Part shown: positions 1 through 39,424 of the stretch, piece by piece
How the letters are laid out: each line of letters begins with the position of its first letter
How positions within the stretch are numbered: the first letter of the stretch is position 1
Virus record (IMG/VR): IMGVR_UViG_3300003323_001282
Location: 1 to 39,424 of that record
Origin: a virus
Direction: 5' to 3' (one strand)
Length of the DNA: 39,424 nucleotides
Made by a program: the position numbers and the translations under genes
Notes under the pieces: generated by a model
The model's input: the letters and a program-made list of their open reading frames with translations, nothing else
What the model was told of the DNA's origin: nothing
Databases searched by the model: none

Positions 1-1337
1 CAGTTAAATAGTCCCGTAGGGGCCGCCGATCCCGAGGAGGCTCCGGGATTTCCGTAGATCGACGCGCGGGCGGCTCCGAGCGTCTCCAGGTTCTTCCTTA
101 TGGCAGATAGATCGTTAGGGGTGACCGTGTCAGGTATCTCCGCCGCCGCCTGCGACGAGTAGTCGGTAGGAGTTCCGCCGCGTGCCGACGCGAGCAGTCC
201 CGCGTAGTTGTTCCTGAGCGTCTGTAGCGCGCCTATGAGCTTCCTCGTGGCCTCTCCGCCCTGTCCGCTCTGGAGCGAGAACGCGTTGGCTATCTGGTTC
301 ACTATCGGAACGTTCGTCTGCTGCGCGATGCCCGTCGCGGCGAGCGCCTTCTCCACCTCGTCCATGGCCGTCAGGGCGAGCTGGTACTTCGGTCCGATCT
401 CTCCCTGCTGAACGCCAAGTGACTGCGCCTGGGCGAAGTTGAAGTTCGGGTTCGCCGCGCGTATCGCGGCGTCTAGGAACTGCTTGCCTGCGTTCCCGTA
501 GAGGCCCATCGCATCCACCGCGTCGGCGTACGACCTCTTGCCCGACGCCACCTCGGCCGCGTAGGTCGATGCCTGCGCCTGCGGGGCCTGCTGGCCCGAC
601 CCGCCTCCGACCGGCTGTCCCGTTGCCGGGTTAAGGAACTGGGTTCCGTACGGCACCTGGACCGGCGCTACCGCGTTCGCTCCCGAAATGTACGCCTGGC
701 CGGTTCCCTTCAAAGCCTCCTGCTGCGCCGAAAGGCCCTGTAGCTGGGTTCCGAGGTTCTGGTCTATGACGCCCGACTGGCCTATCTTCACGCTGCCCGA
801 GTAGTACGGGTTGCCCATCACGTCCTGCTTGGTGCGGGCGATGGACTGCCTCAGGAGCCCTGCCTCAGACCCTACCTTTGCCGCCTCGTCGAGCGCCTGC
901 ACGCCCTTGGCCACGAGCGATCCCTGCGGCCCCGACCTCCTGAGCGCGTCAACGTTCTCTCCCTCGACCTGGGCCGCCGTCTTCGGGGCAGCAGGCTGGG
1001 TCACCGTCTCGCCCACCCTGCTAGGCGTGCCGACAGTGCCCTTTATCAGGCCCGGCTGCGCGTTGGACGCGTTGAAGGCGGCGAGGTTCGACCTCACCTG
1101 TGCCTCTGACAGCCCGGGCTGGGCTGCGGGCTGCGTCGGCTGGCTTACCGGCTGCTTCGCCGCCGTTTGGGCGCCCGTGGACCCGGAGGCGACGTTCGCC
1201 AGGGCCGCGTCCACCGGAGACTTCTTCTTCGCCGTACCGATCGCCAACGGGCTCACCGCGCTCTTCGGGGCGATGGCCAGCGGGTTCGCGGAGGGCGTAG
1301 ACCCTCTGAGGGTGAATGATGTTCCTAGGCTTGACAT
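1..1337 (-). CDS. Internal virion (ejection-type) protein, 3' end cut by the window edge
   Basis: An uninterrupted minus-strand frame of 445 codons opens at an ATG 11 bases after the tail adaptor gene stops and runs off base 1. If the window ends are joined it gains one to three codons, ends in Asn-Trp-stop and lies 5 bases before the transglycosylase gene at 39409. The protein is rich in Ala, Gln, Gly and Ser. The N-terminal third is low complexity with Q/P-rich stretches, and the C-terminal half is likely helical (around NPNFNFAQAQSL and the following 130 residues). Its place after the tail adaptor and before a transglycosylase-bearing protein fits an internal or ejected virion protein; that is inference from position. 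Of 16 Ile codons 9 are ATA, and of 14 Arg codons 9 are AGG. Confidence 0.75.
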   Translation of the reverse strand, partial: MSSLGTSFTLRGSTPSANPLAIAPKSAVSPLAIGTAKKKSPVDAALANVASGSTGAQTAAKQPVSQPTQPAAQPGLSEAQVRSNLAAFNASNAQPGLIKGTVGTPSRVGETVTQPAAPKTAAQVEGENVDALRRSGPQGSLVAKGVQALDEAAKVGSEAGLLRQSIARTKQDVMGNPYYSGSVKIGQSGVIDQNLGTQLQGLSAQQEALKGTGQAYISGANAVAPVQVPYGTQFLNPATGQPVGGGSGQQAPQAQASTYAAEVASGKRSYADAVDAMGLYGNAGKQFLDAAIRAANPNFNFAQAQSLGVQQGEIGPKYQLALTAMDEVEKALAATGIAQQTNVPIVNQIANAFSLQSGQGGEATRKLIGALQTLRNNYAGLLASARGGTPTDYSSQAAAEIPDTVTPNDLSAIRKNLETLGAARASIYGNPGASSGSAAPTGLFN

Positions 1338-1348
1338 TGTTTTATTGG

Positions 1349-2650
1349 TTAAATCCCATAATTCTGGCTGAACAGGTTGGGGTTCCTATTGAGCGGCCTG
1401 CGCCCGAGGTTAACGTTGACGGTTTTCGTGCCGCAGTACTCCTCCAGCAGCAGCATCTTCTTGTTGTACATGTCCTCGTACTCGTCGCGCTTGGTCTTGT
1501 TGTCCACTATCGAGGAGAAGTAGAACACCAGGGCCTTCCACAGCAACATGTCCTGGAAGTCCTCCAGGAGCAGGGGCATCTGACCGATCGTGTACGACGA
1601 CGATCCCGACACCGTCACGCCCTGGTACGGCGCGTAGAGGGTTATCCCGGTGGTCGAATCGACGGAGTATATCTGGTACCAGAGGTTGTCGCCCGTAGGC
1701 TGGTCGAACTTGATCCACCTGCTCTCGCTCGTAAGGTTCGTGGTCGGTACGAACGACGTTCCGACTCCCGTGACCGCGGTCCCACCGTTCGACACGCTCA
1801 CCGTACCCGGCGTCGTGTAGTCCGCGATCGACAGGTCGGGTATGCGCCTCTGGTAGTTGAACGTTATTACGTTGCCCGTGGTGGACGGGATCGGCCAGAG
1901 GTGGAATTTGTTCTGGTATATGAAGAACCTGTCCGGTATGTCCGCATAGTACGGGAACACGTTGAGGTCGTCCCACTCCTGCCTTGTGAGTATCTCCCTC
2001 GGCGTCCACTTGAGGTTGCCTATGGTCAGTGTGCCCGTCTTCAGCTTCGAGTAGTCCGGCGGCAGCCTGTAGGACTGCACGCCGCCCACGCCGAGGTCGG
2101 TGGTTATGACGCTCGTGTTGAGGTAACCTAGCACGTCAGCCGATAGGCCTCCGGACCAGCTCACGGAGTACGATCCGTTCGAAAGCGCCACGGTCCTCTG
2201 CTCTCCGTCCGAGAACTCGGCGAGGTACGAACCCGACGGGTAGTCCCAGAGGTTCTGTAGCGTCGCGGACGTGGCGCCGGACGGCACCGCGGCCGTCAGG
2301 GCGAATTGCGTCCCGGTGAGTGCCCCCTGCCACGTTACTGCGGTCGAGCCGGAGGTAATAAGCGCGCCCCTCACCTCGCCGTCCGAGAACGTCACCTGCG
2401 TGTTGCAGGTCGGGAAAGGCCACGCCACCGCCAGCGTCGCGGAGGTCGCGCCTATCGCGGGGGCGGAGGCGAGCTCCATCTCGCTGTTGCCGACTGTCGT
2501 TATGCTGTAGGACGCCTCGTTGCTGAAGAACTTCTGGAGAAGGTACCTGTGCTCGAAGTTCATCAGGCGCGCGCCCAAGGACAGGTTCGCCGCCGAGCTG
2601 TTCTGGGACAGCGTGCCGAAGTCGGTCTGAAGCTGTGTGAATGAGATCAT
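1349..2650 (-). CDS. Tail adaptor (head-to-tail connector, P22 gp4 / T7 gp11-like)
   Basis: A 433-residue protein. The core around residues 190-260 (YRLPPDYSKLKTGT, WTPREILTRQEWDDL, ADIPDRFFIYQNKFHLWPIP, then GNVITFNYQRRIPDLS) resembles the tail adaptor/tubular proteins that bind below the portal in podovirus-like tails. The C-terminus (EDFQDMLLWKALVFYF) is also of the expected kind. Two tandem beta modules of about 55 residues, each starting GATSATL and containing FSDGE, are inserted near residues 66-170; a related module occurs in the nozzle protein at 3221-5260. It stops 11 bases before the next gene. The start ATG has no Shine-Dalgarno and is preceded by AAACAC. Family assignment is from motif memory. 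Confidence 0.7.
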   Translation of the reverse strand: MISFTQLQTDFGTLSQNSSAANLSLGARLMNFEHRYLLQKFFSNEASYSITTVGNSEMELASAPAIGATSATLAVAWPFPTCNTQVTFSDGEVRGALITSGSTAVTWQGALTGTQFALTAAVPSGATSATLQNLWDYPSGSYLAEFSDGEQRTVALSNGSYSVSWSGGLSADVLGYLNTSVITTDLGVGGVQSYRLPPDYSKLKTGTLTIGNLKWTPREILTRQEWDDLNVFPYYADIPDRFFIYQNKFHLWPIPSTTGNVITFNYQRRIPDLSIADYTTPGTVSVSNGGTAVTGVGTSFVPTTNLTSESRWIKFDQPTGDNLWYQIYSVDSTTGITLYAPYQGVTVSGSSSYTIGQMPLLLEDFQDMLLWKALVFYFSSIVDNKTKRDEYEDMYNKKMLLLEEYCGTKTVNVNLGRRPLNRNPNLFSQNYGI

Positions 2651-2654
2651 GTGT

Positions 2655-3215
2655 TTAGGTTATTAGATAGGAGCCGTTGAGCTGCCAGCCTATCGCCAGC
2701 GATATATCGATAGTTATGGAACCCTTCGTGAACTGGATCACCGTCGCGGTCGCTACCACGGTGCCCGCGTCGTTCACGGCGTAGGCCAGGTTCACGGCGC
2801 TCTGGCCGACCCTGAACGCCGGTCCCGTCTCGTTCGTGAACATGTAGCTGGACGCCTGGGCGACCTGAACGGGCGTCCCGTTTATCGGGTCGAGCTGCGT
2901 CACGAAGGTGCCCTTGCCGAACATGGCGCTGCCGGTTATCACGGCCCTCTGCGTGGCGCCGCCTCCCCCCGCGTTGTTCGCGGCGAACCCGTAGAACCTG
3001 ACCTCCGTGTAGGCGGTTATTCCCCTCAGCACTATGGTCTCGCTGGCGACGGACTGGATGCTGGCGTCGTACACGTCGTTCGGCACGACGTCCTTCTGGG
3101 CTATCTGTATGTTGCTCACGCCGTCGTGCTGGTGGGGCGCGACGAAGGGCGAGCCGCCCCTCTGCGACCTCGCTATCTCCTCTCTGGCTATTTCCCTTAT
3201 TTTCCTATCTTCCAT
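2655..3215 (-). CDS. Small tail/virion protein with N-terminal His-rich hinge
   Basis: A 186-residue protein. I chose the ATG at 3215 (MEDRKIREIAREE) because it lies 5 bases after the stop of the nozzle gene; an upstream in-frame ATG at 3308 would overlap that gene by 88 bases. A short charged helix is followed by PHQHDGVS, a histidine motif often seen near the N-terminus of phage tail-spike or fibre components where it may bind metal. A beta-rich body follows, with a Gly-rich loop (AANNAGGGGATQ) and an aliphatic C-terminus. It lies between adaptor and nozzle genes. I do not recognise the family firmly; a minor tail protein is the likely role. Confidence 0.65.
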   Translation of the reverse strand: MEDRKIREIAREEIARSQRGGSPFVAPHQHDGVSNIQIAQKDVVPNDVYDASIQSVASETIVLRGITAYTEVRFYGFAANNAGGGGATQRAVITGSAMFGKGTFVTQLDPINGTPVQVAQASSYMFTNETGPAFRVGQSAVNLAYAVNDAGTVVATATVIQFTKGSITIDISLAIGWQLNGSYLIT

Positions 3216-3220
3216 GGCGT

Positions 3221-5260
3221 TCACCTTATCCTCAGCTCCCTGAGCCTGTCGAAGGACGACGACGTGGCCGTCGGGTTGCACGACATGGACACCTTGAACT
3301 GGAGCCACTGCCAGCTCTGGAACGGCATCTTCGGGAACCCTTCTGACAGGACGGCGGTCGTCGTCGTGCCTATGAGCTGCCAGCTCGCCGACAGCGACTC
3401 CCTCGCGTACAGTGATATGCTGTCGCCCGACCGGAGCGGCTGGTCGAGCTTGAACTCCGCGCTGGCGAAGGTCTTGTTCTGGAAGTACGTTCCGACGGGC
3501 ACGATGTCCGTCTCTATGGCCGCCTCGCCGGACGAGTAGAGCGTCGTGTCGTTGTAGTCTATCGAGCTCGACGTGGCGCCGTACGCCGAGTAGTAGTTGT
3601 CGTAGTTCAGCGACAGGCTAGGGTTGTCGATCAAGACGCCGCCCGCGACGATCCCGGACGGCGCAGGGCCGCCGGAGTTCTCGTTCTCCATGACGAGCGC
3701 CTTGGAGTCCAGGTCTATGCTGTAGATCCCGGCTGATATGACCGAGCCCGTCTGGCCGTCCTTGGCGAGCATCTGGAAGTACGGCCTCTGCCTGTGCTGC
3801 ATCAGGCCTCCGACCGACCAGGCCGGGTCTATGACGCCCGCCACGTTGTCTGGCATCTTCTTGTACCTGTCCACGGAGTAGCCGTCGGACTGGTACACGT
3901 TTCCCTTGTTCCCGGCCCATATGTAGAGCTTGTTGAGTATGTTTATCGCCTTGGTTATCTCCTCGTCCATCGGTATAGGGTTGGTCCAGTACGGCGAGAA
4001 GAAGTCCCAGTTGTAGATCCTGAACTTCGTCATCGGGACGAGCTGGTTCTTCAGCTCGGTCAGCCACACGCTCGTCTCCGTCGGCGGCAGGGAGAGTATG
4101 TTCGCGTAGAAGGTGTACGTGGCCGGAACCGCCTTGTCGAACGTCTGGTTGAGGTTGAGGGTGAACGCCCCTATGTTGGGCCCGTTGCAGAAGTACGCGT
4201 TTCCGTCGTTCGACGCCACCAGGGACATGTGGTCCACGTCGCTCGACACGACCCGACCGTTCCACACGGACGTGAAGTTGGAGCCTGCCACGGTGTCGCC
4301 GTCGTAGTTCAGGGGGGCGTTCCAGGACACGTCGGGGCTGCCGTAGGTGAGGTTCGCGGTCACCACCTGCGTCCTGCCGCCGACGAGCCTTATGGTGAGG
4401 CTGTACGTGCCGGTGGGCATGCCCCACACCGACCTTCCGACGTTGTTCGAGTCGGGCACCGAACCTATGGTCGCCGAGGTGGCGCCCTTGGACGGCACCG
4501 ACGAGAACGTCCCGGTCACGCCGCTCCTTATCGGGAAGCCGCCCGCCATCGCCTGGTAGGTCTGCACGCCGGACTGGCTGCCCGACGTGTTCACGGACGT
4601 ACCGGCTATCGCGTTAGCGTACGTGGTCGACACCTGGAAGGTGTCCGCGGTCAGGCCCGCAGAGGAGACGTAGTAGTTGGTGTTGGCCGAAAGCCCGGTG
4701 GGGAGCGCTCCGGTCGTGAACAGGCGTATGGGCTGGCCGACGGACAGCCCGTGGTTGGTCGAGGTGAACACCGCCGGGCTCGCTATCGTCACCGTGAACG
4801 TCACCGACGAGAGCGGGGTGTTCCAGTTAGACGAGGTCACGCCCGCGTCCCCCGTGCCGTCGCCGCATATCTCCAGCCTCGCGGCCCCGTCCTGGCCGAA
4901 CACCAGGAGGTAGTTGTTCCAGAACTGGATGCCCGATATGTCCTGGGCGAAGTTGCCGGTGAGCCTCGTGAACGAGCTGCCGTTCGCCGAATCCTGCTTG
5001 AATATCTGCTGCGCGTCGTCCGATACGTATATGATGCCGGCGGGGGACTTCGTGGCCCACAAGGGCTTTCCCATGGTGCCGCCGCTCACCGTGCAGGACT
5101 TCCTCTTGTAGTTGACGTACGCCACGCCGTCGTAGTACCTGACGTTCAGGTTCTTTATGCTTCCGATGCCCTTGAACGGAGAGGCGGCGACGCCCTCCTC
5201 GAACCCGTCTATCACGAGGTCGTACTCTCCGTTGGCGTTCTTTTCCTTTCGGTATGCCAT
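3221..5260 (-). CDS. Tail nozzle / tail stabilization protein (T7 gp12 / P22 gp10-like)
   Basis: A 679-residue beta-rich protein opening MAYRKEKNANGEYDLVIDGF and ending FDRLRELRIR. Length, position next to the adaptor gene and the repeated hydrophobic strands (VWNGRVVSSDVDHM, KAINILNKLYIWAGNKG, LMQHRQRPYFQMLAKDGQTG) fit the beta-propeller nozzle of podovirus tails. Residues about 165-225 form an insert with NHGLSVGQPIRLF and YYVSSAGLTADTFQVS, a module common in tail proteins. Residues about 255-320 carry a GATSATI beta module like the two in the adaptor. The start is preceded by TAAACAA with no Shine-Dalgarno, and the upstream gene stops 4 bases before it. The family call is from architecture and context. 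Confidence 0.7.
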   Translation of the reverse strand: MAYRKEKNANGEYDLVIDGFEEGVAASPFKGIGSIKNLNVRYYDGVAYVNYKRKSCTVSGGTMGKPLWATKSPAGIIYVSDDAQQIFKQDSANGSSFTRLTGNFAQDISGIQFWNNYLLVFGQDGAARLEICGDGTGDAGVTSSNWNTPLSSVTFTVTIASPAVFTSTNHGLSVGQPIRLFTTGALPTGLSANTNYYVSSAGLTADTFQVSTTYANAIAGTSVNTSGSQSGVQTYQAMAGGFPIRSGVTGTFSSVPSKGATSATIGSVPDSNNVGRSVWGMPTGTYSLTIRLVGGRTQVVTANLTYGSPDVSWNAPLNYDGDTVAGSNFTSVWNGRVVSSDVDHMSLVASNDGNAYFCNGPNIGAFTLNLNQTFDKAVPATYTFYANILSLPPTETSVWLTELKNQLVPMTKFRIYNWDFFSPYWTNPIPMDEEITKAINILNKLYIWAGNKGNVYQSDGYSVDRYKKMPDNVAGVIDPAWSVGGLMQHRQRPYFQMLAKDGQTGSVISAGIYSIDLDSKALVMENENSGGPAPSGIVAGGVLIDNPSLSLNYDNYYSAYGATSSSIDYNDTTLYSSGEAAIETDIVPVGTYFQNKTFASAEFKLDQPLRSGDSISLYARESLSASWQLIGTTTTAVLSEGFPKMPFQSWQWLQFKVSMSCNPTATSSSFDRLRELRIR

Positions 5261-5264
5261 TTGT

Positions 5265-5504
5265 TTATTTGATAACCATCGGGACTATGAACTGCGCGAC
5301 GACCACTATCACCGCTATCGCCCCCGCCCAGTACGCCAGCTTCTTCTCTATCGAATTGAACCTCTCGTCGGTCCTCCTCGACAGGGAGTCGACCGCGTCC
5401 TGGATGTGCGGAAGGTGGTTGGTCATCACCAGCTTCATGTCGTCGGACAGATTCCTTATCCTCTCCTCGTGCAGAGCCACCTGTATCTTCTGATCGTCGT
5501 TCAT
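5265..5504 (-). CDS. XhlA-like small protein: coiled coil plus C-terminal membrane segment
   Basis: A 79-residue protein. Residues 1-55 are charged and heptad-like (HEERIRNLSDDMKLVM, DSLSRRTDERFNSIEKKL). Residues about 57-76 form one transmembrane segment (YWAGAIAVIVVVAQFIVPMV) with Lys at the end. This layout resembles haemolysin XhlA-type phage proteins, which often accompany holins, but short coiled-coil/TM proteins in tail clusters can have other jobs. It sits 4 bases upstream of the nozzle gene in the late operon, away from the holin-like gene at 35205. I see the topology directly; a lysis role is only a possibility. Confidence 0.6.
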   Translation of the reverse strand: MNDDQKIQVALHEERIRNLSDDMKLVMTNHLPHIQDAVDSLSRRTDERFNSIEKKLAYWAGAIAVIVVVAQFIVPMVIK

Positions 5505-5525
5505 TGCAATGTTCTATTTATTCCC

Positions 5526-6596
5526 TCACATAAAATTGCTGAGGAAGAACGAGCCTGACGGGGCGGATGGCTGGACGGGAGATATCGATGCGGCGACGAC
5601 GCCGTATGGCACGCTCGAGTTGGTCCAGTTGAGCGAGAACGGTCCTGCGGGCGTTATCGCGGAGCCGCTGTCCAGGACCCTGGTGCCGCCGCCGTCGGTG
5701 ATGCGGGCTGTCGCTCCGGATCCTGCTCCAATCATCACTCCGTTGTTTTGCTGGAATCCCGTGACGTACGAGTTGTTCAGGACCGTAGTGACGGAAACGC
5801 TGCCGTTCGTACCCGTGGCGCTCACGGAGTTGTACGCGTCCGTCGGGGTGCCCGAGTAAGTCATGGACTGGTTAACGCCCGAGTACACGACGCAGCACAG
5901 GGTGCCCCCTCCCTGGCTGTTAGATATCGTCATGGTGGCGTTCGCCGTGGTCGCGGACGGGGACAGCTTGTACCACATCGACATCGCCCCTAGGCCTCCG
6001 GCGTTGTTTATGACCAGCTCGGTGCCGCATATCGTCGCGGCCTGGGAGTTGAACGACGCGCCGGTCGTTAGGCCGGTCGAACCTGATCCGTTCGAGTACG
6101 TGAGCGCGTAGAACATCATCACCGTGTCGCTGCCCGAAGGCGTCATGGAGACCACCGGCGGGTTCGCGGTCGCGAAACCGGTCAGGTTCGCCTGATTGTT
6201 GGTGGGCGCCGATATGGCGAACAGGTATCCCGCCGCGGGCAGCGGCAGATTGAACCCTGGCGTCGAAAGCATCGGAACGCTGACGGAGGAAACCCTCGGA
6301 ATCTTCCCTCTTATGAAATTCCTTACCGTTCCCTCCACGTGGGCGAGCACGGACTCTACCGTGAAGAATTGGATCACGGTCTCCCCGGTTTCCTCGTCGA
6401 TGTGGGCAGCGGACTCTATCCTGACGGTGTCCCCCGATCCGTTATCGCCGCACCTCCTACCGGCGACGGACTCCCACATCCTGAAGAGTCTGTGAACTAT
6501 TGCCCCGGAGGATGCCGGACGGGACGTCGGCCGATGCCTCGGCACACCGGTTATCGACTCTACCGCCCTCTGCACCAGGATCGACATTCGATTCAT
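5526..6596 (-). CDS. Tail fibre / tail surface protein
   Basis: A 356-residue protein starting one base after the TAG of the upstream fibre gene. The first 60 residues are basic and Arg-rich (MNRMSILVQRAVESITGVPR). A charged helical stretch follows (ETVIQFFTVESVLAHVEGTVRNFIRGKI), then about 230 residues of Ser/Thr/Gly/Asn-rich beta sequence. Phrases such as SNSQGGGTLCCVVYSGV, SATGTNGSVSVTTVLNNSYV and GVMIGAGSGATARITDGGG resemble jelly-roll/beta domains of phage fibres. No catalytic motif is visible. Context with four other fibre-like genes supports a tail or receptor-binding role. Confidence 0.6.
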   Translation of the reverse strand: MNRMSILVQRAVESITGVPRHRPTSRPASSGAIVHRLFRMWESVAGRRCGDNGSGDTVRIESAAHIDEETGETVIQFFTVESVLAHVEGTVRNFIRGKIPRVSSVSVPMLSTPGFNLPLPAAGYLFAISAPTNNQANLTGFATANPPVVSMTPSGSDTVMMFYALTYSNGSGSTGLTTGASFNSQAATICGTELVINNAGGLGAMSMWYKLSPSATTANATMTISNSQGGGTLCCVVYSGVNQSMTYSGTPTDAYNSVSATGTNGSVSVTTVLNNSYVTGFQQNNGVMIGAGSGATARITDGGGTRVLDSGSAITPAGPFSLNWTNSSVPYGVVAASISPVQPSAPSGSFFLSNFM

Positions 6597-6597
6597 G

Positions 6598-7740
6598 CTA
6601 GTTTGTTCCGATTAGGTAGCCGAGGAAGGTGTTGGTGCCCGTGCACCGGAATCCGTAGGTGGTCTTTCCGTTCGAAACGGTGGTCTGGGTCGGAGCCGTG
6701 CCTCCTGACGTTACCCACGTGATGCCGGAGAACCATGTGACGGTGTAGCTCGTTCCAGATCCCTGCGTCACCTCGACCATGAAGCACTGGCCAGCGGAGA
6801 AGTTTGATTGGGTGAAGGTCTCCGAGCTGGCGAGCGTCCTCGTGAAGATGTTAGCGGTCGAGCCGTCAAGGGCCTGGGCGCCCATCGCCGTCACGGTCTG
6901 AATCGTTCCTACGAAGGTAGGCTTCACGTTGAACACGGCGACACCGGTGCCGGTTTCATCGGAGATTGCCGCAGCGAGCTGCGCCGACGTGGCCGTAAGC
7001 GTGTTGTTCGCCAGGCTGATGCTCTTGTTCGTGAGAGTTTCGGAGCCCGCGAGGGTGGCGAGGGTTCCAGTGGTGGGGAAGGTGACGTTCGTGGCACCCG
7101 TGAGCGTTCGGGTGTACGCGAAGTTTCCCGAGCCGGTGACCGTCATTGCCGCGTTATTCGCCACCCCAGTGCCTCCATAAGCAGGGCCGATAACCCCGCC
7201 GTTCCAGGTGCCTGTTGCGATGGTGCCGAGAGTGGTGATGGAGGTTTGGCCCACATACGTCGCCGCGATGTCGATTGCCGGAGTGGTGCCTCCAGACGAT
7301 GTGATTCGGTTGGAAGTCCCGGACACCGAGGTGACGTAGGTGCCCGCGGCCTGGTACTGCGGAATATTGAGGGTCGTACCGTTGAACGTAGCAGCTCCGG
7401 ACGTGCCCGTCGTCGTGAGCGCTATCGGCGACTGGTAGTCCGTGTTGGCGACCGCGGCGGATATCGCCGTGCCGTTCCCCTTCAGGACGCCCGTGACCGT
7501 GGTGGACATCGTTATCGCCGGCGTGCTGGTCGGGTTCGCGACGTTTCCGGCGAACCCGTTCGCGGTGACGACCGACACCGTGGTCACCCCGCTCACGCTT
7601 GCCGCGTCCGTGAGCAGCCTTCGGGTGATCGGGTCTATCGCGCTGTTCACCACCGTGCTGTCGTCAAGCGAGGACGTACCGCCCATCACGGGGTATCCGT
7701 TGTCGTCTCTCTGGAGCGCTCCGTTCTGTGTTATTGCCAT
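6598..7740 (-). CDS. Tail fibre protein with anchor-like N-terminus
   Basis: A 380-residue protein. The N-terminus (RDDNGYPVMGGTSSLDDSTV, then ITRRLLTDA) is a short module also present in the neighbouring gene 7747-8013, probably a fibre anchor. Low-complexity beta-repeat sequence follows: TGVLKGNGTAISAA, GTSNRITSSGGTTPAIDI, GTWNGGVIGPAYGGTG and GTLATLAGSETLTNKS, all common in metagenomic phage fibre proteins. The C-terminus (SSETFTQSNFSAGQCFMVEV to the final FLGYLIGTN) looks like a compact terminal domain. The AT-rich start region has no Shine-Dalgarno. A structural or host-recognition role is inferred. Confidence 0.65.
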   Translation of the reverse strand: MAITQNGALQRDDNGYPVMGGTSSLDDSTVVNSAIDPITRRLLTDAASVSGVTTVSVVTANGFAGNVANPTSTPAITMSTTVTGVLKGNGTAISAAVANTDYQSPIALTTTGTSGAATFNGTTLNIPQYQAAGTYVTSVSGTSNRITSSGGTTPAIDIAATYVGQTSITTLGTIATGTWNGGVIGPAYGGTGVANNAAMTVTGSGNFAYTRTLTGATNVTFPTTGTLATLAGSETLTNKSISLANNTLTATSAQLAAAISDETGTGVAVFNVKPTFVGTIQTVTAMGAQALDGSTANIFTRTLASSETFTQSNFSAGQCFMVEVTQGSGTSYTVTWFSGITWVTSGGTAPTQTTVSNGKTTYGFRCTGTNTFLGYLIGTN

Positions 7741-7746
7741 AGAGGT

Positions 7747-8013
7747 CTAGTTTGATATTAATACCGCTCCCGTGTCGGCGTTCACGACCCACGGAAGGAC
7801 GGTCGAATCGTCGGATGAAGAGGTACCCGTGGCCAGAGGGTAGCCGGTAAGATTGTTCTGCGTCTGGACTATCAACGGGTCGAACGCTATGGAGGTCGTG
7901 TCGTCCACCATCATTTCCCTCGCGGACCCGAACCGTATCCTGACGGGGGTCACCCCGTCGAGGTGGGACACCCCGTAGATGACCGGACACCCGTTGTCGT
8001 CTTTGGTAGCCAT
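7747..8013 (-). CDS. Short fibre-anchor-like virion protein
   Basis: An 88-residue protein lying 6 bases upstream of the 6598-7740 fibre gene. It has two halves: DDNGCPVIYGVSHLDGVTPV near the N-terminus and NNLTGYPLATGTSSSDDSTV near the C-terminus, both related to the N-terminus of the next gene. This looks like an anchor/trimerisation unit duplicated inside one small protein, or a fibre reduced to its anchor. The start ATG follows an A-rich stretch (AAAGAAAAACC). Function beyond a structural role cannot be read. Confidence 0.6.
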   Translation of the reverse strand: MATKDDNGCPVIYGVSHLDGVTPVRIRFGSAREMMVDDTTSIAFDPLIVQTQNNLTGYPLATGTSSSDDSTVLPWVVNADTGAVLISN

Positions 8014-8048
8014 GGTTTTTCTTTAAATTGATATCTGCTGCTCCGTAC

Positions 8049-10172
8049 CTAATTTATAAGGAGCCACGTGAACGTGGAAGTGTCCAGTATGTTGTCGGAC
8101 GTTACGGTGAAGCTGCCGCCCGTGACGGTGTAGGTGATCGCCGTGCCTATCGTGCCTCCCGAGGTCTTCCTGGTGAGGAGAACGTAGGAGCTCGCGGTCG
8201 CCGCCGAAGTGGTGACGGTGGCGGTACCGGCGACGAGGGTCACGTTGCCGACTATCGGGGCAGAGCCTGTAGACGCGAGCGACACGGTGCCGGTCGCGGT
8301 GAGGTTTCCGCCCACGTACGCACCGCCCGCGACCGAGAGCTTCGCGAACGGCGACGTGGTGCCGACGCCGACGTTGCCCGTTCCCTGGAATACGTGGTTC
8401 GTGGTGTTCGACGCGCCGTACAGCAGGCTGGAGCCGGAACCGGTGATGACGTTCGCCGAGCTGCCGAGGAAGAGGTTCGAGGCCTGGAGGCGGGTCGCGT
8501 TGTTTCCGCCGACGTACAGCTGGGTCGACGACGCGATGCCGTTCACGTCGAGGGTCGTCTGAGGGCTCGTGGTGCCGATACCCACGTTGCCGCCGGACAT
8601 GATGCGCATCCTCTCGGTCGCAGATCCTGCCACGGACGGACGGAAGACGAGATCGCCGGTATTGTCAGCGCCCGCCCTGACCGCGCCGAGGTCGCCGATG
8701 CTGTTAATGACGCCCGCGTCGTCCTGAATGTTGAAGTTGACGAGCGTGCCGAAGTTGTTCGCCATGTCGCTCGTCTTCGTCGTCAGGACGCGCAGCGCAG
8801 CGAATGGGAAGTCCGTAGTCTGGCCGGCGCGCTCGAAGAGTGCGGTGTCGGCGAAGTTCGTCGCGGATACCTGCAACCTGCCGGTAGGCGTCGTCGTGCC
8901 GATACCGAGGTTGCCGGCCTGGGTCAGCGTCATCTTCGTGGATGCGCCGGTAGAGCCGTCGCCTGTGTTGAAGTTGACGCCGGACCTATCCGCCTGAGGG
9001 TTGAGCTCGAAGAACGCGTTCGCGTCGGTGCCCCTGAACGCCCTGAAGCCGCCGGTGTTGCCGCTCGTCCTGTCCGAGAGGACGTCGACGTTCGCGTATC
9101 CGCCCGACGCAGCCTCGACCAGGAACGCCTGCGCCGACGTTCCCGCCTTGACGTGGAGCCTCTGCGAAGGGGCCGCGGTGCCCACGCCGACGTTGCCGCC
9201 GTTCGTCACGACGAAGCTGGTCCTCGTCGACGATCCGACCACGAACGACGGTCCAGCGATGCCGTTCGAGTTCACCGAGAGCTGGCCCCAAGGCGTCGAG
9301 GTGCCGATGCCCAAGAATCCGTCTCCCCTCAGCGTGAAGATCTGCCCGTCCTGGCCCGAGACCGTCATGAAGTTCCTCGCCGAAGAGTTCGTGCCGGCGT
9401 AGAGGCTAACCAGCGTGTTGCCGACCGCCATCGAAGACGACGCGATGTTGAGGGTCGACGACATGCTCGTGGTGCCTACGCTCATGTTGCTTGCGAGATA
9501 GCCCGCACCCGTGTTCGACACGGTGAAGCGGTCCGCGCTGCCGACCTGCGCCTGTACGAGGTACTGCGCGCCCGAACCGACCGCCGTCTCGGTCCTGTTG
9601 ATGTAGAGGTCGGTGTTCGCGGTGGACGCGGACGACTGGTTATACGTCGGCGTGACGGAGATGACCCTATACGTGCCGCTTGGCGCGTTGAAGCTCGAGG
9701 ACGGCGCGAACGAGTATACCGATCCGGACGCGCCCGCAGCGCCGGCACCCGCAAATGTGATCCTCGGGAACGAGTTCTGCGACAGGGTCACGGAGGCCGC
9801 AGCCGAGGTGAGCGTGAGCGAGTTCGTGCCCGTGATGTTGCCGGCCGAGCTGGTCAGGCTGATGGTGCCGGTGGCCGTGATGCTCGATACCGAGCTGATG
9901 TTGCCGCTGAAGAGCGCGTTGCCTTGGACCGCGAGCGTCTGCGACGGGGTCGTGGTGCCGACGCCGACCTTGCCGTCGACCTGGAGGTTCTTCTTCACGT
10001 ACAGGTTGCCGTATATGGTCGACGTGCCGGTGGTCGAGGATATGTCTATCGTCCAGTTGCTTATGACCGGAGTCAGAATGTTTGAGTTTAGCTTCCAGAA
10101 GCTCGTGTTCTGCGCGTGCGCCCCGATCGGAGCGAGGAGCGATATTATGAGTATTGATATCCTAGTTTTCAT
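8049..10172 (-). CDS. Exported repeat protein / long fibre with GIGTTTP-type repeats
   Basis: A 707-residue protein. Residues 1-20 form a Sec-type signal peptide (two Lys/Arg, a hydrophobic core, then IGAHA before Gln-Asn). Seven repeats of the type x(V/I)G(V/I)GTxxP-x(3)-L are spread along it, first near residue 68 (KVGVGTTTPSQTL) and last near residue 600 (NVGVGTTSPFAKL). The C-terminal 60 residues (TASSYVLLTRKTSGGTIGTA to FTWLLIN) form a terminal beta domain seen in many fibre-like proteins. The gene overlaps the upstream one by 11 bases. The repeats are known to me mostly from Parcubacteria-type genomes. The signal peptide is odd for a virion fibre; a secreted or cell-surface protein is the alternative. 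Confidence 0.7.
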   Translation of the reverse strand: MKTRISILIISLLAPIGAHAQNTSFWKLNSNILTPVISNWTIDISSTTGTSTIYGNLYVKKNLQVDGKVGVGTTTPSQTLAVQGNALFSGNISSVSSITATGTISLTSSAGNITGTNSLTLTSAAASVTLSQNSFPRITFAGAGAAGASGSVYSFAPSSSFNAPSGTYRVISVTPTYNQSSASTANTDLYINRTETAVGSGAQYLVQAQVGSADRFTVSNTGAGYLASNMSVGTTSMSSTLNIASSSMAVGNTLVSLYAGTNSSARNFMTVSGQDGQIFTLRGDGFLGIGTSTPWGQLSVNSNGIAGPSFVVGSSTRTSFVVTNGGNVGVGTAAPSQRLHVKAGTSAQAFLVEAASGGYANVDVLSDRTSGNTGGFRAFRGTDANAFFELNPQADRSGVNFNTGDGSTGASTKMTLTQAGNLGIGTTTPTGRLQVSATNFADTALFERAGQTTDFPFAALRVLTTKTSDMANNFGTLVNFNIQDDAGVINSIGDLGAVRAGADNTGDLVFRPSVAGSATERMRIMSGGNVGIGTTSPQTTLDVNGIASSTQLYVGGNNATRLQASNLFLGSSANVITGSGSSLLYGASNTTNHVFQGTGNVGVGTTSPFAKLSVAGGAYVGGNLTATGTVSLASTGSAPIVGNVTLVAGTATVTTSAATASSYVLLTRKTSGGTIGTAITYTVTGGSFTVTSDNILDTSTFTWLLIN

Positions 10173-10503
10173 ATATGTACGTTATGCCTTCGCCGTTGTT
10201 GGCGCTGTCTATCCACACGAGGTTCAGGTTGTCGGGGGTGACGGTCACGGACTGGCTCGCCGCTATCGCGTATCCGTTCGACGCGGACACCGTCGAGTCG
10301 CCGACGTATATCCACCCCCCGTTGTTCACTCCCCCCTGTATGATTATCTTCTTGCAGGGAACCGATATCGGCGATAGCTGGACCCTGGTACCCGCGGTGG
10401 TGACCGTCCTGGAGCCGCTCGCAAGCGTAGAGTTTCCCGATATGACTACCGGTATGGACCCTCCCGAAGAGGAGCCGACTACCCCTTGCTGTATGAAGCT
10501 CAT
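10162..10503 (-). CDS. Small virion beta protein (IYVGDSTV type)
   Basis: A 113-residue protein. The order GSRTVTTAGTRVQLS, VPCKKIIIQGG, WIYVGDSTVS, LVWIDSANNGEGITYIY matches a widespread family of small phage structural proteins found among fibre or head-decoration genes; no enzyme motif is present. It overlaps the next gene by 11 bases (start of the exported repeat protein). Its own start shares ATGA with the stop of the upstream coiled-coil ORF side at 10500. A virion surface role is likely from the family and position. Confidence 0.65.
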   Translation of the reverse strand: MSFIQQGVVGSSSGGSIPVVISGNSTLASGSRTVTTAGTRVQLSPISVPCKKIIIQGGVNNGGWIYVGDSTVSASNGYAIAASQSVTVTPDNLNLVWIDSANNGEGITYIYEN

Positions 10504-10976
10504 TTGATTGATTCGAGGAAATGCCTTATCTTCTCCAGCGTCTCCTCGGCCTTTGCGTGCTTCCTGCCGGCCTCCGCGAGCTCCCTCTCGGTCCGCGCCC
10601 TGTCCTCGGCGATCATTCGCGTCTTCTCGCCTATCTCGTCGATGATGGCCGACCGTTCGTCCCTCTTCCCGTTCAGGGACTTCGTCAGCTCCTCCTCCTC
10701 CCTCTGCAAGATCGAAAGCGCCTCCTTGCGGGAAGATATCTGGGATTCGAGGCCGTCGAGCGCCCTCTGGGCGTCCGCCAGGTCCAGCTCCTTCCGCCCG
10801 GACACCTCTTCGAGGTATCTCACGTGCCCCTGGATGCGGGCCGAGTCGGCCTCCAGGATCGACTTCTCCCTCTTGAGGCCCTCGACGTCCGCGTAGACCG
10901 CGTCGAGGCGCTTCTTCGCCTTTCCTATCTCTGCTTCGAAGGCGGGCATAAGGTCAGATTGTGGCGTGTGTATCAT
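10500..10976 (-). CDS. Coiled-coil protein, 158 aa
   Basis: Charged heptad sequence runs through nearly the whole protein (KAKKRLDAVYADVEGLKREK, SRKEALSILQREEEELTKSL, EDRARTERELAEAGRKHAK). I chose the ATG at 10976 (MIHTPQSDLMPAFEAEIG), 2 bases after the stop of the upstream gene, instead of an ATG at 11192 that would lie inside it. No domain is recognised. It is the second of two long coiled-coil genes that alternate with small beta proteins here (the other is at 11277-11996). A structural spacer, tape-like or chaperone role is possible but not shown. Confidence 0.6.
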   Translation of the reverse strand: MIHTPQSDLMPAFEAEIGKAKKRLDAVYADVEGLKREKSILEADSARIQGHVRYLEEVSGRKELDLADAQRALDGLESQISSRKEALSILQREEEELTKSLNGKRDERSAIIDEIGEKTRMIAEDRARTERELAEAGRKHAKAEETLEKIRHFLESIK

Positions 10977-10978
10977 TT

Positions 10979-11290
10979 TTATGGTGCTATTTCGAGTACC
11001 GTGTACCTCGGGGACGTGCCCGCGACCGTTATCGGACCGTTGTAGACGGTTCCCGCGGTCTGCGTCACCGATCCGGCGCTTCCGTCGTCGTTCCCCGACC
11101 CCGACTTCAGCGCGTAGTGGAAGACCGTCGTGGACGCTCCCGTGCCCAGGAGCACGTACAGCGTGTTGGTCCCCAGGTTCTGTATGGACCACCCGATCCT
11201 CGCCGGGTTCGCGGCGAGGGCAGTGGCCGCGCTCGATATCGAGGGGGTGTTCGAGTTCTGGCTCGTGGTTATTCCGCTAAATAGTGACAT
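10979..11290 (-). CDS. Small virion beta protein, 103 aa
   Basis: The protein runs from MSLFSGITTSQNSNTPSISS to GTSPRYTVLEIAP. The middle (PARIGWSIQNLGTNTLYVLL) is similar in style to IYVGD-type virion proteins such as the one at 10162-10503, suggesting a related beta fold. The start overlaps the end of the upstream coiled-coil gene by 14 bases, so the two may be translationally coupled. No signal peptide or membrane segment is seen. A head or tail surface role is inferred from neighbours. Confidence 0.6.
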   Translation of the reverse strand: MSLFSGITTSQNSNTPSISSAATALAANPARIGWSIQNLGTNTLYVLLGTGASTTVFHYALKSGSGNDDGSAGSVTQTAGTVYNGPITVAGTSPRYTVLEIAP

Positions 11291-11996
11291 CTTGTTTCTT
11301 TAGCCTGCTAATAGTCCTCTGGAGGGTGTCGTACCTGTCGTTGATGGCCCTCTCCCTGTCGTTCAATGCCCTGTCCTTCGCGGCGAGCGCTGCCTCCACG
11401 CCGTCGAGGTCCGACTTCCTAGCCTCGAGCGCCCTTTCTCTGGACCGGGTGATCGAGTCACGCTCTTCCAGCTCCGACTCCTTGGCCTCGGCGGCCTCCC
11501 TCGACCTGGACAGGAGCAACCTCGCCTCTTCCCTGTCCGACTGCGCGGACGCGCACGCCCTGGCGAGCTCCCTCTCCCTGACCTTCACCCTGGACAGGGC
11601 CGATTTGGCCTCCGACCTGTCGATCGCGGACCTCCTTGCCTCCTCGGCGAGCCTGCTCCCCGCGGATTCAGCATGCTTCAGCGCTGATTCCAGGGACTTC
11701 CGCTCCGACCTCACCTCCGCCCACTCGGCGTCCAGGGGTTTCCTAAGCTCCCTGCGCCTCTCTTCGAGCCCGGAAGCCTCCGCCTTCAGCTCCGCCACCC
11801 TGCGTATCAGCGCGTCGGTCTCCGACCGGAGGGAGGACGACATCCCCCTCACGAACCTGTCATGCTGTGCCTCCAGGTCGGCGAGCGACCGCCTCTTCTC
11901 GTCTATCCTGCGCGATATCGCCGTCTCCTCGTCGGCCCTGGACTTCGACTGGGCCGCTATCCTCGCGTCGGCAGACCTCTTCGGGAGGAGCTTCAT
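11277..11996 (-). CDS. Long coiled-coil protein, 239 aa
   Basis: Almost entirely Arg/Glu/Ala/Ser-rich alpha-helix with heptad character: DEETAISRRIDEKRRSLADL, RRVAELKAEASGLEERRREL, SREAAEAKESELEERDS and AAKDRALNDRERAINDRYD. It lacks aromatic residues and any catalytic motif. It starts 6 bases after the upstream gene and its end overlaps the next gene. Such a protein between head and fibre genes could be a scaffold-like, neck or tail-length protein; I do not recognise a family. Antisense frames over it are serine-rich shadows. Confidence 0.6.
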   Translation of the reverse strand: MKLLPKRSADARIAAQSKSRADEETAISRRIDEKRRSLADLEAQHDRFVRGMSSSLRSETDALIRRVAELKAEASGLEERRRELRKPLDAEWAEVRSERKSLESALKHAESAGSRLAEEARRSAIDRSEAKSALSRVKVRERELARACASAQSDREEARLLLSRSREAAEAKESELEERDSITRSRERALEARKSDLDGVEAALAAKDRALNDRERAINDRYDTLQRTISRLKKQDVTI

Positions 11997-12002
11997 ATCG
12001 GG

Positions 12003-12461
12003 CTACTCTATGGCCTTGTCCGCCATCTCTCCGAGCACCTGAACGCCCTCGTCCTTGAATACAAAGTTGGGGTTGTCCTTCTCGGATATGGCCTTAGAGC
12101 CCTTGAACGAGCTCTCGCTGACGTCCCTCCTCGCCTTCTTCACGGTCGCCTTGGCGACGGGGAGGGGTCTGAGGCAGCTCTCGATCATCGGCTCCAACAC
12201 CTTTTCGTCGAACGTCGGCGGCAGGCCGTTGCCCATCTTCGCCATGCGCTTGTACTCCTTTCCGTTGTAGAACTCCCTGACGGCGAGCTTGTAGGCGAAC
12301 TTCTTCCTTATCTCCTGCACGTTCTCCAGCGTCTCCTTCGGGATGATGAGCGGGCTCGTGGTCATCGCCGGGAAGGTGTACTCCTCGCTGTTCCAGAGCA
12401 CGGTGAAGTCCTCGTCGGTGGCGTTGGTGAAGTTGAAAACTCCTTTGAAATCTTTGTCCAT
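12003..12461 (-). CDS. Head-region protein of unknown function, 152 aa
   Basis: It begins MDKDFKGVFNFTNATDEDFT with VLWNSEEYTFPAMTTSPLII next, a beta-rich N-terminal half. A charged helical region follows (TLENVQEIRKKFAYKLAVRE) and a tail (KAISEKDNPNFVFKDEGVQ). Proteins of this look often lie a few genes after the major capsid gene in tailed phages, so a virion or head-completion role is likely by position. It is preceded by a 101-base gap holding a strong hairpin (12511-12561). The start context is GGAAATATT without Shine-Dalgarno. Confidence 0.6.
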   Translation of the reverse strand: MDKDFKGVFNFTNATDEDFTVLWNSEEYTFPAMTTSPLIIPKETLENVQEIRKKFAYKLAVREFYNGKEYKRMAKMGNGLPPTFDEKVLEPMIESCLRPLPVAKATVKKARRDVSESSFKGSKAISEKDNPNFVFKDEGVQVLGEMADKAIE

Positions 12462-12510
12462 AATATTTCCGGATTCAGGCTCCGGTCGGCCTCGTGAATA
12501 TTAATCGGGG

Positions 12511-12561
12511 CCTCGGGGGCCCTGTCCCGCCCGCTGCGACGGGCGGATAGGGGCTCCGAGG
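12511..12561. other. Strong intergenic hairpin after the 12563-13405 gene
   Basis: Inverted repeats CCTCGG (12511-12516) and CCGAGG (12556-12561) enclose CCGCCC (12527-12532) and GGGCGG (12541-12546), with further G/C pairing between, giving a stem of roughly 20 pairs with small internal loops. It begins directly after the stop of the head protein gene. On the minus strand no T-run follows, so it does not look like an ordinary intrinsic terminator. An mRNA-stabilising or processing hairpin inside the late operon is more likely. Confidence 0.6.
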
Positions 12562-12562
12562 G

Positions 12563-13405
12563 CTAGAGGAACAGGGTCACCAGGCCGTTGTTGGCAGAGG
12601 TGAGCGTCTGCGCCGACACGCCGACCTGCGCCACCGTGGTGAGCGTCGCGACGCCGACCGCTCCGGCGGTGGCCGCCGAGCGCCCGATCGGGTAGCCGAC
12701 GTTGGTCACGGTCGAGTCCACGAGCACCGAGGCGAAGCCGTGGGTGACTATGAAGCCGTACTGGGCCACGCCCGCCGCCGTGAGGGCGCCGGTGGTGTTG
12801 TTGTACGTCGGCGCCGTCGAGGCCGCGATCGGGTAGAGCGACACGCCTACGGGCGCGCCGGTCGCCGTGGTCGGGTTGATGACCACGCCGTCGTAAGGGT
12901 TGTAGAGGAGGCTGACCTTGGACGTCGCGTCGAGGGTCGTCACTATCGCGTCCTCGAGGGTCACCACGAAGGTGCCCGCGTTGGTGCCCGCGGTGTGGGA
13001 CGCGATCCTGAGGAGCTGGCCTATGCCGGTTCCCGACGCGACCTCGAGGAAGCCGCCCGCGAACTGGTTTATGTTCAGGACCGTCGAGCCGTTGGTGACG
13101 AGCACCTGGTACGTGCCAGCCGTCGCCGGGTACGTAGAGGGGACCGTCATCGAGAGCTTCTGGAAGGCGGTCACCTCCGCAGGCGACTGCACGAGGACTC
13201 CGGCCGCGAGGGCGACCGTCCCGTTCTGGACGAGGGCGACCGTTCGGCCGTCCGCCGTCTGGAACTTCTGGCCGACCTCCGCCTCGAGGTTAGGGTCGAG
13301 GACGCCGGTGCCGGTTGTGGTCGAGCTCGATGTCGACGGCGCTGGCGAGTAGCCCTGTCCGAAGAGGGGGATCGAGCTCGTCTTAAAGTCTGATATGAAT
13401 GACAT
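12563..13405 (-). CDS. Virion protein, probable head decoration or fibre, 280 aa
   Basis: I chose the ATG at 13405 (MSFISDFKTSSIPLFGQGYS); an earlier in-frame ATG at 13462 lies inside the upstream gene. A Ser/Thr/Pro linker (PAPSTSSSTTTGTG) precedes a compact Gly/Ala/Thr/Val-rich beta body: VALVQNGTVALAAGVLVQS, GTGIGQLLRIASHTAG, NPYDGVVINPTTATGAPVGV and GYPIGRSAATAG. No Cys or catalytic motif is evident. Its position three genes after the major capsid protein fits head decoration or a minor capsid protein; that is inference. Confidence 0.6.
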   Translation of the reverse strand: MSFISDFKTSSIPLFGQGYSPAPSTSSSTTTGTGVLDPNLEAEVGQKFQTADGRTVALVQNGTVALAAGVLVQSPAEVTAFQKLSMTVPSTYPATAGTYQVLVTNGSTVLNINQFAGGFLEVASGTGIGQLLRIASHTAGTNAGTFVVTLEDAIVTTLDATSKVSLLYNPYDGVVINPTTATGAPVGVSLYPIAASTAPTYNNTTGALTAAGVAQYGFIVTHGFASVLVDSTVTNVGYPIGRSAATAGAVGVATLTTVAQVGVSAQTLTSANNGLVTLFL

Positions 13406-13428
13406 AGTTAATTGATCAAGGCTGGTAA

Positions 13429-13962
13429 TTAGAGGGGCATGACGCTCACTCCGACCGCGCATGACGCGGTGTTCGTGGCGTTCGACGATATGACCAGGTA
13501 CGTGGCGTTAGGCCATATCCTGCTCGTGCCGGTTATGACTCCCTCGGTCGAGGTAGACTGGTAGCTGTTCGTCGTCGAGGTGGACACGGTGATGTTCGCC
13601 AGGTAGTTCGTGTTTATCTGGGCGGCGTTCCCCGAGACCGTGTTCGCGCTCGACGTGGACATCGTGAAGACCAGCGCCGCCAGGCCCGCTCCCGAGTACG
13701 CCGTCCTGCTGGTGCCGAGCGTCTGGCACATGACGTCGGTCGCGCGGGCCGCGAGGTCGAAGCCGCTTCCGTTGTACATGGACGTGGTCGTTCCCGTCGC
13801 GTCCGCGAGCGAGAGCGTCTGCGAGTAGTACTTGCCCGAGGTGCCGGTGGTCCCCGCAGGGCTTATGGCCGTCGCCGAAGGCTCCGAGTGGACGAGCGCG
13901 TACCCGAGGGCGACCGCCGCCGCCAGAGCCGCCGTAATGACAACTACTTTTGTGATTTTCAT
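13429..13962 (-). CDS. Membrane-anchored or exported beta-rich protein, 177 aa
   Basis: The ATG at 13962 shares TAATG with the stop of the upstream gene and opens MKITKVVVITAALAAAVALG, a Lys-rich start plus a hydrophobic segment of about 20 residues: signal anchor or signal peptide. The rest is Ser/Thr/Gly-rich (GTTGTSGKYYSQTLSLADAT, MSTSSANTVSGNAAQ, TYLVISSNATNTASCAVGV) with two Cys. Finding an export signal inside a head/tail operon is unusual. It is one of three phage proteins here with such signals, the others being at 8049-10172 and 36608-37285. Function unknown. Confidence 0.6.
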   Translation of the reverse strand: MKITKVVVITAALAAAVALGYALVHSEPSATAISPAGTTGTSGKYYSQTLSLADATGTTTSMYNGSGFDLAARATDVMCQTLGTSRTAYSGAGLAALVFTMSTSSANTVSGNAAQINTNYLANITVSTSTTNSYQSTSTEGVITGTSRIWPNATYLVISSNATNTASCAVGVSVMPL

Positions 13963-14240
13963 TAGAGTATTACGTAGGCTATTGGTAACGTTGAGCTCTC
14001 GGCGTCCGTCGACGTGATCGTTATGGTCCCCTGGGCCGCCGACACGGACCACCTGCCGTTCGCCGGGGTCGTCCCGGTCACCCACACCATCGGAGCCGAG
14101 TTCGCGTGCGCGTAGGCGTCGGTGATGACGCACGTGTTCGCGGCGCCTCCCCAGGTGCCGGTGTTGACCGTCTTGAGGGACAGCGGCGGGAGGCTGGACT
14201 GCGGGCTCTGGTGGCCGTTGTTAGTCGTTATGAATGCCAT
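13962..14240 (-). CDS. Small beta-rich virion protein, 92 aa
   Basis: It follows the major capsid gene after a 75-base gap. The sequence MAFITTNNGHQSPQSSLPPL is followed by WGGAANTCVITDAYAHANSA, VWVTGTTPANGRWSVSAAQG and TITITSTDAESSTLPIAYVI. The pattern is of a small beta-sandwich. The start is preceded by CTAAAACAA without Shine-Dalgarno. Translationally coupled to the next gene by a TAATG overlap. A capsid surface or head-associated role is likely from position, though the coupled exported protein allows another view. Confidence 0.55.
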   Translation of the reverse strand: MAFITTNNGHQSPQSSLPPLSLKTVNTGTWGGAANTCVITDAYAHANSAPMVWVTGTTPANGRWSVSAAQGTITITSTDAESSTLPIAYVIL

Positions 14241-14315
14241 TTGTTTTAGGTGCCGTTGGATTTTTGCTCGCGCGTATTCCTTTTACGGTACAAATTAGGC
14301 TGGTAATGCCGAGGG

Positions 14316-15341
14316 CTAGATTCCGGTGATGCCGGTGAGCTTGCCGTTCCTGAACGGGTCGGTGCATATGAGCTGGCCGCCCATGATCATGAAGCCGTTG
14401 ACCGCGCCCTGGTTGTAGGCCTTGATCCAGTTGGTCCAGGTGAAGGCCTTGGTGGCGTTCGCCGGGTTGTACGCGTAGATGTTGCCCTTGATCTCCTTGT
14501 CCGCGAGAGAGACCGCCTCTCCCTCCCACCAGTTGAGGCCGTAGAAGCCGAGGTAGTCCATGTTCAGGAGGTAGAAGTTGCCCGTGAGGATCTTCTTGTC
14601 CTTGTAGATGGTCAGGCCGTCCCAGATCATGCCCTTAGCCTTGTATCCCGTGCCCGCGTCCATGTTCTGGAAGTCCGAGTACGTGTTGCGCTGGAAAGGC
14701 TGGAGGAGCTGCTCGAAGTACGCCCACGTGGTGTAGTCCGTGATCGCGAACGTCGGGGCGACGCGGCCGTCGGTTATCGAGTTCGAGAGCTGGCGCACCT
14801 TGAGGAGCGAGATCGTGCCGCCCGACGCGGTCACGGTCGCGTTGAGGCCGTTGTAGGCCGCGCGGGATAGGCCGCCGTAGGTCGACGCGGTGGTGCCGTC
14901 GTCCACGATGTTGCCGAGGCCCGCCGGCGCCTTGCCGCCGAACGCCGTGCCGTCGCCCTGGAAGAAGTTGCCGATGTCGTCGGCGCCGTCCTGCGCGCGC
15001 GACTTCATCATGGTCTTCATGAGGTTGAGGCGCTGCATCGGGGTCTTGTTGATCGATAGGTCCGATCCCGCGAGGGCGACGTTGGTCGCGACGAAGGTCG
15101 CGTAGAACGTCATGTTGACCGAGACGGGCTGCTGCGAGGTCGGGAGCTGGTCGAAGCCGTTGAAGGCCACCGACGCGACGCCCTTCTGGTACTTGATCGG
15201 GAACAGCATCTGTGAGCCGTCCCACTTCTTGGTGTTCCCGAGCACCTCTCCGAAGAAGAAGTTGTCGCGGAGAACCTGGTCTACCCACGCCGGCGCCAGG
15301 TACTGGTTCGTCGTGGTCTGTATGTTGATAGTTGGCTGCAT
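14316..15341 (-). CDS. Major capsid protein (HK97-fold, probable)
   Basis: A 341-residue protein located between the scaffold and small head genes, as expected for the major capsid protein. It opens MQPTINIQTTTNQYLAPAWV and contains DQVLRDNFFFGEVLGNTKKW, an N-arm-like helix. Further recognisable stretches are INKTPMQRLNLMKTMMKSRA, AITDYTTWAYFEQLLQPFQR and MIWDGLTIYKDKKILTGNFY, which fit the spine helix and P-domain strands of HK97-type capsid proteins of podoviruses. No protease gene is seen nearby, so maturation by cleavage is not indicated. The start lies 27 bases after scaffold in AT-rich sequence without Shine-Dalgarno. Confidence 0.8.
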   Translation of the reverse strand: MQPTINIQTTTNQYLAPAWVDQVLRDNFFFGEVLGNTKKWDGSQMLFPIKYQKGVASVAFNGFDQLPTSQQPVSVNMTFYATFVATNVALAGSDLSINKTPMQRLNLMKTMMKSRAQDGADDIGNFFQGDGTAFGGKAPAGLGNIVDDGTTASTYGGLSRAAYNGLNATVTASGGTISLLKVRQLSNSITDGRVAPTFAITDYTTWAYFEQLLQPFQRNTYSDFQNMDAGTGYKAKGMIWDGLTIYKDKKILTGNFYLLNMDYLGFYGLNWWEGEAVSLADKEIKGNIYAYNPANATKAFTWTNWIKAYNQGAVNGFMIMGGQLICTDPFRNGKLTGITGI

Positions 15342-15368
15342 TACTTTTAAACTTATCTGCTAAAATTC

Positions 15369-16139
15369 CTAGCCCGTCATGCCGGAGAACGCCTTGTCCA
15401 CCGCCTTCCAGGAGTTGTCGGTCGGCTTCGCCGCGTTCGACGCGTCCGCAGAGCGGGACATTGACCTGCCGGCTATCTGCTTCGCCTTGGAGTTCGGCGG
15501 GGCCTTGGCCCTCTCGACCTCCTGGTACACCGCGAACGTCTCGGCGAGGTCTGGCAGATGCGAGACGTTGCCGTCCGCGTCCTTGGGGGAGACCTTCTTC
15601 AGGAACTCCGTGAACCCGGACCTGAGCCTCTTCGCGGAAGGGGTCGAGGACGTCATGTCCACGCCGTACGCCTCCTCGATGGACTCCAGGCCGGACTCCA
15701 GGGCCTCGGTCGCCTGACGCTCCCTGTCCGAAGCCTCCTTGCGCTCCGCCTGTATCTTCGATATGGCCCTCTGGGCGCCCTTCTCCTCTATAGAGGACAG
15801 GTATCGCTTGAAGTCCTTTATCGCGGCGACCTTCTCGGGGGTGTCGTTGCCGATTATCCTCGCGAGTATCTCGTCCGCCTCCTCGCCGCCCTCGGAGACC
15901 TTCGCGGCCTCGGACGGCTTGAGGGAGGACGTGATCCTACCCACCTCCTTCTGTATGTACCTCTGCACCTTCGGGTCCTTGTGGAACGGGACCGGCTTGC
16001 CGTCGGCCTCGGCCTTCGGCTCTTCCGCCTTCGGCTCCGCCTGGGCGAACGGGTCGGAAGAGTCGTCCTTGAACGAGCCGTCAGCCTCCGCCTCGCCACC
16101 GCCGCCGCCCTTCAGGAAATCGTCTAGTTCATCATTCAT
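15369..16139 (-). CDS. Scaffolding protein
   Basis: A 256-residue acidic, Glu/Lys/Ala-rich helical protein directly upstream of the capsid gene and downstream of the portal gene, the standard place for scaffold. It starts MNDELDDFLKGGGGGEAEAD, has a low-complexity acidic N-terminus, a central helical region (KVQRYIQKEVGRITSSLKPS, IQAERKEASDRERQATEALE) and a basic C-terminal segment (NSKAKQIAGRSMSRSADAS) of the kind that binds coat protein. The role is to guide procapsid assembly. A 116-base untranslated gap separates it from portal. Confidence 0.75.
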   Translation of the reverse strand: MNDELDDFLKGGGGGEAEADGSFKDDSSDPFAQAEPKAEEPKAEADGKPVPFHKDPKVQRYIQKEVGRITSSLKPSEAAKVSEGGEEADEILARIIGNDTPEKVAAIKDFKRYLSSIEEKGAQRAISKIQAERKEASDRERQATEALESGLESIEEAYGVDMTSSTPSAKRLRSGFTEFLKKVSPKDADGNVSHLPDLAETFAVYQEVERAKAPPNSKAKQIAGRSMSRSADASNAAKPTDNSWKAVDKAFSGMTG

Positions 16140-16255
16140 ATCGTGTGCAAGCTGCTTCAGGTGCAGTCAGGGAAACCTTTGATATTCGTAATGCTTACGC
16201 AGAATTGCTTTCCTGTTCGGGGGTGCAACCGAGAAAACCCTTACCCTCCCGGCCC

Positions 16256-18091
16256 TCAAGGGCCCGCCTGGGTCGCTATCGGTACCTGGCTGAGGGACGC
16301 GGACGCGGGGCTTGCCGCCAGGGACTCGTCCTGGGGAGGAGCGACCATGCCCATGTCGGGAGGGTTCGCCGCCATCGGGCCCGCCGCTGGCTGGCCCTCG
16401 GGGAAGAACGCCTGCATGTACGCCTGCGGGCTGACCTTCCACAGGACGACCATCTTCGCCGTCTCCATGGGATCCGGGTAGTCGAGCTTCTTGAAGAGCG
16501 TTATCGGGTCGAGCCATCCCGCGTTCGCGAGCTCTATGGCGAGGTTCTGCTCGCTGATCTCGTCCTTCGGCTTCATGGAGTTCGGGGACACCGATATGAC
16601 GAAGCTCCTCTCGAACGCGGCGCTGAGCATCGACACGTACTGGACCGCCCTGCCGCTGCCCATGACCGCGCCGTAGCGCTCCGCGTCGTAGAAGACGCAG
16701 TAGAGCTGGGCCCACCAGTTGAAGATGTTGTCGGCCACCTGCTCGAGCGCGTCGCCTATGCCGCCGCCTATGCGGGTGGAGTCGTGGGACTGGTTGAGGA
16801 TCATCCCCCTGGCGGTCTCGTCGTAGTTGTTGGCCTGGGGCGTCAGTCCCTGCGTGCCGAACACGGAGCGCAGCGTCTCCTTGTCCCTGTCCTGGGCCTG
16901 GAACACGGCTGATGCCACGTCGTTCATCGGCAGGCGCTTTATCGCGTTCTCCACCTGGCCGTCCGGGACGAGCACGGGGTCTCCGTCCTCCAGCGCGCGG
17001 GCGGCCTGCTCGGCGGTCTCCGCGTTGAACGACACGCCCGACAGGGCTATGGAGTTGTTGCCGTTCCGCAGGTTCTTGGATATCTGCAGGTCTCGGTCCA
17101 CGATCCTGTCCTGGTTCGGTATGTTCTGCTCTATGAGGTTGGTGACGTCGTACGGCTGCTCCTGGAGCGAGAACACGGACAGGAAGGTGTAGGGCATCTT
17201 CGGGACAGCGAAGTGGTTGACGCCGGGGGTTGCCGATATAACGACGTTGCCCTCCTCGTCGGTCTGCTCGCCGTCGCCGTAGTTGAAGAACGGGTTGCGG
17301 TGCTTGTCCAGCACCTTGTCCTGGAGCGTGGTGAAGCAGTAGTCGTCGGTCCACCATTCCGTCGTGGCGAGGACCGTTCCCGGCTTGCCGGCCGCCTTGA
17401 GCATTATGTGATCGGCATGGTCGGGGAACTCCTCGGAGAGCTTCTTCGCGGTCTTCTCCATGCGCTCGCCGAGGAAGGCGCCCACGTAGTTGCCGTACTC
17501 GTCCACGTACCCGTCCGGGTCGAGGACGAGGTTCTGCGGCTTCCTGACGTCGGTCTTTATGTCGCCCACGCGCTCGTCCCAGCCGTGCTTGACCACCCCT
17601 ATGAAGTAGATGGACCAGTGCCGCACCATCACGCCGAGCTTCCTGCGGAGGCACAGGACGTCCGCGTGGTACTGGAGCATGGTCTTGAGGTCGTTCGAGG
17701 CGGCCTTTCCCTCCTCGGTGTTGTCCGACCAGACGACCGGCTCGGGGTTCTTGGACAGGGCCTGCGGTATGAACGTCTCCTCGGCCTCGAATATCAGGTT
17801 GGACGCCACGACCTTCTCGCTCTGCCCCTCGGACGCCTCCTGGCGGCCCTGGTAGTACAGCTTGTTCTTCTGCTGGCGCGGCTTTATCTTGGGCAGGTAC
17901 TGGGCGCTCTTCCCTTCCCACTCGTCCTTGAGCGCGAGAAGCTCCGCGTCGTCCATGTCCAGCGCGAGCGAATCCATGTAGTCACCCGACACGCCCTCCT
18001 CTTTCCCTATGCCCGGGCGCGCCTTGTTGTCCCCGCTCTCGACGAGGTCCTGTACTCCGAGTATGTTCTTCTGGAATGCGTCTTCGTTCAT
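16256..18091 (-). CDS. Portal protein
   Basis: A 611-residue protein. I chose the ATG at 18091 (MNEDAFQKNILGVQDLVESG) because the upstream in-frame start at 18115 lies inside a terminator hairpin. N-terminal helices are followed by PRQQKNKLYYQGRQEASEGQ, FIPQALSKNPEPVVWSDNTE, GVVKHGWDERVGDIKTD and NLVLDPDGYVDEYGN, typical of podovirus-type portals. The stretch IPNQDRIVDRDLQISKNLRN and the helical region near residue 400 also fit, and the C-terminus is Pro/Gln/Ala-rich. It forms the ring through which DNA is packaged and to which the tail adaptor binds. It is the first gene of the structural operon, with its own promoter and attenuator-like leader. Confidence 0.85.
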   Translation of the reverse strand: MNEDAFQKNILGVQDLVESGDNKARPGIGKEEGVSGDYMDSLALDMDDAELLALKDEWEGKSAQYLPKIKPRQQKNKLYYQGRQEASEGQSEKVVASNLIFEAEETFIPQALSKNPEPVVWSDNTEEGKAASNDLKTMLQYHADVLCLRRKLGVMVRHWSIYFIGVVKHGWDERVGDIKTDVRKPQNLVLDPDGYVDEYGNYVGAFLGERMEKTAKKLSEEFPDHADHIMLKAAGKPGTVLATTEWWTDDYCFTTLQDKVLDKHRNPFFNYGDGEQTDEEGNVVISATPGVNHFAVPKMPYTFLSVFSLQEQPYDVTNLIEQNIPNQDRIVDRDLQISKNLRNGNNSIALSGVSFNAETAEQAARALEDGDPVLVPDGQVENAIKRLPMNDVASAVFQAQDRDKETLRSVFGTQGLTPQANNYDETARGMILNQSHDSTRIGGGIGDALEQVADNIFNWWAQLYCVFYDAERYGAVMGSGRAVQYVSMLSAAFERSFVISVSPNSMKPKDEISEQNLAIELANAGWLDPITLFKKLDYPDPMETAKMVVLWKVSPQAYMQAFFPEGQPAAGPMAANPPDMGMVAPPQDESLAASPASASLSQVPIATQAGP

Positions 18092-18099
18092 GTGAACGC

Positions 18100-18127
18100 A
18101 AAAAAGCGCCACCATTTCTGGTGACGC
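18100..18127 (-). terminator. Intrinsic terminator in the portal leader (attenuator candidate)
   Basis: On the minus strand GCGTCACC, a short loop and GGTGGCGC form an 8-pair stem (one U-G pair) followed by six T. The same DNA read on the plus strand has a C-A mismatch and no T-run, so the signal is directional. The T-run ends only 8 bases before the portal ATG, leaving no room for a promoter in between, so transcripts for portal must read through it. Confidence 0.75.
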
Positions 18128-18190
18128 TCTTCGTGGAGTTAGTCGCGGCCCTCGGGCCGGATACCGCCTTATATTGAAACTGTCCCGGCA

Positions 18191-18219
18191 ATCATACTAC
18201 TTTCTTTTTTGCAATGCAA
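18191..18219 (-). promoter_or_regulatory. Sigma70-type promoter for the structural operon
   Basis: Minus-strand TTGCAT (18219-18214), a 17-base spacer and TATGAT (18196-18191). It lies between the small gene after terL and the portal gene, upstream of a leader of about 90 bases that contains a CGGCCC/GGGCCG hairpin and then the terminator at 18100-18127. Confidence 0.65.
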
Positions 18220-18226
18220 GAGGTTG

Positions 18227-18436
18227 CTATTCCACCACCTTGTAATGCTCGTGCTTGTCTATCTTCGCCACCCTGCCGAGGGCGTCGAAGTGCACCTCCA
18301 CGCTGCCGTTCTTCAGGTTGAACGCCCCGATGTCCTCCATGGCCTTCATGAAGGCGAACCTCTGCTGGAAGCGCACGAACAGAACCGCCTCGTCTGGGGT
18401 TATGTACACCGGTATCTGCTCTTGGGCCTGCGTCAT
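18227..18436 (-). CDS. Small conserved-looking protein after terL, 69 aa
   Basis: MTQAQEQIPVYITPDEAVLF opens the protein; VRFQQRFAFMKAMEDIGAFN and SVEVHFDALGRVAKIDKHEH follow. A helix and a short beta sheet are likely, with no known domain. The start ATG shares its A with the terminase stop (TGATG), so the two are coupled. It is the last gene before the portal promoter. Small proteins of this size often sit between terminase and portal; function unknown. Confidence 0.65.
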   Translation of the reverse strand: MTQAQEQIPVYITPDEAVLFVRFQQRFAFMKAMEDIGAFNLKNGSVEVHFDALGRVAKIDKHEHYKVVE

Positions 18437-19854
18437 CAGAATTGGACCTTATATCTCTCTGATCTCTTAACCACCCTGGCAGCCGGCATCGATCCGTCGG
18501 CGGCGGAGGCGGCCTGCACGCCCCTCATGAACGAGTCGTTGCCCTTGACGACGGTGGCGAGCGGCGTGGCGAACCTGTCCATGCCGACCAGGCCGTAGAG
18601 CATCGACATGAACCAGTGGTCCGGCCCCTTTCTCTTCCACACCCACCTCCAGCCGTACTGCGGGTCGTTCTCGTCGTGGCCCTGCACCTCCTTGACGCGG
18701 TATATGTTCCTGGCGTGCTCGAAGAACGGCCTCCAGTCCTCCCTGGTCCCGTTGAACGCGATCCTCTGCTCCTTGATCTGGTCCACTATGAGCTGCACCA
18801 TCCTGTTCCTGTCCACGAGCACCTTCCCGTGCTCGCCGTCCTCGCCCCATCGGATTAGCTCCTTGCTCCTGCTCTCCTTGGTGAACCAGCAAAGGAACAC
18901 GCGGCCCGGGTACTCGGCCTGCAGCTTCCTTATGCCTATGAGGTCGCCGCCCTGGTCGGCCACGAGGACGGAGCCCTTGTACTCGTCCAGCCTCCTCTTT
19001 ATCTCGTCGTACGGGTCGTAGCCCGGCTCGCCCTCCATCTCCTCGACGCTCGGGCAGCGTCCGTGGTAGAAGACGCCCTGCCTGTTCTGGAGCGTGTAGT
19101 ATATGTCGTGGCCCGTGTCCACGCCTATGACCACCCTCGGCTCCTGCGCGTTCTCCTCGTCGGTGAGGCATTTCAGCAGCGCCTCCTCCTTCACTATGTC
19201 GTTCGGGCTTATGAAAGGCTCGCCCAGCCACTTCTGCCTGTAGAGCGTGGGCCTCTTCGCCCTGTCGTCCTCTATCTCGTTCTTGACCACGTCGGGGAGC
19301 CACCCGTACTTCTCGGCCACGTCGTAGTTGACGTTTATAACGAGGGCGTTGGGCCTTCCCTCCAGGACGAGCCTCTCGTGCACGGGGTCGTTCTCCAGGA
19401 GGCGGTTGTAGGTGTAGATGATCCTCGAGCCGTCCTTTCGCACCGTGGGGGTCAGGACCTCCAGGCTGGCCTTGCTCACGGTCTGCGCCTCCTCCACCCA
19501 GGCTATGTCTATGCCCTCGATGGACTTTATGCTCTGCTCGTTGTTCCACAGGCCCTTGAACAGGAAGTCGGAGCCGTTCACCCTGTTGACTATCGCCTTG
19601 TCCGTCACCTCGAAGTCGTCGAGGCCGTAGAGCCTTATGAGGTCCGACAGGAGCTGGTGCGAGGACTCGGATATGGAGTTCTGGAACTCCCTGAAGCAGG
19701 CGACGCGCGTCTTAGCCCTCCTGGCCTCTATGAGGAGGTACCTCGCCACGGTGTGGCTCTTCAGCGAGTAGCGTCCGCCGTATATCGCGGCCTCGCGCCA
19801 CCCCGGCTCGAAGAGCCTAGCGTACTCCCTCGGTATCTGTATCAGCTTTTTCAT
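18436..19854 (-). CDS. terL: Terminase large subunit
   Basis: A 472-residue two-domain packaging motor. The N-terminal ATPase has a Walker A-like loop near residues 25-34 (YGGRYSLKSH) and Walker B near 115-122 (GIDIAWVEEA), with a later TPTVRKDGSRIIYTYNR segment. The C-terminal RNase H-like nuclease has acidic motifs GVDTGHD (D246, D250) and VADQGGD (D300, D304). It cuts concatemeric DNA and pumps it through the portal. It overlaps terS by 38 bases. The best match in memory is the Terminase_3 / PBSX-type group. The order terS-terL-small gene-portal is the usual one. Confidence 0.9.
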   Translation of the reverse strand: MKKLIQIPREYARLFEPGWREAAIYGGRYSLKSHTVARYLLIEARRAKTRVACFREFQNSISESSHQLLSDLIRLYGLDDFEVTDKAIVNRVNGSDFLFKGLWNNEQSIKSIEGIDIAWVEEAQTVSKASLEVLTPTVRKDGSRIIYTYNRLLENDPVHERLVLEGRPNALVINVNYDVAEKYGWLPDVVKNEIEDDRAKRPTLYRQKWLGEPFISPNDIVKEEALLKCLTDEENAQEPRVVIGVDTGHDIYYTLQNRQGVFYHGRCPSVEEMEGEPGYDPYDEIKRRLDEYKGSVLVADQGGDLIGIRKLQAEYPGRVFLCWFTKESRSKELIRWGEDGEHGKVLVDRNRMVQLIVDQIKEQRIAFNGTREDWRPFFEHARNIYRVKEVQGHDENDPQYGWRWVWKRKGPDHWFMSMLYGLVGMDRFATPLATVVKGNDSFMRGVQAASAADGSMPAARVVKRSERYKVQF

Positions 19855-20251
19855 CTATGAATTGAACGAGGATGGGCTGGACGCTGCCGCCCTTCGACGT
19901 CAGGTCGGTGTCAACCGCGTCCCTGTAGCCGTGCTTCGTGAGCAGGACCTTGGCGATCGTCGGGTTGTAGGTGCCCGCGAGGCCGTTGTTTATGAGCCTG
20001 TCCTCCTGCTCGGACCCCACCTCCTCCATAATGTCCGAAAACCCATCGTGGGCTTCGGACCATTTGTACAGCGTGTCCCTCGATATCCCGAGGTGCCTCG
20101 CCAGCCCTCCCTTCGTGGGCACTTTCACGACGCGCCTGAACGCGGGCTTGTCGCCGGGGCCCGCCTCCACCTCTACGCCGTCCTTGCAGGCAGACAGGTA
20201 CTCTCTCGCCTTCGCCAGCATCTCGTCGCTATAGTCGGTCGGCCTCGCCAT
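19817..20251 (-). CDS. terS: Terminase small subunit
   Basis: A 144-residue DNA-recognition subunit of the packaging motor. It opens MARPTDYSDEMLAKAREYLS, the usual start of the small terminase 'DNA-packaging protein' group. A helix-turn-helix follows (KGGLARHLGISRDTLYKWSE), then a helical oligomerisation part (EVGSEQEDRLINNGLAG, TIAKVLLTKHGYRD). It overlaps both the upstream gene (23 bases) and terL (38 bases), so the three are translated as a coupled set. Confidence 0.85.
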   Translation of the reverse strand: MARPTDYSDEMLAKAREYLSACKDGVEVEAGPGDKPAFRRVVKVPTKGGLARHLGISRDTLYKWSEAHDGFSDIMEEVGSEQEDRLINNGLAGTYNPTIAKVLLTKHGYRDAVDTDLTSKGGSVQPILVQFIDEKADTDTEGVR

Positions 20252-20459
20252 AGAACAGCCTGATTAGCTCCTCGTTCTTACCCTTCTCGACCGGGACGGC
20301 GTCGAGGACGAAGTGGTAGTCCTTCGCGCCGCCCTCGTAGTCAAGCCTCAGCGAGAGCTGCCCCTTGCTGGTCTCGGCTATGGCGTGCGATATGTGCGAG
20401 AGCTTCAGCGCCCGCATAATCGCGTTGTCGTGCCTGGCCTTTGTCTTGAGTTGGTCCAT
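20229..20459 (-). CDS. Small protein of unknown function, 76 aa
   Basis: MDQLKTKARHDNAIMRALKL, then SHISHAIAETSKGQLSLRLD and a short acidic end (ELIRLFYGEADRL). It begins one base after the stop of the Cys-rich protein and overlaps terS by 23 bases. The position at the head of the packaging genes suggests a helper, but no domain is recognised. Confidence 0.6.
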   Translation of the reverse strand: MDQLKTKARHDNAIMRALKLSHISHAIAETSKGQLSLRLDYEGGAKDYHFVLDAVPVEKGKNEELIRLFYGEADRL

Positions 20460-20460
20460 G

Positions 20461-20628
20461 TTACTTGGTTAGATCCACCGCCCTTTTAAGCCTCCTGTGG
20501 CACCTTCCGCACAGCTCCTTCTCCGTCGTTATCGGCCTGCTGCTGACCTTCGGCACCAGGAACCTGCGCTTCGCCACGTACACCCTCCATTTCCCGCACC
20601 TGCCCTCGCAACGCTTGAAGAACGGCAT
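20461..20628 (-). CDS. Zinc-ribbon-like microprotein, 55 aa
   Basis: The ATG at 20628 follows the groEL-like stop by 2 bases. The protein is basic with two Cys pairs, CEGRC near residue 7 and CGRCHRRL near residue 40, likely one zinc site. Arg/Lys-rich linkers (KWRVYVAKRRFL) suggest nucleic acid contact. It is too short for standard gene calling but keeps a single frame with correct stop-start spacing on both sides. Function unknown. Confidence 0.6.
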   Translation of the reverse strand: MPFFKRCEGRCGKWRVYVAKRRFLVPKVSSRPITTEKELCGRCHRRLKRAVDLTK

Positions 20629-20630
20629 GG

Positions 20631-22127
20631 CTAGAACCTCATGCCCTTGGCCTTAAGCATGTCCATGGCGGCCTGGTCCACCGTCTTAGGGGGCAGCGTG
20701 ATGGCCATGCCGGACGTTATGAACGTGGACGCGAGGCCCACCGCGTTCCTGACCGCGTTCTTAACCACCTTCGCCGCGTCCAAGACCCTCGGGTCCGGGT
20801 CGCCGGCCACGCCGCTCGCGAGTATCTGCCTTCGCGGCTCCCTGAGCGCCGCGGCCATGACCCTGCCGGCCGGGGTGTCGGGCATCGATTCCGCGGCCCT
20901 GTGGAGCGCCATCCCCGCTCCCGCCACCGCCCCGTCCATGAGGGCCAGGCGGGCCGAGGCGGCGCCGTCCTCGGCCTTGGGCTTCAGGTACGACAGCTCC
21001 GACTCGCTGTTCGACCCTATCTTCAGCGTCGCCGTCCTGGAGTTGAGCCACTGCAGCCTTATGAGGCTGTCGTTGTCGCCCTTGGCCCTGAGGCGCTCGA
21101 CGTGTCCCGACACGTCGGCCCCTCCGGTTATGACCGCCTCGTCCTCGTCGACCGATATCCTGGCGCACGTGCCGAGGTGGTCGAGGCGCAGGCCCTTGAA
21201 CGTGACGCCCGTTGCGTCCTCCACTATCGTCGCGCCGGTCGCCTTGGCGAAGTCCTCGAACACGTAGCCCTTCCACAGGGTCGGTGCCTTGACTATGAGT
21301 ATCTTGGCCACGCCGTCCCTGTGCGCCCTGATCATGGCCGAGGCGACCGAAGGGTCCATGTCGTCGGTGAATATCACCAGCGGGCGGCCGGATATCGGCG
21401 ATCCGTCGGTCGTCAGCTTCTCCATGAGCGGGTTTATCTCTCCCAGGCTGGATATCCTGCGCTTGGTGACCAGCACCACCGGGTTCTCGTACGCGGCCTT
21501 GCCGTCCCTGCCGGCCATGGAGGCCGCGAGGTATCCGGTGCCGGAGAACCTGATGCCCTCGGTCGCCGTGAAGTACGTCTGATGGGTGTCCGAGCCCTCT
21601 ATGTGCACCACGCCGTCCCTGCCTACGGCCCTGAACGTGTCGCCTATGGCCTTTCCGAGCGCCTCGCTCTCCGCGGCTATCGACGCCACGCGGTCGACGT
21701 CGTCCACCGTGACGGGGGACTTCGACGCGTCTATGGCCGCCTCCACCGCCGGTATGAGCGCGTCCAGGCCGCGCTTGAGATCCAGCGGGCTCTCGTCGGA
21801 AGCAGCCACGCCGTCGAGTATGGCCTCCGCCATGATGGCGGTCGTCTTCCTTCCGTCCTTGCTCACCTTGTCCGCCCTGTCCATGAGCTCCTTGAGGTAG
21901 CTGATGCCCAGCCTCTGGTAGGGGTCCGTCGGGTTTATCAGGGACACTATCTTGCGCGCGTCGTTGGCGACCTCGTGGTACGGGTACAGCTCAGCCTCGA
22001 TCGACGCGTTCACCCCCCTCGGACCGTAGGCCTTCCTAACGGCCCTCGTGCCGATCTTGAAGCCTGCCACCTGCGCGGAGAACGCGTCCCTGTCGAATTT
22101 TATGTTGCTATCTGCCTGGGTATTCAT
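20631..22127 (-). CDS. groEL: GroEL-like chaperonin (HSP60), divergent phage form
   Basis: A 498-residue group I chaperonin, about 50 residues shorter than bacterial GroEL. Matching landmarks: AYGPRGVNASIE (residues 34-44; GroEL GPKGRNV), KDGRKTTAIMAEAI (90-103; GroEL GDGTTTATVLAQAI, with Thr to Arg/Lys changes), and the apical APTLWKGYVFEDFAKATGAT (281-300). Further landmarks are AEDGAASARLALMDGAVAG (385-403, keeping the catalytic Asp position) and DAAKVVKNAVRNAVGLAS (450-467). The Gly-Gly-Met tail is missing. It would fold phage proteins such as capsid inside an ATP-driven cage with the GroES-like partner at 22328. It overlaps the upstream gene by 20 bases. A thermosome relation is unlikely given these motifs. 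Confidence 0.85.
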   Translation of the reverse strand: MNTQADSNIKFDRDAFSAQVAGFKIGTRAVRKAYGPRGVNASIEAELYPYHEVANDARKIVSLINPTDPYQRLGISYLKELMDRADKVSKDGRKTTAIMAEAILDGVAASDESPLDLKRGLDALIPAVEAAIDASKSPVTVDDVDRVASIAAESEALGKAIGDTFRAVGRDGVVHIEGSDTHQTYFTATEGIRFSGTGYLAASMAGRDGKAAYENPVVLVTKRRISSLGEINPLMEKLTTDGSPISGRPLVIFTDDMDPSVASAMIRAHRDGVAKILIVKAPTLWKGYVFEDFAKATGATIVEDATGVTFKGLRLDHLGTCARISVDEDEAVITGGADVSGHVERLRAKGDNDSLIRLQWLNSRTATLKIGSNSESELSYLKPKAEDGAASARLALMDGAVAGAGMALHRAAESMPDTPAGRVMAAALREPRRQILASGVAGDPDPRVLDAAKVVKNAVRNAVGLASTFITSGMAITLPPKTVDQAAMDMLKAKGMRF

Positions 22128-22341
22128 GTGAAAATAGTTTGTGGTTCCTCGGTAGGGCTAAACGTATGTGCCATGCTATGTATTCCAGGTTGTCCGCCTT
22201 GCCGTCGAACACCTTGAACACCTTCGCCTTCCCGCATATCTCGCACCGCTCCTCGACCGCGTCTGGCCATTGGCGCGATATGGACATCCTGTGGAGCCAT
22301 ATGCCCTTGCAGCGGGAGTTGTCCCAGCTAGTCCTGCTCAT
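22108..22341 (-). CDS. Small Cys-containing protein between groES and groEL, 77 aa
   Basis: MSRTSWDNSRCKGIWLHRMS is followed by ERCEICGKAKVFKVFDGKAD, with a CxxC knuckle plus an earlier Cys, and a basic C-terminus (LPRNHKLFSHEYPGR). It overlaps groES by 14 bases and groEL by 20, so all three are translated as one unit. The CEICGK motif is typical of single zinc knuckles. A chaperonin accessory role is possible from its position but nothing in the sequence shows it. Confidence 0.6.
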   Translation of the reverse strand: MSRTSWDNSRCKGIWLHRMSISRQWPDAVEERCEICGKAKVFKVFDGKADNLEYIAWHIRLALPRNHKLFSHEYPGR

Positions 22342-22594
22342 GTATGGTTCCCAACAGGAATTCCGAGGATTCGGGCACGAAGTAGTGGGTGACGCCGTCT
22401 ATCTCCAGGGACGAAATGCCCCAGACGAGGTAACCGACTGTGTCGCCGACCTTGATCTCCTTCACCTCGCTGCCGACCGCGACCACCTTGCCGTACTCGC
22501 ACAGGGACTTCCTGTCCGAAACGAGGACCTGGCGCTTCTCCACCGGCTCTATGAGCATGTTATTGCCGAACGGTATTATTTTATGCTTTGCCAT
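22328..22594 (-). CDS. groES: GroES-like co-chaperonin
   Basis: An 88-residue cpn10. IIPFGNNMLIEPVEKRQ is the first strand (GroES 'IRPLHDRVIVKR'-like). EYGKVVAVGSEVKEIKVGDT keeps the G-x-V-xxVG and VKxGDxV signature, and YFVPESSEFLLGTI matches the C-terminal strand. The mobile loop is short and altered (LVSDRKSLCE), as in phage-encoded caps such as T4 gp31, which also fit unusual clients. It would cap the GroEL-like ring made two genes downstream. Family identity is clear from length and pattern; pairing with the phage GroEL rather than the host one is inferred. Confidence 0.82.
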   Translation of the reverse strand: MAKHKIIPFGNNMLIEPVEKRQVLVSDRKSLCEYGKVVAVGSEVKEIKVGDTVGYLVWGISSLEIDGVTHYFVPESSEFLLGTIHEQD

Positions 22595-22793
22595 TCACTA
22601 TTTCGTCTATTGGATCCACCTTCCTTGCCTTTATAATCTGAGCCATCTGCGGGTTCTTCTGCGCCTGCGCCGCACGGTCGGACTTAACGATCAGTGTATT
22701 CCTTGCATGCTCGCCAAGGGCGTCGATGGACACCTTCTCCACAGACACGCTGCTCAGGCGCCACAGGTTCCTAACCCTTGTTAGGAGTGACAT
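22581..22793 (-). CDS. Small basic protein, 70 aa
   Basis: MSLLTRVRNLWRLSSVSVEK, then ARNTLIVKSDRAAQAQKNPQ and a C-terminus KVDPIDEIVNGKA. It overlaps the upstream gene by 23 bases and groES by 14. No motif is recognised; a helical fold is likely. As the second gene of the chaperonin-packaging operon it may be structural or regulatory. Confidence 0.55.
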   Translation of the reverse strand: MSLLTRVRNLWRLSSVSVEKVSIDALGEHARNTLIVKSDRAAQAQKNPQMAQIIKARKVDPIDEIVNGKA

Positions 22794-23004
22794 CCTGTAT
22801 CGGTGACTTAACCGCGTCGTACTTCGTGTCGCGGAGGTAGGGTATGACGCTGTCGGCGAACACGTCCTTGCCTATGGCCGCGCCGATGTTCATCTTCTCG
22901 ACAACCGCCGCCGGCGTGAGCTGCAAGTCCTTCAGGGCGGCGAGGGCCTTCGCCTCCCTTTCCCTTATGTCCTTGACCTGATCCTCGGTGTATTGGTGCT
23001 GCAT
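22771..23004 (-). CDS. First gene of the chaperonin-packaging operon, 77 aa
   Basis: I chose the ATG at 23004 (MQHQYTEDQVKDIREREAKA); an earlier in-frame ATG at 23055 lies in the terminator hairpin of the leader. The protein is helical and acidic, with ALAALKDLQLTPAAVVEKMN and KDVFADSVIPYLRDTKYDAV. No family is recognised. Its start comes 17 bases after the T-rich tract of a leader terminator, and its promoter is at 23080-23107, so it opens the transcription unit that makes GroES, GroEL and terminase. Confidence 0.6.
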   Translation of the reverse strand: MQHQYTEDQVKDIREREAKALAALKDLQLTPAAVVEKMNIGAAIGKDVFADSVIPYLRDTKYDAVKSPIQDVTPNKG

Positions 23005-23021
23005 GTGGGTTTCTACTGTAT

Positions 23022-23057
23022 TAAAATAAAAAGGGCGCGCGAAAGACGCGAGCACCC
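23022..23057 (-). terminator. Intrinsic terminator in the leader of the chaperonin operon
   Basis: On the minus strand GGGTG-CT-CGCG, loop TCTTT, CGCG-CGCCC form a nine-pair stem with a 2-base bulge, followed by TTTTTATTTT. It lies between the promoter at 23080-23107 and the start codon at 23004, as in the portal, integrase and protease leaders. Confidence 0.7.
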
Positions 23058-23079
23058 TAACACCCCCTTATTACCATTG

Positions 23080-23107
23080 ATAATAGCACATTACCCGCAT
23101 AACGCAA
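23080..23107 (-). promoter_or_regulatory. Sigma70-type promoter for the chaperonin-packaging operon
   Basis: Minus-strand TTGCGT (23107-23102), a 16-base spacer and TATTAT (23085-23080). The transcript would begin near 23073 and run through the terminator at 23022-23057 before reaching the ATG at 23004. Confidence 0.5.
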
Positions 23108-23145
23108 TTGCGCTCCTCAAATATTCGTTTCGAAGTTAGATGTAG

Positions 23146-23258
23146 TTGCAAATGTTTTGCAACTATGCTATCGTATGTCGGTCAGGGGTAGAGCACATCA
23201 TCCCCGCCGATCGGAGGGGCCGCCAGCCGCGTTGTATAGGCTGGCGGCTTTTCTATTT
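23146..23258 (+). ncRNA. Candidate plus-strand small RNA with its own promoter and terminator
   Basis: TTGCAA (23146-23151), a 17-base spacer and TATCGT (23169-23174) give a modest promoter. The predicted RNA of about 80 bases holds a CCCC/GGGG hairpin (around 23201-23219). It ends with a perfect 10-pair stem (GCCGCCAGCC 23219-23228 with GGCTGGCGGC 23239-23248) followed by TTTTCTATTT: a strong terminator. No convincing protein is encoded on this strand here. It is antisense to the end of the 35-residue gene at 23253-23360. The GGGGTAGAGC stretch looks slightly tRNA-like, but no cloverleaf forms. Confidence 0.5.
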
Positions 23259-23360
23259 CATGCAACCCTCCCTGAACTTGCGCGCCGCCCACGATGGCAT
23301 GCCCTCTTCCTCCCATCTTGAGGATATCCACGACGCGATCCTTTTCAGTATTTTAATCAT
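23253..23360 (-). CDS. Microprotein, 35 aa, possibly leaderless
   Basis: MIKILKRIASWISSRWEEEG, then MPSWAARKFREGCMK and TAG: an amphipathic, Trp-containing helix. A perfect TATAAT lies 6 bases before the ATG, which would put the transcript start at or next to the start codon; the -35 is poor. Its stop abuts the plus-strand terminator stem at 23219-23252. Real coding is plausible from the start context and composition but unproven. Confidence 0.4.
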   Translation of the reverse strand: MIKILKRIASWISSRWEEEGMPSWAARKFREGCMK

Positions 23361-23414
23361 ACGCTTATTATACCTTACCCTCGCCGCCCACGATGTCTGC
23401 GGCTGCTTTCCGCT

Positions 23415-23690
23415 TTATGGCCTAGGTGGATTGTTCGGATTGCCTTTCAGGTATATCCTCGGCTCGCCGGGCCTCCTGAAGTCGTACCACTCCACCTGCG
23501 GATCGTCTACCTCGGTCACGAAGACGACGTTTTCCCCGCATCCGTTGTTTCCATCGCAGTCCTTATGTTTGAGGAAGAAGTCGTTATGGTCGCCTTCCTC
23601 TCCGACGCAGTACCAGTCTCCGTAGTTCTTCAGCAGAACCTTGCACCAGTTGTCCGCCCTGCACACCGCCCACAGCCTGTTGTTAGCCAT
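23415..23690 (-). CDS. Hypothetical protein, 91 aa, Cys/Trp-rich
   Basis: MANNRLWAVCRADNWCKVLL, then GDWYCVGEEGDHNDFFLKHK and CDGNNGCGENVVFVTEVDD; five Cys and several Trp suggest a small disulphide- or metal-stabilised fold. The C-terminus is Pro/Asn-rich. No family is recognised. It is the last clear gene of the accessory operon. Confidence 0.6.
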   Translation of the reverse strand: MANNRLWAVCRADNWCKVLLKNYGDWYCVGEEGDHNDFFLKHKDCDGNNGCGENVVFVTEVDDPQVEWYDFRRPGEPRIYLKGNPNNPPRP

Positions 23691-23719
23691 ATTTATTAAG
23701 GTTAATCGACCTCATCTCC

Positions 23720-23944
23720 CTACTCGTCGTTCTCTGAAATGCTGTCGCCGCCCCTGATTATACGCTCTATCCAGTCCGGTATCGCCTTCAATATCTCCAC
23801 GTCCCTCTCGGCGCGGACCTGCGGGACGACGACAGTGCGGATGAAGTTCTTAACCTCTTCTCGCGTCGCCGTGAAGCGGATCGAACCCGCCCCGACCGCC
23901 CTGAATTTCTTCTCCCACCCCTCCCTCCCGCTCTCCTGGGTCAT
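23720..23944 (-). CDS. Hypothetical protein, 74 aa
   Basis: The ATG at 23944 (MTQESGREGWEKKFRAVGAG) follows the stop of the previous gene by 1 base; an earlier ATG at 24040 lies inside that gene. The sequence KNFIRTVVVPQVRAERDVEI is helical and the C-terminus acidic. The 'REGWEKKF' opening is of a kind seen in many small phage accessory proteins. Function unknown. Confidence 0.6.
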   Translation of the reverse strand: MTQESGREGWEKKFRAVGAGSIRFTATREEVKNFIRTVVVPQVRAERDVEILKAIPDWIERIIRGGDSISENDE

Positions 23945-23945
23945 G

Positions 23946-24236
23946 CTATTTGGATTTCTTACCGTCTCTTTTAACTGGTACGAGCTTGAACAATCTCCAT
24001 GTGCCGCCGAGATAGTCCTTGTACCTCTTGCTCTTGGCATGGAGAACCTGACCTACCGCGCCTTGATAGGTAAACTCGTATCGCCTGATGTCGCAAGGGT
24101 TATCGCTCCCCGTTACCATCCAGACGTACCTTGCAGATTTGCCTGGTTTCCTCTTAGCTTCGCTCTCTCCGAGCTCATAGGCACATCCAAGGCAACCTAA
24201 CCCTCGTATGCATGTGTGATTTGGTTTGTACCTCAT
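23946..24236 (-). CDS. Hypothetical protein, 96 aa, N-terminal Cys cluster
   Basis: MRYKPNHTCIRGLGCLGCAY has three Cys in 10 residues plus a later Cys (DNPCDIRRYEF), likely a zinc site. A beta-rich middle (EFTYQGAVGQVLHAKSKRYK, WRLFKLVPVKRDG) and a basic end follow. It resembles small phage proteins of unknown function that bind nucleic acid; no specific family. Confidence 0.6.
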   Translation of the reverse strand: MRYKPNHTCIRGLGCLGCAYELGESEAKRKPGKSARYVWMVTGSDNPCDIRRYEFTYQGAVGQVLHAKSKRYKDYLGGTWRLFKLVPVKRDGKKSK

Positions 24237-24241
24237 GTGTT

Positions 24242-24544
24242 TTATTCCTCGCCGCCTCCCGCCCTGCGGCGGATGAGGGAGGCTGCCTTATCTTTGATGT
24301 CTTTCGCTCCAATCTGAACGCCCAGGACTTTTGAAATGGTCGGATGAATATCTATCGCCTCCACCTCGTCAGCCAGGCGGAGGAGCTCGGAGGTTAGGAA
24401 GCCCTCAATCTGCTCTTCCGTGAATATCGTCGCGCCGCGCGCGTGAGATACCGTGAGCGAAAGCAGACCGAACCCTTCTGGCTTGAATCTTTGCCTGAAC
24501 CTCTCTATAAATCCCTCTCCCTTGCCGTCGTCGGTGGTGGTCAT
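24242..24544 (-). CDS. Hypothetical protein, 100 aa
   Basis: The ATG at 24544 (MTTTDDGKGEGFIERFRQRF) lies 4 bases after the upstream stop; an ATG at 24565 is inside the upstream gene. Helical stretches FTEEQIEGFLTSELLRLADE and SKVLGVQIGAKDIKDKAASL suggest an alpha protein, with a basic C-terminus. No domain is recognised. Confidence 0.6.
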   Translation of the reverse strand: MTTTDDGKGEGFIERFRQRFKPEGFGLLSLTVSHARGATIFTEEQIEGFLTSELLRLADEVEAIDIHPTISKVLGVQIGAKDIKDKAASLIRRRAGGGEE

Positions 24545-24548
24545 AGTG

Positions 24549-24782
24549 TTATTCCTTTTCGCCAAGGCTAATGGTCTTGCCGTCTACGTTGAAAATCACA
24601 CGGGGCTTTATGGATGACACAACCGATCCTATCGCGCCCCAGAACATGAGGACCGATGATACGGTGTCGAAAGCCTTCTCGAAACCACTCACGGCAGTCT
24701 GGTTGAAGCCGAAATACCAGGTCTCCACGAACCAAACGCCTATACCGACCAACACTATCACGTCGAATTTGTTTATCTTCAT
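24549..24782 (-). CDS. Small membrane protein with two membrane segments, 77 aa
   Basis: Residues about 6-26 (FDVIVLVGIGVWFVETWYFG) and 39-58 (FDTVSSVLMFWGAIGSVVSS) are hydrophobic, with a charged C-terminal tail (FNVDGKTISLGEKE). Two membrane spans with a short tail can be holin-like, but the gene is among early accessory genes, so superinfection exclusion or another membrane role is equally possible. Confidence 0.55.
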   Translation of the reverse strand: MKINKFDVIVLVGIGVWFVETWYFGFNQTAVSGFEKAFDTVSSVLMFWGAIGSVVSSIKPRVIFNVDGKTISLGEKE

Positions 24783-24794
24783 GTCTCCGTTCGC

Positions 24795-24986
24795 TTACTT
24801 GATAAACCTGAATATAACGACCGTCACCGTCACCCACCACATGTGAAGTGAAAGGTAATAGTCGTTGAAGGAGTGGCCCTTTCCCGCGTAATGCTCGCGG
24901 GCCATGCCTATCCCGACCGTCCTAGAGTAGCGGTCGCGCTCGAAGTGCTTGGTAATCTCGAACCTCTTTGGCTTGTATTCGTCCAT
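24795..24986 (-). CDS. Hypothetical protein, 63 aa, hydrophobic C-terminus
   Basis: The ATG at 24986 (MDEYKPKRFEITKHFERDRY) is preceded by a 9-base gap after the upstream stop. A charged N-terminal half is followed by YLSLHMWWVTVTVVIFRFIK, a probable C-terminal membrane anchor. Followed 12 bases later by another small membrane protein gene. Confidence 0.5.
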   Translation of the reverse strand: MDEYKPKRFEITKHFERDRYSRTVGIGMAREHYAGKGHSFNDYYLSLHMWWVTVTVVIFRFIK

Positions 24987-24997
24987 GTTGCTGTCGC

Positions 24998-25180
24998 TTA
25001 CTTGATAATGCCGTCCCATTTCTTGCTGAACTCGCTCTGCGCCGCGACGCTTTGATGGCATCTCTCGCACACGAACCTGCACATCTTCGCCGTGCTGAAA
25101 TGGTAGAAAGTTGATTTATGGCCGAACATCAGGCAAGCCGCCCTTATCACCTCCTCCCTCACCCTCTGTAGCGTGGTCAT
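24998..25180 (-). CDS. Zinc-knuckle microprotein, 60 aa
   Basis: MTTLQRVREEVIRAACLMFG, then HKSTFYHFSTAKMCRFVCER and CHQSVAAQSEFSKKWDGIIK. CRFVCERCHQ with the earlier His and Cys could bind one zinc. Overlaps the upstream gene by 4 bases (ATGA). Function unknown. Confidence 0.6.
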   Translation of the reverse strand: MTTLQRVREEVIRAACLMFGHKSTFYHFSTAKMCRFVCERCHQSVAAQSEFSKKWDGIIK

Positions 25181-25371
25181 GTATTTTTCTTTAGGAACAC
25201 GTAGTTATCGCCTTCTTCCCTGACAAGCTGGAATTCGTGCTTTGACACGATCATCACCATCTCCCGCGCAACGAACGCGGCGGGCATGACCGCGTTGTCA
25301 GATATGACTTTGCTGTCTGAAACCCTCCGCACCAGCGGCGACGTGTAGGTTGTGTTGATTTTATCTTCCAT
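25177..25371 (-). CDS. Hypothetical protein, 64 aa
   Basis: MEDKINTTYTSPLVRRVSDS, then KVISDNAVMPAAFVAREMVM and IVSKHEFQLVREEGDNYVFL. A small alpha/beta protein of the accessory operon, coupled to the next gene by ATGA. No motif is recognised. Confidence 0.55.
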   Translation of the reverse strand: MEDKINTTYTSPLVRRVSDSKVISDNAVMPAAFVAREMVMIVSKHEFQLVREEGDNYVFLKKNT

Positions 25372-25382
25372 CGTTGGTATAT

Positions 25383-25511
25383 TTATCTGGTAGTTCGGAG
25401 GCCGCCACGCTTGAGGGCGGCTTTCTTAATTCTAGGGCGGCAGAACTTGCAGTCATCGCCCAGGTGCACCACTCCTTCGCAAGGCAGCTCGGTCTGGTTG
25501 TTTATTTTCAA
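25383..25511 (-). CDS. Possible TTG-start Cys microprotein overlapping the XRE gene, 42 aa
   Basis: In a second frame, 59 bases of which lie inside the 3' end of the XRE gene, TTG at 25511 opens LKINNQTELPCEGVVHLGDD, then CKFCRPRIKKAALKRGG and stop. The CxxC pair and Lys/Arg tail look more protein-like than the C-terminus of the overlapping frame. Either this is a genuine overlapping gene with a TTG start, or a frameshift joins it to the XRE protein. Confidence 0.35.
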   Translation of the reverse strand: MKINNQTELPCEGVVHLGDDCKFCRPRIKKAALKRGGLRTTR

Positions 25512-25761
25512 GATTAAGTGTCGAAAACTGGTGAATATGTTGCAGCCGACGGTTCAATGGCTCGTACGCCTCCATTGCGATAAACATCTTGACCGCTACT
25601 TCTGGTGATGCCGTGTGAGCGCCGTTTTCGAGCCTGCAAAGATAGCTATAGTCCAAACCAGTTATCTCGCCGAGCTTCCTGGTGGAAACGCCGTAGTTTT
25701 TGCGCCAGGTCCTCAAATCGAATTCTAGTGGTTTTAGGTTGTATTTCATCGTTTTATTCAT
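25453..25761 (-). CDS. XRE-family helix-turn-helix regulator
   Basis: A 102-residue protein. Residues about 12-60 form a Cro/C1-type HTH: LRTWRKNYGVSTRKLGEITG and LDYSYLCRLENGAHTASPEV keep the 'W/Rxxx-G-S-xxLAxxTG-xxxxxxS-xLENG' pattern, followed by AVKMFIAMEAYEP. Likely a transcription factor of the accessory region, possibly for lysogeny control. One of the few starts with a purine-rich GGGAAGGGT upstream. Its last 30 residues overlap another frame (25383-25511). Confidence 0.75.
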   Translation of the reverse strand: MNKTMKYNLKPLEFDLRTWRKNYGVSTRKLGEITGLDYSYLCRLENGAHTASPEVAVKMFIAMEAYEPLNRRLQHIHQFSTLNLENKQPDRAALRRSGAPGR

Positions 25762-25771
25762 ACCCTTCCCG

Positions 25772-26137
25772 TTATTCCCGCTCCCCCGCGCCGGGAGCGT
25801 CCAGTAATTTCGCTATCTCCTCGATGAGGTCGTTCCTCATGCCGACCGCCGAGCCCGCGCGGTGCTCAGGCGGCACGTTTGCCCTCATCCCCCTCACCCT
25901 CGCCGCCAGGCCGCGGCGGAGGGAGGCGAGCTCGGATTCGATGAAGGCGATGACGTCGTTGTACACGATCTTTGTCAGTCTGTGCTTTGGGATGGGCTGA
26001 TGCAGCATGGACGCCGCCCCGATCCCATGATTCTTATTCGTAGTAAATTTCTCATCGAACCTCTCCCTCATCCCCTCTCCGCCCTTGGGAATCAATTTGC
26101 CGGGGTCGGGAACCTGATTTTTAGGTGTGGTGGGCAT
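25772..26137 (-). CDS. Hypothetical protein, 121 aa
   Basis: MPTTPKNQVPDPGKLIPKGG, then EGMRERFDEKFTTNKNHGIG, a helical middle (VYNDVIAFIESELASLRRGL) and an acidic end. The MRERFDEKF phrase recurs among small phage/CPR-associated accessory proteins. No catalytic motif; role unknown. Starts 4 bases after the stop of the next-upstream gene. Confidence 0.6.
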   Translation of the reverse strand: MPTTPKNQVPDPGKLIPKGGEGMRERFDEKFTTNKNHGIGAASMLHQPIPKHRLTKIVYNDVIAFIESELASLRRGLAARVRGMRANVPPEHRAGSAVGMRNDLIEEIAKLLDAPGAGERE

Positions 26138-26141
26138 GGCT

Positions 26142-26312
26142 TTAGATGCTAGGCGAGCGGTAAGCCACAGCCGCTTTGAGCTCGGCGCATATCTTGCTCG
26201 CGACCTGGTAGGAGTCCTTCACGCCCATCTTGTCCAGCTCGCGGAATATGATGAAGCGGGCCGCGTCTTCGAGCGTAAATACCTTGCTTCTTTTCGATGT
26301 TTTATTTTTCAT
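26142..26312 (-). CDS. Microprotein, 56 aa
   Basis: The ATG at 26312 shares TAATG with the upstream stop. A basic N-terminus (MKNKTSKRSKVFTLEDAARF) is followed by helical FRELDKMGVKDSYQVASKIC, AELKAAVAYRSPSI. Single frame, good stop-start spacing at both ends (AGCC before the next ATG). Possibly DNA-binding because of the basic start; unproven. Confidence 0.55.
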   Translation of the reverse strand: MKNKTSKRSKVFTLEDAARFIIFRELDKMGVKDSYQVASKICAELKAAVAYRSPSI

Positions 26313-26497
26313 TATTTGTTTTCGCTATCCCTCCCCTCGGCGGAGGAGCTAATGTCCTTCGCGTCCCTCTTCCTCTTCATGGCGACCAGCGCCTTCAGCC
26401 ATGGCGGGCACACGTGGTAGTGACCTTCTGGGAAATGCGCCAGGCAGTCCTCGCATTTCATCTCCCTCCTCCCCTCCCTGGGCGTGCGGTGCGTCAT
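26312..26497 (-). CDS. Cys-containing microprotein, 61 aa
   Basis: MTHRTPREGRREMKCEDCLA, then HFPEGHYHVCPPWLKALVAM and a charged tail. CEDC and HVCPPW with intervening His residues could bind zinc. An in-frame ATG at residue 13 is an alternative start. Starts 4 bases after the upstream stop. Function unknown. Confidence 0.55.
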   Translation of the reverse strand: MTHRTPREGRREMKCEDCLAHFPEGHYHVCPPWLKALVAMKRKRDAKDISSSAEGRDSENK

Positions 26498-26501
26498 GGC
26501 T

Positions 26502-26861
26502 TTATTTGTTTATCTCTTCCAAGTCGCGCCATCCCACCTGATCGCCCGACACGCGGAGCTTAGAGTAAGGGACGCTCTCGTCGGAGTCCTTGAACAGCTT
26601 CGGAACGCTGTACTCCCACCACTCCGAGCCGTCGTACTCATTCCTGACCATGTACGTACGGTCTACGAAGTAGACGATCAGGTCTTTCGCGATCTCCTGG
26701 GCGCCGAACCCGCTGTCGTACTCGAAGTCGGCTATCTTCGCGAACTCGGGCCAGGCGAGGCGTCGCTTGCCGTCCGAGCTTCCCACGAACATCACCTGTT
26801 CGACGGCGTGGCCGCTTTTTATGACCGCTTCTTTCGTTTCTTCCAAAAAAGTTTTCTTCAT
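26502..26861 (-). CDS. Hypothetical protein, 119 aa
   Basis: MKKTFLEETKEAVIKSGHAV opens an alpha/beta protein with EQVMFVGSSDGKRRLAWPEF, YDSGFGAQEIAKDLIVYFVD, RTYMVRNEYDGSEWWEYSVP. Acidic and aromatic, in the accessory operon. I do not recognise the fold; the N-terminal repeat of Lys/Glu is preceded by CTAGAGGACAGAGC with weak Shine-Dalgarno character. Confidence 0.65.
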   Translation of the reverse strand: MKKTFLEETKEAVIKSGHAVEQVMFVGSSDGKRRLAWPEFAKIADFEYDSGFGAQEIAKDLIVYFVDRTYMVRNEYDGSEWWEYSVPKLFKDSDESVPYSKLRVSGDQVGWRDLEEINK

Positions 26862-26871
26862 GCTCTGTCCT

Positions 26872-27009
26872 CTAGGCTTGTAATCGGTCCGCTATCTCCC
26901 TGAGTATCTGGGCGAGCTCGGGCATCGTGACGTTGTGCGACTCCGCGTTCATCACCGCGAGGTCTGCGATCGTACCCTTCACTATCTCCTTCTCCAGTTC
27001 GTGGTTCAT
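26872..27009 (-). CDS. Microprotein, 45 aa
   Basis: The ATG at 27009 (one base after the upstream stop) opens MNHELEKEIVKGTIADLAVM, then NAESHNVTMPELAQILREIA and DRLQA. A short amphipathic helical protein that fills the gap between two longer genes without frame interruption. Function unknown. Confidence 0.5.
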   Translation of the reverse strand: MNHELEKEIVKGTIADLAVMNAESHNVTMPELAQILREIADRLQA

Positions 27010-27010
27010 A

Positions 27011-27235
27011 TTATTTGTTCGAGTTACCCTCTAAAGCCCTCCTGAGCGCCCTGACGGCCTCCAGGGGAGTGGTTCCCATGCCTTTAGGCCCGACCATCAT
27101 TCCCATGCTGTTCTCCTGGGAGCCAGCGAACCAGTAGTCACCCAGCAGCTTCAGCCTGAACTCAGCCTGTCCGCCCACGGTCGGCATTACTTCCAAACAT
27201 TTATATATCTCCTGCTCCAGCGTTAGGTCGTCCAT
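27011..27235 (-). CDS. Hypothetical protein, 74 aa
   Basis: MDDLTLEQEIYKCLEVMPTV, then GGQAEFRLKLLGDYWFAGSQ and GMGTTPLEAVRALRRALEGN. It looks like a small two-part protein with a beta segment (residues 22-50) and a C-terminal helix. Starts 2 bases after the upstream stop. No family is recognised. Confidence 0.6.
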   Translation of the reverse strand: MDDLTLEQEIYKCLEVMPTVGGQAEFRLKLLGDYWFAGSQENSMGMMVGPKGMGTTPLEAVRALRRALEGNSNK

Positions 27236-27237
27236 GG

Positions 27238-27399
27238 CTAGAAAGTTACCTTCCCTGCCTCCTTGAATATGACCACCGCCTCGTAGTCGTTGATGTAGTC
27301 AGTCCTGACGTATTCGAGGCCATCGTTCTTCGGGTCGTTTATCACGTCTGACGCAGACCGCACCTTCGGATTGAACGTCACGTTCTTGTAGCTCTTCAT
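27238..27399 (-). CDS. Microprotein, 53 aa
   Basis: The ATG at 27399, one base after the upstream stop, opens MKSYKNVTFNPKVRSASDVI, then NDPKNDGLEYVRTDYINDYE and AVVIFKEAGKVTF. A likely small alpha/beta protein. It is followed by TAG and CC before the next ATG. Function unknown. Confidence 0.5.
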   Translation of the reverse strand: MKSYKNVTFNPKVRSASDVINDPKNDGLEYVRTDYINDYEAVVIFKEAGKVTF

Positions 27400-27400
27400 G

Positions 27401-27619
27401 CTATTTCTCGATTACCCTGCTAAAGTCCGGGACGCCCCTCAACTTATCCGGCGTGGTCGTGCCGGGGGTTGAGGTGTCGCACGAAAAGGTCGCGGCGTTC
27501 GACGGCGGCACGTTGTTGACCACGTTGACCTGCAATCCGCCCGCCGTGCTGAAGCCCATGGCGAACGATATTCCGATCGCCAAGGCAGACCATATGAAGT
27601 TCGTCGTTTCTTCGCTCAT
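27401..27619 (-). CDS. Small membrane protein, 72 aa
   Basis: MSEETTNFIWSALAIGISFA, then MGFSTAGGLQVNVVNNVPPS: residues about 8-27 are a membrane span, and the rest is a polar Thr/Pro-rich tail (SCDTSTPGTTTPDKLRG). Possibly an inner-membrane or exported small protein. It begins one base after the NinG-like gene. Confidence 0.55.
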   Translation of the reverse strand: MSEETTNFIWSALAIGISFAMGFSTAGGLQVNVVNNVPPSNAATFSCDTSTPGTTTPDKLRGVPDFSRVIEK

Positions 27620-27620
27620 G

Positions 27621-28088
27621 CTATATCTTGGTTAGAGCCTCTAATGCCGCCTTGTACTCCGCGATCCTTTCTAGGTAGTGGTCGTACGCCTGGACCGACA
27701 CCTGCCTGTCCTCAAGGATTCGGTCAACATGCGCGTCGCCCTCCTCCTTCCGAAGGCGCTCGATAAAAACCGCGCCGTTTCCTCCGAGGTTAATGTTGCA
27801 GTGGTAGCACTGCGGCCTAAGAACCCGGAGATCATACTTGAGAAAAGCGCCGAGGCTTGCTTTGGGGATAAGGTGGCCGGTGTGCCAGTTGCTACCCTCA
27901 AGGCCCGCTCTAGAACACGTAAAGCACGAGTTTCCATATTTCTTTCTAGTTATCTGCTTGCAAAGCTCCCAGAGCTCCCGCTGAACCTTCGAGATGGAGG
28001 CCTTCGACGCCTTCCTCATTCCTTTGACTCTCTTCATTCCCTTGCCCGCCCTGAGCGGCGTGCTCCTCTTCAGCGGCGTCCTCCTCAT
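27621..28088 (-). CDS. ninG: NinG-like recombination nuclease
   Basis: A 155-residue protein starting MRRTPLKRSTPLRAGKGMKR, the usual NinG/Rap opening of Arg/Lys-Pro repeats. The core has CFTCSRAGLEGSNWHTGHLI and YHCNINLGGNGAVFIERLRK: paired Cys, a conserved His, and the NxxxGG loop of NinG. In lambda NinG acts on recombination intermediates (Holliday junction-type structures). It overlaps the upstream gene by 4 bases (ATGA). An HNH relation is possible since NinG carries an HNH-like zinc site. Confidence 0.75.
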   Translation of the reverse strand: MRRTPLKRSTPLRAGKGMKRVKGMRKASKASISKVQRELWELCKQITRKKYGNSCFTCSRAGLEGSNWHTGHLIPKASLGAFLKYDLRVLRPQCYHCNINLGGNGAVFIERLRKEEGDAHVDRILEDRQVSVQAYDHYLERIAEYKAALEALTKI

Positions 28089-28318
28089 GGCAGGAGCGGG
28101 GTTACGAACTTCGCCACGAGGTCCGCCCCCATCGCCGCCCTGACGACCTCCGTGAGCCTCAGTTTCGCCCTAGGAGCCGCTTTGGGCAGTCGCGCCGAGG
28201 TTCGCTTCAAACCCCACTCCGCCCAAGCCTCCCTGTCCGCCCGCTTCGCTATCTCGGACTGGACGGAGAAGGCGGGGAGCTTGGAGTGGTATTCGCGCAC
28301 TGTTAATGGGTTCGACAT
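28085..28318 (-). CDS. Hypothetical basic protein, 77 aa
   Basis: MSNPLTVREYHSKLPAFSVQ, then SEIAKRADREAWAEWGLKRT and ARLPKAAPRAKLRLTEVVRA. Basic and helical. Its stop overlaps the start of the NinG-like gene (ATGA). Function unknown; co-translation with a nuclease suggests a DNA-related role. Confidence 0.55.
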   Translation of the reverse strand: MSNPLTVREYHSKLPAFSVQSEIAKRADREAWAEWGLKRTSARLPKAAPRAKLRLTEVVRAAMGADLVAKFVTPLLP

Positions 28319-28323
28319 GGAGC

Positions 28324-28482
28324 TTATTTGTCTTTAACGGTCTTCACTTTTCTAACTATCGCAATAGCCTGTTCCAAACCCTTCATGAAACCGGCCTCCC
28401 AGTCTCTTCCCCTGTTCAGGCTAGGGTTCTCCTGGCACCACTCAATCTCCTTTTTCAAGAGCGCGATTATGTTCTTTTTCAT
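28324..28482 (-). CDS. Microprotein, 52 aa
   Basis: MKKNIIALLKKEIEWCQENP, then SLNRGRDWEAGFMKGLEQAI and AIVRKVKTVKDK. A charged helix-rich protein, starting 4 bases after the upstream stop and ending 5 bases before the next ATG. No domain is recognised. Confidence 0.55.
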   Translation of the reverse strand: MKKNIIALLKKEIEWCQENPSLNRGRDWEAGFMKGLEQAIAIVRKVKTVKDK

Positions 28483-28486
28483 GTTT

Positions 28487-28975
28487 CTATGATTGCCTTT
28501 TAAGCTTTCGTATCGATTCTAAATAGAGCAGGTATGAATCTGGCCCACCGAAGCTGTATATCTCGTCGTGCCACTTTCGGTAGCCGTCGGGATCGCATAG
28601 TTCCATCGGGTATCCCTGCTCCATGCCCCAGTCGATGACCCTCTGCGTGAACTCCCTCAGCCTGCCCCTGGAAGAGGCGGAAACCCTCTTCGCCCTCCCC
28701 GCCACCGTCACCCACTCGCCGAACTCCTCCTTCATCCACTCGAACACCGCGTCGCAGTCCTTGGAGCTCTGGTGGTCCATGCCGTGCTGGTGCCAGACGA
28801 TCATCGGTATCACGCTCCCGTGGAGGAAGGACCGCATCTTCCTGCTCTCGGGAGTGACGAACGATATCTCCGCCCTCGGCCAATCTCGCTCCCTCGCCTC
28901 CTGCTGGAACCGCTTGCGCGTGTGGTCGCTCTCGAACTCTATGCCGCGCTCCGTCACCTTTATGCGGTATTTCAT
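28487..28975 (-). CDS. Hypothetical protein, 162 aa (NinB-like by weak resemblance)
   Basis: MKYRIKVTERGIEFESDHTR begins a beta region, followed by TPESRKMRSFLHGSVIPMIV, a helical region and FGEWVTVAGRAKRVSASSRG, FTQRVIDWGMEQGYPMELCD. The SxxxRxFLHG-type helix near residue 44 recalls NinB-like recombination proteins, and NinG lies three genes downstream, but the match is weak. It overlaps a Cys-rich microprotein by 4 bases (ATGA). Confidence 0.55.
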   Translation of the reverse strand: MKYRIKVTERGIEFESDHTRKRFQQEARERDWPRAEISFVTPESRKMRSFLHGSVIPMIVWHQHGMDHQSSKDCDAVFEWMKEEFGEWVTVAGRAKRVSASSRGRLREFTQRVIDWGMEQGYPMELCDPDGYRKWHDEIYSFGGPDSYLLYLESIRKLKRQS

Positions 28976-29130
28976 CGGCCCTTCGCCTTAGCCAGCCGCC
29001 TCGCCCGCAGCATCGCCTTCCTGGCCAGCTTGCACTCCCTAGAGTCGCAGGATACCCACGCGGGAACCAGCTTCTTGCCCCCGCAGTACTTGCACGGGGC
29101 GTCGTACCTCAGCTCTAGCGCGGTGGTCAT
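28972..29130 (-). CDS. Zinc-finger microprotein, 52 aa
   Basis: MTTALELRYDAPCKYCGGKK, then LVPAWVSCDSRECKLARKAM and a basic tail. Four Cys (CKYC, SCDSREC) make a clear zinc ribbon. Its start and stop overlap both neighbours by ATGA, so it is translated in a coupled chain with the HNH-side genes. Likely nucleic acid-binding. Confidence 0.65.
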   Translation of the reverse strand: MTTALELRYDAPCKYCGGKKLVPAWVSCDSRECKLARKAMLRARRLAKAKGR

Positions 29131-29453
29131 GGCCTCGCGTCCCTCGCGGGGTTAGACCTTTTAATGAGCGTCCACAGCCTGATCCTCCTGAACTCCTGAC
29201 GGTCCTCCATCATCGCCTCCTCCAGCATCGACCTCATGAGCTTCGTGGTCCTCTCGCCGCCCGGCAGGTGGAAGGTCTTTCTCTGAACCGCGAGGAAAGG
29301 GACGCCCAGCAGGTCCGCCATGTCCTGTATCACCAGCGCCCTCTCCGAGTTCGGCCCTCTTTTCTTGGGCGGGGCCGCCGCCATGTCCTTGAATAGTTCT
29401 TGTATCTGTAGCATCTTCAGTGTGCACACACCTAGAGCTGTTAATGTCGTCAT
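29127..29453 (-). CDS. Hypothetical protein, 108 aa
   Basis: I chose the ATG at 29453 (MTTLTALGVCTLKMLQIQEL), which overlaps the HNH stop by ATGA. Sequence: KDMAAAPPKKRGPNSERALV, IQDMADLLGVPFLAVQRKTF, HLPGGERTTKLMRSMLEEAM. A later ATG at residue 14 is possible. It looks DNA-associated (basic, helical with an HTH-like 'LLGVPFLAVQRKT'), but no family is recognised. Confidence 0.55.
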   Translation of the reverse strand: MTTLTALGVCTLKMLQIQELFKDMAAAPPKKRGPNSERALVIQDMADLLGVPFLAVQRKTFHLPGGERTTKLMRSMLEEAMMEDRQEFRRIRLWTLIKRSNPARDARP

Positions 29454-29929
29454 AGGTTCTTCGCCAGCCGCCTCAACTCCTCCGTTTCCTGCTCGTCGTT
29501 GATGAACCTGTACGTCCTCGCCTTGCTGTCCCGCTGCACCCCGTGCTCCTCGTGGTAGCGGTAGTGGCAGCCCCAGCAGAGCGGCACCAGGTCCCCGTCG
29601 GGCTCGTTGCCCAGGTTCTCGTAAGAGAGGTGGTGGAGCCCTAGCTGTCTGCCGTCCCCGCACGCCGCGCACTTCCTCCCGAACTTCTGGTAGTACCTGA
29701 TCCTCCTAGCCCTCCATTTCGACGATCTGATGTATTCCGCGTACCTCACCGGCTTCTCCGCCTTCTTCCCTACCCTGGGCCCCTTCTGGGGCTTCGGCGG
29801 CCCGTCCAGGTTCAGGCTGCGGAGCCTCTTCCTCCACCCCGCCGCGCTCTGGTTGATCTGCGCGTGGGTCGGGACCTTGATCTCGCCCGAGACCGCCCCG
29901 AGGCTGAAAACGTTGAATTGCTTTTTCAT
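29450..29929 (-). CDS. HNH endonuclease
   Basis: A 159-residue protein with the ATG at 29929 (MKKQFNVFSLGAVSGEIKVP); an in-frame ATG at 30082 would add 51 basic residues of doubtful coding. Residues about 70-140 hold the HNH signature: KCAACGDGRQLGLHHLSYEN, then VPLCWGCHYRYHEEHG with CxxC pairs around the HH motif. It nicks or cuts DNA; in phages such enzymes help packaging or behave as homing nucleases. It opens the accessory operon, downstream of the RNA cluster. Confidence 0.75.
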   Translation of the reverse strand: MKKQFNVFSLGAVSGEIKVPTHAQINQSAAGWRKRLRSLNLDGPPKPQKGPRVGKKAEKPVRYAEYIRSSKWRARRIRYYQKFGRKCAACGDGRQLGLHHLSYENLGNEPDGDLVPLCWGCHYRYHEEHGVQRDSKARTYRFINDEQETEELRRLAKNL

Positions 29930-30319
29930 AATTTCTTTTAGGCGCTTGTCTTGCTGACGCGCTACCCCCCTCCCCTGCACCCTTGCAGAGCTCCCTTCTC
30001 TCCTCCTCCTCCGCATCGCCTTCCTCTCCCTGCCAGAATGGTCCTCTCCCCTCGGTTCGGAATATCTCTGGCTGATATGCATAGGTCTGAAAAACGGGGC
30101 GGCCCGAATTCTTTCAGATGCATGCGTATGGAGTTATCGATCGGTCGGACGCAATCTCACGGCATTTGTTTTTGATTCCCTGCCGTGGCGCTGCGACTGC
30201 GCCCCTTCGGGAATTTATATGGGCGGGATTTCAAAGGAATGCACACCATTCACCGAAACTCCTTTGCCGTCTCGACCGTGACCTCAAACTCACTATCTCT
30301 AGTGCCGCTCTCTAGCGGG
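29930..30319. other. Structured non-coding stretch between HNH gene and tRNA-Ile
   Basis: 390 bases without a convincing gene. A possible 53-residue frame on the minus strand (30123-29962) has no supporting feature. The stretch holds perfect inverted repeats: CACGGCA (30158-30164) with TGCCGTG (30181-30187), CAAAGGA/TCCTTTG with a 21-base loop, GGCGC/GCGCC with a 7-base loop, and two small hairpins (CCGCT/AGCGG and CACTA/TAGTG with a GAGA loop) directly after the tRNA-Ile 3' end. It looks like the trailer or body of a processed RNA. Confidence 0.45.
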
Positions 30320-30391
30320 TGGACGAACCAGGGATCGAACCTGGTCTCTGAGAGGTATAAGCTCTCGGCTTTCCCATTAAGCTATTCGTCC
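30320..30391 (-). tRNA. tRNA-Ile(UAU)
   Basis: 72 bases. Acceptor GGACGAA/TTCGTCC, D-arm GCTT-AAGC, anticodon stem GAGAG/CTCTC with loop CTTATAC (anticodon TAT), variable AGAGA, T-arm CCAGG-TTCGATC-CCTGG, then A; CCA is not encoded. It reads AUA directly, without the lysidine-modified CAU tRNA, and AUA is the commonest Ile codon in the phage genes I translated by hand. Confidence 0.9.
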
Positions 30392-30482
30392 GTGACCTCG
30401 GGTTCATTTCCCTCCGGTCTTTTGCTCCCTCACCTACTCCCCTGAGGTTTCGTGAGTTCGCGACGCCATCGCAGGCGCTTTG

Positions 30483-30553
30483 TGCGGCATCCGGGAATCG
30501 GACCCGGGTCGAGTGCTTGGGAAGCACCCGTGCTGCCACTGCACCAATGCCGC
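30483..30553 (-). tRNA. tRNA-Gly(CCC)
   Basis: 71 bases. Acceptor GCGGCAT/ATGCCGC, D-arm with GTGCAGTGGCAGCAC, anticodon stem GGTGC/GCACT with loop TTCCCAA (anticodon CCC), T-arm CCGGG-TCCGATT-CCCGG. The acceptor start GCGG is usual for glycine tRNAs. It reads GGG codons. CCA is not encoded. Confidence 0.85.
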
Positions 30554-30555
30554 GC

Positions 30556-30695
30556 TGGACAGGGCCGGGGTCTAACCGGCATGGAGTGATTGAATGGGTT
30601 TGGTACAGGCGGGGCCTTTGTTCCCCGTGCCCCGAGCGATTCCGCGCCCGGTTCCCTTCAACCATCCGTCCTGTGTCCTTTTGAACGACCTGTCC
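30556..30695 (-). ncRNA. 140-base structured RNA with tRNA-like ends
   Basis: Minus-strand GGACAGG (30695-30689) pairs perfectly with CCTGTCC (30563-30557), followed by a single A as in tRNA. Next to it is a T-arm-like hairpin GCCGG-TTAGACC-CCGGC and, at the 5' side, a D-arm-like GTTC/GGAC hairpin. The interior is 64 bases longer than a tRNA and holds a long helix (GGTTGAA with TTCAATC, then GGA with TCC) and a GGGG/CCCC hairpin. It ends two bases before tRNA-Gly. It could be a tRNA with an insertion or a new tRNA-like RNA. Not a normal tRNA. Confidence 0.45.
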
Positions 30696-30722
30696 TTCCT
30701 TTCTCCAGCTCGGGGGCCGGCA

Positions 30723-30802
30723 ACTGCGGGCAGGATTTGAACCTGCATCCCGTGGGAATCCTTTCGGATGTTGCACTGCTCTACCAATTGAGCTACCACA
30801 CG
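30723..30802 (-). ncRNA. tRNA-like element with abnormal anticodon region
   Basis: D-arm GCTC-AATTGGTA-GAGC and T-arm GCAGG-TTCAAAT-CCTGC are canonical; the acceptor CGTGTGG/CCGCAG pairs with one bulge and is extended outwards by GGCCGG/CCGGCC (30810-30805 with 30720-30715). The anticodon segment is about 25 bases, not 17, and folds into ATCC-GAAA-GGAT instead of a 5-pair stem with a 7-base loop, so no anticodon can be assigned. Degenerate tRNA or tRNA mimic. Confidence 0.5.
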
Positions 30803-30810
30803 TTCCGGCC

Positions 30811-31061
30811 ACCGAGCGCGGGGCAGAGGAGCTGGGCACGGGACGCGGGTTCAGAGCCTTACCGCGCTTATGAGGTATTGTTCTCAATTTACTCCCGTAT
30901 CCAGCCTCCCTGTCCCGATGACGGGCCGGTTGCCCCGCAGAAACGACCTACGAAATGTAGTGCGAGGCATAAATCACTCGCCGCCGCTTCCGCTAAGGGC
31001 CAATCGGACCGCCATCGCTCGAAGAACCCGGCTCTCTGCGCTGTGCCGCTCGGCGTGACCT
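30811..31061. other. Non-coding leader of the RNA cluster
   Basis: 251 bases with no supported gene; a 28-residue frame on the minus strand is possible but unsupported. A three-way structure is visible on the minus strand: ACGGGA/TCCCGT (30898-30893 with 30843-30838) enclosing TGAG/CTCA and CGCGG/CCGCG hairpins, 61 bases in all. It contains CTCATAA, like a tRNA-Met anticodon loop, but no matching stem. Confidence 0.4.
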
Positions 31062-31271
31062 CTACCTCTCCAGCACCACCGTCCTCACCACCTTCCCCGT
31101 CTGGTGCGACACGACGTTGAGGTACCCGCCGCCCCTCCCGTCGCAGTCGATGTCCACCAGGTCCTGCACGCACACCTCGTCCCCCTCGAACAGGGCCTCT
31201 ATAAGCTCCTCTATGGTGGAGGCGCGGGGGACCTTGACCCTCACCGCTTTCCTTTTAGTGGTCTTCTTCAT
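31062..31271 (-). CDS. Hypothetical protein, 69 aa
   Basis: A basic N-terminus MKKTTKRKAVRVKVPRASTI leads into an acidic region (EELIEALFEGDEVCVQDLVD) and a C-terminal VSHQTGKVVRTVVLER. It is the last gene of the ssDNA-binding protein operon, 4 bases after it. No family is recognised. Confidence 0.6.
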   Translation of the reverse strand: MKKTTKRKAVRVKVPRASTIEELIEALFEGDEVCVQDLVDIDCDGRGGGYLNVVSHQTGKVVRTVVLER

Positions 31272-31275
31272 GGCG

Positions 31276-31788
31276 CTACTCGGTTGCGAACACGTCCTTG
31301 CCCTCGAACAGGTTCTGGAGGTTGTAGGCCTTGGAGAGCAGGTTCGACTTCACCTCCTCGGAAAACTCCGCGTGCGGGTTCGGCATGACCGAGTACTCCG
31401 TGTCGAGGCCGTCGCCCGTCTTCGTCACGGTGATGTCGTAGCGCTTCGGGTCGCCCCACTTCGAGTTGTCCACCAGCGCCTTGATCGCGCCCATGACGGA
31501 CTTCTGCGTCAGCTCCAGCACCTGGACCGCCTTCGCCTCGTAGTTCCACACCATGAATGCCCAGAAGTGCTTTATCTTGCCTGGCGAGCCGTCCTTCTCG
31601 TCGCGGAGGTCTATCGGGGCCTGCTGCGGCATCTCTTTGAGGCGGACGGGCTTGTTGTCGCGGTTCCAATACTCGTAGCCGACGACCGCCGAAGAGAGCA
31701 CGCGGAAGTTGTTCTCGCCGTCCTGGAACTTCATGTAGTTGCCAGCGCCCTGCGGAACCTTGTAGTCGTTCGGAAGAAAGTTGTTCAT
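31276..31788 (-). CDS. Probable single-stranded DNA-binding protein
   Basis: A 170-residue protein. The N-terminus (MNNFLPNDYKVPQGAGNYMK, then FQDGENNFRVLSSAVVGYEY) and the middle (IKHFWAFMVWNYEAKAVQVL, ELTQKSVMGAIKALVDNSKW) match the pattern of phage ssDNA-binding proteins with an OB fold (gp32-like group). RYDITVTKTGDGLDTEYSVM and an acidic C-terminus fit too. It would coat ssDNA during replication or recombination. It is the only replication-type protein I find. The start follows CCAAAAAACAC without Shine-Dalgarno. Family call from memory of the FRxLSSxxxGYEYW pattern. Confidence 0.65.
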   Translation of the reverse strand: MNNFLPNDYKVPQGAGNYMKFQDGENNFRVLSSAVVGYEYWNRDNKPVRLKEMPQQAPIDLRDEKDGSPGKIKHFWAFMVWNYEAKAVQVLELTQKSVMGAIKALVDNSKWGDPKRYDITVTKTGDGLDTEYSVMPNPHAEFSEEVKSNLLSKAYNLQNLFEGKDVFATE

Positions 31789-31799
31789 GTGTTTTTTGG

Positions 31800-32009
31800 T
31801 TATTTCTTAATCGTCGTCTCGTCTAAGTGGTCGAACTCGGGGTCGTAGTGGTAGACGAAGCCCCATTTTTTGGCGAAGTAGTACTCCCTGCTCACGTTCC
31901 CTGCGGCCCTCTCCCACTCGCCCGCGAATATCCTCCTTGAGTTGTTCTGGGTGGCCGGGGCGAGGCTGTCGTAGAACTCCTTGACCGGCTGGGGCATGGG
32001 CTTGGTCAT
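31800..32009 (-). CDS. Hypothetical protein, 69 aa
   Basis: The ATG at 32009 (MTKPMPQPVKEFYDSLAPAT) overlaps the upstream stop by ATGA. QNNSRRIFAGEWERAAGNVS and REYYFAKKWGFVYHYDPEFD follow. Acidic and aromatic C-terminus. No domain; coupled to a zinc-ribbon protein upstream and next to the ssDNA-binding protein downstream. Confidence 0.55.
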   Translation of the reverse strand: MTKPMPQPVKEFYDSLAPATQNNSRRIFAGEWERAAGNVSREYYFAKKWGFVYHYDPEFDHLDETTIKK

Positions 32010-32221
32010 AGGTCGCCTATCCTGAACTCCTTTAATTCGCCGCAGACCTTGCACCTCAGTATCTTTCCGATTTCGTATCTCTTATCGTTCGTCAGGTTGG
32101 TTTTCGACACCGTCTCTCCGGGCTCCCACTCGTGCCTGTGGATGTCCTTCGTTTCCCCGCACCTGCAATAGAGGATGCTCGGGTCTCTCTCCGACGGCGT
32201 GAACAGATGTGTGTGGAACAT
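32006..32221 (-). CDS. Zinc-ribbon protein, 71 aa
   Basis: MFHTHLFTPSERDPSILYCR, then CGETKDIHRHEWEPGETVSK and RYEIGKILRCKVCGELKEFR. Two Cys pairs (CRCG and CKVCG) around His residues form a zinc ribbon. Starts 2 bases after the upstream stop. Probably a nucleic acid- or protein-binding adaptor; exact role unknown. Confidence 0.65.
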   Translation of the reverse strand: MFHTHLFTPSERDPSILYCRCGETKDIHRHEWEPGETVSKTNLTNDKRYEIGKILRCKVCGELKEFRIGDL

Positions 32222-32223
32222 GG

Positions 32224-32481
32224 CTATTCGTGGCTACCCAGCGCCGCCCTGTCGAGGTGGGCCCTCTCCATCTCGGAGAACGACGGCTCGTACGCGGGCC
32301 TCTTGTACCATTCCGTCGATTCCTCCACGTCGCGGAAGGGGGCGTTGCGGCGCGTCATCGGCACTATCCTGTGGCCGTCGAGGACGAGGAGGGACTGCCT
32401 GACCGTCATAGGCTCCGCCAACCGCTTGATCTCAGCCGCCAACTCCGCTATCGACCTGCCGTCCTTTACTTTGATCTTCAT
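32224..32481 (-). CDS. Hypothetical protein, 85 aa
   Basis: MKIKVKDGRSIAELAAEIKR, then LAEPMTVRQSLLVLDGHRIV and ESTEWYKRPAYEPSFSEMER. A helix-strand-type small protein with an acidic C-terminus. Lies 2 bases after its upstream neighbour. Function unknown. Confidence 0.6.
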   Translation of the reverse strand: MKIKVKDGRSIAELAAEIKRLAEPMTVRQSLLVLDGHRIVPMTRRNAPFRDVEESTEWYKRPAYEPSFSEMERAHLDRAALGSHE

Positions 32482-32483
32482 GG

Positions 32484-32693
32484 CTAGTTCTTCTTATTGC
32501 TCTCGGCTATTAATGCGTTTGCAAAGAGATATGCTTCTTCCGCCACTTTGTTGTAATGCCATTCGGGGCGCTTACCGATGATTGCCTTCATCGCCTCTAT
32601 CGCTATGTGGTCGCGGACGGTGATTCCTGCGGGTATGAAATGCCCGTTACATATCCTTCCATCCGTGCCGAACGCGGGTGCTTTAGGGTCCAT
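32484..32693 (-). CDS. Hypothetical protein, 69 aa
   Basis: The ATG at 32693 (MDPKAPAFGTDGRICNGHFI) follows the upstream TAG by 2 bases. PAGITVRDHIAIEAMKAIIG and KVAEEAYLFANALIAESNKK are helical. No domain is recognised. Longer upstream frames have no natural start and cross the noncoding 32849-33253 stretch. Confidence 0.55.
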   Translation of the reverse strand: MDPKAPAFGTDGRICNGHFIPAGITVRDHIAIEAMKAIIGKRPEWHYNKVAEEAYLFANALIAESNKKN

Positions 32694-32695
32694 GG

Positions 32696-32848
32696 CTAGT
32701 TGATGGCTACCGCGTATCCCCAGTAAAGTCCGACGAACGCCGCCGCGAGCGCGGTCATGGCCGCCATCCCGCCGACGAACTTCTTGGTCTCCGGCGACAT
32801 CCAGGCTCTCCTCTCCGACAGGTAGGCCCTCATGTGGTTTCCGTGCAT
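32696..32848 (-). CDS. Small membrane protein, 50 aa
   Basis: The ATG at 32848 (MHGNHMRAYLSERRAWMSPE, then TKKFVGGMAAMTALAAAFVG) has a C-terminal membrane span ending LYWGYAVAIN. AT-rich AACAAAACACT precedes the start. A later ATG at residue 6 is also possible. It opens the accessory operon; no promoter with good -35 and -10 boxes was found upstream. Confidence 0.5.
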   Translation of the reverse strand: MHGNHMRAYLSERRAWMSPETKKFVGGMAAMTALAAAFVGLYWGYAVAIN

Positions 32849-33060
32849 AGTGTTTTGTTCCCCTTTTCCCCACATACACCAATGACGATATATAGGGGGA
32901 AGAGGGCATTGGTTCCCGATGGCCAAATTCCATCGGTGGTGTTTGGCACCCGCCGGGGCGCAGTCCTTCCGTCTCTCTCCCGTAACCCAGCGGTCGCGCG
33001 GTGCTCTTTGCGCTTGGCCAGACAGGGGCATCGACGGGGCTCTGCGCCGCCGCGGGTGAC

Positions 33061-33086
33061 CGCAAGAAAGCGCCGTTTCGGCGCTT
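33061..33086 (-). terminator. Hairpin with short T-tract after the HTH gene
   Basis: AAGCGCCG and CGGCGCTT (8 pairs, 3-base loop; 33086-33068 on the minus strand) followed by TCTTGCG. It lies about 170 bases beyond the HTH gene stop and could end the integrase-HTH transcript. The T-tract is weak. Confidence 0.45.
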
Positions 33087-33097
33087 GAAGTAGAGAC

Positions 33098-33146
33098 AAT
33101 CCCTCTTAAGGATAAGGTCCTAGGTTCGATCCCTAGTGGGCGGACA
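33098..33146 (+). other. Candidate attP: 3' half of a tRNA-Lys(CUU)
   Basis: On the plus strand AATCC-CTCTTAA-GGATA forms an anticodon arm with anticodon CTT, followed by a 5-base variable loop, a canonical T-arm (CTAGG-TTCGATC-CCTAG, 33120-33136), the acceptor 3' strand TGGGCGG and A. No matching D-arm or 5' acceptor lies upstream. A 3' tRNA half close to an integrase gene is what phage attachment sites in tRNA genes look like, because the phage copy restores the host tRNA after insertion. Confidence 0.6.
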
Positions 33147-33253
33147 ATAAGAGATTGTATATAAATAAAGCGCTCGTGCGTCTTGCGTAACCGTGCGTTG
33201 TCAAACTGCTTCTACCCTCAAAGTATATACCTTACCCGAACACTTACAACAGG

Positions 33254-33451
33254 CTACCTGGGGATAACTCGAATCACGGCACTCTGTCCCTTGAATGTCA
33301 AAGCCGAACGCGCCTTCTCGTTCCTGTATATCTCCCACACGGTGCTGTGCGCAAGATTCATTATGTCGCCGATCTCCCTCCACGACTTGCGCTCCCTGTC
33401 GCGGAGCCTCACAACGTTCCTGTTCCTCTCGACCTTTATGGGCTTCGCCAT
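33254..33451 (-). CDS. Small helix-turn-helix protein next to integrase
   Basis: A 65-residue protein. I chose the ATG at 33451 (MAKPIKVERNRNVVRLRDRE) over 33469. RKSWREIGDIMNLAHSTVWE is a helix-turn-helix of the resolvase/Fis-like kind; the remainder is basic. Located between int and attP, it could be an excisionase-like directionality factor or a repressor. A promoter (TTGCTG-17-TATATT) overlaps the integrase stop and would start transcription about 2 bases before this ATG, making a nearly leaderless mRNA. Confidence 0.65.
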   Translation of the reverse strand: MAKPIKVERNRNVVRLRDRERKSWREIGDIMNLAHSTVWEIYRNEKARSALTFKGQSAVIRVIPR

Positions 33452-33459
33452 ATCGCCGG

Positions 33460-33488
33460 AATATAGCACAGCCCGGACGTCACAGCAA
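33460..33488 (-). promoter_or_regulatory. Promoter for the HTH gene, near-leaderless
   Basis: Minus-strand TTGCTG (33488-33483), a 17-base spacer and TATATT (33465-33460). It overlaps the 3' end of the integrase gene. The predicted transcript start lies 2-3 bases before the ATG at 33451. Confidence 0.55.
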
Positions 33489-34394
33489 TTCCATCACCTG
33501 CCTGTGTATCGGCTTCAGCTCCTCCTTCTCCACCTCGTAGTAGTAGAGTAGCGTAGTCTGGAGCGACGTGTGCCGCGCCAGGAGCTGGGTCTTCCTGGGG
33601 TCCACCTTGTTCCTCAGAAGCATGGTCACAAAGGTGCTCCTGAATATATGGTGGCTTAGGTTCTTCTTCAGGCCGACCTTCCTCTTCAGAAGCTTCATAT
33701 AGGTCTGGGCGGTGTCGCCGCACATCCTCGTCCCGGTGCACGAAAGGAAGAGCGCGGGGTTGTCGTCCCTCCGGGTCGCCAGGTACCTCTTGAGGGCCTC
33801 GGACGCCCCGAAGAGGTAGACGGTCTCCCATCTCCTGGTCTTCTTGCTCACGAACCGTACCTCCTGGTTGTCGAAGTCAACGCCCTCGCGGTCCACGGAA
33901 AGCGCCTCGGCTATCCTCATCCCAGTGTGCAACAGGAACTCGAACAGGGCCTCGGTCCTGGTCAGGGATTCGACGGCCCTTTCCCTGACCCTCCTCGGCG
34001 CGTGCTTGCTGAACTCCGGCCCCTTGAGGAAGTAGGCCCTGATCTGGGCTATGTCGTCCAGGCTGAGGGCGCGGGAATCCTTGTTCCTCCTGGCTGGCGG
34101 CACGCCCATGTCATCCACGTCGAAGGGGAATTCGATCCCCTCCTTCCTGCCGTACCTGACCATCCCCCTGAGCGTTATGGCGCACCTCCTGCCGAACTCG
34201 TAGGTCGCCTCGCTCCCCCTCTTCACCACCCTGTCGCAGTGGACAGGCCGCAAGTCGGAAACGGGCATAGCCTCCCCGAGCGCGGGGAGTATGAAGCGCC
34301 TTATCCGCCCCTCGTGGTGCTTGACGGTGGCGGCGCTCATTCCTATGTCCCGGCAGTTCTCCAGGAAACCATCGGACAGCCCTTTTAAGGTCAT
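33480..34394 (-). CDS. int: Tyrosine-family site-specific integrase
   Basis: A 304-residue protein. I chose the ATG at 34394 (MTLKGLSDGFLENCRDIGMS) over a GTG at 34409 that lies in the leader hairpin. An N-terminal SAM-like arm/core-binding domain (SAATVKHHEGRIRRFILPAL) is followed by the catalytic domain with R160 (HTGMRIAEAL), K184/K185 (SKKTRRWE), H249-x-x-R252 (HHIFRSTF), H275 (ARHTSLQTT) and the nucleophile among Y284-Y286 (LLYYYEV). It inserts phage DNA at attB, here probably a tRNA-Lys gene, and works with an excisionase. The leader carries an intrinsic terminator. Confidence 0.9.
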   Translation of the reverse strand: MTLKGLSDGFLENCRDIGMSAATVKHHEGRIRRFILPALGEAMPVSDLRPVHCDRVVKRGSEATYEFGRRCAITLRGMVRYGRKEGIEFPFDVDDMGVPPARRNKDSRALSLDDIAQIRAYFLKGPEFSKHAPRRVRERAVESLTRTEALFEFLLHTGMRIAEALSVDREGVDFDNQEVRFVSKKTRRWETVYLFGASEALKRYLATRRDDNPALFLSCTGTRMCGDTAQTYMKLLKRKVGLKKNLSHHIFRSTFVTMLLRNKVDPRKTQLLARHTSLQTTLLYYYEVEKEELKPIHRQVMELL

Positions 34395-34400
34395 ATGCGC

Positions 34401-34428
34401 AAAACCCACCGAGTTCTACGTCGGTGGG
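34401..34428 (-). terminator. Terminator-like hairpin in the integrase leader
   Basis: Minus-strand CCCACCGA, an 8-base loop and TCGGTGGG (8 perfect pairs), then TTTT, ending 6 bases before the integrase ATG. It may stop transcripts from the small upstream gene and attenuate int. Confidence 0.6.
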
Positions 34429-34473
34429 CCGTGTGAGACACACGCTAATGCGCGCGGCCAAAGCCGCACACGC

Positions 34474-34479
34474 ATTATA
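34474..34479 (-). promoter_or_regulatory. Possible -10 box upstream of integrase
   Basis: A perfect TATAAT on the minus strand with no good -35 at 16-18 bases. Transcripts would carry GCG-rich hairpins and then the terminator at 34401-34428. Confidence 0.35.
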
Positions 34480-34515
34480 CCCCATCGGTAGAACAGGCCT
34501 CTCGGCCGCGATGGA

Positions 34516-34644
34516 CTATTGTGGATTATTGGTAACGCTGGTAAGGGTACCCGCGGCGCGTTCCCTGTCAAGGTACTCGAAATGGTACTTCACGTTGACC
34601 GCCGAGACCATGGCGATGACGAAGAGCGATTGTTGTTGTGTCAT
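34516..34644 (-). CDS. Microprotein, 42 aa
   Basis: MTQQQSLFVIAMVSAVNVKY, then HFEYLDRERAAGTLTSVTNN and PQ. A hydrophobic first half (QSLFVIAMVSAVNV) may enter membrane. The gene lies alone between the DnaA-box region and the integrase leader. Its end covers a DnaA-like 9-mer at 34520-34528. Coding is plausible but not certain. Confidence 0.45.
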   Translation of the reverse strand: MTQQQSLFVIAMVSAVNVKYHFEYLDRERAAGTLTSVTNNPQ

Positions 34645-34742
34645 GTCGTTCGATGAAACTTATTGTATTCGAATATCGTAATACTTCCCTCCTAAAGGGA
34701 ACCTGAAGGAACCATCAGAGGTGTGGATAAGCCGGGGAAATG
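34645..34742. other. Candidate replication origin / control region
   Basis: TGTGGATAA at 34722-34730 is a perfect DnaA box (TTATCCACA on the minus strand); a one-mismatch copy lies at 34520-34528. An AT-rich stretch (34660-34685) and the inverted repeat TTCCCT/AGGGAA lie between. With no phage replication proteins in the genome, host DnaA-driven initiation here is plausible. Confidence 0.4.
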
Positions 34743-34766
34743 AAAAGAGGGGCCGAAGCCCCTCTC
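34743..34766 (-). terminator. Strong intrinsic terminator after the Cys-rich gene
   Basis: Minus-strand AGAGGGGC-TTCG-GCCCCTCT followed by TTCATTT, starting 2 bases after the stop of the 34768-35001 gene. UUCG tetraloop and 8 G/C-rich pairs; a clear end of the lysis-side transcript. Confidence 0.8.
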
Positions 34767-34767
34767 G

Positions 34768-35001
34768 CTAATGGACCAGGTGCCCCGGAGACCGGGGGTG
34801 CTGGAAGAACGGCGACTCCGGCTGCGGGGCCGGCCTCGACGACTTCGGCACGAACGACACCTGAACGGCGTTCCCGTTATCGACGGCGTCCGACAGATAC
34901 TCGACCGCGCACGCGATCCTGCAGAAGCACGGCTCCCCCGGCCTGACGGCGCAGAGGGCGTGGTACGCGGTTCGGCACTGCCTGCAAGTTACCATTGGCA
35001 T
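34768..35001 (-). CDS. Cys-rich zinc-binding protein, 77 aa
   Basis: MPMVTCRQCRTAYHALCAVR, then PGEPCFCRIACAVEYLSDAV and a Pro/Ser-rich C-terminal tail (SSRPAPQPESPFFQH). Seven Cys (CRQC, C, CFC, C) form one or two zinc sites. This is one of the few starts with a Shine-Dalgarno-like AAGGA a few bases upstream. It is closed by a strong terminator. Function unknown. Confidence 0.65.
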   Translation of the reverse strand: MPMVTCRQCRTAYHALCAVRPGEPCFCRIACAVEYLSDAVDNGNAVQVSFVPKSSRPAPQPESPFFQHPRSPGHLVH

Positions 35002-35204
35002 GTTTTCCTTTCATATATTCGGTTGTTTACATACGGACGGGAGAGCTAGGCCCGACGGTAGGGCATGGTCGGGTCCCAGCGAGTCTTCTTGCCTTTTGCA
35101 GCACTAATTTTTGATCACTAGGTTCCTTGTTGTGGCCCCGCGCGGCTTAGATGGCACGCGGGGAAAGAGCTTTCCCTACCTCTCCAGTCCGTATGTCCAA
35201 AGAG
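35002..35204. other. Intergenic region after the holin gene
   Basis: 203 bases with no supported gene. A hairpin (CCCCGCG/CGCGGGG around 35135-35165) and a weaker one near 35049-35078 are visible, without T-runs. No clear promoter boxes. Confidence 0.4.
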
Positions 35205-35435
35205 CTAAAGCGAGGCGATCTCGCCCGAATCCCTCCAATTCCACGACTTCTCGGCGGCCATGAGGACGCCGTTGATGCCCCCCGCCACGAGGGCAATGAT
35301 CGCGGCCGACAGCGCCGTCCCCAGGTCCGACCACGTGGAAGGAGAACCTATCGTGACGAGGCCAGCGGTGGAAACGACGCCCGCCGCGAACGCCTTGAAG
35401 AACCTCTTTATGACAGCCTTGTGTTTGTTGCTCAT
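35205..35435 (-). CDS. Holin-like membrane protein
   Basis: A 76-residue protein with MSNKHKAVIKRFFKAFAAGV, two hydrophobic segments (about 13-29 and 41-59: TALSAAIIALVAGGINGVLM) and a short charged end (AAEKSWNWRDSGEIASL). The layout resembles r1t-type small phage holins that also contain a 'NGVLMAAEKxW' ending. Its start shares ATGA with the stop of the C1A protease gene, so the pair is co-translated. It would make the membrane hole that lets the lysis enzyme out. Function from topology and pairing. Confidence 0.7.
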   Translation of the reverse strand: MSNKHKAVIKRFFKAFAAGVVSTAGLVTIGSPSTWSDLGTALSAAIIALVAGGINGVLMAAEKSWNWRDSGEIASL

Positions 35436-36319
35436 ATTCTAGGTATTAAAGCCTTTAATGGACCGAACCTCCTCAGTATCTCCAGCAGGCTGCGCCATAC
35501 TCCTTCGGATACGGTCGGTCCCTGGTTCCGGAACTGGGCGACCGAATCTAGGGTAAGAGCCCAGCACTCCGTCGGGGCGTAGTCCTCCAAGACGTGCTCT
35601 CCGTGGCCCCTCCTACCCCACCTGCCCGACCACCAGTTCAGGAAGCCCAGCTCCGTGCCGTCGGACAGGGCGTACCTGTGATGGTCCACTGCATGGCCCG
35701 AAACGACGCTCTTTGATTTTCTGAGCGGAAAGATGTCCTTCGGAAGCCATGAAGGGGACCACCACGAGTCGCCCACCTCCATCCTCGTCAGCAGGAGGCC
35801 GTACTTGTGGATCGCGGCGGCCATGAGCGACCTGTCGACCGGCACGGACACGTATCCGCCTATGGTGAAGTCGAGGGCCTCGGTCCACGCCGCGTCGGGA
35901 ACCCACTGGGACAGGAACTCCGCGTGGGACAGGGAGTAGTCGGTCGGGAACGTAGACTCCCTGCACACGCCGTACTTCATCGCGGCTCGGATGCCCGACC
36001 TCAGCGACGTGCCCTCGTACGGATTGCCGTCCACGAGCCGCTTTATGGCTATGTACAAGAACGCGACCGACAGCCTCTCGTACTTGCCGGTCTTGAGCCA
36101 GTACAGGTATTCCACGTACGTCGCCACGGCGCACGCCACGCACACGCCCACGTTCCTCTGGTAGCGGTCGTAGAGCGCCTGCCTGTCTTCGCCCGTGAAG
36201 CCGGGGAATTCCGTCTCGTGCGACTCAGGGTACGGGGACGCGAGGGAAAGCGTCGGGTCCTTGATGTCCCTGATGTCCCTCGCCGATGGGAGCGCTCCCG
36301 CCTTGAACGTCTTTTGCAT
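35432..36319 (-). CDS. Papain-like C1A cysteine protease, candidate lysis enzyme
   Basis: A 295-residue protein. Cys63 sits in the VGVCVACAVATY motif (papain QGSCGSCWAF), His209 in VVSGHAVDHHRY (papain DHAV) and Asn228 in FLNWWSGRWGRRGHG (papain NSWGxxWGxxGY): the full C1A triad. The N-terminus has RDIRD, as at the mature start of several C1A proteins. It has no signal peptide, as expected for a holin-dependent enzyme. The ATG follows a terminator hairpin directly. It would cut peptide bonds in the cell wall cross-bridges or surface layer proteins; the exact target is unknown. A prohead protease is less likely given its partner gene. Confidence 0.8.
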   Translation of the reverse strand: MQKTFKAGALPSARDIRDIKDPTLSLASPYPESHETEFPGFTGEDRQALYDRYQRNVGVCVACAVATYVEYLYWLKTGKYERLSVAFLYIAIKRLVDGNPYEGTSLRSGIRAAMKYGVCRESTFPTDYSLSHAEFLSQWVPDAAWTEALDFTIGGYVSVPVDRSLMAAAIHKYGLLLTRMEVGDSWWSPSWLPKDIFPLRKSKSVVSGHAVDHHRYALSDGTELGFLNWWSGRWGRRGHGEHVLEDYAPTECWALTLDSVAQFRNQGPTVSEGVWRSLLEILRRFGPLKALIPRI

Positions 36320-36359
36320 AAAAAATTGGGCGACGCCACTCCGTGAGTGATCGCCGCCC
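36320..36359 (-). terminator. Intrinsic terminator abutting the protease start codon
   Basis: Minus-strand GGGCG-GCG(A)TCACTC, loop ACG, GAGTGGCGTCGCCC form about 14 pairs with one bulge, followed by AATTTTTT; the next base is the A of the ATG at 36319. Transcripts of the lysis cassette must read through it. Confidence 0.75.
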
Positions 36360-36396
36360 TTTCGTTAGGGTATGGTCCGTCTTAGTTGTCCACAAC

Positions 36397-36424
36397 ATGA
36401 TACACCATGGATAGGTTGCGTCAA
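36397..36424 (-). promoter_or_regulatory. Promoter for the lysis cassette
   Basis: Minus-strand TTGACG (36424-36419), a 16-base spacer and TATCAT (36402-36397). Its -35 overlaps the -35 of the divergent plus-strand promoter, so the two likely compete. Confidence 0.6.
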
Positions 36425-36442
36425 ATACCGGCGGTGTATAAT
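36416..36442 (+). promoter_or_regulatory. Divergent promoter for plus-strand genes/RNA
   Basis: TTGCGT (36416-36421), a 15-base spacer and a perfect TATAAT (36437-36442). The transcript would start near 36449 and cover the long hairpin at 36472-36547. Confidence 0.55.
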
Positions 36443-36471
36443 CTAGGCGACAGCCCTTAGATCGTTGCAAC

Positions 36472-36547
36472 GGGGAAACCGCCCTCTAAGTCGGAGAAGC
36501 CGGGCTACTTGCAATGTTCGCCCCGGCGCTTCGAGGGCGGTTTCCCC
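36472..36547 (+). ncRNA. Long hairpin in the divergent intergenic region
   Basis: A perfect 15-base inverted repeat, GGGGAAACCGCCCTC (36472-36486) with GAGGGCGGTTTCCCC (36533-36547), continues with one mismatch (CTCTAAG/CTTCGAG) into an inner stem GCCGGG/CCCGGC (36499-36504 with 36522-36527). No T-run follows on either strand. Placed just after a TATAAT promoter, it is either a free structured RNA, a 5' leader element of the plus-strand genes or a protein-binding palindrome. Confidence 0.55.
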
Positions 36548-36607
36548 CTAACGTCACTTGTCGAGAATTATACGTGTGGTATGGTTGGTTTGTCAGGCAC
36601 TAATTAT

Positions 36608-37285
36608 ATGGAACACATGAAGAACGCAATCGCACTGCTCGCGGCCGTATCGCTCCTTTCGCCTTCCCTGGCCTCGGCGGCCTGGTGGAACCCTGTAGAC
36701 TGGTTCAACGTTCGGGTGAACGGTGTCGAGGAGGTCTCAACTGCCGCCGCGGACATGCCGCCGTCCTTCGAGGACGAGATGCCGCCGCAGGCATCGAATC
36801 CGATTGTTGGGACGAGGGTGGAGACCGTCTACGTCGACAACCCGTCCCTCTCGCTCCAGGTGCAGGCCCTCATGCAGGACAACAAGGAGCTGGGGGAGGA
36901 GCTGGCGCGTCTCAGGGCCGCATTGTCGAACGCGTCTTCGTGCAAGACGGATGAGGCGACTACGGCAACCCCTGATACTAAATCCGAACAGGATAGGCTA
37001 GAGAAGCTTGAGTCCATAGATTCTGACATACTCGATGCCATAGGTTACGTGCTTAGGTTCAAGCCCGTCGGATCGGACCTGTCTTCCAAAAAGACTGCCA
37101 TCAACCGTGCGCTCGCGTCCTACAGGATCGTAGACCCCAAGATGTCCCACCCCGACCTATCCCTCTCCCCCATGTACTCCCAGTCTTCGAACACGAGGTC
37201 GAGGACGGTGGCATATGGAGATGCCGCGTACTCAGACGTGTCCGAGCTGAAGGCGTACTTAGAGGACTATATAAGGTACAGGTAG
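36608..37285 (+). CDS. Exported coiled-coil protein, plus strand
   Basis: A 225-residue protein; a second ATG at 36617 is the likelier start because MKNAIALLAAVSLLSPSLAS is a clean Sec signal peptide ending before AAWWNPVDWFNVRV. The mature start WWNPxxWF is typical of small exported CPR proteins. A heptad region follows (SLQVQALMQDNKELGEELAR) and a helical C-terminal half (SIDSDILDAIGYVLRFKP). It lies outside the lytic operons, has its own direction and may be a lysogeny-expressed (moron) gene acting at the cell surface. Function unknown. Confidence 0.65.
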   Translation: MEHMKNAIALLAAVSLLSPSLASAAWWNPVDWFNVRVNGVEEVSTAAADMPPSFEDEMPPQASNPIVGTRVETVYVDNPSLSLQVQALMQDNKELGEELARLRAALSNASSCKTDEATTATPDTKSEQDRLEKLESIDSDILDAIGYVLRFKPVGSDLSSKKTAINRALASYRIVDPKMSHPDLSLSPMYSQSSNTRSRTVAYGDAAYSDVSELKAYLEDYIRYR

Positions 37286-37286
37286 G

Positions 37287-37511
37287 ATGTGGGTATTCGC
37301 TGGGTTAGTCTGCTTCCTGCTCGTCGTCGGATCGATGGTCAACGGGAAACCCGTTGATTTCGCGGTGAAGTCGCTGGTTGCCATGGGCGCTCTCGCCTTC
37401 CTGGCGTTCGTCCTGGCGAGCGCCCATACGATATGGAGCGACGCGACGAAAGGGGAATCGCCAGCCGTAGACTACCCTTCCGCACGGACGAGCCCTGATT
37501 TCGACTGGTGA
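37287..37511 (+). CDS. Small membrane protein, plus strand, 74 aa
   Basis: MWVFAGLVCFLLVVGSMVNG, then KPVDFAVKSLVAMGALAFLA and FVLASAHTIWSDATKG: two membrane segments and a polar tail. It begins one base after the exported coiled-coil gene, so the two form a unit. Two-span proteins of this size can be holins or immunity proteins. It meets the transglycosylase gene end-to-end with only 2 bases between the stop codons and no terminator. Confidence 0.6.
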   Translation: MWVFAGLVCFLLVVGSMVNGKPVDFAVKSLVAMGALAFLAFVLASAHTIWSDATKGESPAVDYPSARTSPDFDW

Positions 37512-37513
37512 TT

Positions 37514-39409
37514 CTACCTTCCCTCTGCCCTTTCGCGTATCTCGCCAGCGTAGAATCCTGGCTTGACCGCCTTCTTAGACCCGCGCGCCAGCTTGGTCAT
37601 CATTCCCTCCTGCAGGCCTCCCTGCAAGAACGACGCGGCCTTTGACTTGTTCGACGTGCCGAGCAGCCCCCTTCCCAGCGATTCGCCCGCCGCGGTTCCG
37701 ATCAATTCCCCCACCGGGCCGAGTCCAAGCGTCTCCGCGAGCTTGTTGCCGGCGAACGCGCTGATGGCTCTGCCCCCGACGCCCATCTCATTCCTGCCGA
37801 CGGCCTTCTCTAGGAGCTTCTGGTATGCTATCGCCGTGCCGTACTCCTTGTTGAAGTCGCTGGGAGCCCTCCCGAATATCGTCTCTCCTCCCTTTTCGAA
37901 CGCGTCCTCTATTATATTTTTGAACAGATGGCCAGAGGTCCTGTTGGCTATCCTCGAGGCAGAAGGGACCGCCGCGTCGAACTTAGAGGCGTTCCAAGCG
38001 TCCTTCTTCAGCCTCTGCACCTCCTTCATGGTCAGCACGTCGCCTTTTATCTTGCTCTGTATGTGGCTTATCTTCCTGTCCATCACAGACCTGACCGCGT
38101 CATACGTCTCCGGCTGGCCCGCGAACGTCTCGGCGAGCGCGTCCAGGCCCCTTATGACCTCTTCCTTGGGAACGGTCTGTGACGAGTTCTCCGTGGCGCG
38201 GTCTATCTGCTTCTCGAAGTCGTCAAGGACGTCCTGGTGCTTCGCCATCCTCTCTTCGGGGCTTCCGGTGACGCGCCTCTCCGCGCCATACCTCACCACG
38301 TCGCTGTCGGATATGTTCGCCGTCCTGTCCACGCTCGATTCCGGGGTGTTGAACACGTTGTCCTTTATGAGCTTACCCTTCTGAGTGGGGGTGAGGCGCA
38401 GGTTCGATTCTTCGATGCGCGCGGCCGCTTTCGACCTGATGCCCTTGGTCGCGTCTGCGGCCGCTGACTTCAGTCCGCCCGCGACGGATATAGGGTCAAT
38501 CGCCCTCCCTACGCTCGATACCGCCTCCCCCACGTCGGCGAGCTTACCGGCTTTTGACAGGGCGCCGAGCTTCGAAGCGGCAGCTCCGCCTCCCGTGACC
38601 GCGGTCGATGCGTCCAGCAAAGCGCCGACAGGGTCGTTGTACAGGGTGTCCTTTATCGCCTGTCCGCTGCCGTACCTGTCCTTGGCGTATCCTATGAGCG
38701 CGTCCGCGTACCTCTCCTGCTTCTGCTCGCCCGGTATGAGCTTCTGGGCGAACCCGACGCCGGTGCCTACGAGCGCTTTTCCGGTCTGGATCGGGTGGAC
38801 GATCGCCTCTACCGTGCTTCCTATGACGTTCGCCGCGCTCTTGCCGACGTTGCCGAGGAAGCCGCCGACGGTCTTCTGCCCCGTCTGTTGCGCGACGCCC
38901 TGCCTTCCGAGATCAACCGGGTAGGCGTTACCCGTGAGTCCCTCCGGCGTCTGGGCCGCCGTCGGCTGTCCCTTGAACTGGTGGTACGCCTGGGCGACCT
39001 TGGCGGCGTATGCGGGCACGTCGAATTCGACGCCCTTATCGTTGACGCCCTTGTACGACGGATCCTGATAGGCGTTCGCAGCGCCCTCTCCGGCGTTCCA
39101 CATCGAGGCGATCTGGCCCGGGTTGTAGCCCTTGTCCTTCCACTCCTTGACGCGCTTGTACGCGACCTCGTTCTGTTCCTCGGGGGTGGCCGATTCTATG
39201 GGCACGTCTCGGCCGAGGTACTGCTTCGAGTACCTCCTCCACGTCTCCGGCATGAACTGGTAGCCTCCGACCTCTCCGGACTTGCCTCGCGCCTGGAAGT
39301 TGCCATTGCTCTCCGTCTGCCTGATGGCCTTTGCCAGGTTAACCGCGTCCTGGTCGAGCTGGGGCGGCTGGTTGGGTGCCTGCAGAGTCCCTTGCTGTAA
39401 TGGGTTCAT
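37514..39409 (-). CDS. Internal virion protein with N-terminal transglycosylase domain
   Basis: A 631-residue protein. Residues about 20-135 form a lysozyme-like SLT domain: AKAIRQTESNGNFQ (catalytic Glu33), GEVGGYQFMPETWRRYSKQY and GQIASMWNAGEG. A linker and helical, Ala/Gly-rich regions follow (GKALVGTGVGFAQKLIPGEQ, AVTGGGAAASKLGALSKAGK). Then comes a charged middle (DDFEKQIDRATENSSQTVPK) and a Gly-rich C-terminus. Such proteins are ejected at infection and open the host peptidoglycan locally. Across the joined window ends it lies 5 bases after the partial gene at 1-1337, giving adjacent internal virion genes. The end meets the plus-strand pair. Confidence 0.8.
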   Translation of the reverse strand: MNPLQQGTLQAPNQPPQLDQDAVNLAKAIRQTESNGNFQARGKSGEVGGYQFMPETWRRYSKQYLGRDVPIESATPEEQNEVAYKRVKEWKDKGYNPGQIASMWNAGEGAANAYQDPSYKGVNDKGVEFDVPAYAAKVAQAYHQFKGQPTAAQTPEGLTGNAYPVDLGRQGVAQQTGQKTVGGFLGNVGKSAANVIGSTVEAIVHPIQTGKALVGTGVGFAQKLIPGEQKQERYADALIGYAKDRYGSGQAIKDTLYNDPVGALLDASTAVTGGGAAASKLGALSKAGKLADVGEAVSSVGRAIDPISVAGGLKSAAADATKGIRSKAAARIEESNLRLTPTQKGKLIKDNVFNTPESSVDRTANISDSDVVRYGAERRVTGSPEERMAKHQDVLDDFEKQIDRATENSSQTVPKEEVIRGLDALAETFAGQPETYDAVRSVMDRKISHIQSKIKGDVLTMKEVQRLKKDAWNASKFDAAVPSASRIANRTSGHLFKNIIEDAFEKGGETIFGRAPSDFNKEYGTAIAYQKLLEKAVGRNEMGVGGRAISAFAGNKLAETLGLGPVGELIGTAAGESLGRGLLGTSNKSKAASFLQGGLQEGMMTKLARGSKKAVKPGFYAGEIRERAEGR

Positions 39410-39424
39410 GGCTTTTACCAGTTA

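Follow-up and report, generated by a model that had tools for sequence, protein, structure and literature searches.

Phage endolysins are classed by catalytic domain; two endolysin surveys (PMC5968864, PMC9371310) do not list C1A papains among the classes in their main text, which mentions neither papain nor PF00112. Endolysins with CHAP, NlpC/P60 or Amidase_5 domains likewise have a papain-like topology, belong to the cysteine peptidases or amidases and in many cases carry wall-binding domains (PMC10318531, PMC8586454); the CHAP and NlpC lysins form a separate cluster (II) of the papain-like superfamily, with a 'GD' motif (PMC10318531). The nearest described precedent is the set of N-terminal cysteine protease domains in mycobacteriophage LysA, which are also peptidase domains within modular endolysins but are RipA-like (N4) or C39-like (N5) rather than C1A, and are usually joined to an amidase, muramidase or transglycosylase (PMC3314691). 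Transfer of C1A enzymes of the xylellain type to Myoviridae and Siphoviridae has been reported, in a passage that states no lysis role for them (PMC10380794). In phage THSA-485A, whose host is Thermoanaerobacterium saccharolyticum, a gene cluster that includes small membrane proteins has a C1A gene (AFK87691.1, annotated only as a peptidase) immediately after the gene of a GH25-PG_binding_1 endolysin. A description of a C1A endolysin was not found in the open-access literature.

The locus described here lies in the viral record IMGVR_UViG_3300003323_001282 (39,424 bases; 'the window' denotes positions 1-39,424 of this record) and consists of a C1A peptidase gene and a gene for a small membrane protein (together 35205-36319). 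With a probability of roughly three in four, judged from sequence and structural modelling, the pair encodes a holin-dependent C1A endolysin that would cut peptide bonds at the cell wall. It is probably a variant of the holin-endolysin cassette, C1A enzymes not usually being counted among phage lysins.

The C1A peptidase and its active site

The proposed endolysin is encoded on the minus strand (35432-36319, 295 amino acids). The open reading frame is counted as a real gene because homologues in other phages, at about 30% identity, retain its active-site residues; ribosome-binding sites were uninformative as gene evidence, the Shine-Dalgarno motif being at background level at the starts of 23 window genes. 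Leaders of window gene starts are A+T-rich, and several contain TAAC or TAACC.

By sequence and predicted fold the product is a C1A (papain-family, xylellain-like) cysteine peptidase. Searches of Pfam, PHROGs and NCBIfam gave no significant match, and Pfam Peptidase_C1 did not match at E<1, a Pfam match being a detection criterion and not the definition of the family; homologues from other phages (G005, L190, L192 and L195) exceed the Peptidase_C1 cut-off. The sole convincing phmmer match in the PDB was the C1A peptidase xylellain (3ois, E=4e-4), which a nine-sequence profile matched at E=1e-22. An AlphaFold2 model (pLDDT 75.7, pTM 0.78) has the papain fold; in Foldseek its best match was again 3ois (E=1e-14, TM 0.70/0.77), followed by cathepsin L and papains. 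Fold and Gln-Cys-His-Asn active site are thus shared with xylellain, which is however a free bacterial protease with 21% identity to the window protein in the structural alignment. CHAP, NlpC/P60 and Amidase_5 domains were absent by Pfam, and the best structural matches were C1A. Scanning viral contigs with the single protein returned no close homologue, and a profile search of genome contigs yielded a single distant planctomycete protein, whose surroundings show no evident phage genes. The alignment with the THSA-485A enzyme covers 41% of the window protein at 30% identity (E=0.2).

The initial annotation had assigned a catalytic triad Cys63-His209-Asn228, of which the histidine and the asparagine stand. 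Gln54, Cys60, His209 and Asn228 are invariant across an alignment of nine homologues and occur in the order expected of a C1A enzyme. Cys60 is the predicted nucleophile (codon 36140-36142, minus strand, as for all codons here), because it is invariant and lies six residues past the oxyanion-hole Gln54 (36158-36160), which is the papain spacing, while relatives have His, Gln or another residue in the Cys63 column; Cys63 was rejected accordingly. The predicted catalytic His209 and Asn228 are encoded at 35693-35695 and 35636-35638.

On inspection of the sequence the N terminus has no hydrophobic segment, in agreement with the earlier statement that the protease lacks a signal peptide. At the C terminus a Pfam scan detected no PG_binding_1 domain; the position that this domain has in homologues is taken by an amphipathic, basic helix (residues 270-284; 35468-35512, minus strand) in a low-confidence part of the model, with a hydrophobic moment of 0.63, a value reached by about 5% of tail shuffles.

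The membrane-protein partner and the surrounding genome

The partner gene (35205-35435, minus strand) encodes 76 amino acids with two hydrophobic segments at about residues 12-30 and 40-60, and its start overlaps the stop of the peptidase gene by ATGA (35432-35435, read from 35435 to 35432), as had been noted initially. No holin family in Pfam, PHROGs or NCBIfam matched it, and no homologue was detected in the viral contigs scanned. It is holin-like by size and topology, being small, within the range of one to four transmembrane segments, and located beside the putative lysin. The arrangement is that of a lysis cassette, with the overlapping two-helix protein on one side and a slot shared with the M23-like and Amidase_5-like enzymes of relatives. 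Counting against an endolysin, the window pair is isolated, neither a tail gene nor an XhlA-like one lying directly upstream.

The genome is probably circular and complete in the 39.4-kb record, since both ends share CAGTTA and, when the circle is closed there, the gene order across the junction matches that of relatives such as G010 and G012, the leftmost minus-strand reading frame running to a TAA that precedes the start of a gene for a 631-aa protein by a few bases. Gene content includes TerL, TerS, portal, capsid, tail fibres, GroEL and integrase; a tRNA-Ile (anticodon TAT) and a tRNA-Gly(CCC) lie at 30318-30553 (minus strand).

The 631-aa virion protein (37514-39409, minus strand) carries an N-terminal transglycosylase domain (Pfam Transglycosylas/SLT), the sole SLT match in the window (39349-39056). 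Relatives conserve the protein even where their lysin is of another kind, and on these comparisons it is probably a lysin for DNA ejection and not for release. Between it and the lysis pair lie two opposite-strand genes (36590-37285 and 37287-37511, plus strand), the first with a signal-like N terminus in its product; G011, L192 and L194 also have an opposite-strand gene near the equivalent place. A second lysin hidden in the window was sought among the 138 other open reading frames by Pfam scan and rejected, no further lysis-type family being found within Pfam sensitivity, so that the initial annotation was right, to this depth, in listing no endolysin besides the virion transglycosylase. That no other lysin family occurs in an apparently complete genome counts for the endolysin reading.

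The same slot in related phages

Related phages were gathered through TerL and capsid protein, and 17 records, most of them whole, were examined. Their cassette lies mostly behind tail genes and often consists of a coiled-coil one-helix protein, an enzyme and a small membrane protein. The enzyme is C1A by direct match in G005, G009/G010 and G011 (G005 and G010 having a capsid protein similar to that of the window phage), gives weaker C1-like matches in G007 and G020, and is recognised in G028 by its motif and by weak phmmer similarity to G005 (E=2e-4 to 1e-4), with no Pfam match. The slot holds an M23-like enzyme in G001, with a homologue in G013, and an Amidase_5/CHAP-like enzyme in G002, both types scoring below the Pfam cut-off. 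Small membrane proteins adjoin the slot enzymes of G001, G013, G002, G003 and G012.

Six further phages (G003, G012, G014, G016, G025 and G032) carry a divergent C1-like slot family with invariant Gln53, Cys62, His236 and Asp251. Against the profile of C1A enzymes with PG_binding_1 this family aligns with a probability of 99%, partly via the common wall-binding domain. By fold its assignment to C1 is unproven, the model being too weak (pLDDT 64.7, pTM 0.61) despite top matches to Lpg2622, xylellain and cathepsins. Members of this divergent family with PG_binding_1, whose catalytic part has no Pfam name, are encoded on the plus strand of L211 (3001-4113), L212 (2995-4116), L214 (2980-4074) and L215 (3004-4098), the wall-binding domain being seen by eye in L212, L214 and L215; small membrane proteins follow all four genes, with a 4-nt overlap in L212 and L214.

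The slot is thus, as judged from sequence comparison, occupied by exchangeable enzymes (M23, Amidase_5/CHAP-like, C1A and divergent C1-like), and since exchange within one slot is the behaviour of lysins, this counts for a lysin. A small membrane protein follows at -60 to +100 nt in 7 of 10 C1A genes, or 6 of 9 when the window is left out, compared with a background of 24 of 452 genes (5.3%); the corresponding binomial p for 6/9 is about 2e-6, a value made optimistic by treating related phages as independent.

Wall-binding domains, absent from the window protein, are present in its homologues. PG_binding_1 is C-terminal in the C1A enzymes of G005 (E=2.6e-8), G010 (E=7e-9), L190 and L198 and in the divergent enzymes of G003 and G012, and internal in the L195 protein. 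The last is a single 608-aa open reading frame (IMGVR_UViG_3300048834_000083, 4920-6746, plus strand) comprising C1A (Peptidase_C1, E=5e-9), PG_binding_1, M15 (Peptidase_M15_4, E=5e-11; PHROG 2649 endolysin, E=4e-36) and two C-terminal membrane helices. Its C1A domain is homologous to the window enzyme (26% identity in the alignment), from which it differs in being fused to a known endolysin domain and membrane helices. The whole protein is an apparent lysin-holin fusion; an assembly fusion is possible in this metagenomic record, though the reading frame is uninterrupted.

Proposed function, alternative explanations and host

The initial proposal of a protein-cutting lysis system was strengthened by the comparison, namely by slot exchange, PG_binding_1, the L195 fusion and the membrane proteins encoded next to the enzymes. 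The place of the THSA-485A C1A gene behind an endolysin gene also counts for a lysin, as does a 23-aa C-terminal stretch common to the two enzymes (E=0.003). Gene order, overlap, fold, active-site conservation, replacement in the slot by known lysin classes and the PG-binding and M15 fusions are direct observations; the missing PG_binding_1 of the window protein and the missing holin match of its partner count against an endolysin. In the mechanism proposed, the gene pair would act as a host-lysis cassette: the peptidase, without a signal peptide, would build up in the cytoplasm, the two-helix protein would act as the holin, and the enzyme would leave through the holin lesions and cleave peptide bonds within the cell wall or at its surface by means of Cys60, His209, Asn228 and Gln54. 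Candidate bonds are those of a peptidoglycan cross-bridge or of a wall-bound or surface-layer protein.

The usual targets of papain-family enzymes are L-L bonds in proteins, and peptidoglycan stems contain mostly D and isopeptide bonds. This preference counts against an endolysin acting on peptidoglycan and favours the main rival, in which the C1A enzyme is an auxiliary lysis protease that strips a surface layer or wall-anchored proteins while peptidoglycan is cut by the virion transglycosylase or by an unrecognised lysin. Pairings of C1A with a second enzyme point the same way. Small transglycosylase-like proteins, recognised by weak resemblance, are encoded downstream of C1A in L190 (6371-6853), L195 (6782-7255), L198 (1307-1768) and G010 (32490-32912), and given these proteins the C1A enzyme may be auxiliary rather than the main lysin; only that of L198 comes near the Pfam cut-off, the others being seen by eye or by weak phmmer matches, and some carry N-terminal hydrophobic segments. 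In THSA-485A the C1A enzyme is likewise paired with GH25, a separate lysin that the window lacks. However, PG_binding_1 on several homologues would place the enzyme at peptidoglycan, and a second soluble lysin was not found in the window or in G005. An auxiliary role is on balance unlikely, and it overlaps with that of an endolysin, so the two estimates are not additive.

Considerably less probable is a moron, a protease that would target host proteins (in takeover, defence or superinfection exclusion), inside the cell or after secretion, and not the envelope. Phage C1A genes do exist outside lysis clusters, as in Streptomyces phage Sycamore, where one lies among tRNA genes, so that membership of the family alone is no proof of function; the window pair is moreover near the integrase, a frequent site of accessory genes. 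The ATGA-overlapping holin-like gene, with the same arrangement in most homologues, and the wall-binding fusions on homologues count against such a protease. A virion maturation or ejection protease with a membrane-protein neighbour by chance is very improbable: prohead proteases are common in phages and the window genome showed no second recognisable protease, but sister phages with a 91% identical capsid protein fill the slot with M23-like or Amidase_5/CHAP-like lysins, so the capsid is independent of C1A, and homologues carry PG_binding_1 and M15.

If the endolysin reading holds, a class of phage lysins escapes searches by known domains, and the substrate of the enzyme would identify a peptide or protein component by which the host envelope is held together. 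The virus seems to infect bacteria. An attempt to name the host through its capsid protein failed, no relative being encoded in the genome contigs searched, and the initial suggestion of a CPR (Patescibacteria) host thus found no support there. A wider generalisation is offered tentatively, with the odds against it: the GroEL-carrying phage lineage would lyse its hosts with papain-family endopeptidases (C1A and divergent C1-like), some members having no other soluble lysin, and release would come about by cleavage of L-peptide bonds in a cross-bridge or protein layer and not of the bonds that known endolysins attack. The phage-encoded GroEL (20631-22127, minus strand, in the window) is present in nearly all relatives examined, and one further window reading frame gave a Cpn10 match in the Pfam scan.
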